Positions 1 to 64,000 of a stretch of 64,000 nucleotides of DNA are shown here, one piece after another (positions within the stretch are counted from its first letter, which is position 1; each line of letters begins with the position of its first letter). The DNA is from Nitrospira sp. GTDB taxonomy: Bacteria; Nitrospirota; Nitrospiria; Nitrospirales; Nitrospiraceae. The notes beneath the pieces were generated by a model. The model was not told the DNA's origin, did no database searches, and worked only from the letters and a program-made list of their open reading frames with translations. Made by a program: the position numbers and the translations under genes. The DNA is taken from the NCBI GenBank assembly GCA_023248215.1, contig JAHFEW010000001.1, positions 62,001 to 126,000 on the forward strand, written 5' to 3'.

Positions 1-2
1 CG

Positions 3-506
3 TCGGAACTGACGGCGATCCGGTCGCTCGGCGGGACCCTGCCGTCTCATGTGCGGATCATTCAACCGGACAGCCGCATGAGTACCCTCTCCCTCTACTC
101 CGTGATGGACTACTGTGTGACGGTGCGAGGCACCGTTGGGATCGAGGCGGCCAGTTTGGGGATTTCCGTGCTGACGGCTGGCACGGGGCGGTACGACCGG
201 CTTGGGTTCACCATCGACTCCGACTCGAAGGCTCAGTATCTGAATCGTCTCGCGCACATTCAGGAGATTCCTTCTCTTTCGGCCGATCAGCGGGGTCTTG
301 CCGAACGGTTTGCTCATGGAGTGTTCGTCTTACGACCCTTTAGTCTGCATACGGTTACCTTGGAGTACCAGCGTGATGCCAAGGCGACCTTGCGATCCAG
401 GGTGTGCCTGCCGAAGGGGCAGGATGTGCGGGCCGCGACGGATCTCTGCGCCCTGGCGGATTGGATCCGAAGTGGAGAAGAAGATTTTCTCGCGTCGCAT
501 ACGTAA
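3..506 (+). CDS. Capsule polysaccharide biosynthesis/export protein, KpsC-like, C-terminal part
   Basis: The reading frame is open from the window edge to TAA at 504-506, so only the C-terminal 167 residues are seen and the true start lies upstream. The stretch with VTVRGTVGIEAASLG, followed by a GRYD..GFT segment, resembles the conserved C-terminal core of Capsule_synth (KpsC/KpsS) proteins, which add the Kdo linker to lipid acceptors of capsules. Only the end is visible, so substrate is unknown. It lies directly upstream of the amidotransferase and glycosyltransferase run, consistent with one polysaccharide locus. Alternative: another GT-B-fold sugar transferase. Confidence 0.6.
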   Translation, partial: SELTAIRSLGGTLPSHVRIIQPDSRMSTLSLYSVMDYCVTVRGTVGIEAASLGISVLTAGTGRYDRLGFTIDSDSKAQYLNRLAHIQEIPSLSADQRGLAERFAHGVFVLRPFSLHTVTLEYQRDAKATLRSRVCLPKGQDVRAATDLCALADWIRSGEEDFLASHT

Positions 507-554
507 GTCCATTCAACGATATTGCCTCCGCACTCATTCGGTGAGGTCGTCGTC

Positions 555-2516
555 ATGTGTGGCATAGCCGGGATGGTGGGATCAGGTGCCGCGGAACGGG
601 TGCGGGTTATGACGGACGCGCTCATTCATCGCGGGCCGGATGAGGGAGGGTACTATGACGATCCCTCGTCCGACCTGTGCCTGGGCATGCGGCGACTCAG
701 CATCCTCGATCTCGAACATGGGCACCAGCCGATGGCGAACCGGGATCAATCCGTCTGGATCGTCTATAACGGCGAGATTTTCAATTCACCGGATTTGCGG
801 CGCCAACTGGAACTGCACGACCACCGGTTCGTGACGGCGAATTCCGATACGGAAACGCTGCTTCAGCTGTACGACGAGAAGCAGGAGGATATGTTGGCGG
901 ATCTGAACGGCATGTTCGCCTTCGTGTTGTACGACAAGAAGCGCAACCTGTTGTTCGGGGCGCGTGACCGGCTCGGCATCAAGCCGTTGTACTATGCCGG
1001 GACGCCGGCGGGCTTTGCGTTTGCGTCGGAGTTGAAGAGTCTGCTGACGCTGTCCGGGATTGCGCGCGATCTCGATCCTGCCAGCCTCTATCACTATCTG
1101 ACGCTGCGGTTCGTTCCTGGGACGTCCTCCATGGTGAAGGGGGTCTCCCGCCTTGCGCCGGGGCACTGGTTTCGTTACGAGTTGGGAACAGGCCGGCTCA
1201 AGACCCATTGTTATTGGCGGCCCTCCTTTGCCCCGCTGGAAGGTCGTTCGGTTACGGAATGGAGCGAGATCGTGCGTTCGGAGCTGCGGGCCGCTGTGCA
1301 GCGCTGGAGTCTCAGCGATGTGCCGATCGGTTGTTCGTTGTCCGGCGGGTTGGATTCCTCCAGCATCGTCGGGCTGCTCGCAGAGGCGGGCCATCCGCAA
1401 CTCAAAACCTACTCGCTGGGGTTTGTCGGTGAAGGGACCGAGTCTCTCGACGAACTGCCGCTGGCGAGAAAAGTGGCTGAACGCTGGGGGACCGACCATC
1501 ATGAGCTGGTTCTGCAGCCCCACGATCTGCTCCGTGACTTGCTCAAAATGGTCTGGTACTTGGATGAGCCGTACGGCGGAGGGCTGCCCTCCTGGTATGT
1601 CTTTCAGTTCATGCATCGGGATGTCAAAGTCGGCATGACGGGAACCGGTGGCGACGAATTATTCGGAGACTACGGACGTTATATTGGATTGGAGCGACAG
1701 ATTGCCGGCCGACAGGCAGGAACCGAAGCGCCCCCTGTTCCGGCTTGGATGGAGACCTGCTGGCCGCTCGTCTCTTCGCTGGTCGATCGGCTTCCGCATG
1801 GAGTCGGCGGGTTGCGGTCGAGAGAGCGGTGGCGCAACTGGCCCATGGTCGGGCGCGATCCGTTCACGTGGGACTATGTGCATGCGTTCTATTATTTCTC
1901 CGACGCCATGAAGCGGAGCGACGTATTGGCGGACCAAGCCGACGGGGTACCGGTTCAGGACACGACTGAGTTGTTGCGGGACTATTACCGTCAATCGAAC
2001 AGCGCGCAGCCGCGGGATGCGCTGATGCAACTGGCGATGCGAACCCAGTTGCCGGAAGAGTTTCTCTTTATGACCGATCGTTTTTCCATGGCGCATTCGC
2101 TGGAAGCGCGGGTGCCGTTTCTGGATCATGCCTTCGTCGAGCTGGTGATGCGCATTCCGTCGCAGATTCGCACCAAGCCGGGTGATCCTAAGTACTTGCT
2201 GCGACAGGCGGTTCGAGATTTACTTCCGGATGAACTGCTCCAGGCGCCCAAACGCGGGTTTGTGATCCCGACGGCACAATGGCTGCGTGGTCCCCTGCGT
2301 CCCTTGGCCGAACGGTTATTGGCGCCGAAACGGCTGGCTGATCAGGGACTTTTCCGACCCGAGTTTTATGCGCGGTTTGTCCACCCCCATCTCGAAGGAC
2401 AGGCGGACTCTCATCCCCAAGTCTGGACCGCCCTCATGTTTCAGATTTGGCACAGTCTGTATATCGAACAGGCCCTCACGGATTGCCCGAGGTTTTCCTG
2501 GCAGGACTTGTGTTAG
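555..2516 (+). CDS. asnB: Asparagine synthase-type glutamine-hydrolysing amidotransferase
   Basis: 653 residues. The start at ATG 555 places Cys2 (MCGIAG) as the N-terminal nucleophile after Met removal; the frame stays open further upstream but that would bury the Cys. Residues 1 to about 210 form the class II glutaminase domain. The synthase domain carries the PP-loop SGGLDSS at about 263-269. The family converts aspartate to asparagine with glutamine and ATP, but many homologues sit in exopolysaccharide clusters where they are thought to amidate sugars or peptides. Its position inside the glycan locus favours that kind of role; the acceptor cannot be read from sequence. Confidence 0.88.
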   Translation: MCGIAGMVGSGAAERVRVMTDALIHRGPDEGGYYDDPSSDLCLGMRRLSILDLEHGHQPMANRDQSVWIVYNGEIFNSPDLRRQLELHDHRFVTANSDTETLLQLYDEKQEDMLADLNGMFAFVLYDKKRNLLFGARDRLGIKPLYYAGTPAGFAFASELKSLLTLSGIARDLDPASLYHYLTLRFVPGTSSMVKGVSRLAPGHWFRYELGTGRLKTHCYWRPSFAPLEGRSVTEWSEIVRSELRAAVQRWSLSDVPIGCSLSGGLDSSSIVGLLAEAGHPQLKTYSLGFVGEGTESLDELPLARKVAERWGTDHHELVLQPHDLLRDLLKMVWYLDEPYGGGLPSWYVFQFMHRDVKVGMTGTGGDELFGDYGRYIGLERQIAGRQAGTEAPPVPAWMETCWPLVSSLVDRLPHGVGGLRSRERWRNWPMVGRDPFTWDYVHAFYYFSDAMKRSDVLADQADGVPVQDTTELLRDYYRQSNSAQPRDALMQLAMRTQLPEEFLFMTDRFSMAHSLEARVPFLDHAFVELVMRIPSQIRTKPGDPKYLLRQAVRDLLPDELLQAPKRGFVIPTAQWLRGPLRPLAERLLAPKRLADQGLFRPEFYARFVHPHLEGQADSHPQVWTALMFQIWHSLYIEQALTDCPRFSWQDLC

Positions 2517-2598
2517 CAATACTGATAGACCAATCTTGGACATTGAGTTGTTCGATGTGGATCTGTTTGTATGATGGAGAAGGGAGCGTTAAGAGTCC

Positions 2599-3600
2599 AT
2601 GCGTCGGGAGCACATCTCTGAATTAGTATGCGTCGGGGGGCCACACAAACTGGATTTGATGGAGGGCGCGGTCCAAGATCAGGGAGAGATAAAAACCGGA
2701 GAGTTAGTCTGCTCGGCTGACTGTCCGCCTGTGCCGATCCGCAGGTTTGTGCCTCGGTTTGTTCCGAACAGCGGCTATTCCGCAAGCTTCGGCGAGCAGT
2801 GGAATCGTTTCCGCCGAACGCAGATCGATAAGTTCAATGGAACGACCTTGTCAAGGGAGCGATTTTACAGCGGGACGGGATGGTCGCCCGCCGAACTCAA
2901 AGGCGCCAAGATTCTGGAGGCAGGGTGCGGTGCCGGACGGTTTACTCAGATCATGCTGGATGCCGGTGCGCACGTATACTCAGTCGACCTCAGCTCCGCC
3001 GTCGACGCCTGTATGGCCAACAATGGGCCTCGTGAGAACTTGTGCGTCGTACAGGCCGATCTCTGTCGGATTCCCTTTCGGCACCATTCGTTCGACAAGG
3101 TGTTCTGTTACGGGGTCTTACAGCATACGCCTGATCCGCGTGACTCCTTCATGAGTCTTGTGCCATTTTTGAAACCGGGCGGTGACCTCGCAATTGATGT
3201 CTACCTGAAGGGGTGGGCGTTGGAGCCATATAAGAGTAAGTATCTGTATCGGCCCCTTACGACACGAATGCCTCGTCGCCTTCTGTTTCGATTTCTACAG
3301 TGGTACATCCCTAAATGGCTTCCGGTTGATACCTTCATCAAGCGTCTTCCGGTCGTGGGCCGGTTGCTGAGCATGGTGATTCCGTGCTGGAATTACAGCT
3401 ACCTGCCGTTGTCTCAACAGCAACGGGTCGAGTGGGGAATCCTCGACACCTTTGACGCCTTGGCCCCCACGTATGATTACCCGCAGACTCCCGAGACGGT
3501 CGTCGAGTGGTTCATGAGTGCCGGATTGGCCGATGTTCGAGTTCGAGTGGGCGGCAACGGAGTGTTGGGAAACGGGAAGGCGCGGCCTCTGACGGTCTAA
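2599..3600 (+). CDS. Class I SAM-dependent methyltransferase
   Basis: 333 residues. SAM-binding motif I (LEAGCGAGRF) lies at about 106-115, and a later FCYGVLQHTPDP stretch matches the post-motif III region of Methyltransf_11/25 enzymes. The N-terminal 70 residues contain a CP..RRFVPRFV segment seen in sugar-cluster methyltransferases. The C-terminal third (from about 210) is less conserved and partly hydrophobic. The ATG at 2599 lacks a well-spaced Shine-Dalgarno, so a start at 2659 is possible. Likely methylates a sugar or lipid-linked intermediate in this locus; the substrate is unknown. Confidence 0.8.
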   Translation: MRREHISELVCVGGPHKLDLMEGAVQDQGEIKTGELVCSADCPPVPIRRFVPRFVPNSGYSASFGEQWNRFRRTQIDKFNGTTLSRERFYSGTGWSPAELKGAKILEAGCGAGRFTQIMLDAGAHVYSVDLSSAVDACMANNGPRENLCVVQADLCRIPFRHHSFDKVFCYGVLQHTPDPRDSFMSLVPFLKPGGDLAIDVYLKGWALEPYKSKYLYRPLTTRMPRRLLFRFLQWYIPKWLPVDTFIKRLPVVGRLLSMVIPCWNYSYLPLSQQQRVEWGILDTFDALAPTYDYPQTPETVVEWFMSAGLADVRVRVGGNGVLGNGKARPLTV

Positions 3601-3609
3601 CGGACCGAC

Positions 3610-4845
3610 ATGAACATTCTTCATCTCAGTACCGAATACAACCTGGGCGGGTCCGGCCGGGCAGCCTATCGTATTCACTCCAGCCTGATTCAGCGGGGCC
3701 ACATCTCCCGCATGCTGGTCTCAGGGAAGGTGCTTGGAGCGCCCGACGCCGGACCAATTTGGGGAACCCTGCCTTGGCGAGCGGCGGATTGGCTGGCGCG
3801 CCGAACGACCGATGCGTTGAGTCTCCAGTATCTCTTCTTGCCGTCGTCTTGGAAGCTGCTCGGGCACCCCTGGTTTCGCGCGGCTGACGTGGTTCAGTTG
3901 TATAACACGCACGGAGGATATTTCAGTCACTCCGTGCTGGGAGTCGCCAGCCGGCGCAAACCATTCGTATGGCGGCTGTCGGACATGTGGCCCCTGACGG
4001 GCCATTGCTGTTACTCCTATGACTGCGACCGGTGGACAACCGGCTGTGGTGCCTGCCCGCTGCTGGCTGATGATCCGGCCTTGAAGACGGACCGGACGGC
4101 GCTGCTGTGGCGATTGAAGCAACGCATTTATGCCCGTGCGAACGTCACCCTGGTGGCCCCGTCGCGATGGATCGCCGGCCTTGCCAAACAGAGCCCGCTT
4201 GTAGGGCATTGGCCGGTGGAGATGATTCCGAACGGCCTGGACTTGAGTGTGTTTCGACCGATCAGCCGGGCGGCTGCGCGGGAAGTCTTGGGACTGCCGC
4301 AGGATGAGCAGGTGGTCTTGTTCAGTTCGGTGGAAACCCACGCCTACCGAAAGGGCGGAACGTTCGTGACCGAGGCCGTGAATATGCTCAAGGGAAAGAC
4401 GCGCAAACCCTTTCGCCTCTTGGTGGCCGGCAACCGCGCGCGCGAGTGGGAGACTGCCGTCGGTGTCCCCGTGACCGCAGTCGATATGGTGAAAGACGAC
4501 CAATTGTTGGCGACGCTCTATTCGGCGGCGGATGTCTTTGTCCATCCCGCTCTGGCCGATAACCTACCGAACGGCGTGTTGGAAAGCCTGGCTTGCGGAA
4601 CACCGGTGGTGGCGTTCGATGTCGGCGGAGTGGGAGAAGCCGTGCGTCCGATGGAGACGGGCTATCTCGCGCGTTGCAAGGATGCGGCTGATCTCGCGCA
4701 AGGAATGGCCCGTCTTCTGGATGATCCTGAACTTCGCCGCCGACTGAGCGGCCGTTGCCGCGAAATTGCGGAGGCCGAGTATGACATGGGCCTGCAAGCG
4801 AAGCGGTTCGAGGAGTTGTATCGGACTGTGATCCATGCCCGCTAG
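3610..4845 (+). CDS. Glycosyltransferase family 4 with N-terminal cysteine cluster
   Basis: 411 residues. Begins MNILHLSTEYNLGGSGRAAY, the usual acceptor-side Rossmann start of GT4 enzymes. A cysteine-rich patch at about 132-150 (GHCCYSYDCDRWTTGCGACP) follows DMWPLT; this patch recurs in exopolysaccharide GT4 enzymes. The donor-side domain has VETHAYRKGG and, at about 319-340, the E-rich nucleotide-sugar loop NGVLESLACGTPVVAFDVGG. It starts 10 nt after the methyltransferase stop and so is very likely co-transcribed. Predicted to add one sugar to the lipid-linked repeat unit on the cytoplasmic face; specificity is unknown. Confidence 0.87.
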   Translation: MNILHLSTEYNLGGSGRAAYRIHSSLIQRGHISRMLVSGKVLGAPDAGPIWGTLPWRAADWLARRTTDALSLQYLFLPSSWKLLGHPWFRAADVVQLYNTHGGYFSHSVLGVASRRKPFVWRLSDMWPLTGHCCYSYDCDRWTTGCGACPLLADDPALKTDRTALLWRLKQRIYARANVTLVAPSRWIAGLAKQSPLVGHWPVEMIPNGLDLSVFRPISRAAAREVLGLPQDEQVVLFSSVETHAYRKGGTFVTEAVNMLKGKTRKPFRLLVAGNRAREWETAVGVPVTAVDMVKDDQLLATLYSAADVFVHPALADNLPNGVLESLACGTPVVAFDVGGVGEAVRPMETGYLARCKDAADLAQGMARLLDDPELRRRLSGRCREIAEAEYDMGLQAKRFEELYRTVIHAR

Positions 4846-4851
4846 AGTTTC

Positions 4852-5715
4852 ATGGGACGAAAAGGCGTGGCGGCGAGGACGCCGGGCATGAGTTTTTCGG
4901 AGACATCCTATGGGATCGTGAAGCGGCTGCAGACCATTGAAGCCTGGACGGCGGCGGTCGCGCAGCGCTTGGGAAAAACGTCGCTCTCCATTCTCGACTA
5001 TGGCTGTGGCACCGGCGATCATGTGACCTATCCCTTGGCCTGCCGAGGCCATCGCGTGTTGGGAGTAGACTTTCACGAAGCCTCCATCACCGAGGCCTCG
5101 CGCAGATATCGGTTGCCGAACCTCTCGTTTCAAACGGCGGAGATTGACGAGTTGCTGAAACAGGGGCAGCAGTTCGATCTCGTCGTCTGTTCCGAGGTGC
5201 TTGAGCACCTTCACGAGCCGCTGCATTTTCTGGAAACAGTCAGTCGATTGCTGCGTGCAGGAGGCGGTCTCATCATCACAACCCCGAACGGGTATGGGTC
5301 GTTCGAATGGTTGACGAGTCTGCAGAAGGCGCTTGATCGGGTGGGGTTGCATGGATTCTTTCGCCAGGTCGCCCATGTGTGCCTGGGGAGGAAAACCGGT
5401 GGGCGTACGGCACCTACCTCAGCAGGAGGGGAGGGGACGGTCCCATCCGCCGGATTCTTGAACATGGACTCGAGGCACGTGCAGTTCTTTCGGGTCGGCA
5501 GACTGGAAATGATGTTTTCGCAAAGCGGATTCAGTGTTCTGGAGCGACGCGCCCGGACGCTGCTCTGCGGTCCCTACGTGGATGTGTTGTTTCGCCTGGC
5601 GCCCTTCTCGCAGGCGTTGTGTCGCACGAACAACCGGTTGGCGGATGCGCTTCCGTTCGCATGGGCGGCCGATTGGATGTTTCTCCTCGAACGTCGAGAA
5701 AAGAGCGCGACGTGA
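4852..5715 (+). CDS. Class I SAM-dependent methyltransferase
   Basis: 287 residues. Motif I (ILDYGCGTGDH) at about 47-57, acidic VDFH at the end of the second strand, and LVVCSEVLEHLHEP matching the UbiE/Methyltransf_11 family. GLIITTPNGYGSFEW follows the usual pattern. The C-terminus is extended and has a hydrophobic stretch near 245-270. An in-frame ATG at 4888 is an alternative start. It lies 6 nt after the preceding GT4 gene and overlaps the next gene by four bases (GTGA), so coupled translation is likely. Substrate unknown; presumably a glycan component. Confidence 0.8.
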   Translation: MGRKGVAARTPGMSFSETSYGIVKRLQTIEAWTAAVAQRLGKTSLSILDYGCGTGDHVTYPLACRGHRVLGVDFHEASITEASRRYRLPNLSFQTAEIDELLKQGQQFDLVVCSEVLEHLHEPLHFLETVSRLLRAGGGLIITTPNGYGSFEWLTSLQKALDRVGLHGFFRQVAHVCLGRKTGGRTAPTSAGGEGTVPSAGFLNMDSRHVQFFRVGRLEMMFSQSGFSVLERRARTLLCGPYVDVLFRLAPFSQALCRTNNRLADALPFAWAADWMFLLERREKSAT

Positions 5716-7013
5716 GTGCTGAATTGCCGAGGGTTCTGGTTGTCACGTCCAACAACTTCAATCTGGTCAGCGGCGGCGGTATTACGCTGACGAATCTCTT
5801 TCGCGGGTGGCCTCACGACCGCCTGGCGAATCTTCACGAAGATGTGTTGCCGGAAGACCCTAGCGTCTGCCGCACCTTCTATCGGCTGACGGAGGAGGAG
5901 ATTCGATGGGTGTGGCCGTTTTCGCTGATACGCACCTGGTACGGGCGAAAGAAGCAGCAGGCAATTTCGTCTGGGGGTCCTGCGGCAGGCCCAGGTGGTC
6001 ACGGCTGGCTCAGTCGCGTGAAGCGCGTCCTGGGAGATGGGGCGCCGAAACGTGCGCGGTTGACCCCCGCGTTGATCGAGTGGGTTGAGACATTTCGACC
6101 GACCTTGCTCTATGGGTTTCTTGGCTCGCTGGAGCAAATCACCTTGATTCGGTCGTTGGCTGCACGGTTCAGCCTGCCGATGGTGGTGCACATGATGGAC
6201 GACTGGCCGGCGGTGTTGCACACGAGTGGCCTCTTGAGTCCGATCATGGGACCGCTGATCAGACAGGAGCTGAAGAGCGCGTTGAAAGAGGCGCGCGTGC
6301 GTTTGGCGATCTGCGACGAGATGTGTGACGAGTATCAGCGTCGCTACGGGTATGAATTTCGAGCGTTTCAAAATGCATTGGACTCAGCGCAGTGGTTGCC
6401 GCATGCACGGAAGGAGTGGCAGGCCGGTACCCCGTTCATGGTCCGGTATGTCGGCTCGATCGTTCCGGACGGCCAAAAGGAGAGCCTCAAGGATATTGCG
6501 AAGGCGGTGGCGGAGTTGTGGAAAGGAGGACGAAAGATTCACTTGCGGATCCATTCTCCTCGAACCGATGCCGACTACCTTCGAGGGTTGAATCTGCCTG
6601 CGGATGTCCTCTCCATCGAGGGGCCGCCGGATGCCGCACTCGTTCCGCGATTGCTTGCCTCGTCGGACCTGCTGCTGTTGCCGTACAACTTCGATGTGCG
6701 AAGTGCCCGCTATATTCGGCTCTCGCTTCCGACCAAGGCACCGGCCTATATGATATCCGCCACTCCGATTTTGGTGTATGCTCCGGCGGATGTGGCGACG
6801 GCACGGTATGCCGCACGCGAAGGATGGGCTTACGTAGTATCTGCCCAGGGGGAACAGGCGGTGACGACGGCGTTGACGTTGTTGATGGACGATTCGTCTC
6901 TGCGGGAACAGCTTGGGCGGCGAGCTCAGATCGTGGCGTTGGCGCGACACGATGCCGACAAGGTACGAACGGCTTTTTGGGATACCCTCGCGGCGGCTTC
7001 CAGACCGGCGTGA
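5712..7013 (+). CDS. Glycosyltransferase, GT4-like (GT-B fold)
   Basis: 433 residues. The frame is open upstream to 5379, but the GTG at 5712 overlaps the previous TGA (GTGA) and gives the expected N-terminus VLVVTSNNFNLVSGGGITL, so the longer version is rejected. HMMDDWP near 160 and a C-terminal glycosyltransferase lobe with VRYVGSIVPDGQKESL and LPTKAPAYMISATPILVYAP support a GT-B enzyme. The catalytic E-x7-E element is replaced by a KAPAYM-type loop, common in divergent EPS enzymes. Function is assigned only at family level. Confidence 0.75.
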   Translation: MSAELPRVLVVTSNNFNLVSGGGITLTNLFRGWPHDRLANLHEDVLPEDPSVCRTFYRLTEEEIRWVWPFSLIRTWYGRKKQQAISSGGPAAGPGGHGWLSRVKRVLGDGAPKRARLTPALIEWVETFRPTLLYGFLGSLEQITLIRSLAARFSLPMVVHMMDDWPAVLHTSGLLSPIMGPLIRQELKSALKEARVRLAICDEMCDEYQRRYGYEFRAFQNALDSAQWLPHARKEWQAGTPFMVRYVGSIVPDGQKESLKDIAKAVAELWKGGRKIHLRIHSPRTDADYLRGLNLPADVLSIEGPPDAALVPRLLASSDLLLLPYNFDVRSARYIRLSLPTKAPAYMISATPILVYAPADVATARYAAREGWAYVVSAQGEQAVTTALTLLMDDSSLREQLGRRAQIVALARHDADKVRTAFWDTLAAASRPA

Positions 7014-7080
7014 GGGGGGAATCCTGGCCGGAGGAGGGGAGCATAACCCCGTCAACCGGGAGATCGTGGTAGGAAGGGGC

Positions 7081-7929
7081 ATGATAGAGAAGGGTGGAGA
7101 CAACGGTATGCGAATAGCGCATGGATCCCCGGTGACGGAACAGGGCACTGCCACAGGGCGTTCCGAGTCATCCCAGAATGAGGGTGTCCGGCAATATTGG
7201 GATCAGGAAGCCTGCGGGACCTACAAGTCCGTCGTGGGTGCATTGCCGGAGCTGAGCCGCGAATGGTTCGCGCAGGTCGAGCAGCATCGGTATGCCATGG
7301 AGCCGTTTATCCATACGTTTGCGCAGTTTCCTGCGCATCGCGGCAAGACGATGCTCGAGGTCGGAGTGGGCGCCGGGACGGACCACCTGCAATGGGCTCG
7401 CGCCGGAGCGGTCTGTCACGGGGTGGATCTCACGCAACGCGCCATCGACACCACGCGGGCGCATCTGGCATTGCACGGGTTGAGTTCACTTTTGCAGCGG
7501 ATCGATGCCGAAACGTTGCCGTTTCCGGACGCCTCGTTCGATGTGGTCTACTCCTGGGGGGTGATTCATCATTCGGCCCATCCAGAACAGATCATCCGCG
7601 AAATCAGGCGGGTGCTCAAGCCGAACGGCACATTCATCGGGATGTTGTACGCCAGGCATTCCCTCGTGCTGTTCAAGCTCTGGATCAAACATGCCTTGCT
7701 GAAGGGAAGGCCCTGGAGATCATGGACGGAGTTGGTTGCGCATCACATGGAAAGCCCTGGGACCAAGGCCTATACCTTGCCGGAAGTACAGCGCTTGTGG
7801 TCCAAGTTTTCGTCTTGTGATACCAGGCAGATCCTGACTCCCTATGACGGCAACCGGTTTCCACGCTGGATGCGACGTCTGTTCCCGGATCGGTGGGGTT
7901 GGTTCATTGTCATCACGGCGCGGAAATAG
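7081..7929 (+). CDS. Class I SAM-dependent methyltransferase
   Basis: 282 residues. ATG 7081 is chosen because AGGAAGGGG lies just upstream at 7071-7079; the open frame extends to 6913 but overlaps the preceding gene without a ribosome site. Motif I (MLEVGVGAGTDH) is at about 91-102, then GVDLTQRAI, and DVVYSWGVIHHS is a strong Methyltransf_11 signature. The enzyme is related to methyltransferases that act on sugars or aglycones in polysaccharide clusters. It is the third methyltransferase in this locus, which suggests a heavily O-methylated product (inference). Confidence 0.82.
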   Translation: MIEKGGDNGMRIAHGSPVTEQGTATGRSESSQNEGVRQYWDQEACGTYKSVVGALPELSREWFAQVEQHRYAMEPFIHTFAQFPAHRGKTMLEVGVGAGTDHLQWARAGAVCHGVDLTQRAIDTTRAHLALHGLSSLLQRIDAETLPFPDASFDVVYSWGVIHHSAHPEQIIREIRRVLKPNGTFIGMLYARHSLVLFKLWIKHALLKGRPWRSWTELVAHHMESPGTKAYTLPEVQRLWSKFSSCDTRQILTPYDGNRFPRWMRRLFPDRWGWFIVITARK

Positions 7930-7972
7930 AGCCTCGCTGATTGACCGAATGGGTAGTCGCACAGGTGCATGA

Positions 7973-9160
7973 ATGAAACGAAAACGGTTGCTGATGGCCA
8001 CGTGCAACTACTGGAACTCTCCCTTTCAGGTCGGGAGTCACCACCTGGCCCGCGGCTTTGTGCGCGCCGGGTGGGAAGTCGCGTTCGTATCGGATCCGAT
8101 CTCGCCATGGCACCTGTTAGGCGGGCAAGCGAAGGATGTCCGGGAGCGGTACGATCTCTACCAGCACAATGGGACGACGGATTGTGATGGACATGTATGG
8201 GCCTATGTTCCTGGTGCCTTGCTCACTCCCCATAACAAACCTCTTCTGAGGACCCGATGGGTCGGTGAACGGTGGGCACAACTGAGCTGGCCGCGTCTGA
8301 TCGAGACCCTTCGCGCTCGGGGGTTTGGAGAGGTGGATCTGGTGTATTGCGATAGTGTCGCCCATGTCGGTTGGTTGAAGGAGATCGTCTGTCAGAAGTC
8401 GCTCTACCGGATCACGGATTGTCTCTCGGGGTTCACCAAGGCCACGCCCGTCGCTCTGAATCTGGAGAGGGAACTGGCCGGGTCGGTGGATCTGGTGGTC
8501 TATGCTGCGAGGAGTCTGGAAGAGTATGTGAAGGCCCTGCTGCCGAAGTCCATGGCCTATCTTCCCAATGCCGTGAACTATGCGCATTTCAACGCAGGTC
8601 CCTATCCTGCTCCGCCTGAATATGCGGCTATCGCACGTCCGATCGCGATTTACGTCGGGGCGATGGATGTCTGGTTCGATTACCGCTTGATGGATGAAGT
8701 GGTAGCCCGATTGCCGGATGTCTCGTTTGTCTTGATCGGACCGGATGAGTTGGCCAAGCAACGGTTGCGCGCACGTCCCAATCTCCACCTGCTCGGCCGG
8801 CGCGCGTATCGCGACCTGCCTGCATACCTGCACCACGCCGACGTCGGATTGATTCCATTCGATGTGGCAAATCACGCGGAGCTGGTGAGAAGTATTCATC
8901 CCTTGAAGCTCTACGAGTATTTTGCCTGCGGCTTGCCGGTTGTGGCGGTGGAGTGGGAAGAACTGACCTACCTCAAAAGCCCCGCGCACTTGTGCCGTGG
9001 GACCGAGGACTTTGTTCTCGCGATCGAGCGGGCGCTCTCGAACCGTTTCGCGAAGACGGAGCTACAGTCGTACGCTGCGGCTCATGATTGGGGCCAGCGG
9101 GTGGCGACTCTCCTCTCTCACCTGGGCCACCCCATGGAGCAAGAGCGTGGAGGCTGGTGA
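7973..9160 (+). CDS. Glycosyltransferase, GT1/GT4-like
   Basis: 395 residues. The N-terminus MATCNYWNSPFQVGSHHLA and a Rossmann-like first lobe are followed by YLPNAVNYAHF at about 195-205 and IAIYVGAMDVWFDYRLMDEV, the typical domain crossover of GT4-like enzymes. HPLKLYEYFACGLPVVAVEW near 320 is the donor-binding loop. The start ATG 7973 is the first good one after the preceding gene (43-nt gap). Its stop overlaps the possible GTG start of the next gene. Predicted cytoplasmic sugar transfer to the lipid-linked unit; sugar unknown. Confidence 0.8.
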   Translation: MKRKRLLMATCNYWNSPFQVGSHHLARGFVRAGWEVAFVSDPISPWHLLGGQAKDVRERYDLYQHNGTTDCDGHVWAYVPGALLTPHNKPLLRTRWVGERWAQLSWPRLIETLRARGFGEVDLVYCDSVAHVGWLKEIVCQKSLYRITDCLSGFTKATPVALNLERELAGSVDLVVYAARSLEEYVKALLPKSMAYLPNAVNYAHFNAGPYPAPPEYAAIARPIAIYVGAMDVWFDYRLMDEVVARLPDVSFVLIGPDELAKQRLRARPNLHLLGRRAYRDLPAYLHHADVGLIPFDVANHAELVRSIHPLKLYEYFACGLPVVAVEWEELTYLKSPAHLCRGTEDFVLAIERALSNRFAKTELQSYAAAHDWGQRVATLLSHLGHPMEQERGGW

Positions 9161-9177
9161 CGATCGATGGAGCGCCT

Positions 9178-10395
9178 GTGAATGTCGTGGTGGTCAGCGA
9201 TTTTGCCCATGTGAACGGTGGCAATGCGGCCGTGGCCCTGTCGAGTGCGGTCGGGCTGGCAGAACAGGGGCACGCCGTGACATTGTTTGCCGGAGCCGGT
9301 CCCGTCGATCCTCGCATTCAGTCAAGCCCGATCACAGTGGTCTGTACCGACCAGCAGTCCATCGGAGACGATCCGCATCGGACACGAGCCATGGTCCAAG
9401 GGATCTGGAACGTCAAGGCGGCGCGAGCCATGGCGCAGGTGCTTCAGGCCGTGGATCTACGCCACACGATAGTACACGTTCACGGATGGGACAAAGTGCT
9501 CTCGTCGAGCATCGTCCGGACGGCGCTGTCGATGGGGGCGAAGGTGGTCTGTACTCTGCACGACTATGTCTCCGTCTGTCCCAACGGCGGTTTTTACAAT
9601 CATCCCCACGATAAAATCTGTCCGCTGAGACCGCTCTCCCTCTCCTGCATTCGCGAAGGCTGCGACCGGCGAGGCTACGCCCACAAGTTGTGGCGCGTCG
9701 CGCGTCAGGTCGTTCAGAAGCAGTGGGGGTTGGTGCCCGATGGAATTCGGCATGTCATGGTCGTGTCGGAGTTCAGCCGTCGGATCCTCGAACCGTACCT
9801 TCCTCCTGGGACGCAAATCCATCTGGTGCAGAACATGATCGCGGTGCCCCAAGGCGTTCCGGCTTCTCCCGACGAGAGTACGGCCTACGTGATGGTCGGG
9901 AGAATGTCGCGGGAAAAAGGCCCGCACCTTCTCGCATCCGTGGCGGGGAGGACCGGGTGGAATGTCCGATTTGTCGGAGGGGGAGAAGGCCTGGCTGACA
10001 TCGGTCGGGTTGCTCCGCGGGCTACCGTCACCGGCTGGGTCCCGCACGACAACGCGATGAAGGAGCTTGCGAGTGCTCGGGCACTCGTGTTTCCCTCCTT
10101 GTGGTATGAAACGGAGGGGCTCGTGGTGCTCGAAGCCGCGGCGTTAGGCATCCCCGCTATCGTGGCTGACTCCTGTGCGGCCCGGGATCTTGTTATGGAC
10201 GGTGACACCGGCCTGCACTTTCGAAGTGGCGACGAGCAGGCCTTGCAATCCGCCATGGCGCGGCTCCAGGACGACCGCCTCGTGCAGCGCCTGGGGGCCG
10301 CGGCCTATCATCGCTATTGGAAGCACCCGCGTTCGACGACGAATCACATTCGCGATCTCGAACGTGTGTATGAGCTGGTCTTAGGCGAGCACTAG
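9178..10395 (+). CDS. Glycosyltransferase family 4 with cysteine cluster
   Basis: 405 residues from GTG 9178, where GGAG stands five bases upstream and the protein begins with the expected VNVVVVSDFAHVNGG. A GTG at 9157 overlaps the previous stop (GTGA) and would add seven residues; both are possible. A second cysteine-rich patch (CPNGGFYN, then KICPLRPLSLSCIREGCDRR) follows TLHDYVSV, like the first GT4 enzyme of the locus. The donor domain shows MVGRMSREKGPHLLA and YETEGLVVLEAAALGIPAIV with the E-x7-E motif. Predicted retaining glycosyltransferase for the repeat unit. Confidence 0.87.
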   Translation: MNVVVVSDFAHVNGGNAAVALSSAVGLAEQGHAVTLFAGAGPVDPRIQSSPITVVCTDQQSIGDDPHRTRAMVQGIWNVKAARAMAQVLQAVDLRHTIVHVHGWDKVLSSSIVRTALSMGAKVVCTLHDYVSVCPNGGFYNHPHDKICPLRPLSLSCIREGCDRRGYAHKLWRVARQVVQKQWGLVPDGIRHVMVVSEFSRRILEPYLPPGTQIHLVQNMIAVPQGVPASPDESTAYVMVGRMSREKGPHLLASVAGRTGWNVRFVGGGEGLADIGRVAPRATVTGWVPHDNAMKELASARALVFPSLWYETEGLVVLEAAALGIPAIVADSCAARDLVMDGDTGLHFRSGDEQALQSAMARLQDDRLVQRLGAAAYHRYWKHPRSTTNHIRDLERVYELVLGEH

Positions 10396-10432
10396 TCGGT
10401 CGACTCGTTCAGCCGACTTCCTTGAGTCATCC

Positions 10433-13060
10433 ATGAATACTGCGATCAGACAGAGGGCATGCATCGATCGAGTCGGGTTGGGGTTGCTCGCCCTTCTGCT
10501 TCTGTCTCCTGTCGTGTTCAAGGTTCGCCTGGCCGACAGTCTGGTGATTCATCCATTCGTGCCGCTGTTGGCGGCGGCATGGGTGTGGGTCGCGTGGGTG
10601 ATCCGGCGGACATTCGCATCGATCCGGAGCAGTCGCTATGTCGCCGAGTGGCAGGCCTGGAACATCCCGATCGGGTTGTTGGTCCTGGTCGTCGCCGGAT
10701 TGGCGGGATCGCTGGTCCTGAACGGCCTTCGCCTGGGTTCTGTTCAATCGGCCGGATGGCTGCTGCTGGTCAAATGGGTGCTGTATCTGGCCCCCCTCCC
10801 GTTAGCGACGTTATTGGTGATCCGGACCGGTGTTCGCGTCCTCACACTCGTGAGTTGGGTGGTGCCTCTCGTCGCCCTCACAACGCTCGGCTACTCCCTC
10901 GTTCGGTTCATGCAGGCCCTGTCCGGGCGATATTTCAATGCGTATGTGGATGAGCGGACCACCTACTTCGCCATGGGCATGTTGGGAGAAGTGCTGTCGA
11001 GTGAGGGGCTCACGGTCCGGGCCGATACGATGAGTCACGGGGCCTACGGGATGTACTTGGTCCTCGTATTGGCCTTCAGTCTCAGCCTGGGGATCTTCCG
11101 CGGATGGAACGGTGTCGTGCCTTCGGTCTATGCCGTGGCGCAAGCGATCCTGCTCTGTCCGCTGTTGGTGCTCGTCGTCCTCATGACCGGATCACGATCG
11201 AGCCTGCTGTTGTTGGCCGGCACCCTTCTCATGATTCTGGCACTGTTGGTTGTGAATCCCAGCGAGGTCTTGTCCCGGCAGCGACGTGTCGGCATGGCCG
11301 CGTTGGTCCTGGCGGTGCCGCTCGGTATTGTTCTGCTGCAGTATACGATCGCCCCGCAACTGCCTACCCTCGACCGGATGCAAGAGACTCTGCAGAGTCC
11401 CCTGGAACTCCAGGCCACGGTCGCGGGCCGCCAGACTCCGAGTTTCACCCAGGAAGGGAAGGTTCGGGCGGCGGTCCGCAATGTGCAGACCCGCGTGTGG
11501 TTATGGGGAAAATCCATGCGCTATCTCGCGGATCACCCGCTGACTCTGCTCACCGGGATCGGGTACGACCGCAGGAGGTTCGTTGAGGAGGTTGTCGGTC
11601 TGCCCTATGAGGGGTACAACAAAGAGTTTCAAACGGCGCACAACCTGTACCTCGACCTGGCGATCAAGGGAGGGATCGGGCCGCTGGTCCCTCTGCTTCT
11701 GTCCTGTCTCTGGTTGCTGTGGGTCGCCGTCACCTGTGTCTCGATCCCCACGCGGAGTGTGAATGCAATCGCCCTGCTGGGTCTCGGGTGGGTGCTGTTG
11801 GCCTTGTGGCCTCCGTTGCTTCTGGTCAGTTTCGCCGGGGAGGAACTCCTGACCGACAACCTTCTGCTGCATTGGACCATGCTCTTCGGGTTGGCGCTCG
11901 GGCTGTGCGGCGCCGCGTTGCGGTCCTGGTTGCCCCAACACATGGTACATCTCACTGCCACGGCGGGAGTGGGGGGGGGACCGGTCTATGTCACGGCCCT
12001 GGTGCGGTACCAGCTCCAGCAGGGGAGACAGGTCCGGATCTTCTGCTCCGATGAGAAACCCCACGTGGATCTCTGGCGCGAGTTGGGCGCGGTGGTCACC
12101 GTCATGCCCATGCGCCACCCGCGCGTGCTGTCGGTCTTGAAACTGTCGGCCGCGATTTTGCGTGCACCGGCTCCCATCCATGTTCATGGTCGGGGCGCGG
12201 CGTTTTTCGCGCTCTGGGTCAAACTGCTCATTCGGGTCCCTGTCCTGTATACCCCCCATGGGCCGCACTATGCGTACACGCACGGGGTGCCGTTTCTCGT
12301 AGCCTGGTGTGTCGAGTATGTGTTCCGGCTGGTCTTCGATACGGTCGTGTACGTGTCGCAGGGTGAGCAGGCGATAGCGAAACGGCTGAAGCTGCCGGTT
12401 CGAGGTTCGCACGTGGTGCTGTCCAGCCTTACCCATGACCTCTCAACGGACCACGGACGCAAGCCGGATCGGGAGACGATGCGACAGGAGTTGGGGGTGT
12501 TGCCTGGGCAGTTCGTCATCGGCTGGATCGGCCGCTTTCATCATCAGAAGGGGTTGGATCTGCTCCTCGCATCGATGCCTATGGTCGCGGCAGCTATCCC
12601 CCAAGCGGTCTGGGTGGTGATCGGGGACGGAGAGCCCGGCGATCTCGAACGGTATCGGACGCAGGCGGCGCAAGCCGGGCTGGCTGATAAGATTCGATTT
12701 GTGGGGGGACGACCGGATGCCCACCTTCTAGCGTGCGCATTTGATTTGTATGTGTCGACCTCACGATGGGAGGGCCTGCCCCTGGTCCTGCTCGAAGTCA
12801 TGGCGCAGGGGGTAGCCATCGCCGCAAGCGATGTGGTAGGGAATCATGATGTACTGGAAGGCTGGGGCGTGCTGTTCCCGCCCAACGATACGGCGGCGAC
12901 GGCACAGGTCCAAGTTACCCTGGCGAGGGACGTGCGGAGACGCGAGGCATTGGCCGATCGTGGCCGGGCCACCCTTCACGAGCGATTTATGCTGTCACGA
13001 ATGCTCACCGACTGGGAACGAGTATACTGCGAGGTGCTCGGGGATGCGGTGTCCACATGA
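10433..13060 (+). CDS. Fusion: O-antigen ligase/Wzy-type polymerase plus GT4 glycosyltransferase
   Basis: 875 residues in one uninterrupted frame. Residues about 12-495 contain roughly ten hydrophobic segments with a large loop holding the Wzy_C signature around TGSRSS and TAHNLYLDLAIKGG. From about residue 504 the sequence restarts as a GT4 enzyme: VHLTATAGVGGGPVYVTAL, TPHGPHYAY, GWIGRFHHQKGLDLLL and EGLPLVLLEVMAQG (E-x7-E). Wzy/ligase proteins act in the inner membrane with a periplasmic active site, while GT4 enzymes are cytoplasmic, so the topology must place the C-terminus inside. A run of eight G lies at the start of the second domain. Overlaps the flippase gene by ATGA. Confidence 0.85.
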   Translation: MNTAIRQRACIDRVGLGLLALLLLSPVVFKVRLADSLVIHPFVPLLAAAWVWVAWVIRRTFASIRSSRYVAEWQAWNIPIGLLVLVVAGLAGSLVLNGLRLGSVQSAGWLLLVKWVLYLAPLPLATLLVIRTGVRVLTLVSWVVPLVALTTLGYSLVRFMQALSGRYFNAYVDERTTYFAMGMLGEVLSSEGLTVRADTMSHGAYGMYLVLVLAFSLSLGIFRGWNGVVPSVYAVAQAILLCPLLVLVVLMTGSRSSLLLLAGTLLMILALLVVNPSEVLSRQRRVGMAALVLAVPLGIVLLQYTIAPQLPTLDRMQETLQSPLELQATVAGRQTPSFTQEGKVRAAVRNVQTRVWLWGKSMRYLADHPLTLLTGIGYDRRRFVEEVVGLPYEGYNKEFQTAHNLYLDLAIKGGIGPLVPLLLSCLWLLWVAVTCVSIPTRSVNAIALLGLGWVLLALWPPLLLVSFAGEELLTDNLLLHWTMLFGLALGLCGAALRSWLPQHMVHLTATAGVGGGPVYVTALVRYQLQQGRQVRIFCSDEKPHVDLWRELGAVVTVMPMRHPRVLSVLKLSAAILRAPAPIHVHGRGAAFFALWVKLLIRVPVLYTPHGPHYAYTHGVPFLVAWCVEYVFRLVFDTVVYVSQGEQAIAKRLKLPVRGSHVVLSSLTHDLSTDHGRKPDRETMRQELGVLPGQFVIGWIGRFHHQKGLDLLLASMPMVAAAIPQAVWVVIGDGEPGDLERYRTQAAQAGLADKIRFVGGRPDAHLLACAFDLYVSTSRWEGLPLVLLEVMAQGVAIAASDVVGNHDVLEGWGVLFPPNDTAATAQVQVTLARDVRRREALADRGRATLHERFMLSRMLTDWERVYCEVLGDAVST

Positions 13061-14418
13061 GCAACCTGGCGCGCCGGATTCTGAGCCTGGTGCGGTTCGG
13101 CCGGATGAAACAGGCCGCCCTGTGGTTAATCGCGTCCGACGTCTTTCTGCAAGGGAGCCGGTATGCGCTCATTGCGGGCCTGGGCTATGTGTCGTTTCCC
13201 CTCCTCGGGTCCTTTCTTTTCGGCTCCGCAATCGGATCGTTGCTGGGGGTGGCTATCGACTTCGGCATCAACCAGCATTGGCTGCGGATGGGATCCGGTC
13301 CGAAGGGGCTAACTCGAGAGACCTTTGTACGGGTATTTGCCGTCAAACTATGGTTGTCGCTCATCGAGATCGGCGCGTTCGTCTTCGTGCTCACGACCGG
13401 ACTCTGGCCGAGGGCGTTGCCGCTGATGCTGGTGGCAGGTCTCGTCACGGCCAATCTCCATACGCTCGCTGAATCCTGCGAAGCGGCGGGATTCGTCCAT
13501 CAGTGGCATCGCCTTATCGCCTTGTTCAGAGTCTTGCTCGGCGCGATCATGTATGCGGCACCGGTTGTCGTGATGTTCTTCGCCGGCGGAGAAGAGAAAT
13601 CCGAGGCGATTCACACTGCACTCCAGGTCGGAATATTTGCCGGTGTTCTGATTTTACTTGGTTATGTGTGGGCAACCGCACGCATGTTGATCAGCGGGCC
13701 GACGCTGCAGGGTGCATACGGGAGAGTCTGGTGGCAGTCCCGGTGGCTGGGGTTGAATCAACTGGCGGTGGTCGTGGATGTGCGGGCGCCGTTGGTGTTG
13801 CTGGGACTCATGCTCGGCGAAACCGCGGTGGGGTTGTATGGGCTCGTTCAGCGGACAACCGCTGCAGTCGAGCTAATCTGGGCGTCGCTCTCGAAGCTTC
13901 TCCTCAAGTCGTATGCGGAGGATGCGTCCGCACGAGGAGTCGGTGCCGTGCAACCGGAAATCGTCCGCGCCAGTTGGATCACTGGCCTTGCCATGATTGT
14001 CGGAATTGCCGGTGTGTGGGCCGTTACCCGGTATGTGGAGCGGAGCGGCGGCTGGTCGCAAGAGGTGCTCACCAGTCTCGGACTGCTGCGCTGGGCTGTG
14101 GTGGCCATCGGGTTGAGTTCGTTGAAGCGGCCGTTGGTACTGGTGTTGATTGCCGTCGGGCGCGAGCGCGACGTGTGCCGTGTGAATGTTCTTTCGGCCA
14201 CGGCGGGCTTGATCGCGGTCCCGCTGCTGGTCTGGCATTTCGGTGTGTGGGGACCTGTCATGGTTGCGGTCGGGCTGGAGTCTCTCGCGATAGTCCTGCT
14301 CGTCTCGTATTTCCGTGCTGCGCAGAGAGACCTCGATTCCACGGAGGAAGAACCCTCCTCGGTAACGGTGAACCAGTGGATGTCACGGGTTCCTGCCGGT
14401 TCCGGACGCAAACTGTGA
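13057..14418 (+). CDS. Wzx-type polysaccharide flippase (MOP superfamily)
   Basis: 453 residues, almost entirely hydrophobic, with about 12 predicted membrane segments separated by short polar loops. Length and layout fit Polysacc_synt/Wzx flippases, which move undecaprenyl-linked repeat units across the inner membrane. The start ATG overlaps the TGA of the polymerase fusion (ATGA). Sequence identity in this family is low, so the call rests on topology and position between a polymerase and an initiating transferase. Membrane segments near 20-40, 45-70, 95-115 and 155-175 are the clearest. Confidence 0.75.
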   Translation: MSNLARRILSLVRFGRMKQAALWLIASDVFLQGSRYALIAGLGYVSFPLLGSFLFGSAIGSLLGVAIDFGINQHWLRMGSGPKGLTRETFVRVFAVKLWLSLIEIGAFVFVLTTGLWPRALPLMLVAGLVTANLHTLAESCEAAGFVHQWHRLIALFRVLLGAIMYAAPVVVMFFAGGEEKSEAIHTALQVGIFAGVLILLGYVWATARMLISGPTLQGAYGRVWWQSRWLGLNQLAVVVDVRAPLVLLGLMLGETAVGLYGLVQRTTAAVELIWASLSKLLLKSYAEDASARGVGAVQPEIVRASWITGLAMIVGIAGVWAVTRYVERSGGWSQEVLTSLGLLRWAVVAIGLSSLKRPLVLVLIAVGRERDVCRVNVLSATAGLIAVPLLVWHFGVWGPVMVAVGLESLAIVLLVSYFRAAQRDLDSTEEEPSSVTVNQWMSRVPAGSGRKL

Positions 14419-15590
14419 AGGTGGCCATTGTCCACGACTGGCTGACCGGGATGCGGGGCGGGGAGCGTTGTCTGGAAGCCTTCTGTGAACTGTTTCCCGA
14501 TGCCGATCTCTATGCCTTGTTACACATCAAAGGGAGCGTATCGCCGACGATCGAACGCCACCGGATCAGGACCAGTTTTATTCAGTCGCTGCCACTGGCC
14601 GAACGCTGGTACCGGTATTATCTTCCCTTGTTTCCCCTCGCCATCGAGCGGTTCCAGCTTGAATCCTACGACCTTATCTTGAGTTCGAGCCATTGCGTGG
14701 CGAAGGGCATTCGTCCGCCGGCCGGGGCGAAACATCTGTGCTACATCCATTCGCCGATGCGGTACGTGTGGGACCAGTTCGAGAACTATGCGCAAGGGGG
14801 ACGCTCCGGGTGGATTGCACGGTTGGGAATGGGTCTGTTTCGGGCTCGTCTGCAAGCGTGGGATGTGGCCTCCGCTGAGCGGGTGGATCAGTTCGTGGCC
14901 AATTCCCATAACATCGCCGACAAGGTGCGACGATATTACGGTAGGCCTGCCTCCGTACTCCATCCACCTGTTGATTGGCAGGCGTTTCAGGCTTCTGAGA
15001 AATCCGAAGACTTCTATCTCATGGTGACGGCCTTCGCTCCCTACAAGCGGGTTGATCTGGCCATTCAGGCGTGCAATGTTATGAAACGCCGATTGAAGAT
15101 CATCGGCAAGGGGCAGGAAGAGCCGAGATTGCGGAAACTCGCCGGTCCTACGGTGGAGTTTCTTGGTTGGCAACCGGACGAGGTGGTCCGGGAGCATTAC
15201 GCGCGCTGTCAGGCCCTGCTCTTTCCCGGAGAAGAAGATTTTGGTATCGTCCCATTAGAAGCCATGGCCTGTGGCAAGCCCGTGATTGCCTTCGGACGTG
15301 GCGGGGTCTTGGAAACGGTTCTCCCGCTGGCAGAAACAGCGGGCGCCGATAAGAGGCTCGCACGGATGGATCCCGCTCGCGGGGAAGATCCGAGCAGGAG
15401 TGCCACTGGAGTGTTTTTTTTCGAGCAGTCCGCGGAGTCGCTCGCCCAGGCAATCAAGTTGTTCGAACGCCACAGGGCCGCGTTCGATCCGCCAGCCATT
15501 CGGGCTCAGGTAGCCGGTTTTGATCGGGTGTTGTTCAAAGAACGATTGAAAGCCTTCGCGATGGCGGCCCTGGCCGGTACCAGCCACTAA
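14415..15590 (+). CDS. Glycosyltransferase family 4, WbaZ-like
   Basis: 391 residues from GTG 14415, which overlaps the flippase stop (GTGA); the same frame is open far upstream but reads antisense-like sequence there. N-terminus VKVAIVHDWLTGMRGGERCL is typical of mannosyltransferases of the WbaZ/RfbZ group. The following LILSSSHCVAKGI, YIHSPMRYVWDQ and LLFPGEEDFGIVPLEAMACG segments are conserved in the group. The latter contains the E-x7-E motif. With GDP-mannose genes close by, mannose is a reasonable donor (inference). An eight-T run lies at 15414-15421. Confidence 0.85.
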   Translation: MKVAIVHDWLTGMRGGERCLEAFCELFPDADLYALLHIKGSVSPTIERHRIRTSFIQSLPLAERWYRYYLPLFPLAIERFQLESYDLILSSSHCVAKGIRPPAGAKHLCYIHSPMRYVWDQFENYAQGGRSGWIARLGMGLFRARLQAWDVASAERVDQFVANSHNIADKVRRYYGRPASVLHPPVDWQAFQASEKSEDFYLMVTAFAPYKRVDLAIQACNVMKRRLKIIGKGQEEPRLRKLAGPTVEFLGWQPDEVVREHYARCQALLFPGEEDFGIVPLEAMACGKPVIAFGRGGVLETVLPLAETAGADKRLARMDPARGEDPSRSATGVFFFEQSAESLAQAIKLFERHRAAFDPPAIRAQVAGFDRVLFKERLKAFAMAALAGTSH

Positions 15591-15599
15591 GGGGGGGGC

Positions 15600-17000
15600 A
15601 TGCTCAAGCGCCACGCCCAATTTCTCAAGAGTCTGCTTTTTCTCGTCGATCTCGGACTGATCTGCCTGTGCTGGGTCGGAGCCTACTATCTTCGTTTCTC
15701 CGAAATTGTGGAGCCGGCAACCAAGGGCATTCCTCCGTTGCGGATGTATCTGCTGTTGCTGGTGCCGATCGTGGCGGTGTGGGGCCTGTCGTTTCAGGCG
15801 TTTGATCTCTACCGGCCACGGCGGATGGGGACTCGTTTGGCCGAGTTCCTGGATGTGGCGAAGGCCAATACCCTGTCCGTGCTGATTCTGGTCGCGGTGA
15901 CGTTTTTTCTGCGGCAGTATGAATACTCCCGGCTGGTGTTGCTCTATTTTTGGTTGCTGAATCTGATCGCGCTGGGTTTCTCGCGCGTGCTCTTCAGAGA
16001 AGTCCTCCGATTCCTTCGGCGGCATGGCTACAATCAACGCCATGCGTTGGTCATCGGAACCAGCCGGTTGGGACGCCGAGTGTCTGAAGCGCTGACTCGC
16101 CATCCTGAACTCGGTGTCAGGGTCCAGGGGTTTATGAGCTCTGATCCGAGGGGAATCGGAGACCGTATTCACGATATCCCTGTGTTGGGCAGCTACGACG
16201 ATCTCCAAGAGCGGGTGCAGTCCGGCATCGACATCGTGTTTGTCTGTCTTCCGCCGGAAGACGAGCAGTGGGCCGAGAAAATGTTTGCCATCTTGGCCAC
16301 CACCATGGTTGAGGTGAAGGCCTTGCCGGCGATCTGTGAGTTCATGAGTCTGCGCGCAGAAGCTGAGATGTTCGAGGGGCTTCCGCTCATCACGCTCCAG
16401 GGGTCGCCATTGCATGGTTGGAATCTGGTCATCAAGCGGGTCTTGGATGTAGTCGGCGCCTCGGCCGCCCTGGTGCTGTTCGCTCCGGTATTGTGCGCCG
16501 TGGCTGTCTTGGTGAAACTGACTTCCCCCGGTCCGATCTTCTTCCGCCAGCTCCGCATGGGGTTGGACGGGCAGGCGTTTGAAATGTTGAAGTTTCGTTC
16601 CATGAAAGTCGATGCGGAGTCGGAAACCGGTCCGGTCTGGACGCAACCCAATGACGATCGCCGGACTCCCATCGGGGCGTTTTTGCGACGAACGAGCTTG
16701 GATGAGCTGCCGCAATTTTGGAATGTCGTGCGCGGGGAGATGAGCATCGTCGGTCCCAGACCGGAACGGCCGGAATTCATTGCGCGATTCCGTGAGACCC
16801 TGCCGCAGTACATGCTTCGGCATAAGATGAAGGCCGGGATCACCGGCTGGGCGCAAATCAATGGGTGGCGCGGCAATACCTCGCTGGAAAAACGGATCGA
16901 GCACGATCTGTATTACATCGAACATTGGTCGATCTGGTTCGACTTCAAGATCATGCTGCTCACTGTCTGGAGCGGCTTTATCCATCGCCATGCCTACTGA
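15600..17000 (+). CDS. wcaJ: Undecaprenyl-phosphate glucose phosphotransferase (WcaJ-type)
   Basis: 466 residues. Four or five N-terminal membrane segments, then a CoA-binding_3-like Rossmann domain at about 140-270 (ALVIGTSRLGRRVSEAL), one more membrane segment near 285-305, and the bacterial sugar transferase domain at about 280-466 with SPGPIFFRQLRMG, LKFRSM, RRTSLDELPQFWNV and MSIVGPRPERPEF. These enzymes transfer a sugar phosphate (usually Glc-1-P) from a UDP-sugar to undecaprenyl phosphate and so start repeat-unit assembly. The ribosome site is a run of eight G at 15591-15598 right before the ATG. Confidence 0.92.
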   Translation: MLKRHAQFLKSLLFLVDLGLICLCWVGAYYLRFSEIVEPATKGIPPLRMYLLLLVPIVAVWGLSFQAFDLYRPRRMGTRLAEFLDVAKANTLSVLILVAVTFFLRQYEYSRLVLLYFWLLNLIALGFSRVLFREVLRFLRRHGYNQRHALVIGTSRLGRRVSEALTRHPELGVRVQGFMSSDPRGIGDRIHDIPVLGSYDDLQERVQSGIDIVFVCLPPEDEQWAEKMFAILATTMVEVKALPAICEFMSLRAEAEMFEGLPLITLQGSPLHGWNLVIKRVLDVVGASAALVLFAPVLCAVAVLVKLTSPGPIFFRQLRMGLDGQAFEMLKFRSMKVDAESETGPVWTQPNDDRRTPIGAFLRRTSLDELPQFWNVVRGEMSIVGPRPERPEFIARFRETLPQYMLRHKMKAGITGWAQINGWRGNTSLEKRIEHDLYYIEHWSIWFDFKIMLLTVWSGFIHRHAY

Positions 17001-17126
17001 TGGTCCTGCCGACGCCCGGGATCAATTCGATCTACCGCGATAGGCGCTGAGTCCCCCAACATGGCCGAGTTTTCTTGAGTTTCAAGCAATGGCTTGTTAA
17101 CATCGGCCTCAGCCGAAAGCGTCCGC

Positions 17127-17666
17127 ATGCCCAGCACAGGTCGCCGAAAAAAAACTCCCCCCGCGCCTCGCTTGTCTTTGCAAGGGATCCTTCGTCGTAT
17201 TCGATTGTTCGCGACTGATGTCGACGGGGTATTGACGGATGCCGGCATGTATTATTCCGAATCCGGCGACGAATGGAAAAAGTTCAACACCCGCGATGGG
17301 ATGGGGATCAAGCTTCTGCAGAAGGCGGGCGTCCTGACTGCCATCATTACCCAGGAATCGACGAAGATCGTGATGCGTCGGGCTCAAAAACTGGCGATTC
17401 CAGAGGTTCATCAAGGTGTGTATGACAAGTTGTCGGTCCTGCACGATTTGGTGGCGCGTCATGGCCTCACGATGGAGCAGGTGGCCTATATCGGTGACGA
17501 TGTCAACGATGTCCAGGCTCTTGGCGCGGTCGGATTTTCTGCTGCCCCTGCCGATGGGATGCCGCCCGCGCTCAAGACCGTCCGGTACGTGTGCAAACAG
17601 AAGGGCGGAGAGGGCGCGGTGCGGGAAGTGGCGGATCTGATTCTCTCAGCTCAGCGGACCCGATGA
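17127..17666 (+). CDS. KdsC-family HAD phosphatase
   Basis: 179 residues from ATG 17127; a TTG at 17094 would add eleven residues that look non-conserved. The FATDVDGVLTD motif with the catalytic Asp pair is near 33, followed by ESGDEWKKFNTRDGMGIKLL, the KdsC signature. AYIGDDVNDVQAL provides the Mg-binding aspartates. KdsC removes phosphate from Kdo-8-P; close relatives act on other nonulosonates. No kdsA or kdsD is in the window, so the substrate is inferred only from the family. It sits between the sugar transferase and ManC. A run of eight A lies at 17147-17154 in the N-terminal basic tail. Confidence 0.82.
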   Translation: MPSTGRRKKTPPAPRLSLQGILRRIRLFATDVDGVLTDAGMYYSESGDEWKKFNTRDGMGIKLLQKAGVLTAIITQESTKIVMRRAQKLAIPEVHQGVYDKLSVLHDLVARHGLTMEQVAYIGDDVNDVQALGAVGFSAAPADGMPPALKTVRYVCKQKGGEGAVREVADLILSAQRTR

Positions 17667-17706
17667 ACCAAGCGCCATTGTTCGTGCGGAAGGTGAGTCA
17701 CGTTTC

Positions 17707-19161
17707 ATGATTGTGAAAGAACATCTCTATCCGGTTATTTTAGCGGGCGGCAGCGGAACGCGGTTCTGGCCGTTGAGTCGGCATCTCTATCCGAAGCAGC
17801 TGCTGCGGATCATTGGTGATGAGACGCTCATTCAGCAGACCATGCGGCGGGTGCTCTCCTGTGCCAAGCCAGATCAGGTCATCATCTCCACGAATCCCGG
17901 ACAGGCGGATTCCATTCGCGTGCAGTTAGGAGAGTGGAAGTCCGAATTGAAAGACAACTATGTGGTCGAGCCCGTAGGCCGCAATACTGCTCCGGCCATC
18001 GCCCTGGTCGCAGGGGAGCTCGTTCGGCGCGACCCAGAGGCCATGATGCTGGTCCTGCCGGCGGATCATGTGGTGACGGGCGAGAAGGCGTTTCAGGCGG
18101 CGGTGGCCCTGGGCATTCAACTGGCCGACAGGGGGCACTTGGTGACGTTCGGGATCAAGCCGACCAGGCCGGAGACGGGGTATGGCTATATTCAGCCCAA
18201 TCGACGGACCTCGCTGGCCCAAAAGGGGAGGCTGACCGGTCATCCCGTTGCACGATTTGTCGAGAAGCCGAACCGGACCAAAGCGGCGCAATACTTAAAA
18301 AACGGGAACTACTTTTGGAACAGCGGCATGTTTCTGTGGAAGGCTGCGACCATCCTGGAGGAAATCCACCGGCACCAGCCGTTGCTGACCAAGGCTATGC
18401 AGCGAGTCCATGCCCTGATGGCGTCGGGCGCTGAGCCGCGCCTCATTGAGGAAGCCTATAAGAAGGTTCCTTCACTGTCGATCGACAACGGCGTCATGGA
18501 GCAGTCGGCCAACGCGGCGATGATTCCTGTGGGGTTCGGTTGGTCGGATGTCGGCAATTGGAGCAGCCTCGAAGAAGTATCTCCGCGAGACAAGGCCGGC
18601 AACGTGGTCAGCGGCCGAGTCATCGACCTGGACAGTACCAATTCCGTCCTGTACGCCGATCGCCGGGTGGTGGCTACGATCGGACTCTCGGATATGGTGG
18701 TCGTGGATACGCCGGACGCCACCTTGGTCTGTCCCAAGTCTCGGTCGCAGGACGTGAAGAAGATGGTCGAGATTCTGAAGCAACAGGGCGCTCCAGAGCA
18801 TCTGGAACACTTGACGGTGTTCAGGCCGTGGGGATCCTATACCGTGCTGGAGGAGGGGCCTGGATATAAGGTCAAGCGTGTGACGGTGAATCCCGGAGGG
18901 CGCTTGTCGCTGCAGCTCCATCATAAACGGAGCGAACATTGGGTCGTCATTACAGGGACTGCCAGGGTGACCAGAGGGGATGAGCTGCTGGACCTTCGAG
19001 TGGGAGAAAGCACGGCGATCCCGGTTGAAACGCCGCATCGTCTTGAAAATCTCGGCACCGAGACCTTGCATATTATCGAAGTGCAGAATGGCCCCTATCT
19101 TGGGGAGGATGACATTGTGCGCTTTCAGGATGATTATGGGCGGCTGAGCCGGGGATGTTAG
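17707..19161 (+). CDS. manC: Mannose-1-phosphate guanylyltransferase / mannose-6-phosphate isomerase
   Basis: 484 residues, the usual length for the bifunctional type II enzyme. The nucleotidyltransferase domain begins ILAGGSGTRFWPLSRHLYPK and contains FVEKPNRTKAAQYL and FYWNSGMF-like segments. The C-terminal cupin (about 370-484) has RPWGSY, then QLHHKRSEHWVVITG with isomerase metal ligands. It makes GDP-mannose from GTP and mannose-1-P and can interconvert fructose-6-P and mannose-6-P. Phosphomannomutase follows 10 nt later, completing the route. Confidence 0.93.
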   Translation: MIVKEHLYPVILAGGSGTRFWPLSRHLYPKQLLRIIGDETLIQQTMRRVLSCAKPDQVIISTNPGQADSIRVQLGEWKSELKDNYVVEPVGRNTAPAIALVAGELVRRDPEAMMLVLPADHVVTGEKAFQAAVALGIQLADRGHLVTFGIKPTRPETGYGYIQPNRRTSLAQKGRLTGHPVARFVEKPNRTKAAQYLKNGNYFWNSGMFLWKAATILEEIHRHQPLLTKAMQRVHALMASGAEPRLIEEAYKKVPSLSIDNGVMEQSANAAMIPVGFGWSDVGNWSSLEEVSPRDKAGNVVSGRVIDLDSTNSVLYADRRVVATIGLSDMVVVDTPDATLVCPKSRSQDVKKMVEILKQQGAPEHLEHLTVFRPWGSYTVLEEGPGYKVKRVTVNPGGRLSLQLHHKRSEHWVVITGTARVTRGDELLDLRVGESTAIPVETPHRLENLGTETLHIIEVQNGPYLGEDDIVRFQDDYGRLSRGC

Positions 19162-19170
19162 GAGATCGAG

Positions 19171-20571
19171 ATGGCGCTGTTTCGCGAATATGATCTGAGA
19201 GGCATTGTCGGAGAGGAGCTCACGGAAGAGATTGCCGAGCAGGTAGGGCGCGCCTATGCCACCATGGCACGCGGGCAGGGCGCCGTGCGGATCAGTCTTG
19301 GGCGAGATGGGCGGCTGAGCTCGCCTGGTTTGCAGGCAGCCTTGCTCAGCGGACTGCTAGCCGGTGGATTGGACGTGGTCGATCTAGGGCTCTGTGCCTC
19401 GCCGCTCCTCTATTTTTCGTTGTTTACCTTGCCGGTGCAAGGCGGGATCATGATTACGGGCAGCCACAATGCCGCCGAATACAACGGGTTTAAAATCTGC
19501 ATCGGGAAAGAAGCCATTCACGGCGAGGACATTCAACGGCTGCGACGGGTGATGGAAGCCGGTCGATTCGTCTCTGGTTCCGGACAGCTCTCCGCCCACG
19601 CGATCATTCCGGACTATTTGCAGCATCTCAAGAACGACTTTGCCTGCGTGCGGGCGGACCATTTGCATGTGGTCATCGACTGCGGCAACGGTGCGGCGTC
19701 GCTGGTGGCCAAGCAAGCCTTGGAGCAATTGGGCTGCCGCGTCACTGGGCTCTATGATGAGTTGGACGGACGATTTCCCAACCACCACCCCGATCCCACC
19801 GTCGTGGAAAATCTGCAAGACCTGATCGCAACCGTGAAAGAACAGAAGGCGGATGTCGGCATCGGCTACGATGGGGATGCCGATCGCATCGGTGCGGTCG
19901 ACGAGGAGGGGCAGATCCTGTGGGGCGATCGCTTGATGATCGTTTACGCGCGGGATATCCTCGCGCAGAGGCCGGGTACCACCTTTATTTCCGAGGTGAA
20001 GGCCTCGCAATGTCTGTACGACGATATTGCCGCACGCGGCGGTCGCCCCATCATGTGGAAGACCGGTCACTCGCTGATGAAGGCGAAACTGAAAGCGGAG
20101 TCGGCCGTCTTGGCGGGCGAAATGTCCGGTCATATGTTTTTTGCCGATCGGTATTTCGGCTTCGACGACGCCATCTATGCATCGTGCCGGCTGGTGGAAA
20201 TTCTGGCCAAAACCAAGCAGTCGTTATCGAGCCTTGTCGCGGACCTTCCGCAGACGACGGTGACTCCGGAGATTCGTGTCGACTGCTCTGACAAGCTGAA
20301 GTTTCAACTGGTCGATCAGGTGAAAACGCAACTCACCGCCTATCTGGATGCCCGCCGGCCCGTCGGCGCTTCGAACCTTCATTTGCGGGAATTGGTGACG
20401 ATCGACGGAGTTCGCGCGATTTTCGAGGATGGATGGGGCCTTATTCGAGCCTCCAACACCCAGCCTGCGCTAGTCCTACGCTTTGAGGCACCCTCGCCGG
20501 CCCGTTTGGATGTGATCCGCGCCACCATCGAAACGGAACTTGCACAGGCTCGTCGTGTCCTGTCGATGTAG
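19171..20571 (+). CDS. manB: Phosphomannomutase/phosphoglucomutase
   Basis: 466 residues with the four-domain alpha-D-phosphohexomutase layout. The phosphoserine is Ser98 in TGSHNAAEYNGFK; the family norm is TGSHNPP, so two positions after the Asn differ. The metal loop GYDGDADRIGAVDEEG and the sugar loop GEMSGHMFF are intact, and the phosphate loop is RASNTQPALVLRFEA near the C-terminus. Converts mannose-6-P to mannose-1-P for ManC immediately upstream; AlgC-type enzymes also handle glucose phosphates, which would supply UDP-glucose for the initiating transferase. Confidence 0.92.
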   Translation: MALFREYDLRGIVGEELTEEIAEQVGRAYATMARGQGAVRISLGRDGRLSSPGLQAALLSGLLAGGLDVVDLGLCASPLLYFSLFTLPVQGGIMITGSHNAAEYNGFKICIGKEAIHGEDIQRLRRVMEAGRFVSGSGQLSAHAIIPDYLQHLKNDFACVRADHLHVVIDCGNGAASLVAKQALEQLGCRVTGLYDELDGRFPNHHPDPTVVENLQDLIATVKEQKADVGIGYDGDADRIGAVDEEGQILWGDRLMIVYARDILAQRPGTTFISEVKASQCLYDDIAARGGRPIMWKTGHSLMKAKLKAESAVLAGEMSGHMFFADRYFGFDDAIYASCRLVEILAKTKQSLSSLVADLPQTTVTPEIRVDCSDKLKFQLVDQVKTQLTAYLDARRPVGASNLHLRELVTIDGVRAIFEDGWGLIRASNTQPALVLRFEAPSPARLDVIRATIETELAQARRVLSM

Positions 20572-21385
20572 AAGCCCGTCCTCTCACGGCCCCCTCCGTC
20601 CAATCCTCCTTCTTGTGACCACGTTCCTGCTCGGCGCCCTTTCCACGGACATGTCTCTCTCGGAGGCAACTCAGGATGGGCACCAGCCGGCCCCTATCCT
20701 GCTGCCGTTTTCGGCCGGTGAACGACTTTCGTATGACTTGACTTGGCTGGCCATGCGCGCGGGGATTGCGACCATGGCGGTCCAAGAGAATCAGGCCCAG
20801 GATGGCCGGCACCAAATCATGCTGAGCCTGGTGGCCCGATCGAGCCCGGTGGTGACCAAGTTCTATCCGGTTGACAATCGCGTGGCTTCCACGGTGGATG
20901 TCGAGCCGTTTCTACCCAGGCACATGACGTTTGCACGCCGAGAGGGAAAACGGTCCAACGATTTTGACTATACCTTCCGGCACAGCGAAGGCGTCGTGAC
21001 AGCCGTGAAGGATGGCAAGCTTGCCGAGCTTCCGATTCCCACCGATGCGCAGGATGCCATTTCCTGCCTCTATTATGTGCGCAAAGTCCTGCCGATGCTG
21101 CCCGGAGCTTCTCTTGCGATGACGGTGCACCACGACAACAAGAATTATAAGATGGAGGTGCGGGTCGAAGCGCTCGAAACATTGAAGGGCTCATGGGGCA
21201 AACGGCAGACCGCCCGCGTCTTGGTCATCATGCCGTTTCAGGGCATCTTCCTCAACGAGGGCAATATTCGTGTCTGGTTTACGACCGATGAGCATCGGGT
21301 GCCTGTCAGAATGAAGGCCAAGGTCATTGTGGGATCGATTGTCGCTGAACTGACGGGGGGATATGGTTCAGGAGGACAGTCGTAA
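20555..21385 (+). CDS. DUF3108 family secreted protein
   Basis: About 276 residues from GTG 20555, overlapping the end of the mutase gene; TTG 20540 and GTG 20615 are alternatives. A hydrophobic signal segment (PILLLVTTFLLGALS) precedes the mature part. FSAGERLSYDLTWLAMRAGIATM and the strand-rich RREGKRSNDFDYTF..EGVV pattern match DUF3108, a periplasmic or outer-membrane-associated family of unknown function. The end of the protein, DEHRVPVRMKAKVIVGSIVAEL, is the typical DUF3108 C-terminus. Probably the last gene of the operon. Confidence 0.72.
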   Translation: MSCRCRSPSSHGPLRPILLLVTTFLLGALSTDMSLSEATQDGHQPAPILLPFSAGERLSYDLTWLAMRAGIATMAVQENQAQDGRHQIMLSLVARSSPVVTKFYPVDNRVASTVDVEPFLPRHMTFARREGKRSNDFDYTFRHSEGVVTAVKDGKLAELPIPTDAQDAISCLYYVRKVLPMLPGASLAMTVHHDNKNYKMEVRVEALETLKGSWGKRQTARVLVIMPFQGIFLNEGNIRVWFTTDEHRVPVRMKAKVIVGSIVAELTGGYGSGGQS

Positions 21386-21407
21386 TGGGGCCGCCGGCTG
21401 CTTTGGT

Positions 21408-21436
21408 TTGCTCGTGCTGATAGAAACCGCTATACT
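21408..21436 (+). promoter_or_regulatory. Possible sigma70 promoter upstream of fbp
   Basis: A TTGCTC box at 21408-21413 and a TATACT box at 21431-21436 are separated by 17 bases. This matches consensus spacing with a strong -10 and weak -35. It would give a leader of about 75 nt before the ATG at 21520. Confidence 0.4.
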
Positions 21437-21460
21437 TGCGCCAAGTTTGCCGACGGTAAG

Positions 21461-21498
21461 CCCTTTCCTTGGACTCTCGGTGGAGGGAGAGGGTTTTT
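21461..21498 (+). terminator. Hairpin plus T-run between promoter and fbp (terminator or attenuator)
   Basis: CCCTTTCC at 21461-21468 pairs with GGAGAGGG at 21486-21493 (one G-T pair), with a 17-nt loop and a TTTTT tract at 21494-21498. It could end the polysaccharide operon or act as an attenuator for fbp. The large loop makes it only moderately convincing. Confidence 0.4.
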
Positions 21499-21519
21499 CT
21501 GCGTGAAGGACAGGGACGC

Positions 21520-22518
21520 ATGTCTAAATTTCCCATTACGTTAAGCCGGTTTATCATCGAGCAACAGGCCGCGCATCCCGAAGCCACCGGAGAATTTTCC
21601 ATCCTGCTGACTCAAATCGGGTTGGTCGGCAAAATGATCGCCCATGACCTGCGCAGAGCGGGGTTGAATAAAATCCTCGGCACGACCGGAGAGACCAATA
21701 TCCAAGGCGAAGTGGTCAAAAAACTCGATCAGATCGCCAATGACACGTTTGTTCGGGTGTTCGAACACAGCGGGCTCGTGTGCGTTTTGGCCTCTGAGGA
21801 GATGGAAAAACCACTGACGATGGTGCATGAAGGAGCCAAGTACATGCTCTTGGTCGATCCGTTGGACGGATCCTCCAATACCGACGTGAATATGCCATTG
21901 GGGGCAATTTTCTCTATTCGGAGGTCGAAGCCGGGACAGCGACGGCCCGTGGAGGATGAGCTGCTTCAAAAAGGAACCGAGCAGATTGCCGCAGGGTATA
22001 TACTGTACGGGGCCAGCACCATGCTCGTGTTTACCGTCGGGCAAGGGGTGCATGGGTTCACGCTCGAGCCGTCGATCGGCGAGTATCTCCTGTCCAACGA
22101 GAACATTCGGATTCCCCAGAAGGGAAAAGTCTACTCGGTCAACGAGGGCAACTACCATCGCTGGCTGGCCGGCACTCAAAAATACCTCGACTATGTGAAG
22201 GTGGAGGACAAGGCGACCGGGCGGCCATACAGCGGTCGCTACAGCGGATGTCTGGTGGCGGACGTCCACCGCATCATGTTGGGAGGCGGGATTTATCTGT
22301 ATCCGGGCGAGACCGCCAAGCCGGAAGGAAAGCTACGATTGATGTATGAAGGTAATCCCCTGGCCCTGGTCGTGGAGCAGGCCGGGGGCAAAGCGAGCAC
22401 GGGCATGATGCGTATTCTGGACGTCGAGCCGAAGGCGCTCCATCAGCGTGTGCCGCTGATCATCGGCAGCGCCGAGGACGTGAGCCATGCGGAAGCCTGC
22501 ATTCAGGGGCGGGCGTAA
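21520..22518 (+). CDS. fbp: Fructose-1,6-bisphosphatase class I
   Basis: 332 residues, the same length as E. coli Fbp. ATG 21520 is chosen over upstream open frame because it gives MSKFPITLSRFIIEQQ, the normal N-terminus. Metal and substrate motifs are present: ASEEME near 95, VDPLDGSSNTDVN near 118, GRYSGCLVADVHRIM and EGNPLALVVEQAGGKAS. It hydrolyses fructose-1,6-bisphosphate to fructose-6-phosphate in gluconeogenesis, and fructose-6-P is the precursor for GDP-mannose made by the operon just upstream. Confidence 0.95.
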   Translation: MSKFPITLSRFIIEQQAAHPEATGEFSILLTQIGLVGKMIAHDLRRAGLNKILGTTGETNIQGEVVKKLDQIANDTFVRVFEHSGLVCVLASEEMEKPLTMVHEGAKYMLLVDPLDGSSNTDVNMPLGAIFSIRRSKPGQRRPVEDELLQKGTEQIAAGYILYGASTMLVFTVGQGVHGFTLEPSIGEYLLSNENIRIPQKGKVYSVNEGNYHRWLAGTQKYLDYVKVEDKATGRPYSGRYSGCLVADVHRIMLGGGIYLYPGETAKPEGKLRLMYEGNPLALVVEQAGGKASTGMMRILDVEPKALHQRVPLIIGSAEDVSHAEACIQGRA

Positions 22519-22553
22519 CGACTAATGAGACCGAGGTTGGTGGGAGGTTGATC

Positions 22554-23477
22554 ATGAGCAATCGGGTCCAGGAAATCTTAAGTTGGTATGAAAGCGATAA
22601 TGCGGGAACGAAGACGAACATTGCCCGGCTGCTGAACTCAGGCAAGCTGGCCGGGACAGGCAAATTGGTGATCCTGCCGGTCGATCAGGGGTTCGAGCAT
22701 GGCCCGGCGAGAAGTTTTGCGCCCAACTCGGGTGGGTATAATCCGCATTACCATTTCCAGCTGGCGATCGATGCCGGCTGCAACGCCTATGCAGCTCCGC
22801 TCGGATTCATCGAGGCCGGGGCCAGCCATTTCGCCGGGAGAATTCCACTCATCCTTAAGCTCAACAGCCACGATACGCTCCACGATGAGAAGGATCCTAT
22901 GCCATCCGTGACGGGCAGCGTGCGTGAGGCCTTACGATTGGGTTGTTCAGCCGTCGGATTTACCATCTACCCGGGATCTTCCCATTGCAATCCGATGTAT
23001 GAACAACTGCGTGCGATTGCGGAAGAGGCGAAGAGTTGTGGCTTGGCTGTGGTGGTCTGGTCCTATCCGCGTGGATCTGGGTTGAGTAAAGAAGGCGAGA
23101 CGGCTATGGATGTGGTGGCCTATGCGGCTCAAATCGCGGCGCAATTGGGTGCCCATATCCTCAAGGTCAAATTGCCCACGGCCCATCTGGAACAAGCCGC
23201 CGCCAAGAAGGTGTATGAAGCCGAAAAGGTGCCGATCAACACCTTGGCGGAACGGGTCAAACATGTCGTGCAAAGTTCCTTCGACGGGCGCAGGATTGTG
23301 ATTTTCTCCGGTGGCGCGAAAAGCGACGAGAAAACGGTATTTGAAGAAGTGCGCGCGATCCGCGACGGCGGTGGATTCGGGTCGATCATCGGCCGAAATT
23401 CATTCCAACGTCCGAAATCGGATGCCATCAAGTTTCTGAACACCATCATGGGACTGTACGCGGGTGAGCAGGCCTAA
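22554..23477 (+). CDS. fbaB: Fructose-bisphosphate aldolase class I (FbaB/DhnA type)
   Basis: 307 residues from ATG 22554, which has GGAGG six bases upstream; a TTG two codons earlier is rejected. VILPVDQGFEHGPARSF and LKLNSHDTL, SCGLAVVVWSYPRG, and AAAKKVYEAE are shared with archaeal-type class I aldolases, which use a Schiff-base lysine (likely the HILKVKLP lysine). Adjacent fbp suggests the pair works in gluconeogenesis. A short palindrome (AACCG-GCC-CGGTT) spans the stop at 23476-23488. Confidence 0.92.
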   Translation: MSNRVQEILSWYESDNAGTKTNIARLLNSGKLAGTGKLVILPVDQGFEHGPARSFAPNSGGYNPHYHFQLAIDAGCNAYAAPLGFIEAGASHFAGRIPLILKLNSHDTLHDEKDPMPSVTGSVREALRLGCSAVGFTIYPGSSHCNPMYEQLRAIAEEAKSCGLAVVVWSYPRGSGLSKEGETAMDVVAYAAQIAAQLGAHILKVKLPTAHLEQAAAKKVYEAEKVPINTLAERVKHVVQSSFDGRRIVIFSGGAKSDEKTVFEEVRAIRDGGGFGSIIGRNSFQRPKSDAIKFLNTIMGLYAGEQA

Positions 23478-23504
23478 CCGGCCCGGTTCCCGATTCGAAT
23501 CACT

Positions 23505-25055
23505 ATGGACGACTTTCGCATTTCAACCGGAGAGCAGGGCTCGCGGAGATCCTGGATATTGCCGCTGTTGCTGTTGATCGTGGGTGTGCTCGTCGGGGTC
23601 ATCGTGAGCTCGGATCTCGGGTGGTTGCCGACCGGACATGCGGTCCCAGAACCGCTTCCAGTCCCTGCTCCTGCCGCTAGACCGGTTGCCACCGCGGTTC
23701 AACCCTCTTTGCCCGGTGCGGGCGCGCAGAGTTTTGTCGATGTTGCCAAGGCCGTCAAGCCGGCGGTGGTGAATATTTTTGCGACGCGGAATGGACCGAG
23801 TGAGGGGACCCAGGGCACGCCGTTCGATGATCCCTTTTTTCGACGGTTCTTCGGCGAGGAGTGGATGAAGCGTTTTGAGGCTCCGAAGGAACGAAAAGAA
23901 CGGGGATTGGGGTCCGGGGTCATCGTCGATCCCAATGGGCTGATCATCACAAACAACCACGTGGTGAACAAGGCCGATGAGATCAAGGTGTTTCTGTCCG
24001 ATAAACGTGAGTTCAAAGCGAAGCTGGTCGGGACGGATGCCAAGACCGACGTGGCCGTGCTGAAAATCGAGGCCAGCGGCCTTCCAACCGCAACCTGGGC
24101 CGATTCAGACAGGCTGGAGGTGGGGGAATTTGTGCTGGCGGTCGGCAATCCGTTCGGTCTGACGCAGACGGTCACTCTGGGGATCGTCAGCGCACTCGGC
24201 CGGTCGGCCGGGATCGCCGAATACGAAGACTTCATTCAAACGGACGCCGCGATCAACCCCGGCAATTCCGGGGGAGCTCTGGTGAATGTCCGCGGTGAAT
24301 TGGTCGGCATCAACACGGCGATCTACAGCCAGAGCGGCGGGAATATGGGCATCGGCTTCGCGGTTCCGAGCAACATGGCACACTCCATCATGGAACAGTT
24401 GGTGCAACATGGCAAAGTTGTGCGCGGGTGGCTGGGCGTCTCGATTCAGGAACTGACTCCGGAATTGTCTTCACAGTTCGGCGTGCCGAAAGACACCAAG
24501 GGTGTCCTGGTCAGCGATGTCATGGACGACAGCCCGGCCAAGAAGGTCGGGTTTGAGCGCGGGGACGTCATTATCGAATATGACGGAAAACCGATGGACT
24601 CGCCGGCCCACTTGCGCAATGCCGTGGCCCAGACTTTCGTCGGGAAAAAAGTTACCGTCAAAATCATTCGTGAAAAGAAGGCGAAGTCAATCGACCTCAC
24701 CATCGCGGAGCAGCCCAAGAATTTGGCGCAGGCGGCTGCTGAGGACAATGGAGAATCTGTCGCTCCTGCCGGGTTGCTCGCGGATATCGAAGTCAAGGAA
24801 CTCAACAACGATTTAGCCGGCCGGTACGGACTGAAATCGAGCGACCATGGCGTCGTGGTGGCCCGGGTGAAATCGGGGAGTCCCGCGGAAGAGGCCGGCG
24901 TGCGCGAGGGCGATCTCGTGTTGGAGGTGAACCGCAAACCGGTGGGTACGTTGAAGGCGTATGAACGTGTCGCCGCAAGTTTGCCAAAAGACCAAGCGGT
25001 GTTGCTCCTGTTGAGACGGCAGGGGCGAGCCATTTATCTGACGCTGAGGCCGTGA
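23505..25055 (+). CDS. degQ: HtrA/DegQ-family periplasmic serine protease
   Basis: 516 residues. One N-terminal hydrophobic segment (about 17-36) acts as anchor or signal, followed by a Pro/Ala-rich linker. The trypsin-like domain has the full triad: His152 (NNHVVN), Asp182 (KTDVAVL) and Ser255 (NPGNSGGAL). Two PDZ domains follow at about 305-395 and 425-510 ([17 protein letters not shown]). It degrades or refolds misfolded envelope proteins. Length and two PDZ domains fit DegP/DegQ; which of the two cannot be decided. The gene follows fbaB by 27 nt. Confidence 0.93.
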
Positions 25056-25105
25056 TCACTTCGAACCGTACGTTCGGGGTTGCTCACAGAGAGGAGGGAG
25101 ACAGT

Positions 25106-26131
25106 ATGGTAGTACGGGCCATATTTGTTCTTCTCAGCGCTCTTGCCGGTATGGCCCTGTTCCTGCGGGCCCAAGATCCGAGTCGCGAGTTCTTACTGGT
25201 GGGGTTTGGGATGGGCGCCGTTGCGGGTGGACTCATTCTGGCCGGCGAATACGCGCTCCGGAGGCTCTCATTCGGCATTATTGTCGGCGGCGCCGTTGGT
25301 CTTGCCGGCGGTCTTATTCTTACAGGGTTGGTGGAGTGGGTGGGTAGTGCGGTCTTCGATGTCGAGACGTTCTTGTTTCACATCGGCGGGTTGGTGTTCC
25401 TCTTGGGGTTGCCGTATCTTGGTTTGGTCATGGGTGCGCGGTTTGGGCATGAGCAGTTTCCCGGTCTGCATCCTGGGCCGTCGGGAGCGCGGGCTTCAAA
25501 CGCGAACACCAAGGTGTTGGATACGAGTGTGATCATCGACGGCCGGGTGGCGGATCTCTGCGAGACGGGGTTTCTCGAGGGGCCGTTTCTGGTTCCCCAT
25601 TTCATTCTGAACGAATTGCAACACATCGCGGACTCGTCCGACTCTCTCAAGCGGGCGCGCGGCCGGCGAGGGCTGGATATTTTGAACAAGATTCAGAAAA
25701 TGCCCGATGTCGATGTCCGGATCATCGAGGAAGATTTCCCCCATGTGAAGGAAGTGGATGCCAAGCTGGTGGTGCTGGCCAAGAAAGTGGGGGGACGCAT
25801 CATTACCAATGATTTGAATTTGAATAAGGTCGCCGAATTACAGGGCGTTCGCGTGTTGAACATCAATGAGCTGTGTAATGCCCTGAGGCCGGTCGTACTG
25901 CCCGGTGAAACCATCCGAGTCTTTGTCTTAAAGGAAGGCAAAGAGGCGGGTCAAGGTGTGGCCTACTTGGATGATGGGACGATGATCGTGGTGGACAATG
26001 CCCGTCGCTGTATCGGTCGCAATGTAGACGTGACCGTGACCAGCGTCCTCCAAACGACGGCGGGGCGCATGATCTTCACCCGTCTGAAGGAGGAGTCGGA
26101 GCGAGAAGAATATCAGGTCGCGCGTGGGTAA
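25106..26131 (+). CDS. PIN and TRAM domain integral membrane protein (YacL-like)
   Basis: 341 residues from ATG 25106, preceded by the strong ribosome site GAGGAGGGAG at 25091-25100. Four hydrophobic segments in residues 1-120 are followed by a PIN nuclease domain starting [16 protein letters not shown], with further acidic residues in [21 protein letters not shown] and [17 protein letters not shown] domain ([20 protein letters not shown]) forms the C-terminus. Homologues commonly precede ispD, as here. The PIN domain predicts RNase activity at the membrane; the biological target is unknown. Confidence 0.88.
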
Positions 26132-26268
26132 GCAGGTGGCAGCGAAGCGATGGTGCTGTGCCGGGCTCTCCGGTCGCTCATCGGGGGTGTCATGCCTGAG
26201 CAGTTGCGTACGTCCTGTCGGGCTCTGTTCCCCTCACTGTGAGTGTGTTTGTGTCTTCTCGTGAGAAG

Positions 26269-26982
26269 ATGCCGCCGCGGACGGTAGCCCTTGTACCGGC
26301 GGCAGGTCGCGGGCTTCGCATGGGAGGCCATATCCCGAAGCAGTTTCTCTCACTGGGGGGACAGCTGATTCTCGTGCAGTCTCTCCGCGTCCTCCAAGCT
26401 TCCCCGGTCATTCACGAGATTATTTTGGCGGTGCCTCAGACGGAGCGTCAGTATTGTCTGGACCACATCGTGGGGACGGGGGAATTCGGCAAGGTGACGA
26501 AGGTCGTTTCGGGCGGAGAGCAGCGTCAAGATTCGGTCCGTCATGCGTTGGCGGAAGTGAGTCAGGACACGGAGATCGTCCTGGTCCATGATGCCGTGCG
26601 CCCCTTCCTGACCGAGGACATGATCCAAAAGGTGGTGGACGCTGCGGCTGAACATGGGGCGGCCATCATCGCACTGCCGATGCGCGATACGGTGAAGTAT
26701 GTGGGCGCGGACGGGGTGATTGAGCGAACGGTGGATCGCCGGCCTTTATGGCTGGCACAAACGCCCCAGGCGTTCCGCCGTGCGTGGCTGGAAGAGGGAC
26801 ACCGCAAGGCCTTGCTGGACGGAGCGCAGGCGACCGATGACGCTCATCTCGTCGAGCTGATCGGGAAACCGGTCGTGGTCGTTGAGGGGAGCGGCGAAAA
26901 TATCAAGGTGACGAGGCCGGAAGATCTCGTGATCGGAGAGGCAATTCTCAGCTCACGAACGGCGGCGAGGAGTGCAGGATGA
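26269..26982 (+). CDS. ispD: 2-C-methyl-D-erythritol 4-phosphate cytidylyltransferase
   Basis: 237 residues from ATG 26269; a GTG at 26239 would add ten residues and has no ribosome site. The nucleotide loop VPAAGRGLRMGGHIPKQFL, the VHDAVRPFL motif and the QTPQAFRR segment are all present. It transfers CMP to methylerythritol phosphate in the non-mevalonate isoprenoid pathway. The stop overlaps the ispF start (ATGA), and ispF catalyses a later step of the same pathway. Isoprenoids also feed undecaprenyl phosphate, the carrier of the polysaccharide locus. Confidence 0.94.
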   Translation: MPPRTVALVPAAGRGLRMGGHIPKQFLSLGGQLILVQSLRVLQASPVIHEIILAVPQTERQYCLDHIVGTGEFGKVTKVVSGGEQRQDSVRHALAEVSQDTEIVLVHDAVRPFLTEDMIQKVVDAAAEHGAAIIALPMRDTVKYVGADGVIERTVDRRPLWLAQTPQAFRRAWLEEGHRKALLDGAQATDDAHLVELIGKPVVVVEGSGENIKVTRPEDLVIGEAILSSRTAARSAG

Positions 26983-27461
26983 TGGCTGTACGTGTGGGGT
27001 GTGGATGGGATATTCATCCGCTGGTGGCGGGACGCAAGTTGATCTTGGGCGGACTGGAAATTCCGCATAACAAAGGACTTCAGGGACATTCGGATTCCGA
27101 TGCCTTAGTCCATGCCATTTGCGACGCGCTGCTCGGGGCGATGGGAGAAGGAGATCTTGGGCGCCACTACCCGAGTTCGGACCAGCGGTTTAAGAATATT
27201 TCGAGCCTGAAGCTGCTGGAAGACGTCAGAGGGAAGCTGCGCGCAAAGGGCTATCGTCTCGCCAATGTGGATAGTACCATCATTGCCCAAGCTCCCAGGC
27301 TGAGCCCGCACCTGGCGGCCATGCAGAAAACCATCGCCGAGGTGCTCCAAGTCGATCCCGATCTGGTGAATGTCAAAGTGAAGAGCGGCGAAGGACTGGA
27401 TGCGGTGGGGCGTGAAGAAGCAGTCGCCGCCCAGGCCGTCTGTTTGATCGAGCGCGCCTGA
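26979..27461 (+). CDS. ispF: 2-C-methyl-D-erythritol 2,4-cyclodiphosphate synthase
   Basis: 160 residues. Starts [20 protein letters not shown], with Asp and His of DIH as zinc ligands; the second ATG at 26982 is equally possible. [18 protein letters not shown], the LGRHYPSSD loop and the Glu of [14 protein letters not shown] near the end complete the family pattern. It closes the cyclodiphosphate ring in the methylerythritol pathway. Translationally coupled to ispD by the ATGA overlap. Confidence 0.95.
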
Positions 27462-27499
27462 GCCCTGCATCCTGGCGACCATCAAGTCTAGTGGCATGC

Positions 27500-28150
27500 A
27501 TGTTCAAGACGATCTCTCAAGACCTCCAAGCGATTTTTGACCGCGACCCTGCCGCCACCAGCAGGCTCGAAGTCATTGTCACCTACGCAGGATTTCACGC
27601 GCTGCTGGCCTATCGGGTCGCGCATTGGTTGAAGGGACATCAAGTTCCATTTTTACCCCGTGCAATTTCCCAGTTGGCCCGGTGGATGACGGGGATCGAG
27701 ATCCATCCGTCCGCGAAAATCGGCGCGCGATTTTTTATCGACCATGGCATGGGTGTGGTCATCGGAGAGACGGCCGAGATTGGCGACCACGTCACCTTGT
27801 TTCAAGGGGTCACCCTCGGAGGAACGGGGAAAGAGCGCGGCAAGCGTCATCCGACGCTCGGCAATCACGTTGTGGTAGGAGCGGGGGCAAAAATTCTCGG
27901 CGGGATTACGATTGGAGACAATGTCAAAATCGGTGCCAATTCCGTGGTCTTGAAATCAGTCCCCCCAAATTCGACGGTGATTGGAGTGCCCGCCAGGATT
28001 ATCAAGACGCAAGGGGAGCGGCTCCCCGATGCCACAATGGACCATACCAATATGCCAGACCCCATCGCCGATCGATTCTCCGCACTCGAGCTGGAACTGA
28101 TCGAGTTACGCAAGAAGATCGAGAATCGAGATACCAACAGCCCTCGCTAG
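27500..28150 (+). CDS. cysE: Serine O-acetyltransferase
   Basis: 216 residues from ATG 27500; a GTG three codons earlier is less likely. The short N-terminal helical part is followed by left-handed beta-helix hexapeptide repeats: [56 protein letters not shown]. The catalytic His is in the DHGMG segment. This matches the short CysE form, which lacks the long N-terminal region of E. coli CysE. It makes O-acetylserine for cysteine synthesis. Convergent with the PsiF-repeat gene. Confidence 0.93.
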
Positions 28151-28154
28151 CATC

Positions 28155-28175
28155 AGCCCGCGCTTCGCGGGTCTG
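28155..28175 (+). terminator. Short GC hairpin after cysE
   Basis: A CCCGCG-CTTC-type stem-loop lies just after the cysE stop. There is no T-run, so it is a weak terminator candidate. Confidence 0.3.
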
Positions 28176-28241
28176 ACTCGCCTCGTTGTGCTATGAGCCT
28201 GGCATCGAGCGTGGTGAGAACAGGGCAGGTGGGTTCGTGAG

Positions 28242-28292
28242 GTGACCGTCGAGCCCCGGCGCAGCCGTGAGACGCGCCGGGGTCACGGTCAC
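28242..28292 (-). terminator. Long two-part hairpin directly after the PsiF-repeat gene
   Basis: GTGACCGT (28242-28249) pairs with ACGGTCAC (28285-28292), and CCCCGGCGC (28254-28262) pairs with GCGCCGGGG (28274-28282), leaving an 11-nt loop. The hairpin abuts the stop codon at 28293. It has no clear T-run on either strand, so it may protect the transcript end or block convergent transcription. Confidence 0.5.
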
Positions 28293-28610
28293 TTAGCTGG
28301 AGAGACAGCTCTTCATAAACGTTTTCCGCTCGTCACCGGCCAAACTCTTCGCCTTCGCTTCTTTATTACAAGTCTTCATTTTATTCTGCTGCGCCCCGCC
28401 GGCTTCAGCCTTCGCGGGTTTGGCTGAGAGGCAGGTCTTCATGAAGGCTTTTCGGTCATCGCCTTTGCCTTCCCCGCTGAGTCCTTTGGCGTCCGCTTCT
28501 GCATTGCAGGTTTTCATTTTGTTCAGTTGCGCTCCCGCGTAACTGAGTTGCGGGGTGATGAGAACGGCCGCCAACATGATGAACGACAAGGCTGGGCAGA
28601 AATGTTTCAT
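28293..28610 (-). CDS. PsiF-repeat small secreted protein
   Basis: 105 residues. A signal peptide (MKHFCPALSFIMLAAVLITP..SYAG) is followed by two PsiF repeats: LNKMKTCNAEADAKGL and later DDRKAFMKTCLS, then QNKMKTCNKEAKAKSLAG and DERKTFMKSCLS. Each repeat carries a conserved Cys pair. PsiF is phosphate-starvation-inducible in E. coli but its function is unknown. AAAGGAG stands just before the ATG. No other phosphate genes are nearby. Confidence 0.85.
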   Translation of the reverse strand: MKHFCPALSFIMLAAVLITPQLSYAGAQLNKMKTCNAEADAKGLSGEGKGDDRKAFMKTCLSAKPAKAEAGGAQQNKMKTCNKEAKAKSLAGDERKTFMKSCLSS

Positions 28611-28649
28611 CGAGGGCTCCTTTTGAGGTGGACATGGGTTGCCTTCGGC

Positions 28650-28680
28650 ACTATAGCAAATGGCGCCGATTCTGTGTCAC
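28650..28680 (-). promoter_or_regulatory. Possible promoter of the PsiF-repeat gene
   Basis: On the minus strand, GTGACA (28680-28675) and TATAGT (28655-28650) are separated by 19 bases, longer than ideal. The -10 lies 40 nt before the start codon. No convincing Pho box is visible. Confidence 0.28.
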
Positions 28681-28756
28681 GGTGAAATCACTTAGGTGTT
28701 ATGTGGGAGGCCGTGAGGAGGTGAATGGGAGGGCCGAAGATGACGGGTTTCTCAGC

Positions 28757-29560
28757 CTAGGGCCAGGCCCGATCGTTTTTTCCACCGCTGGTCTCGCCGA
28801 TTGTCTCCCGAGGATCCGTCGCATCATTATAGTCCACTCTGACGAGATACAGACCATGGGCCGGGGCGGTTCTCCCCGCCGCAGTGCGCGACCGTGCTGT
28901 GAGCACGGTCTTCATGCTGGCGGCGGCCCGTTTTCCCTGTCCTACCTCCACCAGGGTACCCACCATCGAGCGTACCATCTGTTTGAGAAAGCGATCGGCA
29001 TAGAAAGCGAGGACGATGAGATCCCCTTCGCGGCGGAGATCCAACTGTTCCAACCGACAGTGCGGATTTTCGTTGTTGGTCGGCGCGGTTTCAAATGAGG
29101 AGAAATCGTGCGAGCCGATCAAGCAGGTGGCGGCCTCCGTCATGGCCGCGAGGTCGAGTGATTTATAAAGCATCCAGGTCCGTTCCCGAAGAAGAGGTGC
29201 TCGCTCGGATCGATTCAGCAGGTGATACTCGTACAGCTTTCCTCTCGCTGAGTAGCGTGCATGAAAATCATCCGGAACCTCTTCGACCGAGAGGGCGCTG
29301 ATGTCGGCAGGGAGGTGGGCATTCAGGGCGCGAAGCCATTCCCGGCAAGACAGGCCACGATCGGTCCTGAAGCTGGCCACCTGGCCGAGGGCGTGGACTC
29401 CGGCGTCAGTACGGCCGGCGCCGACGAGTGTGAGACGCGTCTGTGCGATCGCCGCGAGGGCGTCTTCCACCGTCGCCTGGATGGTCGGCACGTTCAATTG
29501 ACGTTGCCAGCCGGCGTAGTGAGTCCCGTCGTATTCGAGGACGACTTTTAACGTGGTCAT
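28757..29560 (-). CDS. truA: tRNA pseudouridine synthase A
   Basis: 267 residues. VVLEYDGTHYAGWQRQ opens the protein, and the catalytic Asp52 lies in GAGRTDAGVHALGQVA. The FLKQMVRSMVGTLVEVG stretch near the C-terminus is the second conserved block. It converts uridines 38-40 of the anticodon stem to pseudouridine. The start is 41 nt downstream of the amidase stop on the same strand, so the two may be co-transcribed. Confidence 0.94.
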   Translation of the reverse strand: MTTLKVVLEYDGTHYAGWQRQLNVPTIQATVEDALAAIAQTRLTLVGAGRTDAGVHALGQVASFRTDRGLSCREWLRALNAHLPADISALSVEEVPDDFHARYSARGKLYEYHLLNRSERAPLLRERTWMLYKSLDLAAMTEAATCLIGSHDFSSFETAPTNNENPHCRLEQLDLRREGDLIVLAFYADRFLKQMVRSMVGTLVEVGQGKRAAASMKTVLTARSRTAAGRTAPAHGLYLVRVDYNDATDPRETIGETSGGKNDRAWP

Positions 29561-29601
29561 AACTGGAAAGGAAGAACACTAGCCCAAGTGTGAGGGGTCT
29601 G

Positions 29602-30930
29602 TCACCTGGGGGGATTCGTGTGGAGGTAGGTCTTGACGCCTTCGAAAATCGATTCCGCGATATGGGCAAGAAAAGGCTGTGTCCTCATCTGCTCTTCCTC
29701 GTTGGGATTGGACATGAAGGCAATCTCGGCGAGAATGCTGGGCATGGTGGTGAACCGGAGCACGTAAAAGGGGGCCGTTTTCACCCCGTGGTCGATGGTG
29801 CTATACCGTCCGTTGAGATTTGTCACCATCGCCTGCTTGGCCGTCCAGGCCAGCTCAAGGGAATGTTCGATCTTCTTCGAGGTCAGCAGATCGGCCACGA
29901 GGTATTCCCACCCCACGCCGGTATTGTTGAGCGGCGTGCCGTTCTCCCGTGCGGCGACTTCCAAGGCGCGCTGATCCTTGGCTTCGCCGAAGTGGTAGAT
30001 CTCCAGACCTCGGATTCCCTTGTGCGGATGTGAATTGACGTGAATGGAGACGAATAGATCGGCGTCTTTCCCATTGGCAAATTTCGCCCGGTCTTCCAAC
30101 TCGATGAAGGTGTCGTGTTCCCGGGTCATGAGTACGCGCGTATTCGGCAAGGTGCTGAGCAAGGTCTTCAGCAGCAGCCCGACTTTCAACGTGACATCTT
30201 TCTCCGTCGTGCCGTGATGCCCGATGGTGCCAGGATCTTTTCCGCCATGTCCGGGATCGATAACGATTGTCCGGACAGGACTTGCCGGTTTGGGCGCTAT
30301 TGGTCGAGTCGGTTCCGTCACGGTGGGACTTGGAATCACCGGTGGAGTCGGCAACGTCGTGACCGGAGCTGACGGCGAAGTCGTCGAGGTCTCCCCGATC
30401 TGTCGAATCTGATCTTTGGGACGCTGGTAAATGTCGATGACGAGGCGAGTTGGATTGTCCAGCGAGAATGCTTTGTATCTGGATCCCTGGCTGCGCGACA
30501 GGGTGATGGTGACCATGCGTGGACGGCTTTGTGCGATCTGAAACGATGGCGGAATCGTTCCGCCCGACACTCGCAGACGGGACGATTTTCCCAGGATAGC
30601 GTTGTTCACCTCAATGACAACCCGCTCCGGATTGCGGAGGTGAGTTTCCGCGAACGACGCTTTGTGGTTCAGGTCGAGGACAAGACGTGTTCCCTCGGCG
30701 GTCGACCAGGTGCGAAGGTCGCGGACAATGATCGGATACCGGGACGTGCCGGCGGTTTCTTGCTTCACGAGGAGGAAGTGTGGGGCGGCTTGTTCACTGG
30801 AGAGTTGGGGGAGCTGCGGCCATGGGGGCTGGGTTGGCATGTCGGCTTGCGACAGGCCGATGGTGCCGAAGAGCATCCACAGGAGGGTCAGGGCAATGAG
30901 GCTGCGAGTCAGACAGGAGACGGGGATCAC
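29602..30930 (-). CDS. amiC: N-acetylmuramoyl-L-alanine amidase with AMIN domain (AmiC-like)
   Basis: 442 residues from GTG 30930, with GAGGAG nine bases upstream. A signal peptide covers about residues 1-29. The AMIN domain (about 50-160, with TRLVLDLNHKASF and NPERVVIEVNNA) targets the enzyme to septa or peptidoglycan. After a Pro/Thr-rich linker comes Amidase_3 with zinc ligands in DPGHGGKDPG, TTEKDV and SIHVNSHP, and the catalytic Glu in ILAEIAFMSN. It cleaves cell-wall stem peptides during daughter-cell separation. The domain order is the AmiC/AmiB one. Confidence 0.92.
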   Translation of the reverse strand: MIPVSCLTRSLIALTLLWMLFGTIGLSQADMPTQPPWPQLPQLSSEQAAPHFLLVKQETAGTSRYPIIVRDLRTWSTAEGTRLVLDLNHKASFAETHLRNPERVVIEVNNAILGKSSRLRVSGGTIPPSFQIAQSRPRMVTITLSRSQGSRYKAFSLDNPTRLVIDIYQRPKDQIRQIGETSTTSPSAPVTTLPTPPVIPSPTVTEPTRPIAPKPASPVRTIVIDPGHGGKDPGTIGHHGTTEKDVTLKVGLLLKTLLSTLPNTRVLMTREHDTFIELEDRAKFANGKDADLFVSIHVNSHPHKGIRGLEIYHFGEAKDQRALEVAARENGTPLNNTGVGWEYLVADLLTSKKIEHSLELAWTAKQAMVTNLNGRYSTIDHGVKTAPFYVLRFTTMPSILAEIAFMSNPNEEEQMRTQPFLAHIAESIFEGVKTYLHTNPPR

Positions 30931-30962
30931 GAGCCGGCACTCCTCTCGACAGGTACCAACTA

Positions 30963-31005
30963 AGGCCTTTTCTCAGATGTTTGTGGTATTGTCAACAAAA
31001 GGCCT
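30963..31005. promoter_or_regulatory. Inverted repeat between divergent amiC and yacP genes
   Basis: AGGCCTTTT (30963-30971) and AAAAGGCCT (30997-31005) form a perfect 9-bp inverted repeat with a 25-bp spacer. The spacer holds a perfect minus-strand TTGACA (30995-30990), which would be the amiC -35; the matching -10 (GAAAAG) is poor and falls in the left arm. It could be a repressor operator or a weak hairpin. Confidence 0.35.
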
Positions 31006-31023
31006 CAAACCACGTAATTGTAG

Positions 31024-31557
31024 ATGGCAACGCATCTTCTTGTCGATGGATATAACCTTTTGGGCAGCGCCGGGATGGCTGTCTCATCAGGTGCCGGCCG
31101 CCTTGAGGCGGCGCGGGAGGCGCTCTTGCATAGTTTGGCCGGATACCGTCACAGGAAGGGCCATGCAATCACCCTTGTCTTCGACGGCTGGCAAGGCGGC
31201 TTGGGGGCGGAGCATCATGAGTTCCAGTCCGGCGTCGAAGTCGTCTATTCAAAGCGAGGCGAGAGAGCTGATCAGGTGATTCAGCGTCTGGCGCGGCTGT
31301 ATGGGAAAGATTGCGCCGTTGTTTCGTCGGATCATGAAGTCGTCAACGCGGCCAGAGCTGCCGGGGCGTTCGTCATGGGGGCGCCGGAGTTTCGTGCCAA
31401 GCTACAGGAGCGGTCCTCTAGTGCGCCGGCCATGGCCTTCAAGGAGCTGGATGGTGGGGATGCCGATCTCGTGAAGCGGTCCAAAGAAAAAGGCGGGAAT
31501 CCGCGCAAGCTCCCGAAGTCGCAGCGCAAACGAAAGCATCAGCTCAGGGAATTCTGA
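31024..31557 (+). CDS. NYN-domain RNA-binding/nuclease protein, YacP-like
   Basis: 177 residues. MATHLLVDGYNLLGSAG has the conserved Asp of NYN domains; TLVFDGWQGG, RADQVIQRLARLYG and VVSSDHEVVNAARAAGA supply the other acidic residues. The C-terminus is a basic tail (KSQRKRKHQL). B. subtilis YacP (Rae1) is a ribosome-associated endonuclease; this is the same family, but a shared function is inference. Its end overlaps the convergent tatD stop by 14 bases. Confidence 0.85.
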   Translation: MATHLLVDGYNLLGSAGMAVSSGAGRLEAAREALLHSLAGYRHRKGHAITLVFDGWQGGLGAEHHEFQSGVEVVYSKRGERADQVIQRLARLYGKDCAVVSSDHEVVNAARAAGAFVMGAPEFRAKLQERSSSAPAMAFKELDGGDADLVKRSKEKGGNPRKLPKSQRKRKHQLREF

Positions 31558-32332
31558 AGAGGCGACGCGCGTTCTCGCTGGTGATGCGGCCCACGTCTTC
31601 AGTGGTCAGGGCGGTGTCCTCTGCCTTGATCATGGCCAGCAGTTCGGCCACATGTTTCACATAGGCCGGTTCATTCCGCTTGCCGCGATGGGGAATCGGT
31701 GTGAGGTAAGGACAATCCGTTTCGATCAGGAGACGGTCCGCCGGAACCGTCTTGGCAATCTCCCGCAGCATGGTCGCGTTCTGAAAGGTCAGGATGCCGG
31801 AAAACGACAGATAGAATCCCAACTCGATCGCATCCTTCGCCAGCCAGGCATCTCCCGAAAAACAGTGGAAGACTCCGCCGACCTCTGAGGCCCGCTCCTC
31901 TTTCAGGATACGGATCGTATCGTCCTGCGCTTCCCTGGTGTGGATGATCACCGGGAGCCTCAATTCACGCGCCAGCTGAATCTGTTCGCGGAAACGGTTG
32001 CGTTGCTCCTCCGGAGAGGAGTGGTTGTAATGGTAATCGAGACCGATCTCACCGTAGGCGACGACCTTCTTCTGGCGCGCTAACTGCCGGAGTTCGTCGT
32101 ACCAGCCTGCTGCAATGTGTTTGACTTCGTGGGGGTGCACGCCGATCGAAGCATAGACGAAGGGATATTGATCGGCGAGGGCAACTGCGGAACGGCTCGT
32201 GGCAAGGTCGCAGCCGATGGTGATCATCGTCTCCACGCCGGACTCGCGTGCACGAGCGATCATGGCCTCGCGGTCAGACTCATAGCGTGCATCGTCAAGA
32301 TGGGTATGGGTATCGATCAGCATGAAGCGCAT
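31544..32332 (-). CDS. tatD: TatD-family metal-dependent hydrolase
   Basis: 262 residues from ATG 32332 (MRFMLIDTHTHLDD); the open frame extends 25 codons upstream without support. Metal ligands are in DTHTHLD, the Glu of GEIGLDYHY, HTREAQDD, HCFSGD and ETDCPYLTP. Family members are 3'-5' exonucleases or deoxyribonucleases used in DNA repair and fragmentation. The gene converges on the yacP-like gene with a 14-bp coding overlap. Confidence 0.9.
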   Translation of the reverse strand: MRFMLIDTHTHLDDARYESDREAMIARARESGVETMITIGCDLATSRSAVALADQYPFVYASIGVHPHEVKHIAAGWYDELRQLARQKKVVAYGEIGLDYHYNHSSPEEQRNRFREQIQLARELRLPVIIHTREAQDDTIRILKEERASEVGGVFHCFSGDAWLAKDAIELGFYLSFSGILTFQNATMLREIAKTVPADRLLIETDCPYLTPIPHRGKRNEPAYVKHVAELLAMIKAEDTALTTEDVGRITSENARRLFRIP

Positions 32333-32446
32333 CCTAGCACGGTTGCCTGCTAGGTCGGAAGGCGATGGCTTTGAATCCAAGACCTGGGAGGTCAGGGGAG
32401 CCACCACCCACGAGAGCGTCCCGGTATGCCAACGCGTTCAGTCATC

Positions 32447-35400
32447 TCAAGCGGCTGGTATGGTCACCTCAACTGAGTGCTCGTGACGGTCATCAACAAG
32501 GGGGATCGCGTTATCGGCCCGTTGGACGCCATCGACAGTCACCCTCATCTCGCTCTTCTCAGCAAGTGATTGCAGCAGGGTGATGTGGTAGATGGTTTCC
32601 CGGTATCGGTAGTGCAATTTGAATGTCTTCCAATCCAGAGGAAGGCAAGGGACGAATCGCAATGTGGCGCCTTCCAGCCTCAGGCCGAGAAGTGATTCGA
32701 CGATAAGCCGGTACATCCAGCCTGCCGAGCCCGTGTACCAGGTCCATCCACCGCGACCCGTATGAGGCGAGACGGCATAGACATCCGCTGCGACCACATA
32801 GGGTTCGACTTTGTAAATCCCAATCCCCTCAGGTGATCCAGCGTGACTCACCGGGTTGATCATGGTGAAGAGTTCCCAGGCGCGCCCGCGGTCGCCCAGT
32901 GCTGCGAAGGCCATGGTGGCCCAGAGTGCCCCATGTGTGTACTGCCCTCCATTTTCTCTCACGCCGGGCACATAGCCTTTGATATAGCCGGGATTCAAAT
33001 GGGATTTGTCGAACGGCGGATCCAAGAGTTGAATGAGTGCATCGTCACGCCGAACTAGGCGCCTATAGACTGCCTCCATCGCCGGGTGCGAGCGTGTCGC
33101 ATCCCCCGCCCCCGACAGAACAGACCAACTTTGCGGAATGGAATCGATTTGGCATTCGTCATTACTCGCCGACCCAAGCGGCGACCCGTCGTCGAAATAG
33201 GCGCGGCGATACCACTCTCCATCCCAGCCGTTCTGTTCGATATTCTGGCGCATCTGAGTCGCTTCCGCCTGGCAGCGCTCAGCGAACGACAGGTCACCTC
33301 TGGTTCGTGCCACTTCAGAAAACCGCATGAGAACGTCATACAGGAAGAATCCCAGCCAGACGCTTTCGCCCTTGCCATGTTCACCGACCATATTCATGCC
33401 GTCGTTCCAGTCCCCGGAACCGATGAGCGGAAGACCGTGCTCCCCACGTGTGAGGCCCTTCACAATGGCTCGCACACAGTGTTCGTACAAACTCCCCGAT
33501 TGCTCAGACCGGCCTGGGAGATCGTAGTACGAGTCTTCGTCCGCATTGATCGGGCGGCCTTCGAGAAACTGGATCGGGATATCCAACACTCCGGTGTCCC
33601 CGGTGGTGATCACGTAGCGACTAGTGGCAAATGGGAGCCAGAGGAAATCGTCGGAACAGCGCGTGCGGACGCCCCGGCCGGAGGGGGGATGCCACCAATG
33701 TTGCACGTCTCCCTCTTGAAACTGACGGCCCGCGCACAACAGGAGCTGCTCCCTCGCGAGTTGTGGCTTGGCATGAACCAGCGCCATCACGTCTTGCAAC
33801 TGATCGCGGAACCCAAAGGCGCCGCCCGACTGATAGTAGCCACTTCGCGCCCAGAGCCGGCAGCCGAGCGTTTGATACAGCAGCCAGCCATTGGCGAGCA
33901 CATTGAGGGACTGATCGGGTGTCTCCACATGCACGGCCCCCAGCGTATGCGTCCAGTGTTGCCACAGCGTTTCGAGCGCCGCTCGGCCCGCCGCCGCTCC
34001 TCGAAAGCGACGAACGAGTTGACGGGCATCTTCGCCGTCTTTCCCCATCCCCAACCGAAAGGTACATTCACGCTCTTGCCCTTGAGCGAGCTCGAATGGG
34101 ATTTGAATGGCGCCACAGGGATCCAAGGCGGCGCCCACTTTCCCGGACAGCCGTGAACGACCCATCGCGGCAGGACTTTGCATGGTGCCGTTCCGTCCCA
34201 CAAACTCAGTCCGGTCGCCGGTCATGCTCCGAGTCCCCTCGTCGACGTCAAAGAACGCGATCCGCCCAGGGAAGTCCGTATTGTAGGGGTTCCGCGCGAA
34301 GAGCGCCCCGGTGGTCGGGTCCATCTCGGTCACCACATGCATGACTGATTTGGGGCGCAGATCGCCCAGCACCCATTCCACATAGCCGGTCGCAGACAAT
34401 CGTCGCGATCGGCCCGACTCGTTACGCAGCTTGAGCACCGTAAACTTCACCGAGGCGTCCAGCGCCACATACACCCAGACCTCTGAGTGGATGCCATTTT
34501 CCGTATGTTCGAAGACGCTGTAGCCGAACCCATGCCGGCTGACATAGGGGCGTACGCCTCGATGGGGCATCGGCATCGGCGACCAGAAGTGGCCGCTCTC
34601 TTCGTCGCGAAGGTAGAGGGCTTCTCCGCTCGCATCCGTCACGGGATCGTTGTGCCACGGCGTGAGGCGGAATTCATGCGCGTTCTCGCTCCACGTGTAG
34701 GCGAGCCCGTTCTCTGAGATGACGGTGCCAAAATGTGGGTTCGCCAGCACATTGACCCACGGTGCGGGCGTGACGTGCCCGGGCGCCGTTGTGATGACGT
34801 ACTCACGACCATCTGAAGAAAAACCGCCAAGTCCATTGTAGAAGAGCAGATCCTGCCGGGCCTCAATGGGCGCCGGGGGATCTGGACGATGCGTTCGAGT
34901 CGGTTTGAAGCGGTAGGCCGGCGCTGCTATAGACGCGACACGCGTGATCTGGTCTGCCAGCGTGCCGCGCCTATCCGTGAGGATGACCCGCGCGACCGAT
35001 TGCTGCAGCAGGCGGTCCTCGACCGACATCTGTTCGGCCGTCCGCACAAAAATCCCGCCTGGCCGATCCATCACATGGGCTTCGACCCCGGCTGCGATCA
35101 GCCCCATGATCTGATCGTGCAAGACCTGCCGGTATCCGGCGTGATCTTCGTTCCAAATGACGAGGTCCACAGCGAGGCCCTTCAAGCGCCAGTACGCATG
35201 GGCCTGGACGAGTTGACGCACCAGATCAATGTTGGACGGGTCTCCAATCTGGAGCAGCACGATCGGCAGATCGCCGGAAATGGCATAGCCCCAGAGACCG
35301 GACTGTCCGCGGCGGTTCTTGCTCAGCACGGCTGGCTCTGCGCGCAGTGAGGCATTGGCATACATGATCGAGCCGGCCAGTCGTCCATAGAGTTGCGCAT

Positions 35401-38400
35401 CCGCCTCGGTGGTATTGAGTTGACGCAACACGACTTGGCTATGTGTCCATGCCAGCTCGAAGACACGATCGGCGAGACGCCGGTCCTGGTATTTGTCGAC
35501 CAGGCGCAGACAGATGTCGCGGGTTTCGCCGATGCCGGACACCAGATCCACTGTCACCGACTCCTCGGGCTCGAGGACGATCTGACAACGGATGGACACA
35601 ACGGGGTCCAGCACGGAGCCCTGGCTCCCCGAGAGCGCGGCGGAATGGTCCATGGCCTGCGGGGAGGCGAGGGTGCGCCCGCGCCCGATGAACTGCATGC
35701 GGTCCGTCTCGTAGGATATTTCCCCGCTGTGGGGGCCACGTACCGCCATGAGGTGAAACGCCCAGGGGGCCTGTTCGTCCAGAGAACGAGGCCGGCGCGT
35801 GGAGAGGATGGCCTGACGTTCGCGGATGATCTCGGTCTGAACGAAAAGGTTACTGAAGGCCGGATGGAGCGCGTCGGCCGCAGGCAAGGCCAGCACGACT
35901 TCCGCATAGCTGGTGAGGTCAATCGTTCGCCTAGTCCCGGAACAGTTCGTGAGGCGGACCCGACGCAGTTCGATATCGTCCTCCGGCGACACCACAATCT
36001 CGGCATGCGTTTCGATCTCGTGGTCGCGGCGTCGAAATTCCGCACGTCCCTCGGAAAAAATTACTTCGTACGTCTTCGACGGCTTGAGCGTCGGCTGATA
36101 GGCCGTTGACCAGAACTCACCGCTCTCAACGTCGCGGATGTAACAGAACGTCCCCCAGTTGTCACAGGTACTATCTTCGCGCCAGCGCGTGACGGCCAAG
36201 TCCTTCCAGCGACTGGACCCGCCTCCCGCGTTCGTGACCATCACGTGGTATCGCCCGTTCGACAAGAGTTGCACCTCGGGTACCGGCGTGTTCGGGGTGT
36301 TCAGGACGTGCACCGGCGTTTCCGGAGTACTGGACGTGGTGCGTAAATCTGAGAGCTCAGTGCTGTGTGAGTAGAAGGCGGTGGCCTTTGGAATCCGTTC
36401 TTGCAATACCAGCGTGGTGGCCTGGAATAGAGGATCGGACTCGAAGCGCTTCTGCATCGGACGGTCGAGGATCAGGTAGGCCAAGGACAGGAAACTCATT
36501 CCCACATGGTGGGCCATATACGAGCGAACGATGACACGCGATTGTCCGCGTGGCAGACGAGACGGCGTGTAATCGATCGCTTCATATAATCCGAACGGCC
36601 CGTCCGCTCCTTCATCCGTGAGTCGCTGGAGATTCAGGCAGGCTTCTTCGGGTGCGACCATCAGGGCGAGGGCTGTGGCATAGGGCGCAATGACCAACTC
36701 CTCACCTAGGCCGCGCTTGAGACCGAGGCCGGGCACACCGAATGCCCGGTACTGGTAGTTCAAATGCACGTCGACCATGTTGTAGCCGGATTCCGATACG
36801 CCCCATGGAATGCCTCGCTCTCGTCCATACTCGATCTGTCTCTCCACCGCAGCGTGATACGTCTGGTCCAGCAGCGTATGTTGATAGGTCGGCATGATGA
36901 GAAGCGGCATGAGGTACTCGAACATCGACCCGCTCCAGGACAGGAGAATCGGATCTCCACCAGTGGTCGTAAGCAGGCGCCCGAGAGCAAACCAGCTTTC
37001 CTGCGGCAGTTGCCCCTGCGCAATGGCGACGAAGCTGCACAATCTCGCTTCCGAGGCCAGGAGGTCGTAATAACTGGCGTCCCGCCGTCGCTCCGCGACG
37101 TTATACCCGATAGACAGGAGGTACCGTGCCCCGTCGAACAGGAAGTCGTACTCCATCTGCGCGAACTGACTGGATTGCCAGGCAAGTTGGTTGAGCGATG
37201 CGATCCGTTGTCCGGCACGCCGGCTTGCGTTCGTAATATGCCGTTGAAGTTCAGCGAGCCATTCTCGCTCCGTCTCTATTGTGTCAGGTCCAAGCCGCTG
37301 CTCAATGGCAGGCAGCCATTCGCCTTCCAGCCTGGTCAGCGTCCGGAGTGTAGGCATGTGGTCTAAACCGGGAAATGCGCTGAGTATGCGGGGAGAGATA
37401 GGAAGACCAATCCATGGCGCGAGAAACGTCAGCTCATTGAGCGCGTCGTGGCATTGTTGAGCGAGGGCATGAGCCCATCGTGGTGCATCCCCGTTAGAGG
37501 CGTCATCGAGGTGAGCGGCGACCTCATCCGCATGCGTTGTCAGGCCATCCAGGGATCGGTGCGCCGTCGCGAGCGTCCTCGGCCTGTCCTGACAGACCGA
37601 CGCCAACTCTGTGCGAAGCGTCCCGACCTGGGCGACAACCGTATCTCCGAGCGCATCGGTCAACAGAGTGAGCGTGTCGCGGAGCCCTTCAAAGACGCGA
37701 TCAGAGAGGATCTTGTGATCCGGAAGGGTGAGTAGCCCCGAGCGCAAGGTCATGACATGTCCTGCCAGATTCCCACTGTCCACGGAGGAAATATACATGG
37801 GGAGCAGGGGTTTTAAAGACTGCGTGTCGTACCAATTAAAGAAATGGCCTCGGAACCGCTCCAAGGTCGCCATACTATCGAACGTCTGTGCGGTGCGTTC
37901 CATGAGCTGTCCGGCCGACAGATAGCCGAAGTCGTAGGCGGAGAGATTCGCGAGCAGTGCCAGTCCCATATTCGTCGGAGAGGTGCGATGCGCCACTTTC
38001 GGAGCCGGATGCTCCTGATAATTGTCGGGAGGAAGCCAATGATCATCCGGACCGACGTAGGTCTCGAAAAAAGCCCAGGTCTTGCGGGCCATCTTCCGAA
38101 GAAACATCGTCTGGTCGGCCGTCAGTCTCGCCTCGCGTCGAGCGAGCGGGCGGCTGAACCACCATGCGAAAAGAGGAGACGACAACCACAGGCCCAGCAG
38201 GGGTGCTGCAACAACCAGCGCGTCCGTTCGCGACAGCATCAGATAGAGCGCGGTGACGATAGCGATGACCGGCCCAATCCACATCGATCGGTAGGAGCCC
38301 ATCACATCCGTTCTACTCATTGGGCCCACACCGCCCGACGGGGTCCATTCCAACAGCCTTATGCGGGTGAGCCACATGCGCCCGGCGGTCCGAAGGATCG

Positions 38401-41176
38401 CCTCCAGGCTGTAGAAGCCCTCATAGGGGAGGCACATGAGGGTCAACAGAGCCTGCATGAAGTGTTGCGCACTGGACCGTCCTGTCGAGGTCAGGTGCTG
38501 GCTGAGCCGCACATCCTCGGGTTTGCGGAACAGATCCAAGAGAGCGGCCAGCAGGGGAGAAATCAGGACGACGGCGAGCGTCGATAGCGTCCAGAGCCAC
38601 ATGGGGGAGAGGACGGTCCATCCCAACAGAAACAGGGACGTCAAGGCTGCAGGAACGAGACTGCGCCGCAGGTTGTCGAAGATTTTCCAACGTGATAGTG
38701 CAGAAAGCGGATTGTTCAGACGGCGTGTGTCCGGGCCAGGCACACGGGGAAGGACCCATCCTGCAATCTGCCAATCACCGCGAATCCAACGGTAACGTCG
38801 GGTCACGTCCGCACTGTAGCGAGCGGGATACTCTTCGTAGAGCTGGACATCACTCAATAGCCCAGCCCGTGCATAGCAGCCTTCCAGCAGGTCGTGGCTG
38901 AGGATTCGATTCTCCGGGAAGCGGCCATTGAGTGCCCGCTCGAACGCATCGACCTCATAGATCCCCTTGCCGATGAAGGACCCTTCTCCGAACAGGTCCT
39001 GATACACGTCCGAGACGGCGCGCGTGTATGGATCTATGCCCGGCTCGCTGGCGTTGAGCCGCGCGTACCGCGAGCGGTTGGTGCCGGGCAAGCTGACGGC
39101 CACGCGAGGTTGCAGGATGCCGTATCCCTCGGTGACCCGTTGCGTCCCTTCATCGTACCGTGGACGATTCAAGGGGTGCGCCATCGCCGCCACAAACTGC
39201 CGTGCCGAATCGCGGGGCAGTTGTGTATCCGTGTCGAGCGTAATCACGTACCGGACTGTGGACAATACATCCGTCCGGCCGATCACTGTCGAGAAGCGAT
39301 CGGGTGACCCGCCACGAAGCAGCGCATTCAATTCCGCCAGCTTCCCCCGCTTCCGCTCATACCCCATCCAGAGCCGTTCATGGGGATTCCAGCGACGTGG
39401 CCGATGGAAGAGAAAAAACGTCTCGCCCTGCTCGCCCTTGTATTTGGCATTCAGCGCTTCGATTCGTGTTTGAACCTGCTTGACCAACTGATCATCGCCT
39501 GGAACGGTTTCCTGATGGGCATCCTGAAAGTCCGTGAGGAGACCAAAGTGCAGGTGTGTGTCCCGATTGGCCAGGAATCGGACCTCAAGCGCCTCAACGA
39601 GGTCGTCGATGCTGCGCGCGTTCTGAAGCAGCGTTGGGACGACCACCAAGGTTCGTAATTCCTGGGGAATACCATCGGTGAAGTCCAGTCGCGGTAGGGG
39701 GTGCGGTGTCACCAGTGACGTGGCGAGCCAGTTCACCAGTGTCACCGCCAACTGACTGGCGGCTAAAGCCGAAAGGAGTCCCAGCAGTGCGAGTCTCCAT
39801 CCATCCCAGCCTTCTGCATAGGCGAGGGCCAGAAAGCCGCCTGTGAACATTGCTGTCAGGAGGAAGATGGAACCGAGATAGACCGGCACAGCGCCCCGCC
39901 CGCTCCATTTTAGGACCGTATCAAAGACAGACAGGCGCATGTCCACCGCCCGCTCCAGCTGGGGCTGCCCCTTGTCGACCAAATAGAACCCAACATGAGC
40001 GGCGCGATCGTCCTCGCCCTGTTCAGTCGCTCGCTGGCGCGCGAGTAGGATCGCGTGACGCGCGACCTCGCCTTCAGACAGGGGGCTGCCCTTCGCGACC
40101 TTCTCCACGGCGTGGCGATAACGATCACGTGTGGCAAAATCCATGTGACCGTACACGCCTGCCGGGTCCTCATGCAGTGTCTGCTCCACCACGCTGTGCG
40201 TCTCGACAAACTCGCGCCAGTCCATCGCCGCCAGGAACCTGAGACTGCCGATGCTATTGCTCATGGAGACCTGGTCGACGGCCTGTTGTTGGGTCTCCGA
40301 TTGCACCAGTTGCTCAATCGTGAGGCCGGACTCGGACAGTCGCTGCTCGATCCAGGTCAGAGGCAAGGCCAACGCCGCGCTTTGTCCCTGGAGTCGACGT
40401 GCGAGTTCCGCCACAAATGCACTCACCATGGGTGGGTTGGATCGAGCCATGTCTGCGATGACTAAGATGAGACTCTTGGGATCCTTCTCAGCGGTCTCGA
40501 TCATCTGGCCGGCCCATTCGTGGGCGCGGTTGCGGTCGACCCTGTCACTCGCGATGCGGGCTCCAGCGCGCCGGAGATTTTCGATCAACGCCAGGCGAAT
40601 CATGATGGGGATGGCCCACAATTCCCCTAGCTTCAGGGCCGTGACCGTTTGGTAGGCGGCCACGAAACCGGAGAGACTTTCAGGATCCACCCGTCCGTCG
40701 CCGTGTGAGATGATTTCGAGTGCGATGTCATACACCCTGGGCAGACCAGCCGATGGGCCATTGCCTAGCCGAGGCAGTTCACGGCTGTAGCCCTTAGGCA
40801 AGTGGCGCTTGGCCATGCGAATCTGTTCTTCGATCAGATAGAAGTTATCCAGCAGCCATTCCCCGGCCGGTGTGATGCGTCGGCTTCCCTTCACCGCCTC
40901 TGCCACCAAATTGCGCACGTCCAACAGGACGGCTTCATTCTCGGCCAGTCGGGCGAGCAGTTGGTCCGGCTCGTGTTCCACGCTCACCGCGTGCAGCCCA
41001 GCGAGTGTCTTGCCATGCTGTTCCATCTGCTCGGCGCTATACAGTTCCGATCGCAACGGTGGCTCGTCGCCGGCGTACTGTTCTGTCGCAACGTTTTCGC
41101 TGAGGCGCCCTGTCAACCGGCGCCAGTTCTCAAGTATGTTCTTGCTGCTCATCTTCAAATTCGAGGTTCCCTTCAT
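32447..41176 (-). CDS. ndvB: Cyclic beta-1,2-glucan synthase (NdvB/ChvB type, GT84-GH94)
   Basis: 2909 residues. The N-terminal region (about 1-400) is helical; membrane segments lie near 410-480 and again around 830-1010. The GT84 domain (about 505-800) starts [19 protein letters not shown] and has the DxD element LDTDTQLP at about 648 and [11 protein letters not shown] near 790. A glucoamylase-like region at about 1445-1575 contains [20 protein letters not shown]. The C-terminal GH94 phosphorylase part ends near 2909 and includes [10 protein letters not shown] at about 2587. Such proteins prime, elongate and cyclise beta-1,2-glucan for the periplasm. A second ATG at 41152 is an alternative start. 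Confidence 0.93.
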
Positions 41177-41653
41177 TCGAAGCGACGACCTGGTCTATGG
41201 GGCGAGGGCGAGAGACCAGCACAGGCCAGAGGGCCATTGCAAAACGGGTCAGTTAAGAGGGCAGGACATTGCGGCTGTATAGCCTAAGGAGTCGCCGATA
41301 AAACGACGGTTCGACGGTCGGCTTTTCGGACGCTTCGACACGAGCCGTGACGCGCATCGAAAGCGACTGTGGGAGGCGTGATAGGTTCATCGACAGTGTA
41401 GCCGATTGATCTATGCAAAGGACACACAATAATCCACAGAGGTACCAAGGGGAGATATTCTGACGGTGTCCTCTATGAGGCAGACCCCCACAGAAACTCA
41501 CCATACATGTGCGTTGGCCTCGCTGGGCCATCGCAGAGTGAGCGGCCGGTTCAGGGTCGGCAGATAGGCAGAAGCAGTGATGCGGTCGAGAAGGGCCTCG
41601 CGGTGAATCGGGACCAAACGGCGAGTGTGGAAAAAGGAGTGTTGTGCGAAGCG
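41177..41653. other. Intergenic region upstream of ndvB without a recognised gene
   Basis: Short open frames here (for example a 92-codon one on the minus strand, 41253-41531) have no family resemblance and no ribosome site. The region should contain the ndvB promoter, but no -35/-10 pair with standard spacing is convincing; TATACA occurs on the minus strand near 41275. Confidence 0.5.
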
Positions 41654-41753
41654 CTTAGACAGGCCTCAAAAAAACTATGTGGACAGGCTCACACTTCGTT
41701 TGGCCTGCACGATGCGAGAACGCGGCTGGCGGACTTTTTCAGCATCCTGTTAG
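41654..41753 (-). repeat. Degenerate copy (D) of the long palindromic element, at the aroG stop
   Basis: On the minus strand the arm reads TAACAGGATGCTGAAAAAGT, followed by GCGTTCTCGC; the opposite arm near 41654-41677 is degenerate but keeps CAGG and an A-run. The arm start supplies the TAA stop of the DAHP synthase (41752-41750). The shared GCGTTCTCG motif links it to the copies at 45847, 56281 and 62473. Its inner part has decayed. Confidence 0.5.
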
Positions 41754-42808
41754 ACAGGACGTGTGGTAAGGGAGTCGGCCATCCCATAGAGCAGGGCTTC
41801 GGTATCGCTCCAGTTCAGGCAGGAATCGGTGATCGACATGCCGTACGTGAGGGCTTTTCCGGGGTCCCAGGTTTGCCGACCGCCTTGCAAGTGGCTTTCG
41901 AGCATGAGGCCCATGATCGAGCGGCGGCCGTCCTGAAATTGTTTGAGCACTTCGCCGGCGACTTCGACCTGGCGTTGGTGGTTCTTTCCTGAATTGTCAT
42001 GCGAGCAATCCACCATGACGCCGCGTGCGAGGCCTTCATTCGCAACGGCTACTTCCGCGCGGGCAATGTCTTCGACACCGTAGTTGGTGCGTCCGCCGCC
42101 GCCGCGCAGAACAATGTGATGGTCCGGATTGCCGGTGGTCTTGATAATGGACGTGATGCCATCGGCATTCACGCCGACAAAATGGTGCGGGCTACGGCTG
42201 GTGATCATGGCATTGACCGCGACTTGCAGGCTGCCTTCGGTCCCATTCTTAAATCCGACCGGCATCGAGAGGCCGCTGGCCATTTCGCGATGGATCTGAC
42301 TTTCGGTGGTTCGTGCACCGATGGCGGTCCAACTCAGCAGGTCGGCGATGTATTGAGGCGTCACCGGGTCGAGCAGTTCCGTCGCGCAGGGGAGGCCTTT
42401 CCCATTGATGTTCAAGAGAATGGTACGGGCCAGTTGGATGCCCTGGGCAATGTCGCAGGTGCCGTCGAGATGAGGGTCGTTGATCAACCCCTTCCAGCCT
42501 ACGGTGGTCCGGGGTTTTTCAAAGTAGGTGCGCATCACGACCAGGAGTTTCTCGCGGACTGCCTCGGCAACCGGCCTGAGCCGATCGGCATACTCATAGG
42601 CCGCGTCGGGATCGTGAATCGAGCAGGGGCCGACGATCACAATGAGCCGTTCCATATCACGGCCATGCAAGATATTCCGGATAGCTTGTCGCGTCTGAAA
42701 CACGAGCTCGGCCACCTCGTCGGTGATGGGCAGACGCGTCTTCACGTCGCGCGGTGAGGGGAGCGGCTTGATTTCAATGACGTGCTGATTATCGATCGGC
42801 CTGGTCAT
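41750..42808 (-). CDS. aroG: 3-deoxy-7-phosphoheptulonate synthase (class I, AroG/AroF type)
   Basis: 352 residues from ATG 42808, preceded by AAAGGA; the open frame to 42865 adds an unrelated extension. VIVGPCSIHDPDAAYEYADR, RTYFEKPRTTVGWKGLINDP, GFKNGTEGSLQVAVNAM and MVDCSHDNSGK are hallmarks of class I DAHP synthase. It condenses PEP and erythrose-4-P, the first step of the shikimate pathway. Which aromatic amino acid inhibits it cannot be read with certainty. Its stop lies in the arm of a palindromic element. Confidence 0.94.
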   Translation of the reverse strand: MTRPIDNQHVIEIKPLPSPRDVKTRLPITDEVAELVFQTRQAIRNILHGRDMERLIVIVGPCSIHDPDAAYEYADRLRPVAEAVREKLLVVMRTYFEKPRTTVGWKGLINDPHLDGTCDIAQGIQLARTILLNINGKGLPCATELLDPVTPQYIADLLSWTAIGARTTESQIHREMASGLSMPVGFKNGTEGSLQVAVNAMITSRSPHHFVGVNADGITSIIKTTGNPDHHIVLRGGGGRTNYGVEDIARAEVAVANEGLARGVMVDCSHDNSGKNHQRQVEVAGEVLKQFQDGRRSIMGLMLESHLQGGRQTWDPGKALTYGMSITDSCLNWSDTEALLYGMADSLTTRPV

Positions 42809-42914
42809 GGAGGTCCTTTGAGAAGTCTCGGGCTCAATTCCCGATGGATGAACAATAGCTAACATAGCGAATATGGTGAGGAAAGTCCATAGAAGAAGAC
42901 GTCGAGGATCATCC

Positions 42915-42943
42915 TTGCTTTCAATCGGGGGCTTTGCTACAAC
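42915..42943 (+). promoter_or_regulatory. Possible promoter of the TonB-receptor region
   Basis: TTGCTT (42915-42920) and TACAAC (42938-42943) are 17 bases apart, about 28 nt before the ATG of the small secreted protein. The match to consensus is moderate. Confidence 0.35.
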
Positions 42944-42970
42944 TCACGCCGTCCCTCCTCTGGTAATAGG

Positions 42971-43297
42971 ATGCCGATGTTTCGTCGTCAACAACGTACC
43001 AATTCCAGCGCGGTTGTCTCGCTTTTCCTCGCCTGTCTGCTGCTCGCGATGGCGCCGTTCGCGGCGGCGTTGGAGATTCACCACGAGCTGGCGGCTGCCG
43101 ACCAGGACGGCCACGAACATTCCGATACCGACCTCTGTCAGTGGGTCCAGTACCACACGGGCCACTCGCTGACCGGTGACGCACCGGCGACATGCTCCCT
43201 TCTAGCAGAGGCGCCGCCGCCAGTCGCATATCCATCGATCCTCAGTTCACAATCTCTCTCTACGACCAGAACTTCACGAGCACCTCCTCGGGCCTAA
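42971..43297 (+). CDS. Small secreted His/Asp-rich protein
   Basis: 108 residues. A signal peptide is clear (VVSLFLACLLLAMAPFAAAL), followed by HHELAAADQDGHEHSDTDLC and WVQYHTGHSLTGDAPATC. The clustered His, Asp and two Cys residues suggest metal binding. It lies about 100 nt before a TonB-dependent receptor and reads the same way. It resembles small proteins such as DUF2946 members found near metal-uptake receptors, but I cannot assign the family with confidence. The C-terminal tail (from about 80) is low-complexity. Confidence 0.5.
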   Translation: MPMFRRQQRTNSSAVVSLFLACLLLAMAPFAAALEIHHELAAADQDGHEHSDTDLCQWVQYHTGHSLTGDAPATCSLLAEAPPPVAYPSILSSQSLSTTRTSRAPPRA

Positions 43298-43399
43298 CCT
43301 CAACGCCACGTTTATTCATCTTGGCTATCCGCGCCTGGTCGAATGGCCGGGCTTTGCGCTGGACCGTTGCACGGGCGCGGGATCATTGGGGAGGCTCGC

Positions 43400-45844
43400 A
43401 TGGTCTTGTCGGTCAGAACAGTGTGTCATCTGTGTGTCGGATTTGTCCTGGGCGCAAGCACGCTCGGGGTTGCGCATGTGCACGCGCAGGAATCTGCGAT
43501 GCCGGTGAGCAAGGCGCGCACGATTGCGGGAACGGTTCAGAATCAGGATCTCCGGCGTGTTCCTCAGGCGAGGGTAGAGGTGAAGGATCAGGAAGGGACC
43601 ATGGTCGGGTCGGCGGTGGCGAACGAGGCCGGAGAATTTACCGTGGATATCCTGGACGAGGGAACCTATTCCGTGAGCGCGGTGCTGGATACCAATCGAA
43701 GCGAATATGCGATCATCAAAGTCGGCGCCGAGCCGCCCGCCCCGGTCACGCTCACGCTCTCGAAGACCAACGAGATCGCACTCGAAGTCGTATCCTCGTT
43801 GCCGGCCATTCAGTACAAGGCGTCGAGCGAAACCTATGCGCTCAGCCGGAAGGAAATCGAGACCCTGCCGCGCGGGAACAACAACGATCTCCATGATGTG
43901 CTCATCACGATTCCGAGCGCCGTCTACGGCTCGCTCAAGCAGGTCCATATTCGCCAGGACCATGCGAATTTGCAATTGCGGATCGACGGCGTGCCGATTC
44001 CGGACACCGTCTCGTCCACGTTTTCCGATGTGATCAGCCCGCGTGCCTGGGAACGGGCGGATATCATCCTCGGCGGCATGGAAGCCCAATATGGCAACAA
44101 GGCGGCGGCCGTGTTGGATATCACGACGAAGAGCGGGACCAAGCCGTCCTTCGGATCAGCCCAGATGATGGGGGGATCGAATCAGACGATCAATCCGTCC
44201 TTTGAGTACGGCGGCACGATCGGCGAAAAGTTTCGGTTTTATATCTTGAACAGCTACATGAGCACGAATCGCGGGATCGAGCCGCCGACCCTGGGGCACT
44301 CGATCTTCCATGGGCAGAGCGAGCGGAACCAGACCTTTATCCGCGGCGACTATCAGCATGACAACAAGAACAACTTCACCTGGCTGTTCTTGAACTCGGT
44401 GGCCAAGTATCAAATTCCCACGACACCCGGCATCGAAGTGGATCCAAGCGGGCAGATGCTGCCGTTGCTTCAGGCGAGTCAGCCGGGATTCACACCCGTG
44501 GCCTCGCAGGCGATCAATGAATTTCAGAAAGAGAACAATCAATACGGACACATGGTGTGGCGGCATGATGTGAATGCGAATAACTTTTTCAGCCTGGCAG
44601 GATATTTCCGCCATACGCGGGCGACGTTTAAAACGGACCCGCTCAATGTGCTGGCCTACACGGCCGACCCGTCCGAGCCGTTTTCGGCGTCGGATCAGGA
44701 TCGCAACGCCTATTCGACCGGCCTGCGTTTCGATTACACCTACGTGCATAGCAAGCAGCATCTCATCAAAGCGGGGTTCCAGATCGACCGGACCCAGGCC
44801 GTCAACAAGACGCGACTCTTTACCTTTGCGGACGACGGAGCGGGAAATCCCACCGGAGACCTGCTCAGTCTCAATGCCGACAACCGCCAGATCGGTTATC
44901 GCCAGGAGTTCTGGATCCAGGACCAGTGGAGTCCGAACGATCAGTGGACCTTCAACCTCGGTCTGCGGGGCGATGCCGTGCAGTATTTGTGGAACGAAGG
45001 GCAGGTGAGTCCGCGTGTCGGGGCGACGTACAAGTACAACCCTGCGAACGTCTTCCATGTGTTTTACGGCCGGATGTTCACGCCGCCGAATCTGGAAGCG
45101 ATCTCTTTCGCGAAGCTGAACACGATCGGGACAAGCGCTCAGCCGGAGGACACGACCAACAATACGGTCCGGGCCGAACGGGCGCATTACTTCGAGGTCG
45201 GCAGCTACCATGCCCTGAATCGCTACGCGACGTTGCAATTTACCGGCTGGTATAAGCTGAGCAACTTCCTGTCCGACGCCGGACAGTTCGGCACCACGCC
45301 GTTGTTGAACTATTTTGCCTTTGAGCGCGGTTGGCAGCGAGGCATCGACGGAGCGTTGAAACTGCAACTGGCCGAAAATCTGACGGCACGCGGCAATGTG
45401 GCTTGGGGGCAATGTAAGGGTTACGGCCTGCAGTCGGGCCATTTCCTCTTGGATGCCAAGGAACTCTCGGACATCAACTCACAGGGCGGCGTGTTCTGCG
45501 ATCACATGCAGACATTGACGAGTTCGGCGATCGTGAGTTATCGACTCCTGGAGCGTACGACGTTTACGGGGCAGATGCTCTTCGCCTCTGGTTTGCGCAC
45601 CGCAGAAAACGAAGAGGCCAAGACCAATTCCAGCCACAGCCCCTCGTACACCATTTACAATCTGTCGATCGCGCATGTCTTCCCGTTGCCCTGGGAAGGA
45701 CAGAAGTTTCTGCTGGGATTCGACATCATCAATTTGTTGGACCAGAAGTATTTCATCAACCAGGGTGAAGGCAGTATCGGGTTGGGTGTGGCTCATGCGG
45801 GGATGCCGAGGTCGTTCTTCCTCCGAGGCCAGTGGTTCTTCTAA
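43400..45844 (+). CDS. TonB-dependent outer-membrane receptor
   Basis: 814 residues from ATG 43400, which has GGGGAGG five bases upstream. A signal peptide covers about 1-30. Residues about 38-115 form a carboxypeptidase-regulatory-like domain (TIAGTVQNQDLRRVPQARVE), then the plug with PRGNNNDLHDVLITIPSAVYG and VHIRQDHANLQLRIDGVPIP. The rest is beta-barrel, ending with the aromatic residues QWFF required for outer-membrane insertion. Substrate is unknown; the His-rich neighbour hints at a metal or metal chelate. A palindromic element begins 3 nt after the stop. Confidence 0.9.
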   Translation: MVLSVRTVCHLCVGFVLGASTLGVAHVHAQESAMPVSKARTIAGTVQNQDLRRVPQARVEVKDQEGTMVGSAVANEAGEFTVDILDEGTYSVSAVLDTNRSEYAIIKVGAEPPAPVTLTLSKTNEIALEVVSSLPAIQYKASSETYALSRKEIETLPRGNNNDLHDVLITIPSAVYGSLKQVHIRQDHANLQLRIDGVPIPDTVSSTFSDVISPRAWERADIILGGMEAQYGNKAAAVLDITTKSGTKPSFGSAQMMGGSNQTINPSFEYGGTIGEKFRFYILNSYMSTNRGIEPPTLGHSIFHGQSERNQTFIRGDYQHDNKNNFTWLFLNSVAKYQIPTTPGIEVDPSGQMLPLLQASQPGFTPVASQAINEFQKENNQYGHMVWRHDVNANNFFSLAGYFRHTRATFKTDPLNVLAYTADPSEPFSASDQDRNAYSTGLRFDYTYVHSKQHLIKAGFQIDRTQAVNKTRLFTFADDGAGNPTGDLLSLNADNRQIGYRQEFWIQDQWSPNDQWTFNLGLRGDAVQYLWNEGQVSPRVGATYKYNPANVFHVFYGRMFTPPNLEAISFAKLNTIGTSAQPEDTTNNTVRAERAHYFEVGSYHALNRYATLQFTGWYKLSNFLSDAGQFGTTPLLNYFAFERGWQRGIDGALKLQLAENLTARGNVAWGQCKGYGLQSGHFLLDAKELSDINSQGGVFCDHMQTLTSSAIVSYRLLERTTFTGQMLFASGLRTAENEEAKTNSSHSPSYTIYNLSIAHVFPLPWEGQKFLLGFDIINLLDQKYFINQGEGSIGLGVAHAGMPRSFFLRGQWFF

Positions 45845-45846
45845 CC

Positions 45847-45967
45847 GGATGCTGAAACGGGCCACCAACTTCGTTCTCGGCTCCACAACATCCTCAACGT
45901 AGCACGAGGCTACGCCTCCGGTGTTGTGGTCGCCTGCGGCCTGGTTGGATGGCCCGTTTGAGCATCC
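45847..45967 (+). repeat. Long palindromic element, copy A
   Basis: The outer arms GGATGCT (45847-45853) and AGCATCC (45961-45967) continue inward as GAAACGGGCCA and TGGCCCGTTT. A separate inner stem CCACAACA/TGTTGTGG and an innermost CGTAGC-ACGAG-GCTACG hairpin make a nested structure. Shared motifs: CGTTCTCGG at 45872, TACGCCTC at 45911, CCTGCGGCCT at 45933. It starts 3 nt after the receptor stop. Confidence 0.8.
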
Positions 45968-45987
45968 GTTCTGTGATGAGATAGGAT

Positions 45988-46431
45988 ATGACTGAAATGC
46001 GATGGGGCTTAATAATAACCGTTGCGATAGTTTCGTATTGGCCGGTTGCGGCCTATGCCGTGACCGGCGATGAGGCCACGCATGAGGCCGACCATGCGCT
46101 GGATGCGGACATTATCGAATTGCCGGAAGTCCACGTCCACGGTCTGCCGCTGAATAAAGATCAGCAACTGGGGCCGGTGCCGAAGTCGACTCCATGGCCG
46201 GCAATTCCATCATCGTTGGACGGCAAGCCCATCGACGATTGGATGAAGGCCCGTCTGCTCGTCTCGAAGGATGCGCAAGTAACGGTGGTGGTCTTGGAGC
46301 CGGCGAAACACCGGGAACTGACAGTCGCCGGCATGATGGCCTTGAACAAGTGGACCTTCGCCCCCCAACTCAACGGTGACGATCCGGTCGCCGGGGAACT
46401 CACTGTTCGTATTCACTTCAGAGCGCAGTAA
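45988..46431 (+). CDS. Exported protein with TonB C-terminal-like domain
   Basis: 147 residues. The N-terminus (LIITVAIVSYWPVAAYA) looks like a cleavable signal peptide rather than the long anchor plus Pro-rich spacer of classical TonB. The mature part starts His/Asp-rich (DEATHEADHALDAD, PEVHVHGLPL). Residues about 85-145 match the TonB_C pattern: LLVSKDAQVTVVVLEPAKH, then ALNKWTFAPQLNGD and ELTVRIHF. It follows a TonB-dependent receptor on the same strand. Whether it is membrane-anchored or free in the periplasm is uncertain; no exbB or exbD lies nearby. Confidence 0.65.
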   Translation: MTEMRWGLIITVAIVSYWPVAAYAVTGDEATHEADHALDADIIELPEVHVHGLPLNKDQQLGPVPKSTPWPAIPSSLDGKPIDDWMKARLLVSKDAQVTVVVLEPAKHRELTVAGMMALNKWTFAPQLNGDDPVAGELTVRIHFRAQ

Positions 46432-46434
46432 ATC

Positions 46435-46778
46435 ATGACACGCACGACGGTCACCAAAGGCAGCGGGAACGTGTTTCGGGATCTAGGATTTTCCGAGGAA
46501 AAGTCCATCGAATTGATTCTGAAAAGCAGCCTGCTTCAAGCCCTTCAAGAGACAATCAAAGGCCGTGGATGGAAGCAAGTGGAGGCGGCGGACCAGCTGG
46601 AAATTGACCAAGCTAAAGTGTCGAAGCTCTTAGCCGGTCAGATGGCAGGTTTTTCCATCGAACGCCTGGTTTAGTTTCTGTCCCTGTTAGTCTAAGACGT
46701 TGAGTGACGGTCCGTAAGGCTCCGCGTGGCCGACGGCGAGGGGCAGTACGAGCAAGGGTGGATAAGATACCCGCCTAG
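46435..46778 (+). pseudogene. Decayed XRE-family (HTH_37, HigA-like) antitoxin
   Basis: The first 79 codons give a normal helix-turn-helix (GWKQVEAADQLEIDQAKVSK, LLAGQMAGFSIERLV) up to TAG at 46672. Reading on in the same frame gives FLSLLV, a second stop at 46693, then DVE and a third stop at 46705. Shifting frame at about 46706 gives TVRKAPRGRRRGAVRARVDK, the usual basic tail of this family. Intact members read RLLRFLxxLGQDVEIxVR at this place. So the gene carries two nonsense changes and a frameshift. No toxin gene is adjacent. The shortened 79-aa product could still be made. Confidence 0.65.
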
Positions 46779-46910
46779 GAGCCTGTCCGAGTAATCGGTT
46801 TCGCAAAATCTCTACGTGCACATTTGGCGCAGGATCAACGATCGCACTTCGGTGAGGGGTTCAGATACCCCTGAAATGGGCATATTTTTGAATACTCGGA
46901 CAGGCTCCTA
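46776..46910. mobile_element. MITE-like element with perfect 18-bp inverted ends
   Basis: TAGGAGCCTGTCCGAGTA at 46776-46793 is repeated perfectly inverted at 46893-46910. The 135-bp unit has no ORF; an internal AGGGGT/ACCCCT hairpin lies near 46855-46875. Each end can be read as TA followed by GGAGCC, as expected for a TA target duplication of IS630/Tc1-type transposition (inference). Its left end overlaps the last codon of the antitoxin remnant. Confidence 0.6.
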
Positions 46911-46931
46911 GAAATCTGGGTGGTGTAGTTC

Positions 46932-47102
46932 ATGGATAAAGAATTATTTGAATCCGGTATTAGGAAGTTGAAGAGTGAGTTGATGATTGTGTTTTGGGCT
47001 GTGTGTGGGCGAACCTACGGCCACCTGATTAAGAGTCCCGCCGAAGACCTACCTCAGGACACTGAGCAGAACCAATCGTCAGCAAAAGAGGAGGATTCGT
47101 GA
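46932..47102 (+). CDS. Hypothetical small protein, 56 aa
   Basis: ATG 46932 to TGA 47102. The sequence has a basic helix (SGIRKLKSELM), a short hydrophobic part (IVFWAVCGRTYGHL) and an acidic, Gln/Ser-rich tail. No ribosome site stands out and no family is recognised. It lies in the accessory region between the MITE-like element and an AT-rich membrane protein. It may be a real small gene or chance. Confidence 0.3.
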   Translation: MDKELFESGIRKLKSELMIVFWAVCGRTYGHLIKSPAEDLPQDTEQNQSSAKEEDS

Positions 47103-47138
47103 TCGTACACCTCATCACGGATGATGGTGCGTCAGGAT

Positions 47139-47165
47139 GTTTTGGCACCAGGTTGGCACCAAAAC
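47139..47165. repeat. TTGGCACC direct repeat inside a GTTTTGG/CCAAAAC palindrome
   Basis: TTGGCACC occurs at 47142-47149 and 47153-47160, framed by GTTTTGG (47139-47145) and CCAAAAC (47159-47165). It may be a regulatory or recombination site; nothing else supports this. Confidence 0.35.
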
Positions 47166-47251
47166 TTTATCCAACGCCGGCTTATAGCGAGGCTGTGGTC
47201 TCTATGCTATGTATAGTACTCTATATGATCTAGTGTGCCGCTCTAAAGACA

Positions 47252-48622
47252 ATGGATAAAGCGGGTTCCTCAGAAATCGCATTGCACCTCCGAACGGTAC
47301 ACTTTTCTCTGGTCTTAATCTGTATTTTGGTAGGATTTTCACTCTTTGGCTATTCATCAAGTGAGCCTAATGCCATTCATCAACAGTTCGAATATATTTC
47401 CAGAATCCAGAAAAATTGGATGACTTGGACGAAAAGATTTGGAACCGAGCAGATTAAATGGCTCAAGGATCAGGGCCTTGGGTGGCCAGACACGATAAAG
47501 AGCGAAATTTATATTCCTTCAGAAGAGTTGACCCGTAAAAACCTTCCGCAGCGGGATAATGGTTGGACAGCAAGGCCGTTGTACAGTCCGATCTATCTCT
47601 ATCTTTCAGTAAACCTTGCTTCAGGTTTACGGCATGAAATTCTTGGTTTGGGATGGCCGCGCGAGGACGAAACAGAGTTTATTCCTGGGGGCTACCATGC
47701 AGTCGGGAATCCAAGGCTTGATACTATAGAGGAGTTCAGACAATTCTGGAACGCTTCAAATAATGTGGGGGCCTTCATTGTTAAGGACATCTCGGAGGTG
47801 GCTTACGCTGTTTCGAACGGCGAAGTAAAAGCGGCGTTGCGTTGGATCCCGAGTCCGAAACGTCACCAGGGACCTCAACTGAAACTCGGACGTATGAATA
47901 TCGGGCTGATAGAAGTTGGGGATTACTGTAAAGATATTAAAGAGCTTTTAACGTCCAGGTGGAGTCCGCAGTTCAATGTGCTTTTCTGTGGCCAGGTACC
48001 GCCGAGACTAAACGAACAGCCCTCGCAGATCCTGGTTCTCCCAGCTAGATACAAGGACGAACCAGTGCCTGTGAATCTGCGAGTCTGGCTAGCCGATCAC
48101 TTCAAATTCTCCTCGGCGGGAGGGAAGTTTGAGGAGACCTTTCCGGAGCTTTACGACTTCGTCAAAAAAAATCCGCAGATGCGGTTTAACGACGTCGAAC
48201 GGCTTCTTCATTCTGAACTGCAACGTGAACGGTCCAGTGAAAAGGTGGAGTTTCTTGGTTTAAGGTTTCGAGAAAGGGATTTGGCCAGCTGGGGGGCATT
48301 CTTTATTGTGATTGTTCAGATTTATTTGGTGCTTCACCTTCGAGTGCTTAGCGCACGGTCGCAGGTCACGGATCATGTTTTTAAAACCGCATGGATTGGG
48401 CTTTATCCTGATTGCTTTAGTCGTACCATATCGCTTCTTACAGCCTCCTTCCTTCCTGTTGCTGTCCTGTTTTATGGAAGAGTCCAGCTCGGATTTTCAT
48501 GGCCTGTGTTTATCTTATTGGCATTAGGTTTTGTATTGTCTATTGAGACAGCCAAGCTCTTGTGGCGTCTGCCAAGACAGCAAGCCAATGTGACTTCCAG
48601 CCATGTAGAGCCCGCTGATTAA
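47252..48622 (+). CDS. Orphan membrane protein of unknown function
   Basis: 456 residues with one N-terminal membrane segment (about 15-35: FSLVLICILVGFSLFGY), a large extracytoplasmic domain (about 40-345) with several Trp/Tyr-rich stretches (for example YSPIYLYLSVNLASGL), and about three C-terminal membrane segments (around 353-370, 390-415, 420-440). The coding sequence is visibly richer in A and T than all neighbours, and codon use differs (many ATA, AGA, TTT), which suggests recent transfer. I do not recognise a family. The large loop between anchors suggests a sensor or envelope role, but this is a guess. Confidence 0.6.
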   Translation: MDKAGSSEIALHLRTVHFSLVLICILVGFSLFGYSSSEPNAIHQQFEYISRIQKNWMTWTKRFGTEQIKWLKDQGLGWPDTIKSEIYIPSEELTRKNLPQRDNGWTARPLYSPIYLYLSVNLASGLRHEILGLGWPREDETEFIPGGYHAVGNPRLDTIEEFRQFWNASNNVGAFIVKDISEVAYAVSNGEVKAALRWIPSPKRHQGPQLKLGRMNIGLIEVGDYCKDIKELLTSRWSPQFNVLFCGQVPPRLNEQPSQILVLPARYKDEPVPVNLRVWLADHFKFSSAGGKFEETFPELYDFVKKNPQMRFNDVERLLHSELQRERSSEKVEFLGLRFRERDLASWGAFFIVIVQIYLVLHLRVLSARSQVTDHVFKTAWIGLYPDCFSRTISLLTASFLPVAVLFYGRVQLGFSWPVFILLALGFVLSIETAKLLWRLPRQQANVTSSHVEPAD

Positions 48623-48828
48623 GGGTCACCAGGTATTTATGAATTCCCTTCTTCCCTCTCTCCGCAAGATCAAACTGCAACCCCCTCGATCCTTCGTCCA
48701 GGCTGTTTTTGTCGGACTATCCAGAGTAGGTAGTCGCCGCCTTGTCTGTCTCCGTACTGCCAGGTCGCGATGTCTGTTTCCGCGTTTGACGATTGACGAA
48801 TGATGCGTGAGGCTTTATCGTCCTCCTT

Positions 48829-49416
48829 ATGAACTGGGATGAGAGTCTCTTTCACGCCATCAACGGCATGGCCGGGCAGTCGGCCACATTTGACCGGCTC
48901 ATGGTGGAGCTGGCCAAGCCTGGCAACCTGTTCTACCCCGTGATTCTCGCCGCCTGCTATTGGCTGTGGAGCAACCGGCGTGAGTGCCTGATCGGCTCCG
49001 TGATGTTAGCCGGTGTCATCGGCGCTACGGACGCGCTGGGAACCCAGCTCAAAGGTTTGGTTCAGCGCCCGCGTCCTTGCCTGAGCCTGCAGGAAGCGCA
49101 GAAATTGCTCGGCTGCGGCGGCGCCTTTTCCTTCCCGTCCAATCACGCCGCCAATACGGCGGCCGCTGCCGCCTTCTTCCAAGTCCTGTATCCGCGATCC
49201 GGTTGGATCAGCTGGCCCCTGGTGCTGGCGATCGGCTTCTCCCGTGTCTACATCGGTGCCCATTATCTGACGGATGTGATCGGGGGGTGGGCGGTGGGTG
49301 GAATGATGGGGGCGGGGGTGGCCTGGTTGCTCTGTCGGTGGTCTCGCTTTCGTCCGGCTCGCACAAGCGTCACGCCCGTACCTGCTCCTCAGACTCCTGC
49401 CGGATCGATGTCCTGA
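48829..49416 (+). CDS. PAP2-family membrane phosphatase
   Basis: 195 residues with five or six hydrophobic segments. The three phosphatase motifs are present: KGLVQRPRP, SFPSNHAAN and SRVYIGAHYLTDVIGG, with the catalytic His in the last two. Members dephosphorylate undecaprenyl pyrophosphate, phosphatidic acid, or lipid A. With a large polysaccharide locus elsewhere in the window, recycling of undecaprenyl pyrophosphate is a good candidate but unproved. The region before it (48623-48828) has no recognisable gene. Confidence 0.88.
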   Translation: MNWDESLFHAINGMAGQSATFDRLMVELAKPGNLFYPVILAACYWLWSNRRECLIGSVMLAGVIGATDALGTQLKGLVQRPRPCLSLQEAQKLLGCGGAFSFPSNHAANTAAAAAFFQVLYPRSGWISWPLVLAIGFSRVYIGAHYLTDVIGGWAVGGMMGAGVAWLLCRWSRFRPARTSVTPVPAPQTPAGSMS

Positions 49417-49421
49417 CAATG

Positions 49422-50381
49422 TTATGAGGCGAGACAGGCGAGGAGGGACTTGCGGCAGAGTTCCTGGTCGTAGTCACGCCCGATCAACACCACGACATGA
49501 TCCGGTTCATCAAGCAACATGACCGGAGCGATGGTGCTGGTGCGCGGGGGAAAAAACTGAAACTCTTGCAGCTCCGGCTCCTGCGCAAAGCGAAAAAACC
49601 CCTTCGCCCGTTCAAGCCCTTCCGATAGCGAGTGCGTCCACTCCACGAACCGGGCCCGATCCAGCGGCTTCGTGAGTCGCACCGTTGTCACCATAGGGTG
49701 GTGGGGGGCGTGGGATTCGTGCGTCACACCGGGTGTGACTGGTTTTCCGAATACCACATTGGTCGGAAGTGATCGCGTCACGGGAGCGACGAGCAAGGCA
49801 GGAATGTCCAACCGGGCGTGATTGGTTTCCCAGAGCCGCCCGTAGGGATTGTGGCGGGTGATGGTGTCACGAAACTGTTCCCAATGCCCGGGGATGTAGA
49901 GGTCTCGCTTATTGAGGATCAGGTCGTCGGCGTAACGAATCGCGTTGCGCGTGACAAGTTCTGCCATGCCGGAATCAGGGAGAGGCACGGGATGCAGCAG
50001 CGCGAAAATCCGTTCGAGCTTTGCAATCCGTGACACGTACGCATCTGTCACGGCATCGACGACTTCCGCTGGATCGGCCATGCCGGAGCATTCCAAGACG
50101 ATCAAGGTGGATTGGTAGTCCTGCACGAGCTGTGTGATGCTCCAAGCGAGATCGTCTTTCGTATCGCAACAAATGCAGCCACCGGCCAGGTTGAGGACCC
50201 GATCAGCGATCGTTCCGGCGCGCGGACCATCGATGCTGACTTCCCCGGCCTCATTCATGAGCACCCCGACTTTGTGGCCCTGACTGTTCCAGAATTCGAG
50301 GAGACGCATGAGCAAGGTAGTCTTGCCGGCGCCGAGCGATCCGCAGAGGATGTAGAAGGGGACAGGGAGTGTTTGAACCAT
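49422..50381 (-). CDS. CobW/G3E-family GTPase (metallochaperone)
   Basis: 319 residues. Walker A GSLGAGKTT near 14, the conserved metal motif GGCICC (CxCC) near 68-73, LIVLECSGMADPAEV (Walker B region) and NKRD for guanine. The CobW C-terminal domain follows about residue 220. G3E GTPases deliver Zn, Co or Ni to target proteins. It is 34 nt downstream of a CDF-type exporter on the same strand, so the two probably form a metal-homeostasis operon; the metal is likely zinc by analogy. Confidence 0.88.
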   Translation of the reverse strand: MVQTLPVPFYILCGSLGAGKTTLLMRLLEFWNSQGHKVGVLMNEAGEVSIDGPRAGTIADRVLNLAGGCICCDTKDDLAWSITQLVQDYQSTLIVLECSGMADPAEVVDAVTDAYVSRIAKLERIFALLHPVPLPDSGMAELVTRNAIRYADDLILNKRDLYIPGHWEQFRDTITRHNPYGRLWETNHARLDIPALLVAPVTRSLPTNVVFGKPVTPGVTHESHAPHHPMVTTVRLTKPLDRARFVEWTHSLSEGLERAKGFFRFAQEPELQEFQFFPPRTSTIAPVMLLDEPDHVVVLIGRDYDQELCRKSLLACLAS

Positions 50382-50415
50382 TGGCGCTATTCTAACCGCT
50401 TAAATCGAGAGGGGG

Positions 50416-51357
50416 CTAGTGATGGCTGTGCAGGATTTCCGGCCGAGGATGTTGACCGGCCAGACGGTTGAGGTCGCAGTGGACGGCCTCTGGGTGGCAA
50501 CATTCCGTCTCCAGCTGGATCGTGACGTGCTTGATGCCGAACTCTGTCGTGATCCGGTTTCGGATCGCCTGGAGGAGGTCGCTGGTCAGGGCCTGGTCGT
50601 CCCCGTCGACCTGCACGTGCGTCGTCATCATGATGAGGCGTGGTTCGACCGCCCAAATGTGCAGGTCGTGGACATTCTTCACGCCGGGAATGGATTCGAT
50701 CGTGGCCGCGACCTGTGCGGGGCTGACACCAGGCGGAGTCGATTCCAATAAGACTTCAAGTGATTCCTTAAAGAGCGGCCAGGCCCCCCTGGCAATCGCC
50801 ACGACGACTAAGAGGCTCACCAATGGGTCGAGGATCGACCATCCGGTCAGGAGAATGATCCCTCCGCTCACGACGACTCCCAGGGACACCCACGCATCAC
50901 TCAGCATGTGCCAGAAGGCGCTGCGGATATTGAGGTCGTCTTTCGCTCCATGCTGAAGCAGGAGTGCGATCGAGAGATTGGCGGCAAAGCTGACCAGTGC
51001 GATCAGCATGACCCATCCGCCGGGAACCGGAACAGGGGTCATGAGTCGTTGAACGCTTACGAGCGTGATGCCGACAGCGGTGAGCATCAGGATGAAGGAA
51101 TTGAGAAATGCCGCCACGATGCCGGCTCGATGATAGCCGAAGGTCCGCGCGTCGGTGGCCGGCTTGGCCGTCAGGATGTGCGCATACAACGCTAAAAAGA
51201 GGGAGCCCTGATCGACGAGGTTGTGCCCCGCGTCCCCGATCAGGCCGATGCTGTTCGTCAGGAAGCCGCCGACGAACTCCGCCAGGATGATGACCGCATT
51301 GAAGGCGAGCGCAATCCTGAGCCGGGAGCGAAGTTCATGATAGGTGTGGGGAACCAT
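50416..51357 (-). CDS. Cation diffusion facilitator metal exporter (CzcD/ZitB-like)
   Basis: 313 residues with six predicted membrane segments. The transport-site residues are in LIGDAGHNLVDQGSL and FWHMLSDAWVSLG (HxxxD pairs of the Zn-CDF type). The cytoplasmic C-terminal domain (about 215-300) has VHDLHIWAVEPRL and ends with His-rich PEILHSHH. It exports divalent metal, most often Zn, in exchange for protons. The gene is preceded by a long leader with a -10 box and a hairpin, and followed by a CobW-type GTPase. Confidence 0.9.
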   Translation of the reverse strand: MVPHTYHELRSRLRIALAFNAVIILAEFVGGFLTNSIGLIGDAGHNLVDQGSLFLALYAHILTAKPATDARTFGYHRAGIVAAFLNSFILMLTAVGITLVSVQRLMTPVPVPGGWVMLIALVSFAANLSIALLLQHGAKDDLNIRSAFWHMLSDAWVSLGVVVSGGIILLTGWSILDPLVSLLVVVAIARGAWPLFKESLEVLLESTPPGVSPAQVAATIESIPGVKNVHDLHIWAVEPRLIMMTTHVQVDGDDQALTSDLLQAIRNRITTEFGIKHVTIQLETECCHPEAVHCDLNRLAGQHPRPEILHSHH

Positions 51358-51390
51358 TTTATTCAGTGTCTCACGGGTTCATGCCAAGGG

Positions 51391-51425
51391 CAAGCTGTTG
51401 CCGCGCTCCGGCTGCGGCAGCAAGC
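51391..51425 (-). promoter_or_regulatory. Leader hairpin upstream of the CDF exporter
   Basis: GCTTGCTGCCGC and its partner GCGGCAACAGCTT (minus strand) form a stem with a 9-nt loop and small mismatches, within the 90-nt leader that would start near 51447. It does not match the known NiCo (czcD) riboswitch core. It could simply be leader structure. Confidence 0.35.
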
Positions 51426-51453
51426 AGGGCCATTCACTGGTCGGTATGAAACT

Positions 51454-51459
51454 ATTATA
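51454..51459 (-). promoter_or_regulatory. TATAAT box upstream of the CDF exporter
   Basis: A perfect TATAAT on the minus strand at 51459-51454, in the gap between ftsH and the CDF gene. No good -35 lies 16-18 bases upstream. An activator-dependent promoter is possible. Confidence 0.4.
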
Positions 51460-51502
51460 GCGAGCAGGCGCCAGAATGGTCGTGGCCTGTGTGAGACCCA
51501 TT

Positions 51503-53287
51503 TCAGAGCGACGCCGCCAGTGCTTTGAGTTCTTCGCCGGTGATCGTCTCTTTCCCGAGCAGTACCTGCGCTGCATTGCGGAGAAGCGGCTCCTGGGTTT
51601 TAATGAGGCCGCGTGCGCGTGCGTATTGTTCATCGATCAACTCCCGAATTTCACAATCGATCTCGCGCGAGGTCTGTTCGCTGTAGTCCGCGGGCGTCTG
51701 AGACGGCATGGTCTGGAGAAAGAGGGGCTGGCGGTCGCGCTCCAGGCTGACCTGGCCGAGCTTTTCGCTCATTCCATAGACCTTGATCATGCTCTTCGCG
51801 ATGTCGGTGGCTTTGCGCAGATCATCCTGAGCGCCGGTCGAGACCTCGCCGTAGATGACTTCTTCCGCTGCGCGTCCGCCGAGCAGCACCGCAATCTTGT
51901 TCTTCAATTCGCTATAGGTCATCAGGAACCGGTCCTCCGTCGGCAGCTGCATGGTGTAGCCGAGCGCGGCGATGCCCCGAGGAATAATGGAGATCTTGTG
52001 GACGGCATCCATACCCGGGATGGCGAGCGCCACCAGCGCATGGCCGACTTCGTGATGGGCCACGCGTTCCTTCTCCATTTTGTTGAGGACGCGATTTCGT
52101 TTTTCGAGGCCGGCGACCACACGCTCAACCGCTTCTTGAAGTTCTGCCATGCCGACTGTGTCTTTGCCCCGTCGGACAGCCAACAGAGCAGCTTCATTCA
52201 GCAGGTTGGCAAGATCGGCTCCGACGAACCCGGGGGTCATGGCGGCGATGGTTTCGAGATCCGCCTGGTTACCCAGGATGATGTTCCGTGCATGAACTTT
52301 CAGGATCGCGAGCCGCCCTGGTTTGTCTGGTCGATCGACGAGGACGTGACGATCGAATCGCCCGGCCCGAAGCAACGCCGGATCCAGGATTTCGGGGCGG
52401 TTGGTCGCAGCCATGAGAATGACACCGACGCGTGAATCGAACCCGTCCATTTCCACGAGGAGTTGATTCAGCGTTTGTTCGCGTTCTTCATGGGCCATCG
52501 GACCGACGCCCCGGGCTTTGCCGAGAGCATCGAGTTCGTCGATGAAGATGATGCAGGGGGCCTTGCCCTTCGCCTGCTCGAAGAGGTCGCGCACGCGCGC
52601 TGCCCCGACGCCGACGAACATCTCCACAAATTCCGAACCGCTGATCGAGAAGAAGGGCACGCTGGCCTCACCCGCCACCGCTTTCGCCAGCAGCGTTTTG
52701 CCGGTGCCGGGAGGGCCCACCAGTAAGATCCCTTTCGGAATCTTGCCGCCCAGTCGACTGAACTTCTCCGGCGTTTTGAGAAATTCAATGACTTCTTCAA
52801 GTTCCTGTTTCGCCTCGTCGACACCTGCTACATCGGCAAAGGTGACTTTCGTTTCCTTGTCCATGTAGATCTTGGCTTTGCTCTGACCGACTGTCATGAA
52901 GCCCTGACTCTGCCCCATGCGGCGCAGGAGAAACCACCAAACGCCGAAGAAGAGGGCGATCGGGACAATCCACGACAGCAAATCGCGGATCAAGGTGCTC
53001 TCGATGACGCCCGTTACTTTGATTTGGCGCTGGGCCAAATTTCGCAGCAGGTCGGGGTCTTCGATTCGGATGGTATTGAAGTTTTTGTCGTCCTTCATCT
53101 TCCCGTGAATGACATGTGTCGAGACGGAGACCTCGGTGACGGTGCCTGCCGCCACGGCCTCTTTGAATTCGCTGTAGGGGATTTCCGTGGGGTTGAAGAA
53201 GGACGGGAGGAACATCTGGATCAACATCAGGCCCCAGAGGGCGATGAACATGTACCAGATGGAGAATTGTCTTTGTTTGGGATCCAT
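51503..53287 (-). CDS. ftsH: ATP-dependent zinc metalloprotease FtsH
   Basis: 594 residues. Two membrane segments (about 9-28 and 107-128) flank a small periplasmic domain. The AAA+ module has Walker A GPPGTGKT near 195 and [11 protein letters not shown], with the second region of homology [18 protein letters not shown]. The zinc site is HEVGH at about 412 (HEAGH in E. coli) and the C-terminal protease domain continues to the end. It degrades unassembled membrane proteins and short-lived regulators such as LpxC. Somewhat short of E. coli FtsH (644), missing mostly C-terminal tail. Confidence 0.95.
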
Positions 53288-53362
53288 GAAGACTATTTTC
53301 CCAGGAGTGATTGAATGAGCTGCTGACCGAGGCCGGACCTCGTTACTTCACGACATCACCAT

Positions 53363-53380
53363 ATCATTATCATTATCATT
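53363..53380. repeat. Tandem ATCATT repeat (3 copies)
   Basis: Three perfect ATCATT units between the ftsH start and the next gene. Too short to be more than a small microsatellite. Confidence 0.45.
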
Positions 53381-53387
53381 CAATGGA

Positions 53388-54254
53388 TTAATTTTTCTTT
53401 GAACGAAGTCGCTCTGAGAGCACCGGGTATTGAGCCGATCCCATCCCGAAATTTCCGTTTGCGGCGTCTGCCGCGATGACGCGTAGCGTGATGCCGTCCG
53501 GCGCGTCCTTGGAGATCGGCACGAAGAAGGGCGCCTCGAAACGGCTTTTCTCTCCCGCATAGAACATTTGCAGACGCTCGACTACGCGGTCTCCGATCAG
53601 CAGTTCGCCATAGATGTGAATCTTCCGGGAATCCCAGTCGCTATGGGGGCGGACCAGCGAACCGGAGAGGGTGCGCACGGAAGCCCGTAGCATGACGTCT
53701 TCCTTGGCGATCAGGGACTCGCCCGGTTTCGGATGCTCAACTTGGACTAGATATCCATAGAGCTGCAGCACGATACCGTCGTTGGCCAGGTCGTGACCGG
53801 GAATGAGCAGGACCGTCTTGCTGGCACGTTGCAAGGCGTTGGGATAGGCCAAGGGGCCTTCAGCGGCAATCTCCACGAGCGTCGGGCGTGCGAGTTCGAG
53901 TGTGGTCGTGAAGGAGGCCGCCGGTCGTCCGCTATAGACCGGTTCCTCCATGAGATGCGGTGTGCGCATGATCTGGCTTTGGTCGCCAGGTTCTCCCTGT
54001 TGCAGGCCGGACGCCAGGAGTTGTCCGGTCGCCAGGTCGGTGATCGTCACGCGAGCGCCGCCGACCTCGTGGCCCAAGACCAACGAGCGATGAGCGACGA
54101 CGCGCACGACGATGGTGGTGGGCAGGGGATCGTTATAATGGGCTTTGGTTTCGAGTTCGGATTCGGACGGTTCCGGGACAAACGCCGCGCCCGCACTGCC
54201 CAGCAGCACGAGGAGGCAGGTGCCGATCAGCCGGGTGAAGAACGAGCGAGTCAT
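53388..54254 (-). CDS. Hypothetical secreted protein
   Basis: 288 residues. The signal peptide is clear (LIGTCLLVLLGSAGAAF). The mature part is predicted mainly beta-strand, with TTIVVRVVAHRSLVLGHEVG and ARVTITDLATGQLL, suggestive of an immunoglobulin-like or carbohydrate-binding-like fold, but no family is recognised. The start ATG overlaps the metG stop (ATGA), so it is translated with metG. The C-terminus is basic and Ser-rich. Confidence 0.65.
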   Translation of the reverse strand: MTRSFFTRLIGTCLLVLLGSAGAAFVPEPSESELETKAHYNDPLPTTIVVRVVAHRSLVLGHEVGGARVTITDLATGQLLASGLQQGEPGDQSQIMRTPHLMEEPVYSGRPAASFTTTLELARPTLVEIAAEGPLAYPNALQRASKTVLLIPGHDLANDGIVLQLYGYLVQVEHPKPGESLIAKEDVMLRASVRTLSGSLVRPHSDWDSRKIHIYGELLIGDRVVERLQMFYAGEKSRFEAPFFVPISKDAPDGITLRVIAADAANGNFGMGSAQYPVLSERLRSKKN

Positions 54255-56239
54255 TTCACTTTGGTGCCGGGCTCCACATCTTCCAGCAGGGTCATGAGGC
54301 CACGCACCTCGCTGTCGCCTGCCGCGAGGACCATGCCTTGGGATTCGATGCCCATCAACTTCGCAGGTTTTAGATTCGCCACAATGACGATCGTTTTGCC
54401 GATCAAAGCCTCCGGCTCATATTTCTTCCCGATCCCGGCGACAATCTGTCGTTGTTCGCTACCGAGGCTGACTTGAAGTTTGAGCAGCTTCTCGGATTTC
54501 GGCACGCGCTCTGCCGTCAAGACCTTCGCCGTCTTGAGCTGGACCTTCATGAACTCGTCGATGGTGATCTGCGCGGGCGACGCAGCGGCCGGGGCGGCTG
54601 CAGCAGAAGCTGGGCTCTGTGGTGCAGCGGTGGCTGCGGTCGGCGCGGCGGCAGTTGGTTGCGAGGAAGCAGGGGAGTCACTCACGTTTTTGGCTCCTTG
54701 TGGTTTGGATTCGATGCGGGGGAACAGCGGCGTGCCTTTGTTCACTTCCGTGCCTGGTGGAATGTGCCCCCACGGCGGTGCCCCATCTCTATCCGGTTCC
54801 GCAGTAGTAAGGCCAAGCTGATCCATGATCTCCTTGGCAGCATTCGGCATCAATGGAGCGAGGTGATAGGCAAGGTGTCGTAATGTTTCTGCAACTCGAT
54901 AGAGCACCTGCTCAAGTCTGGTTCTGTGGGCTTGTTCCTTGGCAAGTTTCCAAGGTTGCTGAGATTCAATGTATTGGTCAGCGGTCTGAATGACATTCCA
55001 AATGGATTCTAAAACGCGATTAAATTGGAGGCTCGGCAGCAATTCTTCGATCTGCTGTGCCGATTCTCTGACTGCGTTCTCCAAGGTGTTTTCATGCTCC
55101 TCGAAGCCCGAGTGGGACGGTGGAATCTTGCCCCCGCAATATCGCTCGATCATGGTCACGGTCCGGCTTAACAGGTTGCCCAGACCGTTCGCCAGGTCGC
55201 TGTTGATACGGCCGATCATGGCCTCGCGTGAAAAATCCCCGTCCTGTCCGAACGGCACTTCGCGCAGTAGGAAGTAGCGGAAGGCATCCGCGCCGAACTG
55301 ATCCACCATCTTGTTGGGATCGACGACGTTTCCGCGACTCTTGGACATCTTCTCGCCGTCGACCGTCCACCAGCCATGCGCGAAAATCGTTTTCGGAAGT
55401 TTGAGTTCCAGCGCCATCAACATCGTAGACCAATAGACCGCATGGGTCGTGAGGATGTCCTTGCCGACGAGGTGGACATCGGCGGGCCAGAACCGATCCA
55501 GTCCCGTTTTGTATTCGAGAGCGGAGACGTAATTCACCAGCGCATCGAACCAGACATAGGTGACGTAGTCTTTGTCGAACGGCAGCTCGATGCCCCAGGA
55601 GAGTCGGGATTTTGGACGAGAGATCGAGAGGTCTCCAAGCTTCTGAGTCTGCAGGAATCCCAGGACTTCATTGCGGCGTGAGTCGGGTCGGATAAAGTCT
55701 TCATGGTTTCGGATGTGGTCGATTAGTCGATCCTGGTATTGCCCCATCTTGAAAAAGTAGTTGTGCTCGCTGAGTCGTTCTATGGGGCGCTTGCAGTCGG
55801 GACAAAGGCCATCAACGACATCTTTCTCCGTCCAGAACCGTTCGTCAAACGTGCAATACCATCCTGTATAGTCTGCCTTATAAATCAGCTTGTTATCGAA
55901 CAGTTGTTGAAGGTATCGTCGAACCACACTTTGGTGTTGCCTATCGGTGGTTCTGATGAAGGCGTCATTGGAAATGTTCAACCGTTCCCAGAGGTTTGTG
56001 AATTGCGGCGCGAGTCGGTCGCAATGGGCTTGCGGGTCGATGCCGGCCTTCGAGGCAGCCTGCTGCACTTTTTGCCCGTGCTCATCCAAGCCCGTCAAAA
56101 AGAACACCTCGCGCCCACGTAATCGCCAGTAGCGCGCGAGCACGTCGGCTGCCACGGTCGTATAGGCATGACCGATGTGCGGCACGTCGTTGACGTAATA
56201 GATCGGCGTGGTGATGTAGAAGGTGTCGGAGTTGCTCAT
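54251..56239 (-). CDS. metG: Methionyl-tRNA synthetase
   Basis: 662 residues. ITTPIYYVNDVPHIGHAYTT supplies the HIGH motif, GEKMSKSRGNVVDP the KMSKS motif. A CPDCKRP half zinc site appears near 145. An Ala/Pro-rich linker (about 525-550) joins the anticodon-binding part to a C-terminal EMAP/OB-fold tRNA-binding domain (VQLKTAKVLTAERVPKSEKL). It charges tRNA-Met. A palindromic element lies upstream, between this gene and holB. Confidence 0.96.
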   Translation of the reverse strand: MSNSDTFYITTPIYYVNDVPHIGHAYTTVAADVLARYWRLRGREVFFLTGLDEHGQKVQQAASKAGIDPQAHCDRLAPQFTNLWERLNISNDAFIRTTDRQHQSVVRRYLQQLFDNKLIYKADYTGWYCTFDERFWTEKDVVDGLCPDCKRPIERLSEHNYFFKMGQYQDRLIDHIRNHEDFIRPDSRRNEVLGFLQTQKLGDLSISRPKSRLSWGIELPFDKDYVTYVWFDALVNYVSALEYKTGLDRFWPADVHLVGKDILTTHAVYWSTMLMALELKLPKTIFAHGWWTVDGEKMSKSRGNVVDPNKMVDQFGADAFRYFLLREVPFGQDGDFSREAMIGRINSDLANGLGNLLSRTVTMIERYCGGKIPPSHSGFEEHENTLENAVRESAQQIEELLPSLQFNRVLESIWNVIQTADQYIESQQPWKLAKEQAHRTRLEQVLYRVAETLRHLAYHLAPLMPNAAKEIMDQLGLTTAEPDRDGAPPWGHIPPGTEVNKGTPLFPRIESKPQGAKNVSDSPASSQPTAAAPTAATAAPQSPASAAAAPAAASPAQITIDEFMKVQLKTAKVLTAERVPKSEKLLKLQVSLGSEQRQIVAGIGKKYEPEALIGKTIVIVANLKPAKLMGIESQGMVLAAGDSEVRGLMTLLEDVEPGTKVK

Positions 56240-56280
56240 GAGTCGTGAGATGAAGATAGCAAGACGCCAACGATGAAAGC

Positions 56281-56411
56281 TAGCAGGCTGTTGATAAAGG
56301 CCGCCAGTGGCGTTCTCGGTCGCACAACTCCCTGCGACGTACCCAGAGGGTACGCCTCAGTCGTCGTGCTTCCTGCGGCCTTGCTGGACGGCCTTTCTGA
56401 ACAGCCTGCTA
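56281..56411 (+). repeat. Long palindromic element, copy B
   Basis: Outer arms TAGCAGGCTGTT and AACAGCCTGCTA, then AAAGGCCG/CGGCCTTT after a 3-nt mismatch. The centre is CGTACCC-AGA-GGGTACG (56338-56354). Shared motifs: CGTTCTCGG at 56311, GGGTACGCCTC at 56348, CCTGCGGCCT at 56372. It stands 21 nt after the holB stop (reading minus) and before metG, so the motif order is opposite to both flanking genes. Confidence 0.85.
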
Positions 56412-56432
56412 TGGGCTATCCAGACTTTCAGC

Positions 56433-57464
56433 CTATGGTGACGCGTCGGCGGTGTTCTGCGGTGCGAGTAGATGTCGGACACGCAACAAGATGGTTTCGA
56501 GCGCCATCTGAAGATTCACGTTGCGATGGGCCTGTCGTTCCAACTTTTCGAGATCGCTGATCAGATCCAAGAGTTCGTCGATGTCGATGCGTTCGGCCAG
56601 CGCTTGCATGGCTGTTCGTTGGTCTATATTGAGCACGTGATCCGAGCCGGCGCCGACGGCCAGCAGGAGCACATCGCGCAACCATCGGAGCAGCCAGTCG
56701 AATGCCTCCAGGCCGCGGTCCGCTTTCGCCAGGGCCTCTGCGGTGGTGAGGACGGTGGAGAAGGAGTGCAGCCCCTTCGCTGAAAAAATGACGGAGAACT
56801 CCTTCTGGCTGTTCCGTGCCTGTTCCAGGTTGCACTCCAGCGCTCGCCCCAATTCCCCATCACTCAGCACCGCCAAAAAATGCGCATCGGCCGGCGGGAG
56901 CTCCCGTTTCAAGATGACGGCGGCTTCTACTTGGGTCTGCGCGGGTGTCGTGAGCCGTAAGGCTTGGCATCGGGACCGGATCGTGGCCGGCAGGGCGTAG
57001 GGTCTACTCGAGACCAGCACAAACAGACTGTGGTCGGGCGGTTCTTCCAGTGTTTTGAGCAGCGCATTGGCGGCGCCGATGGTCATGCGATCCGCGTCGT
57101 CGATCAAGCAGATCTTGCGATCGCCGATCAGCGGGCGATAGATCATCTGATGCTCGATGTCACGAATCAGTTCGATCTTGATCTGAGGATTGGCTTGCTC
57201 GCGATCCGGCTCGATCACCATAAAATCGGGATGGGTTCGCGCCTCAACCTGACGACAGGCTCGGCAGGCGCCGCAGGCCTCCGGTTCCTGATCGTCCGAC
57301 GGAGTTTCGCAGAGCAGCGCTTGCGCCAGGCGCAAGGCCAGGAGGCGTTTACCGATCCGATCGTCGCCATGGAAGAGATAGGCATGGGCGAGACGGTTCT
57401 GCACGATCGCCGACCTGAGCAGCGCTTTGGCACTGTCATGTCCGATGATATCAGCGAAGGGCAT
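56433..57464 (-). CDS. holB: DNA polymerase III delta prime subunit
   Basis: 343 residues. IIGHDSAKALLRSAIVQNRL, HAYLFHGDDRIGKRLLALRL (P-loop-like), the zinc module CGACRACRQVEARTHPD, ICLIDDADRMTIGAANALLK and LEEPPDHSLFVLVSSRPYAL are typical clamp-loader features. It loads the beta sliding clamp together with delta, tau and gamma. It overlaps the end of tmk by 14 bases, a common neighbour pair. Confidence 0.93.
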   Translation of the reverse strand: MPFADIIGHDSAKALLRSAIVQNRLAHAYLFHGDDRIGKRLLALRLAQALLCETPSDDQEPEACGACRACRQVEARTHPDFMVIEPDREQANPQIKIELIRDIEHQMIYRPLIGDRKICLIDDADRMTIGAANALLKTLEEPPDHSLFVLVSSRPYALPATIRSRCQALRLTTPAQTQVEAAVILKRELPPADAHFLAVLSDGELGRALECNLEQARNSQKEFSVIFSAKGLHSFSTVLTTAEALAKADRGLEAFDWLLRWLRDVLLLAVGAGSDHVLNIDQRTAMQALAERIDIDELLDLISDLEKLERQAHRNVNLQMALETILLRVRHLLAPQNTADASP

Positions 57465-58179
57465 GGCGAGCCTGTGATGTATGAGGTGAGGGTTTACGTG
57501 GTGACGGCGAGTCTTCCGCTACGATGGGGCGGTGCGTGTTGAGCATCGGCGCAACGGCTTGCGCGACTGCGCGGGCGACCGCGTCTTTTGCGGCCCGTGC
57601 AGAGACCACCTTCATTCGCCTGGGATGACGCTTTGCCAGGTCGAGAAAGCCGGCGCGAACTTTTCGATGGAACCGAAGGGACTCACGGTCGAGTCGATTC
57701 TGGTCGGCGGCGGACCGCCGCCGCGCCAGACCGGTGGCAACCGGTAGATCGAAGATCAACGTCAGGTCCGGCGTGATCGCGTGGGTGGCGAGGCGGTTGA
57801 GTGACCGGAGCATTGAGAGATTTAATCCTCGCGCATACCCCTGATAGGCCAGGGTGGAATCGCTGAAACGGTCGCAGAGTACGATAGCGCCTTCCGCCAG
57901 GGCTGGTTCGATGACCTGCCTGACATGTTGGCAGCGGGCGGCGAAAATCAGGAAGGCTTCGGTCTCGGGCGCGATCGGTTCACTCGCACGATCCAGGAGG
58001 ACCGAGCGGACTTTTTCGGCGAGCGGGGTTCCGCCTGGTTCTCGGGTCTCCACGGTGACATACCCTTCACTCCGGAGAAACTCGCCCAGGAGTCTGGCTT
58101 GGGTCGACTTGCCGCACCCTTCGATTCCCTCAAGCGTAATGAACAGGCCTCGGGGGTGTCGCCTGGGTTGAATCATCAT
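57451..58179 (-). CDS. tmk: Thymidylate kinase
   Basis: 242 residues. P-loop FITLEGIEGCGKSTQARLL, DR motif in VLCDRFSDSTLAYQGYARG and the LID region ARRRSAADQNRLDRE. A C-terminal extension of about 30 residues (THRPIVAEDSPSPRKPSPHT) is longer than in E. coli Tmk. It phosphorylates dTMP to dTDP. The second ATG at 58176 is an alternative start. Confidence 0.94.
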   Translation of the reverse strand: MMIQPRRHPRGLFITLEGIEGCGKSTQARLLGEFLRSEGYVTVETREPGGTPLAEKVRSVLLDRASEPIAPETEAFLIFAARCQHVRQVIEPALAEGAIVLCDRFSDSTLAYQGYARGLNLSMLRSLNRLATHAITPDLTLIFDLPVATGLARRRSAADQNRLDRESLRFHRKVRAGFLDLAKRHPRRMKVVSARAAKDAVARAVAQAVAPMLNTHRPIVAEDSPSPRKPSPHTSQARHALR

Positions 58180-58252
58180 TCTGGTCCAGAAAATCCACGG
58201 AGAAAGAAGGGCCGAATCCTATTCCAAGTGATTGAAAATAGCAAGAAAAGGC

Positions 58253-58282
58253 TTGCGACGATTGGTGAAAGACCAGTATCAT
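58253..58282 (+). promoter_or_regulatory. Possible promoter of the DUF502 gene
   Basis: TTGCGA (58253-58258) and TATCAT (58277-58282) with an 18-bp spacer, about 30 nt before the ATG at 58313. The -10 matches five of six positions. Confidence 0.38.
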
Positions 58283-58312
58283 GGCGCTCTACCCAGGACC
58301 CCACAGCCACAC

Positions 58313-58987
58313 ATGTTAAAAGCCTCATTAAAACGTTATTTTCTGACCGGTTTGCTGGTCATGATCCCCTTCTGGGGGACCGTCCTGATTTTGAAGACGC
58401 TGTTTGTCAGCCTGGATGGAATTCTTGGAAATGCGACCGCTCGCCTGGTGACCCCCGGCTACTATGTGCCGGGATTGGGGATTGTCGCGTTGGTCCTGCT
58501 CATTTTTGCGACCGGACTCTTTGCGGCGAACTTTATCGGTCGCCATGTCGTGCGACAGTGGGAAAATTTACTCAACCGTGTCCCGGTCGTCCGCGGAATC
58601 TATTCCACCATCAAATCGATGATGGACATTCTGTCGTTCGCGGAACGCGAGACCTATCGCCGCGTGGTGTTGATCCAGTTTCCCAAAAACGGTCACTACT
58701 GTTTTGCGTTTGTGACCGGCGTGACGAAGGGCGAAATGCAGCAGCTCTCGCCGGATCCGCTGGTACATGTGTATGTGCCGACCTCGCCCAACCCCACCTC
58801 CGGATATTTCCTGCTGGTGCCCGAAGGGGAGGTGATCGCCGTGGATATCACGGTTGAAGAAGCGATGAAGTTGATCGTCTCCGGGGGACTCTACACACCG
58901 ACTCCTTCATCGGGCGCGCCGTCGCAGGCGAATGGAAAGAAGTGGTCGACTATCAAACAACCTGACGCAGGCGTCCAGGTCGGTTGA
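58313..58987 (+). CDS. DUF502 family membrane protein
   Basis: 224 residues from ATG 58313; the longer open frame upstream has no start support. Two membrane segments (YFLTGLLVMIPFWGTVLILK and GLGIVALVLLIFATGLFAAN) are followed by a soluble domain with RVPVVRGIYSTIKSMMDIL and HVYVPTSPNPTSGYFLLVP, the DUF502 (PF04367) signature. Function unknown; plant relatives (COV) act in vascular patterning, which says little about bacteria. Confidence 0.82.
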   Translation: MLKASLKRYFLTGLLVMIPFWGTVLILKTLFVSLDGILGNATARLVTPGYYVPGLGIVALVLLIFATGLFAANFIGRHVVRQWENLLNRVPVVRGIYSTIKSMMDILSFAERETYRRVVLIQFPKNGHYCFAFVTGVTKGEMQQLSPDPLVHVYVPTSPNPTSGYFLLVPEGEVIAVDITVEEAMKLIVSGGLYTPTPSSGAPSQANGKKWSTIKQPDAGVQVG

Positions 58988-59044
58988 TCACGACGTTGAT
59001 CGACGGCAACAGTACCGAACTGATTTTTTCATGGTGAAGGCACA

Positions 59045-60628
59045 ATGACTCATTCGGTGCATCACAACGCGTCAACGTCCTCGCTTTCCGGGCTCGGCGT
59101 CATCATCATGGCGGCGGGACTTGGCAAACGCATGAAGTCGGCCGTGGCCAAGGTGCTCCATCCGGTTGCAGGCCGCCCGATGGTGCTCTATGTCGTCGAC
59201 ATCGCCTGCCGATTGGCGGAACAGGGTGTGGCGGTCGTGGTCGGACATCAGGGGACCGATGTTCGGAAGGTCGTCAAAGGTGTGGGGGGGCAGGTTGCTG
59301 TGGCTGAACAGTCCCGGCAATTGGGGACGGGACATGCGGTGTTGCAAGCGCGCCCCGCGTTCTCTGGCGATCCTCATCGAAAACCGTCGCGGTACTTGAT
59401 CCTGAACGGAGACACGCCGCTTCTGACGGAAGCCACGGTGCGGGAGCTGCTGGCGATGCATGATGCACAGCGCTCCGCGGTGACCCTGCTGACCGCCGTG
59501 CTCGACGATGCGTCGGGTTATGGACGCGTCCTTCGCCGTCGTCGCGACGAGTGGTTGGAGGGGGCAGCCGATAACGCAGTGCAGACCATCGTCGAAGATA
59601 AAGATGCGTCCGAGGACGAACGACGCGTGCGTGAGATCAATGTCGGGACCTATGTCGTCGACGGCGAGTTTCTCTTTCCGGCTCTGGACAAGCTCGATCC
59701 CCGCAATGCACAAGGTGAGTACTACCTCACCGACATCGTGCAGATGGCGGTGCAACAGGGACGTACCGTCTCGGCGTTGCGCCTGCGCACGATCGACGAA
59801 GGATTGGGGATCAACGGTCGCGTGCAATTGGCGGAGGCCGAACGCGTGATTCGTCAACGCATTCGTGAGCGGTGGCTGGAAGCTGGTGTGACGATGCGGA
59901 ATCCCTCTTCGACCTGGATCGATGCCGATGTGACGATCGGCCGCGACACGGTGCTCTACCCGAACGTGACGATCGAGGGCCGAACGGTGATTGGGGAGGA
60001 GACGGTCGTGCACTCCGGCTCGCGTATCACCGACTGCACCATCGGGAACAGGGTGGAGATTCTGGATCACTGTATCCTGCGCGAGTCGCAGGTTGAAGAG
60101 GGTGCCCATCTCGGACCGTTTGCGCATTTGCGGCCGGGCGTGACGGTGCGGCGGAAGGCGAAAGTCGGCAACTTCGTCGAGATGAAAAAGACGGAGCTTG
60201 GTGAGGGGTCGAAGGCCAACCACCTGAGTTATCTCGGTGATGCGCAGATCGGGGCGGGCGTGAATATCGGCGCGGGGACGATCACCTGCAACTACGACGG
60301 GTGGAAAAAATTCCAGACGGTGATCGGAGACCAGGTGTTCATCGGGAGTGACGTGCAATTGGTGGCGCCCGTGACGGTCGGATCAGGCGCCATTATCGCA
60401 GCCGGTACCACGGTGACGCAGGACGTGCCGGCGGATGCGCTTGTCCTCTCGCGGGTGCCTCAGGTGACGCGTGAGGGCTGGGCGGCCAGGCGACGGGCGT
60501 TACAGAGCGGGGAGACGGCGGCCCCGGCTCCTGCTGCAAAAAGTGCGAAGAGCGCAAAGCGTGTGAAGGGTTCGACGGGTTCCGTGAAGAAAAAGCAACC
60601 GGCGGTTCAACGCACGAAGCGGAGGTAA
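59045..60628 (+). CDS. glmU: Bifunctional GlmU: GlcNAc-1-P uridyltransferase / glucosamine-1-P acetyltransferase
   Basis: 527 residues; E. coli GlmU has 456. IIMAAGLGKRMKSAVAKVLH begins the pyrophosphorylase domain, ILNGDTPLL and VGTYVV follow. The beta-helix acetyltransferase domain spans about 270-475 with NFVEMKKTELGEGSKANHLS and NIGAGTITCNYDG. The extra length comes from about 16 N-terminal residues and a basic Lys/Ala-rich tail after about 485. It makes UDP-GlcNAc for peptidoglycan and lipopolysaccharide. glmS follows 9 nt later. Confidence 0.95.
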   Translation: MTHSVHHNASTSSLSGLGVIIMAAGLGKRMKSAVAKVLHPVAGRPMVLYVVDIACRLAEQGVAVVVGHQGTDVRKVVKGVGGQVAVAEQSRQLGTGHAVLQARPAFSGDPHRKPSRYLILNGDTPLLTEATVRELLAMHDAQRSAVTLLTAVLDDASGYGRVLRRRRDEWLEGAADNAVQTIVEDKDASEDERRVREINVGTYVVDGEFLFPALDKLDPRNAQGEYYLTDIVQMAVQQGRTVSALRLRTIDEGLGINGRVQLAEAERVIRQRIRERWLEAGVTMRNPSSTWIDADVTIGRDTVLYPNVTIEGRTVIGEETVVHSGSRITDCTIGNRVEILDHCILRESQVEEGAHLGPFAHLRPGVTVRRKAKVGNFVEMKKTELGEGSKANHLSYLGDAQIGAGVNIGAGTITCNYDGWKKFQTVIGDQVFIGSDVQLVAPVTVGSGAIIAAGTTVTQDVPADALVLSRVPQVTREGWAARRRALQSGETAAPAPAAKSAKSAKRVKGSTGSVKKKQPAVQRTKRR

Positions 60629-60637
60629 CGAGGACCT

Positions 60638-62470
60638 ATGTGTGGCATCGTTGGCTACGTGGGCAATCAAGACGCGGTTCCAATCTTGTTGAACGGGCTG
60701 TCGAAGCTGGAATACCGGGGTTATGACTCAGCCGGTGTGGCGATCCAGCAGGGAGAAAAAATCGAGATTCGCCGGAGTGTCGGCAAATTGATCAATCTCC
60801 AAAAATCGCTGGCCCAAAAAAACATTGCGGGGACTTGCGGGATCGGACATACGCGCTGGGCGACGCACGGCAAGCCCTCCGAGCAGAATGCGCATCCGCA
60901 TCGCTCCGAGAGCTGCGTTCTCGTGCATAACGGGATTATCGAAAACTATGTGGAGCTCAAACAGCGGCTGAGCAAAGACGGCTACAAGTTTCAGTCCGAA
61001 ACCGACACCGAGGTGGTCGCCCATTTAATCGACAAATATATGAAGAAGGGTGGCCTTCATCTTGCCGATGCGGTGCGCGCGACGGCCAAGGAGATTCGCG
61101 GGAGTTATGCCATCGCGGTGATTTCTGAGCGTGAGCCCGGTTTGCTGGTGGCTGCCCGATCCGGTTGCCCGTTGGTGATCGGCCGGACTGCTGAAGCGGC
61201 CTTTGTCGGGTCTGATGTCATGGCCATGCTGTCCCACACGCGGGAGGTGACGTTTCTTGAAGAGGGAGACATCGTCGAGGTGACGGCGGGAGAGAGCACA
61301 TTTACAGATCTCGACGGGCGGGCGGTGAAGCGCAAAAAGACTACGGTGACGTGGGACGCGTCCGCCGCCGAGAAAAGCGGCTATCCCCACTTCATGTTGA
61401 AGGAAATTCATGAACAGCCGCAGACGATCCTGGATACCATCCGGGGACGTTATTCCTATGAGAGCGGCGAGGCTGATCTGCCGGACATCGGGCTGACGCC
61501 GAAGCAGTTCGCCGAGGTCGGCCAAATTTGGATCGTGGCCTGCGGAACGAGTTGGCATGCGGGGTTGGTCGGAAAGTATCTTCTCGAAGAGATGGTCCGA
61601 ACGCCGGTGCAAGTCGATATCGGCAGCGAGTTTCGGTATCGCGATCCGCTGGTTGAAAAAAACGACCTGTTCATCACCATTTCGCAGTCGGGGGAAACCG
61701 CCGACACCTTGGCCGCAGCCCGTGAAGCGAAACAAAAGGGCGCGCGCGTCGTGTCGATCGTGAATGTCGTGGGCAGCACCCTGGCGCGCGAGTCCGATGG
61801 CGTGTTGTATACGCACTGCGGGCCCGAGATCGGAGTGGCCTCGACCAAAGCATTCACCAGTCAGCTGGCGGCCTTGTATCTGCTGGCTCTGCATTTGGGG
61901 CGTGTGCGGGGCGTGCTCAGTGTTGCAGACGGGAAAGCCTGGCTGGACCGTCTCGTCACGCTGCCGGCTTTGGTGAAACATGTGCTCGGACGGGAGGCGG
62001 AGATTCTGGCGATTGCCAAGCGTTATTACAAGAAACCGGATTTCTTGTACCTGGCGCGCGGGATCAACTATCCGATCGCGCTCGAGGGTGCGCTCAAGCT
62101 CAAGGAGATTTCCTACATCCATGCGGAAGGGTATGCCGCGGGGGAAATGAAGCATGGGCCGATCGCGCTCATCGATAAGGACATGCCGGTGGTGGTGCTG
62201 GCGCCTCGGGATCGCTTGTATGAAAAGACGGTCAGCAACCTCATGGAGGTGAAGGCGCGCCGAGCCCCGGTGATTGCGTTCGTGGCGGAAGGGGAGCGCG
62301 AATTGGGCAATATCGCTGATGCGGTGTTTACGATTCCCGACGTACATCCGCTGCTATCGCCTATTCTCTTTACGATCCCGCTGCAGTTACTGGCGTATCA
62401 CATTGCGGTGCTGCGCGGAGAAGATGTGGATCAACCGCGCAACCTGGCGAAGAGTGTGACGGTGGAGTAG
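60638..62470 (+). CDS. glmS: Glucosamine--fructose-6-phosphate aminotransferase (isomerizing)
   Basis: 610 residues. Cys2 of MCGIVGYVG is the glutaminase nucleophile; GIGHTRWATHGKPS is the glutaminase core. Two SIS sugar-isomerase domains follow from about 285, with CGTSWHAGLVGKYLLEE, SQSGETADTLAA, and LKLKEISYIHAEGYAAGEMK. The C-terminus NLAKSVTVE is canonical. It makes glucosamine-6-P, the precursor for the GlmU reaction. A palindromic element begins 3 nt after its stop. Confidence 0.96.
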   Translation: MCGIVGYVGNQDAVPILLNGLSKLEYRGYDSAGVAIQQGEKIEIRRSVGKLINLQKSLAQKNIAGTCGIGHTRWATHGKPSEQNAHPHRSESCVLVHNGIIENYVELKQRLSKDGYKFQSETDTEVVAHLIDKYMKKGGLHLADAVRATAKEIRGSYAIAVISEREPGLLVAARSGCPLVIGRTAEAAFVGSDVMAMLSHTREVTFLEEGDIVEVTAGESTFTDLDGRAVKRKKTTVTWDASAAEKSGYPHFMLKEIHEQPQTILDTIRGRYSYESGEADLPDIGLTPKQFAEVGQIWIVACGTSWHAGLVGKYLLEEMVRTPVQVDIGSEFRYRDPLVEKNDLFITISQSGETADTLAAAREAKQKGARVVSIVNVVGSTLARESDGVLYTHCGPEIGVASTKAFTSQLAALYLLALHLGRVRGVLSVADGKAWLDRLVTLPALVKHVLGREAEILAIAKRYYKKPDFLYLARGINYPIALEGALKLKEISYIHAEGYAAGEMKHGPIALIDKDMPVVVLAPRDRLYEKTVSNLMEVKARRAPVIAFVAEGERELGNIADAVFTIPDVHPLLSPILFTIPLQLLAYHIAVLRGEDVDQPRNLAKSVTVE

Positions 62471-62472
62471 TT

Positions 62473-62593
62473 GGATGTTGAAAATGGCTTCCAACTGCGT
62501 TCTCGGTCGCTCAGCATCCTGCGACGTACCCCAGAGGGTACGCCTCGTCGCTGAGCTTCCTGCGGCCTTGCTGGAAGACCATTTTGAACATCC
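62473..62593 (+). repeat. Long palindromic element, copy C
   Basis: GGATGTT at 62473 and AACATCC at 62587 begin arms that extend inward as GAAAATGGCTTCCA and TGGAAGACCATTTT. The centre is CGTACCC-CAGA-GGGTACG (62525-62542), with a GCTCAGC/GCTGAGC stem around it. Shared motifs: CGTTCTCGG at 62498, GGGTACGCCTC at 62536, CCTGCGGCCT at 62559. It starts 3 nt after glmS and ends 22 nt before gatC. Confidence 0.85.
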
Positions 62594-62614
62594 TCAAAGA
62601 AACGAGAGAGTGTG

Positions 62615-62908
62615 ATGGAAATAACAAGGCAGGAAGTCGAGAAGGTGGCCAAGCTGGCGCGGCTGGCGATGACCGAGGCCGAGACGGCGGCCTTTTCGCA
62701 GCAGTTGAACCAGATCGTGGCCTATGTGCAGAAGCTCAAGACGTTTCCCACGGATGGCGTGGAACCGACGTCCACCGTGTTGGGGCAGACCAATGTGTTT
62801 CGTCCGGATCAGGCGCAGGCGTCCCTCTCGCACGACCAAGCGTTGGGGAACGCTCCCGATGCAGAGGCCCATTGCTTCCGAGTGCCGAAGATCATCCAGG
62901 AATCGTAA
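62615..62908 (+). CDS. gatC: Aspartyl/glutamyl-tRNA amidotransferase subunit C
   Basis: 97 residues from ATG 62615 (a GTG lies directly before). VEKVAKLARLAMTEAE and the LNQIVAYVQKLKTF helix match GatC, and HCFRVPKIIQES is the usual C-terminus. It stabilises the GatA subunit for transamidation of Glu-tRNA-Gln or Asp-tRNA-Asn. panD lies between it and gatA. Confidence 0.92.
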   Translation: MEITRQEVEKVAKLARLAMTEAETAAFSQQLNQIVAYVQKLKTFPTDGVEPTSTVLGQTNVFRPDQAQASLSHDQALGNAPDAEAHCFRVPKIIQES

Positions 62909-62933
62909 ATAGGTAAGGAGATAAGATCACGCT

Positions 62934-63299
62934 ATGTTTCGACAAATGTTACGGGCCAAAATCCATCGTGCGACGGTCACCGAGGCCTGTCTTGAGTATG
63001 AAGGCAGTCTCACCGTGGATGAAGACCTCTTGGACGCAGCGGGCATTCTGCCCTATGAAGCCATCGTCTGTTCCAATCTCAACAACGGTGAGCGGTTTAT
63101 GACCTACGCCATGAAGGGAAAACGGGGGCGTGGCGAGATCGTGCTGAATGGACCGACTGCCCGCAAGGCTGCGGTGGGGGATCAGATCATTATTTTCTGT
63201 TACGAGTATTACAGCGACGAGGAAATCAAGCGGCATAAGCCGAAGATTGTCCAGGTCGATGCGAAGAACCGGATGACCCGTAAGGCTACGAAGCACTGA
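62934..63299 (+). CDS. panD: Aspartate 1-decarboxylase
   Basis: 121 residues. The self-cleavage site is Gly24-Ser25 in [15 protein letters not shown], which yields the pyruvoyl group. [20 protein letters not shown] and [20 protein letters not shown] are conserved. It makes beta-alanine for coenzyme A. AAGGAG is 14 nt upstream of the start. Its TGA overlaps the gatA ATG by one base. Confidence 0.94.
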
Positions 63300-64000
63300 T
63301 GTCCTTGATGTCGTTACATAAGCTTACGCTGTCGGAATTGCAGCGGAAATTTACGGCCGGGGATGTGACGGCCACAGAGATCGTCCGCGCCTACTTTTTG
63401 CGCGTGACGCAGGTCGAACCGAAAGTGAAGGCCTACCTCACGCAATGTCAGGAGGCAGCCATTGCGCAGGCGGAGAGTCTCGATCGAATTTTGAAGGGTT
63501 GGCGTAAGACGACTCCCATGATGGCCATGCCGCTGGCCGTGAAGGACAATATTTGCACGGAAAGCGTGCGTACCACCTGCGCCTCCCGGATGCTCGAGAC
63601 ATTCGTTCCGCCCTATGACGCGACCGTCGTTGCCAAACTGCGGGCGCAAAATTATCTGCTGCTCGGCAAAACGAATCTGGACGAATTTGCGATGGGGTCC
63701 TCCACCGAAAACTCGGCCTTCGGCGCCACCCGCAATCCCTGGAACGTCCAGACTGTTCCGGGAGGATCGAGTGGCGGATCGGCTGCGGCGGTCGCGGCTG
63801 ATGAATGTGTCGCGGCCCTGGGGTCGGATACCGGAGGCTCCATTCGCCAGCCGGCGGCGTTCTGCGGAGTGGTGGGACTAAAGCCGACCTACGGTCGTGT
63901 CTCTCGATATGGATTGGTGGCCTTCGCGTCGTCGTTGGATCAAATCGGCCCGATCACGAAGGATGTGACCGATGCCGCCATCCTGCTGGGGGTCATTGCG
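63299..64000 (+). CDS. gatA: Glutamyl/aspartyl-tRNA amidotransferase subunit A, 5' part
   Basis: Open from ATG 63299 (TGATG overlap with panD) to the window edge, 234 codons. An ATG at 63308 is an alternative start. The amidase-signature catalytic residues are visible: Lys82 in [10 protein letters not shown], the cis-Ser157 in [14 protein letters not shown], and Ser181 in [18 protein letters not shown]-type regions lie beyond the edge. It hydrolyses glutamine or asparagine and transfers ammonia to mischarged tRNA with GatB and GatC. Confidence 0.95.

Follow-up and report, generated by a model that had tools for sequence, protein, structure and literature searches.

The long nested palindromes at gene 3' ends in this Nitrospira DNA are best read, at a probability of roughly 0.7, as part of a MITE-like, non-autonomous superfamily of the Nitrospiraceae with a left-end hairpin that inserts at stop codons and sense-oriented copies that are retained there. 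The original prediction had held that these units go beyond a simple terminator and that they could be mobile elements, and both suggestions are supported; the expected many copies, their location at 3' ends and compensatory changes in their arms were all seen. No published account of the repeat family was found in the open-access papers searched. Nitrospira are central nitrifiers; if the reading is true, many of their gene 3' ends bear transposon-derived hairpins on the stop codon, and the dozens of sites per genome, present in one species and absent from another, are a natural experiment on what a structure at the stop codon does to the termination of translation, to mRNA decay and to the retention of transposons. 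It would also mean that REP-like palindromes can spread without a RAYT.

Copies in the window

The window (the whole stretch of 64,000 nucleotides analysed) holds three full copies, all on the + strand. The first, at 45844-45970 (125 bits; supported by its fold, the covariance model and an orthologous site), starts on the TAA stop (45842-45844) of a gene for an outer-membrane protein of 814 aa (43400-45844, +). Its outer arms, 45844-45861 and 45953-45970, pair with a G.G opposition at position 11 and enclose inner stems and the hairpin CGTAGC/GCTACG, and the sequence has the fixed motifs CGTTCTCGG (45872-45880, +) and CCTGCGGCCT (45933-45942, +) on the left and right sides of the inner loop. 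The second copy, 56283-56409 (131 bits), lies between metG (54251-56239, -) and holB (56433-57464, -), antisense to both, with CTAG on its left flank and CTAT on its right. The third, 62470-62596 (117 bits), is upstream of gatC and starts on the TAG stop (62468-62470) of glmS (60638-62470, +). All three carry CGTTCTCGG, ACGCCTC and CCTGCGGCCT in the same order together with the nested stems, and all three fold as DNA far better than their dinucleotide shuffles (z -8.0, -5.3 and -6.1).

Four units had been described as sharing this architecture. The three full copies do, whereas the unit placed at 41654 is a different and shorter element, a complete 91-bp MITE of the same superfamily at 41659-41749 (-), which scores 14.5 bits in the covariance model. 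Its left arm is CAGGATGCTGAAAAAGTCCGCCAGCCGCGTTCTCG and its right end ATAGTTTTTTTGAGGCCTGT; it shares with the full copies only the left arm plus GCGTTCTCG, and ACGCCTC and CCTGCGGCCT are absent from it. It is bounded by the target duplication CTAA, on the left at 41750-41753 (-), which includes the TAA stop of a DAHP-synthase-like gene (41750-42808, -), and on the right at 41655-41658 (-). The relative Nitrospira sp. MGR_bin213 (L309) has the empty site with a single CTAA, as GTCTAA. The copy named at 45847-45967 is real, with true limits of 45844-45970, and the statement that each unit starts within 25 bp of a stop is exact at 45844 (TAA), 62470 (TAG) and 41750 (TAA) but fails at 56283, where the right end, not the left, is 23 nt away from the stop of holB.

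Abundance and distribution

Further copies had been expected in the genome and its relatives, and a covariance model made from eight of the copies, with rough E-values, recovers them in abundance: at least 107 in the window's genome, where exact pattern matching gives nine and the reversed pattern zero. Other genomes of the genus hold 37 to at least 85 copies in 23 of 24 cases, the exception being G004 with two, and in a phylum-wide sample copies are present in 22/22 other genomes of the family, while matches outside the Nitrospiraceae are few or weak. Nearly all Nitrospiraceae tested have from 10 to more than 80.

Copies also form same-strand runs at gene ends, 0.4-3 kb apart, and head-to-tail arrays of two or three diverged members. 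Tandem duplication is an unlikely origin for these arrays because adjoining copies are strongly diverged. In being long imperfect palindromes that follow genes in same-strand runs, the copies resemble the attC sites that end integron cassettes, but the element has no conserved RYYYAAC/GTTRRRY ends, its copies are dispersed and are conserved next to housekeeping genes, and an integron integrase scores above cut-off in only 4/41 genomes, so that most carriers have none. As a general explanation attC is thereby refuted, and I give it next to no weight. The window's genome has integron-type integrase genes at C181:4650-5621 and C149:3352-4290, one of them broken by a stop codon.

Subfamilies and target duplications

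Reading 96 copies of the window's genome with their flanks separates two subfamilies, family A with the core TCTCGC..GCTGCGG and family B, to which the three full window copies belong, with TCTCGG..CCTGCGG. The family A unit is about 206 bp long and consists of the 126-bp nested palindrome at the left end, a 60-nt spacer and, at the right end, a third copy of the terminal repeat, GTTTTTCCGCAGCCTG, in the layout YTAR, CAGGATGCGG...palindrome...spacer...GTTTTTCCGCAGCCTG, YTAR. This third arm, in most cases 57-61 nt beyond the palindrome, occurs in 38/96 copies, nearly all of family A (37 with a clear TCTCGC) and none of family B. About twenty copies of family A are almost identical and share the 206-bp limits; their flanks are unrelated. 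The tetranucleotides on the two sides match as CTAG/CTAG in 20 copies, CTAA/CTAA in four and TTAG/TTAG in one, and are unequal in a minority; the left-right association of CTAA is significant (Fisher p 0.002).

Matched 4-bp duplications are the trace of a DDE transposase, whereas single-stranded Y1 transposition leaves none. The matched YTAR of family A, together with the single CTAA at the empty counterpart of 41659-41749, is the target duplication of a MITE. Both elements have terminal inverted repeats of that class (CAGGATGCGGAAAAA / TTTTTCCGCAGCCTG), and at 206 and 91 bp both are non-coding and within its 70-300 bp. In these respects, in being intergenic and in their plausible effect on neighbouring transcripts they resemble bacterial MITEs such as RUP/IS630-Spn1, Correia/NEMIS, ERIC and MITEAba12. 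They differ in the nested 126-bp palindrome, the fixed asymmetric core at the left end, the third repeat 60 nt further on and the very strong preference for stop codons in the sense direction, and in that no parent IS was found. IS5-type elements also target YTAR and duplicate 4 bp; the likeness of family A to them lies in target and duplication length, and an IS5-type transposase bearing these ends did not turn up.

Family B lacks a right-hand YTAR in nearly all copies, but its left end follows TA far above background. Its mobility is inferred from the shared architecture and the TA flank, for it has neither a third arm nor a clear right-hand duplication. On the preferred reading, a cut-and-paste (DDE) transposase acting in trans would move family A. 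Since YTAR is contained in the stops TAG and TAA, a forward insertion would place the hairpin immediately after the stop codon and restore the stop. Family A copies without a right end, and family B with its window copies, would then be older insertions that kept the palindrome and lost the rest.

These duplications also bear on the suggestion that the units are REP/BIME elements handled by a RAYT (TnpA_REP, an HUH Y1 transposase), with YTAR/TAG standing for GTAG and the G.G for the irregularity of a REP stem. The likeness is real in that both are high-copy extragenic palindromes at gene 3' ends, with a TAG-containing tetranucleotide directly 5' of an imperfect hairpin and, in the element, the G.G in 126/138 copies; GTAG REPs, too, often give flanking ORFs their TAG stop (PMC3733652), and the window's genome has five Y1_Tnp genes. 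Against this, a REP is limited to GTAG (or CGTC) 5' of a 5-13 bp stem in a unit of 20-40 bp (PMC3733652), far below the 126 bp and 17-bp outer arms of the element, which mostly follows CTAG/YTAR, and REP arrays are inverted where those of the element run head-to-tail. Y1_Tnp (PF01797) is absent from G002, G003, G005, G009, G011, G013, G020 and G024, which carry 37-84 copies and one of which is a single 4.2-Mb contig, and a RAYT search over 41 genomes gave no association with the element. No element pairs flank the Y1 genes of the window's genome, and an element-like piece 250 nt past the Y1 gene of L011 is unrelated to the hairpin of that gene. With eight carriers free of Y1_Tnp, YTAR in place of GTAG and matched duplications in family A, which argue against Y1 transposition, this part of the original prediction is not supported, and spread by a RAYT is very improbable.

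Search for a transposase

A search of all loci read for pairs of the terminal repeat yielded neither an autonomous copy nor a transposase bearing these ends. In the window's genome, a 199-contig assembly from which insertion sequences may have been lost, a DDE_Tnp_1 search for a parent IS turned up a single broken gene that lacks these ends; nor did four scans of viral contigs reveal a parent IS bearing them, and a plasmid scan gave no match. The terminal repeat itself does occur on viral contigs, where it bounds a MITE of about 117 bp (L339 2743-2861) and lies near the end of a phage-integrase-like gene (L338 10045-10064), and so the parent transposase probably ranges beyond Nitrospira. A longer MITE of about 320 bp with the same terminal repeats was also seen (L146 1197-1518, L160 1200-1518, L174 1183-1518 and L175 1501-1819).

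Stop codons and orientation

Gene ends were taken from a simple codon-usage ORF caller. In the window's genome 42/96 copies start no more than 3 nt from the end of a sense gene. The tie to gene ends holds when counted in an external set, the 60 top-scoring copies from other genomes, mostly of other genera of the family: the left end is at a same-strand stop in 35/60, against 5.1 expected if copies were spread evenly over their own gaps, and a single copy abuts a stop in reverse sense (35:1). The 35 stops comprise 23 TAG, six TAA and six TGA, whereas the commonest stop of called genes on the window's contig is TGA. External copies away from stops also have the TA flank (14/25, against a background of 3.2%), and TA therefore belongs to the left end as such.

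Of the 162 non-coding YTAR sites, 37 are stop codons, and many landings on stops are thus to be expected, but not their orientation: a symmetric YTAR predicts both orientations equally, so that retention or an orientation bias has to be added to explain 35:1. Copies without the third arm are at stops in 32/58 cases and those with it in 10/38 (p 0.006), an excess which suggests retention there. Sense copies on stops may have been kept because they are harmless in that position or because they are useful as gene-end structures.

Pairing of the arms

The arms had been said to differ between copies yet stay complementary through compensatory change, and this is seen both across copies and among orthologs of the glmS site. 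Over 64 copies, in an alignment fitted to the model, 22/30 pairs have double-sided changes and covariation is 0.274, where shuffles give 0.090 and slid controls no more than 0.069. In an independent alignment of 11 glmS orthologs six pairs changed on both sides, which means that the changes arose in place, and covariation in the glmS-gatC gap is 0.120; shuffles give 0.065 +- 0.008, and slid controls reach 0.031 at most. Among non-Watson-Crick pairs, however, G.U is no commoner than A.C (45 vs 54 over 134 copies; 6 vs 12 cells in the orthologs). Selection on sense RNA should favour G.U, and the pairing constraint thus looks like one that acts at the level of DNA.

One way to such a pattern is template switching in replication, in which one arm of the quasi-palindrome is corrected against the other and complementarity needs no selection. 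Changes from one Watson-Crick pair to another, transversions included, with few wobble intermediates, are what it would produce, and position 11 is paired in 9/138 distinct copies. The G.G opposition nonetheless survives at that position in 126/138, where correction would erase it; its retention argues against simple arm-to-arm copying and may point to recognition by a protein. I therefore regard template switching as a possible but rather unlikely source of the complementarity as a whole. Within the preferred reading, the pairing would be kept by recognition of the inverted arms or by arm-to-arm correction, and not by folding of the sense RNA alone.

The orthologs also bear on whether the units are intrinsic, bidirectional terminators with an A-tract, a GC-rich hairpin and a U-tract. 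Many copies do have GAAAAA...CTTTTTG around a GC-rich inner stem. In orthologs, though, CCATTTTGAAC has become CCATGTTGATC with matching changes on the opposite side, so that the T run is broken while the pairing is kept, and the closed outer stem is not followed by a U run. A terminator is thus very improbable.

Histories of individual sites

At the outer-membrane gene (the 45844 site) an intact element sits on the stop in some species, with the right halves of one or two earlier copies behind it, and the newest copy, at the few sites where this can be seen, thus tends to adjoin the stop. A bolder version of the transposon reading would have the element actively target sense-oriented stops, for example where transcription or translation exposes the target, so that new copies stack between the stop and older ones and gene ends are rebuilt from transposon hairpins across a bacterial family. 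I hold this to be decidedly unlikely.

Behind glmS (the 62470-62596 site) the element is present in most Nitrospira compared, and in several others an unrelated nested palindrome follows a TGA stop at exactly this place, as though a long hairpin were of use there. Together with the 35:1 sense orientation, the compensatory changes at the conserved glmS copy and the precedent of E. coli, where REPs no more than 15 nt from a stop stall ribosomes (PMC12306157), this favours a conserved RNA at transcript 3' ends, acting as an exonuclease barrier or in stalling at the stop, with mobility secondary or ancient. About 40% or more of the copies, however, do not occupy a sense stop, Rfam 15 gives no match at the gathering or a relaxed threshold, and the counts of G.U and A.C offer no support. 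The original prediction of an RNA that protects transcript ends hence keeps some standing, but as the main account it is unlikely.

The glmS-gatC elements of L227 and L228 have about 100 nt extra in the apical loop, starting GTAAGAGGTAGAACGGGACTACTGG and alike in the two species, for which Rfam has no match. The unrelated palindrome that several species have behind glmS in place of the element belongs to a second family, seen at L234 2072-2165 in the glmS-gatC gap of G004, which combines a near-invariant 48-nt core, GTGCTCGCGCAACGCGCGGCCTCGGAAGGCCCTCGTTGGACGCGCGCAG, with variable self-complementary arms and is present in 4-30 copies in each of 29 genomes of the genus.

Follow-up and report, generated by a model that had tools for sequence, protein, structure and literature searches.

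The window analyzed here is a 64,000-nucleotide stretch of a Nitrospira sp. contig (JAHFEW010000001.1, positions 62,001 to 126,000 of the forward strand; assembly GCA_023248215.1), and the coordinates below are those of the window unless another contig or locus is named. The gene under study is an ORF on the plus strand (47252–48622) coding for an orphan 456-aa putative membrane protein. With a GC content of 0.471, it ranks lowest among the 41 non-overlapping ORFs of at least 130 aa found in the window, the other 40 having a mean GC content of 0.590 (standard deviation, 0.019; minimum, 0.556), which places the orphan at z = −6.3. Its GC content at third codon positions (GC3), 0.486, is the second lowest of the 41 values (mean, 0.688; standard deviation, 0.052; z = −3.9), and the sliding GC content is 0.47–0.48 at the orphan versus mostly 0.57–0.62 in the surroundings. 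The initial annotation, which described an AT-rich gene of deviant codon use in a GC-rich setting, was thus borne out. Given the composition of the orphan, the probability of an open frame of this length arising by chance is about 1e-10. Another AT-leaning ORF of the window (57925–58857; 310 aa) has the minimum GC3 of the window (0.47) and belongs to no Pfam family.

Hydropathy analysis of the orphan protein revealed one N-terminal hydrophobic segment (residues 8–38) and three C-terminal ones (343–370, 388–411, and 410–438), separated by about 300 residues, in agreement with the topology proposed from the sequence earlier. The charge distribution suggests that the region between these segments faces outside, and the assignment to which we commit is that of a predicted inner-membrane protein whose periplasmic part comprises about 300 residues. 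Searches of Pfam, PADLOC (0 families), NCBIfam, PHROGs, and PDB sequences returned no family match, as expected from the initial annotation. Homologues were detected in none of the 28 sister genomes (in the genus, only the genome of the window itself, one of 29, has the gene), in none of 99 further relatives, in none of 394 further genomes sampled from the phylum (the sets overlap), and in neither the plasmid nor the phage collections. Six exact 8-residue patterns, which miss distant relatives, found no copy in genome_contigs and viral_contigs, and the C-terminal 124-residue piece had two weak plasmid matches (E-values, 0.5 and 7). Structure prediction without an alignment was unusable, with a mean pLDDT of 39.0 for the whole protein and 36.3 for the outside domain alone.

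The orphan lies between two landmarks conserved in the genus, both on the plus strand: a TonB-dependent receptor with a TonB_C-like gene on the left (43343–46431; receptor in 27 of 29 genus genomes) and a PAP2 phosphatase on the right (48829–49416; 23 of 29). Comparison of the site between these landmarks in sister genomes allowed the borders of the AT-rich segment to be located. The orphan sits between two copies of CTGATTAAGRGTC, a word corresponding to the antisense anticodon loop of tRNA-Lys(CTT). The left core, CACCTGATTAAGAGTC (47022–47037, plus strand), has two mismatches to CCGCTGATTAAGAGTC, and the right core, CCGCTGATTAAGGGTC (48612–48627, plus strand), which lies 1590 bp beyond it, has one; the TAA stop codon of the orphan is inside the right core. 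A degenerate 3′ half of tRNA-Lys(CTT) on the minus strand (46995–47037) ends in the left core and represents the displaced target fragment; blastn matched it at 86% identity to positions 4–47 of the reverse-complemented tRNA-Lys of the same genome (E-value, 9e-9). The left core also opens a 140-bp unit (47022–47161, plus strand) that is recurrent in the family and resembles the P′-arm end of the att site of a tRNA-Lys integrase. This arm unit has an nhmmer E-value of 2.4e-38 against a profile whose 16 source sequences include the window copy itself, and it ends in a double arm repeat, TTGGCACCA-GG-TTGGCACCA (47142–47161, plus strand). Beyond the right core, on the minus strand, there is the truncated 3′ end (48637–48726; 75% identity; E-value, 1.5e-14) of a gene for a protein of about 600 aa, which adjoins the site on the right in sisters. 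No further core-like sites with up to two mismatches were found elsewhere on the plus strand of the window, which contains no tRNA gene, and no integrase was found between the cores.

To the left of the cores, a 79-aa HTH_37 (antitoxin-type) ORF (46435–46674, plus strand; Pfam E-value, 1.1e-17) is followed by a 133-bp MITE-like element (46777–46909) with perfect 17-bp terminal inverted repeats, of which only a 28-bp partial match was found elsewhere in the genome, near the end of contig C50. Both features are real, yet they do not border the AT-rich segment. The MITE was rejected as a carrier, its terminal repeats stopping at 46909, outside the cores.

In sister genome G001, matches to window positions 47025–47165 (82%) and 48609–48696 (81%) lie only about 320 bp apart, both contain CTGATTAAG, and a different small AT-rich ORF is found between them. 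The direct tRNA-Lys-derived repeats, the att-like arm, and the other cargo present at the site in sisters strongly support import of the orphan segment. The imported origin proposed in the initial annotation, which had invoked the position beside an antitoxin remnant and a MITE, can therefore be retained on the strength of the cassette borders and not of composition alone, with the antitoxin-type ORF and the MITE being neighbours and not the carrier. Close homologues in every sister genome, named there as the finding that would speak against import, were not encountered (0 of 28). It is very improbable that the orphan is a resident, fast-evolving lineage gene of unusual composition that the sisters have lost: the intact ORF is the sole point in favor of this, and besides the lack of homologues in the 28 sisters and the other genome sets searched, the segment stops at the cores and other cargo takes its place in sisters. 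For an imported cassette, many sisters having no core at the site of the window (G002 and G006 have only a near-core, CTGATTTTGAGTC) is an observation on the opposite side. Moreover, since the left core carries two mismatches and the tRNA half is degenerate, the window copy may be fixed.

The identity of the core word was examined across the genus. An extended word, CCGCTGATTAAGRGTC, occurs in 25 of 29 genus genomes, with a single occurrence in 21, and the reversed pattern gave no hits. ARAGORN analysis of 19 loci revealed tRNA-Lys(CTT) at seven, all of which are core loci away from any arm unit, and an eighth unit-free core locus given to the program is interrupted by a contig end; the core word is the anticodon loop of this tRNA read in antisense. 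Fragments of tRNA-Lys adjoin the gene for the ~600-aa protein also in G001, G023, G011, G026, and, weakly (E-value, 4e-4), G009, and in G015 such a fragment precedes the arm unit.

The arm unit proved to be a member of a family. Copies were found on two other contigs of the window's own genome, in G001, in G015, and, in part, in G023. A count of the double repeat TTGGCACCNNNTTGGCACCA in the 147 family genomes gave 34 places, spread over 19 genomes with up to seven in one (reversed control, 0), and the regions around these repeats were searched with the unit profile built from 16 copies. A scan of 84,980 species, each represented by one genome, for the core plus the double arm repeat yielded 12 genome_contigs loci, with Nitrospira or Nitrospirae in the record titles of 11 and Nitrospinota in that of one. 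The distance from CTGATTAAG to the second repeat was 137 or 145 bp in all 12, the pattern permitting 123–153 bp. No match to the arm unit was obtained in phage and plasmid records, and the strict pattern had 0 hits in viral_contigs. The unit encodes an in-frame tail (LIKSP...EEDS*) that would form the C-terminus of the integrase in a free element. The mean entropy of this tail by codon position is 0.63, 0.44, and 0.56 over 12 units (the 140-nt ones, with L154 left out) and one unit contains an in-frame stop; the tail is not clearly under coding constraint. In genome G278, a small protein (MATNxKPxxTLRCGxIKATIWxN...) is encoded inside or near three units (L193, L190, and L191), and the copy scanned had no Pfam match.

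Altogether, 40 distinct units were examined for a far-side border, in 41 rows (L207 was entered twice), with genome_contigs loci L146–L155 (L154 among them) and L157 not counted; for ten of these eleven, a locus already in the count lies on a contig of equal length. In 18 of the 40, a second core (13 units) or the next unit (five) was found no more than 4.5 kb further on, while shuffled cores gave a mean of 0.04 of 41 rows and a maximum of two. Outside these 18 are the G015 segment, the right core of which has more than two mismatches, and a G023 segment carrying SoFic that runs from core to core without a unit of its own. The bounded cassettes measure 254–3885 bp, with a median of about 1.36 kb, five of them run directly into a further unit in tandem, and the interior GC content is below the flank mean in 14 of the 18, and not in four. 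The 22 units without a second core within 4.5 kb are explained partly by contigs ending there and partly, perhaps, by decay.

The 18 cassettes contain 29 ORFs of 75 aa or more, and a Pfam scan of all of them yielded no integrase match. Recognised cargo includes Imm32-like, FRG, Lcl_C, GDSL lipase, SMBP, FG-GAP, carbonic anhydrase, DUF1264, YnfA plus MerR, sulfatase, metallophosphoesterase, and ArdC. The sole match of an ORF in G423 is PADLOC candidate family PDC-S15, common to FRG proteins. In total, 14 of the 29 ORFs have no Pfam match at an E-value of 0.01, and for a further ORF the only match, to RICH, is weak and falls short of the cut-off of that family. Two cassettes of G265 are 3.4–3.9 kb long with several ORFs, a short frame in a G265 cassette matches a DDE transposase, and the 254-bp bounded segment of G023 has no ORF. 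Defence- or conflict-like cargo was found in four of the 18 cassettes, and FRG (twice), TIR, and Fic adjoin units that lack a second core.

Mostly short cassettes, some of them in tandem, that end on one side in a unit of about 140 bp resembling a recombination site and hold mixed, orphan-rich cargo, could also be taken for integron cassettes with attC sites or for a CALIN. The integron recombination site has the consensus GTTRRRY. The core described here is instead a piece of tRNA-Lys without such a site, the arm repeats are direct, and the single-stranded folding of six units was no better than that of their shuffles (z, −1.03 to 1.27). With attC-like folding not observed, the integron reading was rejected, and its probability is considered negligible.

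Different cargo between the same borders was observed at two sites. At the site of the window, the orphan in the window's genome (G000) is matched by an Imm32-like gene in G001 (466 bp), two ORFs in G015, and SoFic in G023. At the second site, genomes G181 and G260 share the left flank (87%), the unit (94%), and a stretch of about 100 bp spanning the right core (79%), with unrelated interiors, an FRG gene versus a 157-aa ORF; about 160–220 bp just left of the unit fail to align. FRG genes adjoin units at three places with unrelated left flanks. A 1.33-kb segment with SoFic shares 89% identity between G023 and G424, which belong to different genera, and the alignment ends no more than 15 bp beyond the core in both, the core of G424 being the start of the next unit. 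Homologous recombination between the tRNA-Lys-derived repeats and shared flanks might also swap interiors and produce the present differences without an integrase. The conserved outer borders and unit of the G181/G260 pair, inside which the interior differs, agree with this, as flanking homology would suffice there; however, tandem units and the occurrence of units at many loci would be left unexplained, and the shared core is only about 16 bp long. Such an origin is regarded as improbable.

A candidate for the integrase family was found at the tRNA-Lys gene of the window's own genome, which is overlapped by an integrase-like frame (...KVWHQKLAPTAEM...GGPCRGRTCGPLIKSQLLYQLS). In a single comparison, this integrase-like end shares 53% identity over 43 residues with the end of a complete integrase of G410 (E-value, 1e-12). 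It contains two copies of TTGGCACCA, whose starts lie 124 and 111 bp to the left of the core word, and in the arm unit of the window the corresponding distances are 117 and 128 bp to the right, so that the spacing of the repeats is unequal (13 bp at the integrase end versus 11 bp in the unit). Taken together, the integrase end and the unit would make up a lambda-type arm–core–arm layout, of which the cassettes appear to retain one arm. Among the 24 tRNA-Lys loci read, the double repeat stands beside two (in the window's genome and in G013) and a single copy beside one more; the remaining 21, one of them covered for 40 bp, have no TTGGCACCA. The integrase frame at tRNA-Lys runs off contig C41, and the only other integrase match in the genome is a fragment with three stops. 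The G410 integrase, on contig C84 (L216:12403–13725), is a complete tyrosine integrase (PF00589; E-value, 1.5e-27) with TGGCACCA twice near its 3′ end, and it lies about 8 kb from a degenerate unit (E-value, 7.9e-4; no core) adjoining an FRG gene. This unit, weak and lacking a core, may be part of the same element as the integrase.

At locus L156, a unit is followed by a terminase-like gene (PHROG terminase large subunit; E-value, 3.5e-28). The integrase-bearing L196/L216 and L214 resemble L156 by eye only, and the 477-aa ORF of L196 had no Pfam match. These loci are candidates for an autonomous partner phage or satellite.

The unit at the end of the L156 region with its terminase-like gene, the degenerate unit about 8 kb from the complete integrase on G410:C84, and the degenerate state of the window copy would also be compatible with fixed remnants, that is, with larger tRNA-Lys prophages, satellites, or islands that have lost the integrase and most genes and involve no cassette movement. 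Decay of larger elements is likewise the origin given for cis-mobilizable elements (CIMEs) in PMC5704250. Nevertheless, 18 segments have a core at the far side and many of them hold one or two ORFs, their 29 cargo ORFs have no integrase match and five run directly into another unit, cargo differs between the same borders at two sites, and FRG cargo stands beside units at loci with unrelated left flanks. We regard fixed remnants as a possible, though clearly less favored, explanation. The reading we prefer, with a probability of roughly two in three, is that window positions 47022–48627 represent an integrated, integrase-less, att-flanked cassette (CIME-like) that was moved by a tRNA-Lys integrase, the movement being deduced from sequence comparison.

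According to this preferred reading, the cassette would consist of a core, the 140-bp att arm unit, one AT-rich cargo gene, and a second core. A family of tyrosine integrases that target tRNA-Lys would use an attachment site of which the arm unit would form the P′ half and the 3′ end of the integrase gene the other half. A circular form (core, arm, and cargo) would recombine at the core by means of a tyrosine integrase from a coresident tRNA-Lys prophage or satellite. Insertion would take place either in tRNA-Lys itself or in a scar derived from it earlier, and arrays would lengthen through repeated insertion. What we infer for the model is the circular form, the action of an integrase, whether in trans or in cis, and mobility at the present day. 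An integrase-less cassette family seems to move genes, mostly singly and in some cases defence-like ones, between bacteria of the Nitrospira type. More tentatively, Nitrospiraceae might possess an integron-like gene capture of separate origin, in which short half-att cassettes, built from a tRNA-Lys core and a double-repeat arm, are captured, stacked, and exchanged in trans by the tyrosine integrases of resident tRNA-Lys prophages or satellites. If so, the cargo pool would comprise defence genes, metabolic genes, and orphans such as the present membrane protein.

In PMC5704250, CIMEs are described as decayed ICEs or IMEs. Of four features by which CIMEs may be recognised, two were found here: attL-/attR-type repeats (the cores at 47022 and 48612, with the tRNA-Lys half at the left) and a lack of integration and transfer genes, the window cassette being a single family-less ORF. 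As regards origin by deletion, no deletion series was seen, and the L156 unit begins the region with the terminase-like gene. Flanking att-type direct repeats, no integration gene found, and tandem arrangements of the kind that accretion with other elements would give are the points of likeness to the CIMEs of that account, from which the present segments differ in being mostly 0.5–2 kb long with few ORFs, and in having a conserved arm unit, many loci, and same-site cargo differences (PMC5704250).

The nearest described analogue that we met are the ssrA islands of Dehalococcoides that lack an integration module, 15 of which, in the part of the account concerned, "might be" cis-mobilizable (PMC3146451). 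They likewise form tandem segments between direct repeats of the end of an RNA gene, and low GC content is reported for the vcr island; in contrast, their target is the tmRNA gene, their recombinase is a serine recombinase, and they carry dehalogenase and other genes (PMC3146451). A short cassette with a shared arm unit is not described in that part of the source (PMC3146451). In working, the cassettes resemble integron cassettes and CALINs, as outlined in the relevant section of PMC11389934, in that a gene is joined to a recombination site, arrays form, the integrase is elsewhere, and cargo is diverse; the site here, however, combines a phage-type att arm and a tRNA-Lys core and is not a folded attC. 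With tRNA-targeting islands and prophages (PMC4383910), they share the tRNA target, the displaced tRNA fragment marking one end (the tRNA-Lys half at 46995–47037), and, in the genome of the window, an integrase-like frame overlapping the tRNA. Unlike such islands, the window cassette has no integrase of its own and restores no tRNA gene. Among the titles and abstract openings of the matches listed, no account of such cassettes in Nitrospira or of the arm unit was found, and a search for Nitrospira, prophage, and tRNA-Lys together returned no publications.

With regard to the orphan itself, the initial annotation proposed a defence, sensory, or envelope role, and defence appears likelier than the other two, because several other cassettes and units carry defence-like genes. 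By analogy with that cargo, a defence or exclusion-type protein may tentatively be suggested; a role in the envelope or in stress is slightly less probable, and the rest of the odds fall to some other function or none. What an unclassifiable AT-rich gene does gain is a genomic address, the DNA between two cores being candidate cargo. By searching for cores and units, the mobile genes of Nitrospira-type bacteria can be listed in part, among them FRG, SoFic, TIR, ArdC, Imm32-like genes, and many orphans. It also becomes testable whether phage attachment half-sites can by themselves form the basis of gene cassettes in the way that attC sites do in integrons; were the integrase to act in trans, cassette arrays could arise by a second route, one of phage origin.

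Between the TonB receptor and PAP2 (window positions 45842–48829) lies a large variable region. It spans 3 kb in the genome of the window and 4 kb in G016, 24–56 kb in ten sisters that have both landmarks on one contig, and about 970 kb in G009. The ~600-aa family adjoining the site is present in 24 of 29 genus genomes. It has no convincing Pfam match, and neither have the 936-, 1593-, and 1772-aa proteins encoded at L063:1388–10378 and L101:728–7786. These very large proteins and the ~600-aa family are perhaps parts of one unnamed system.
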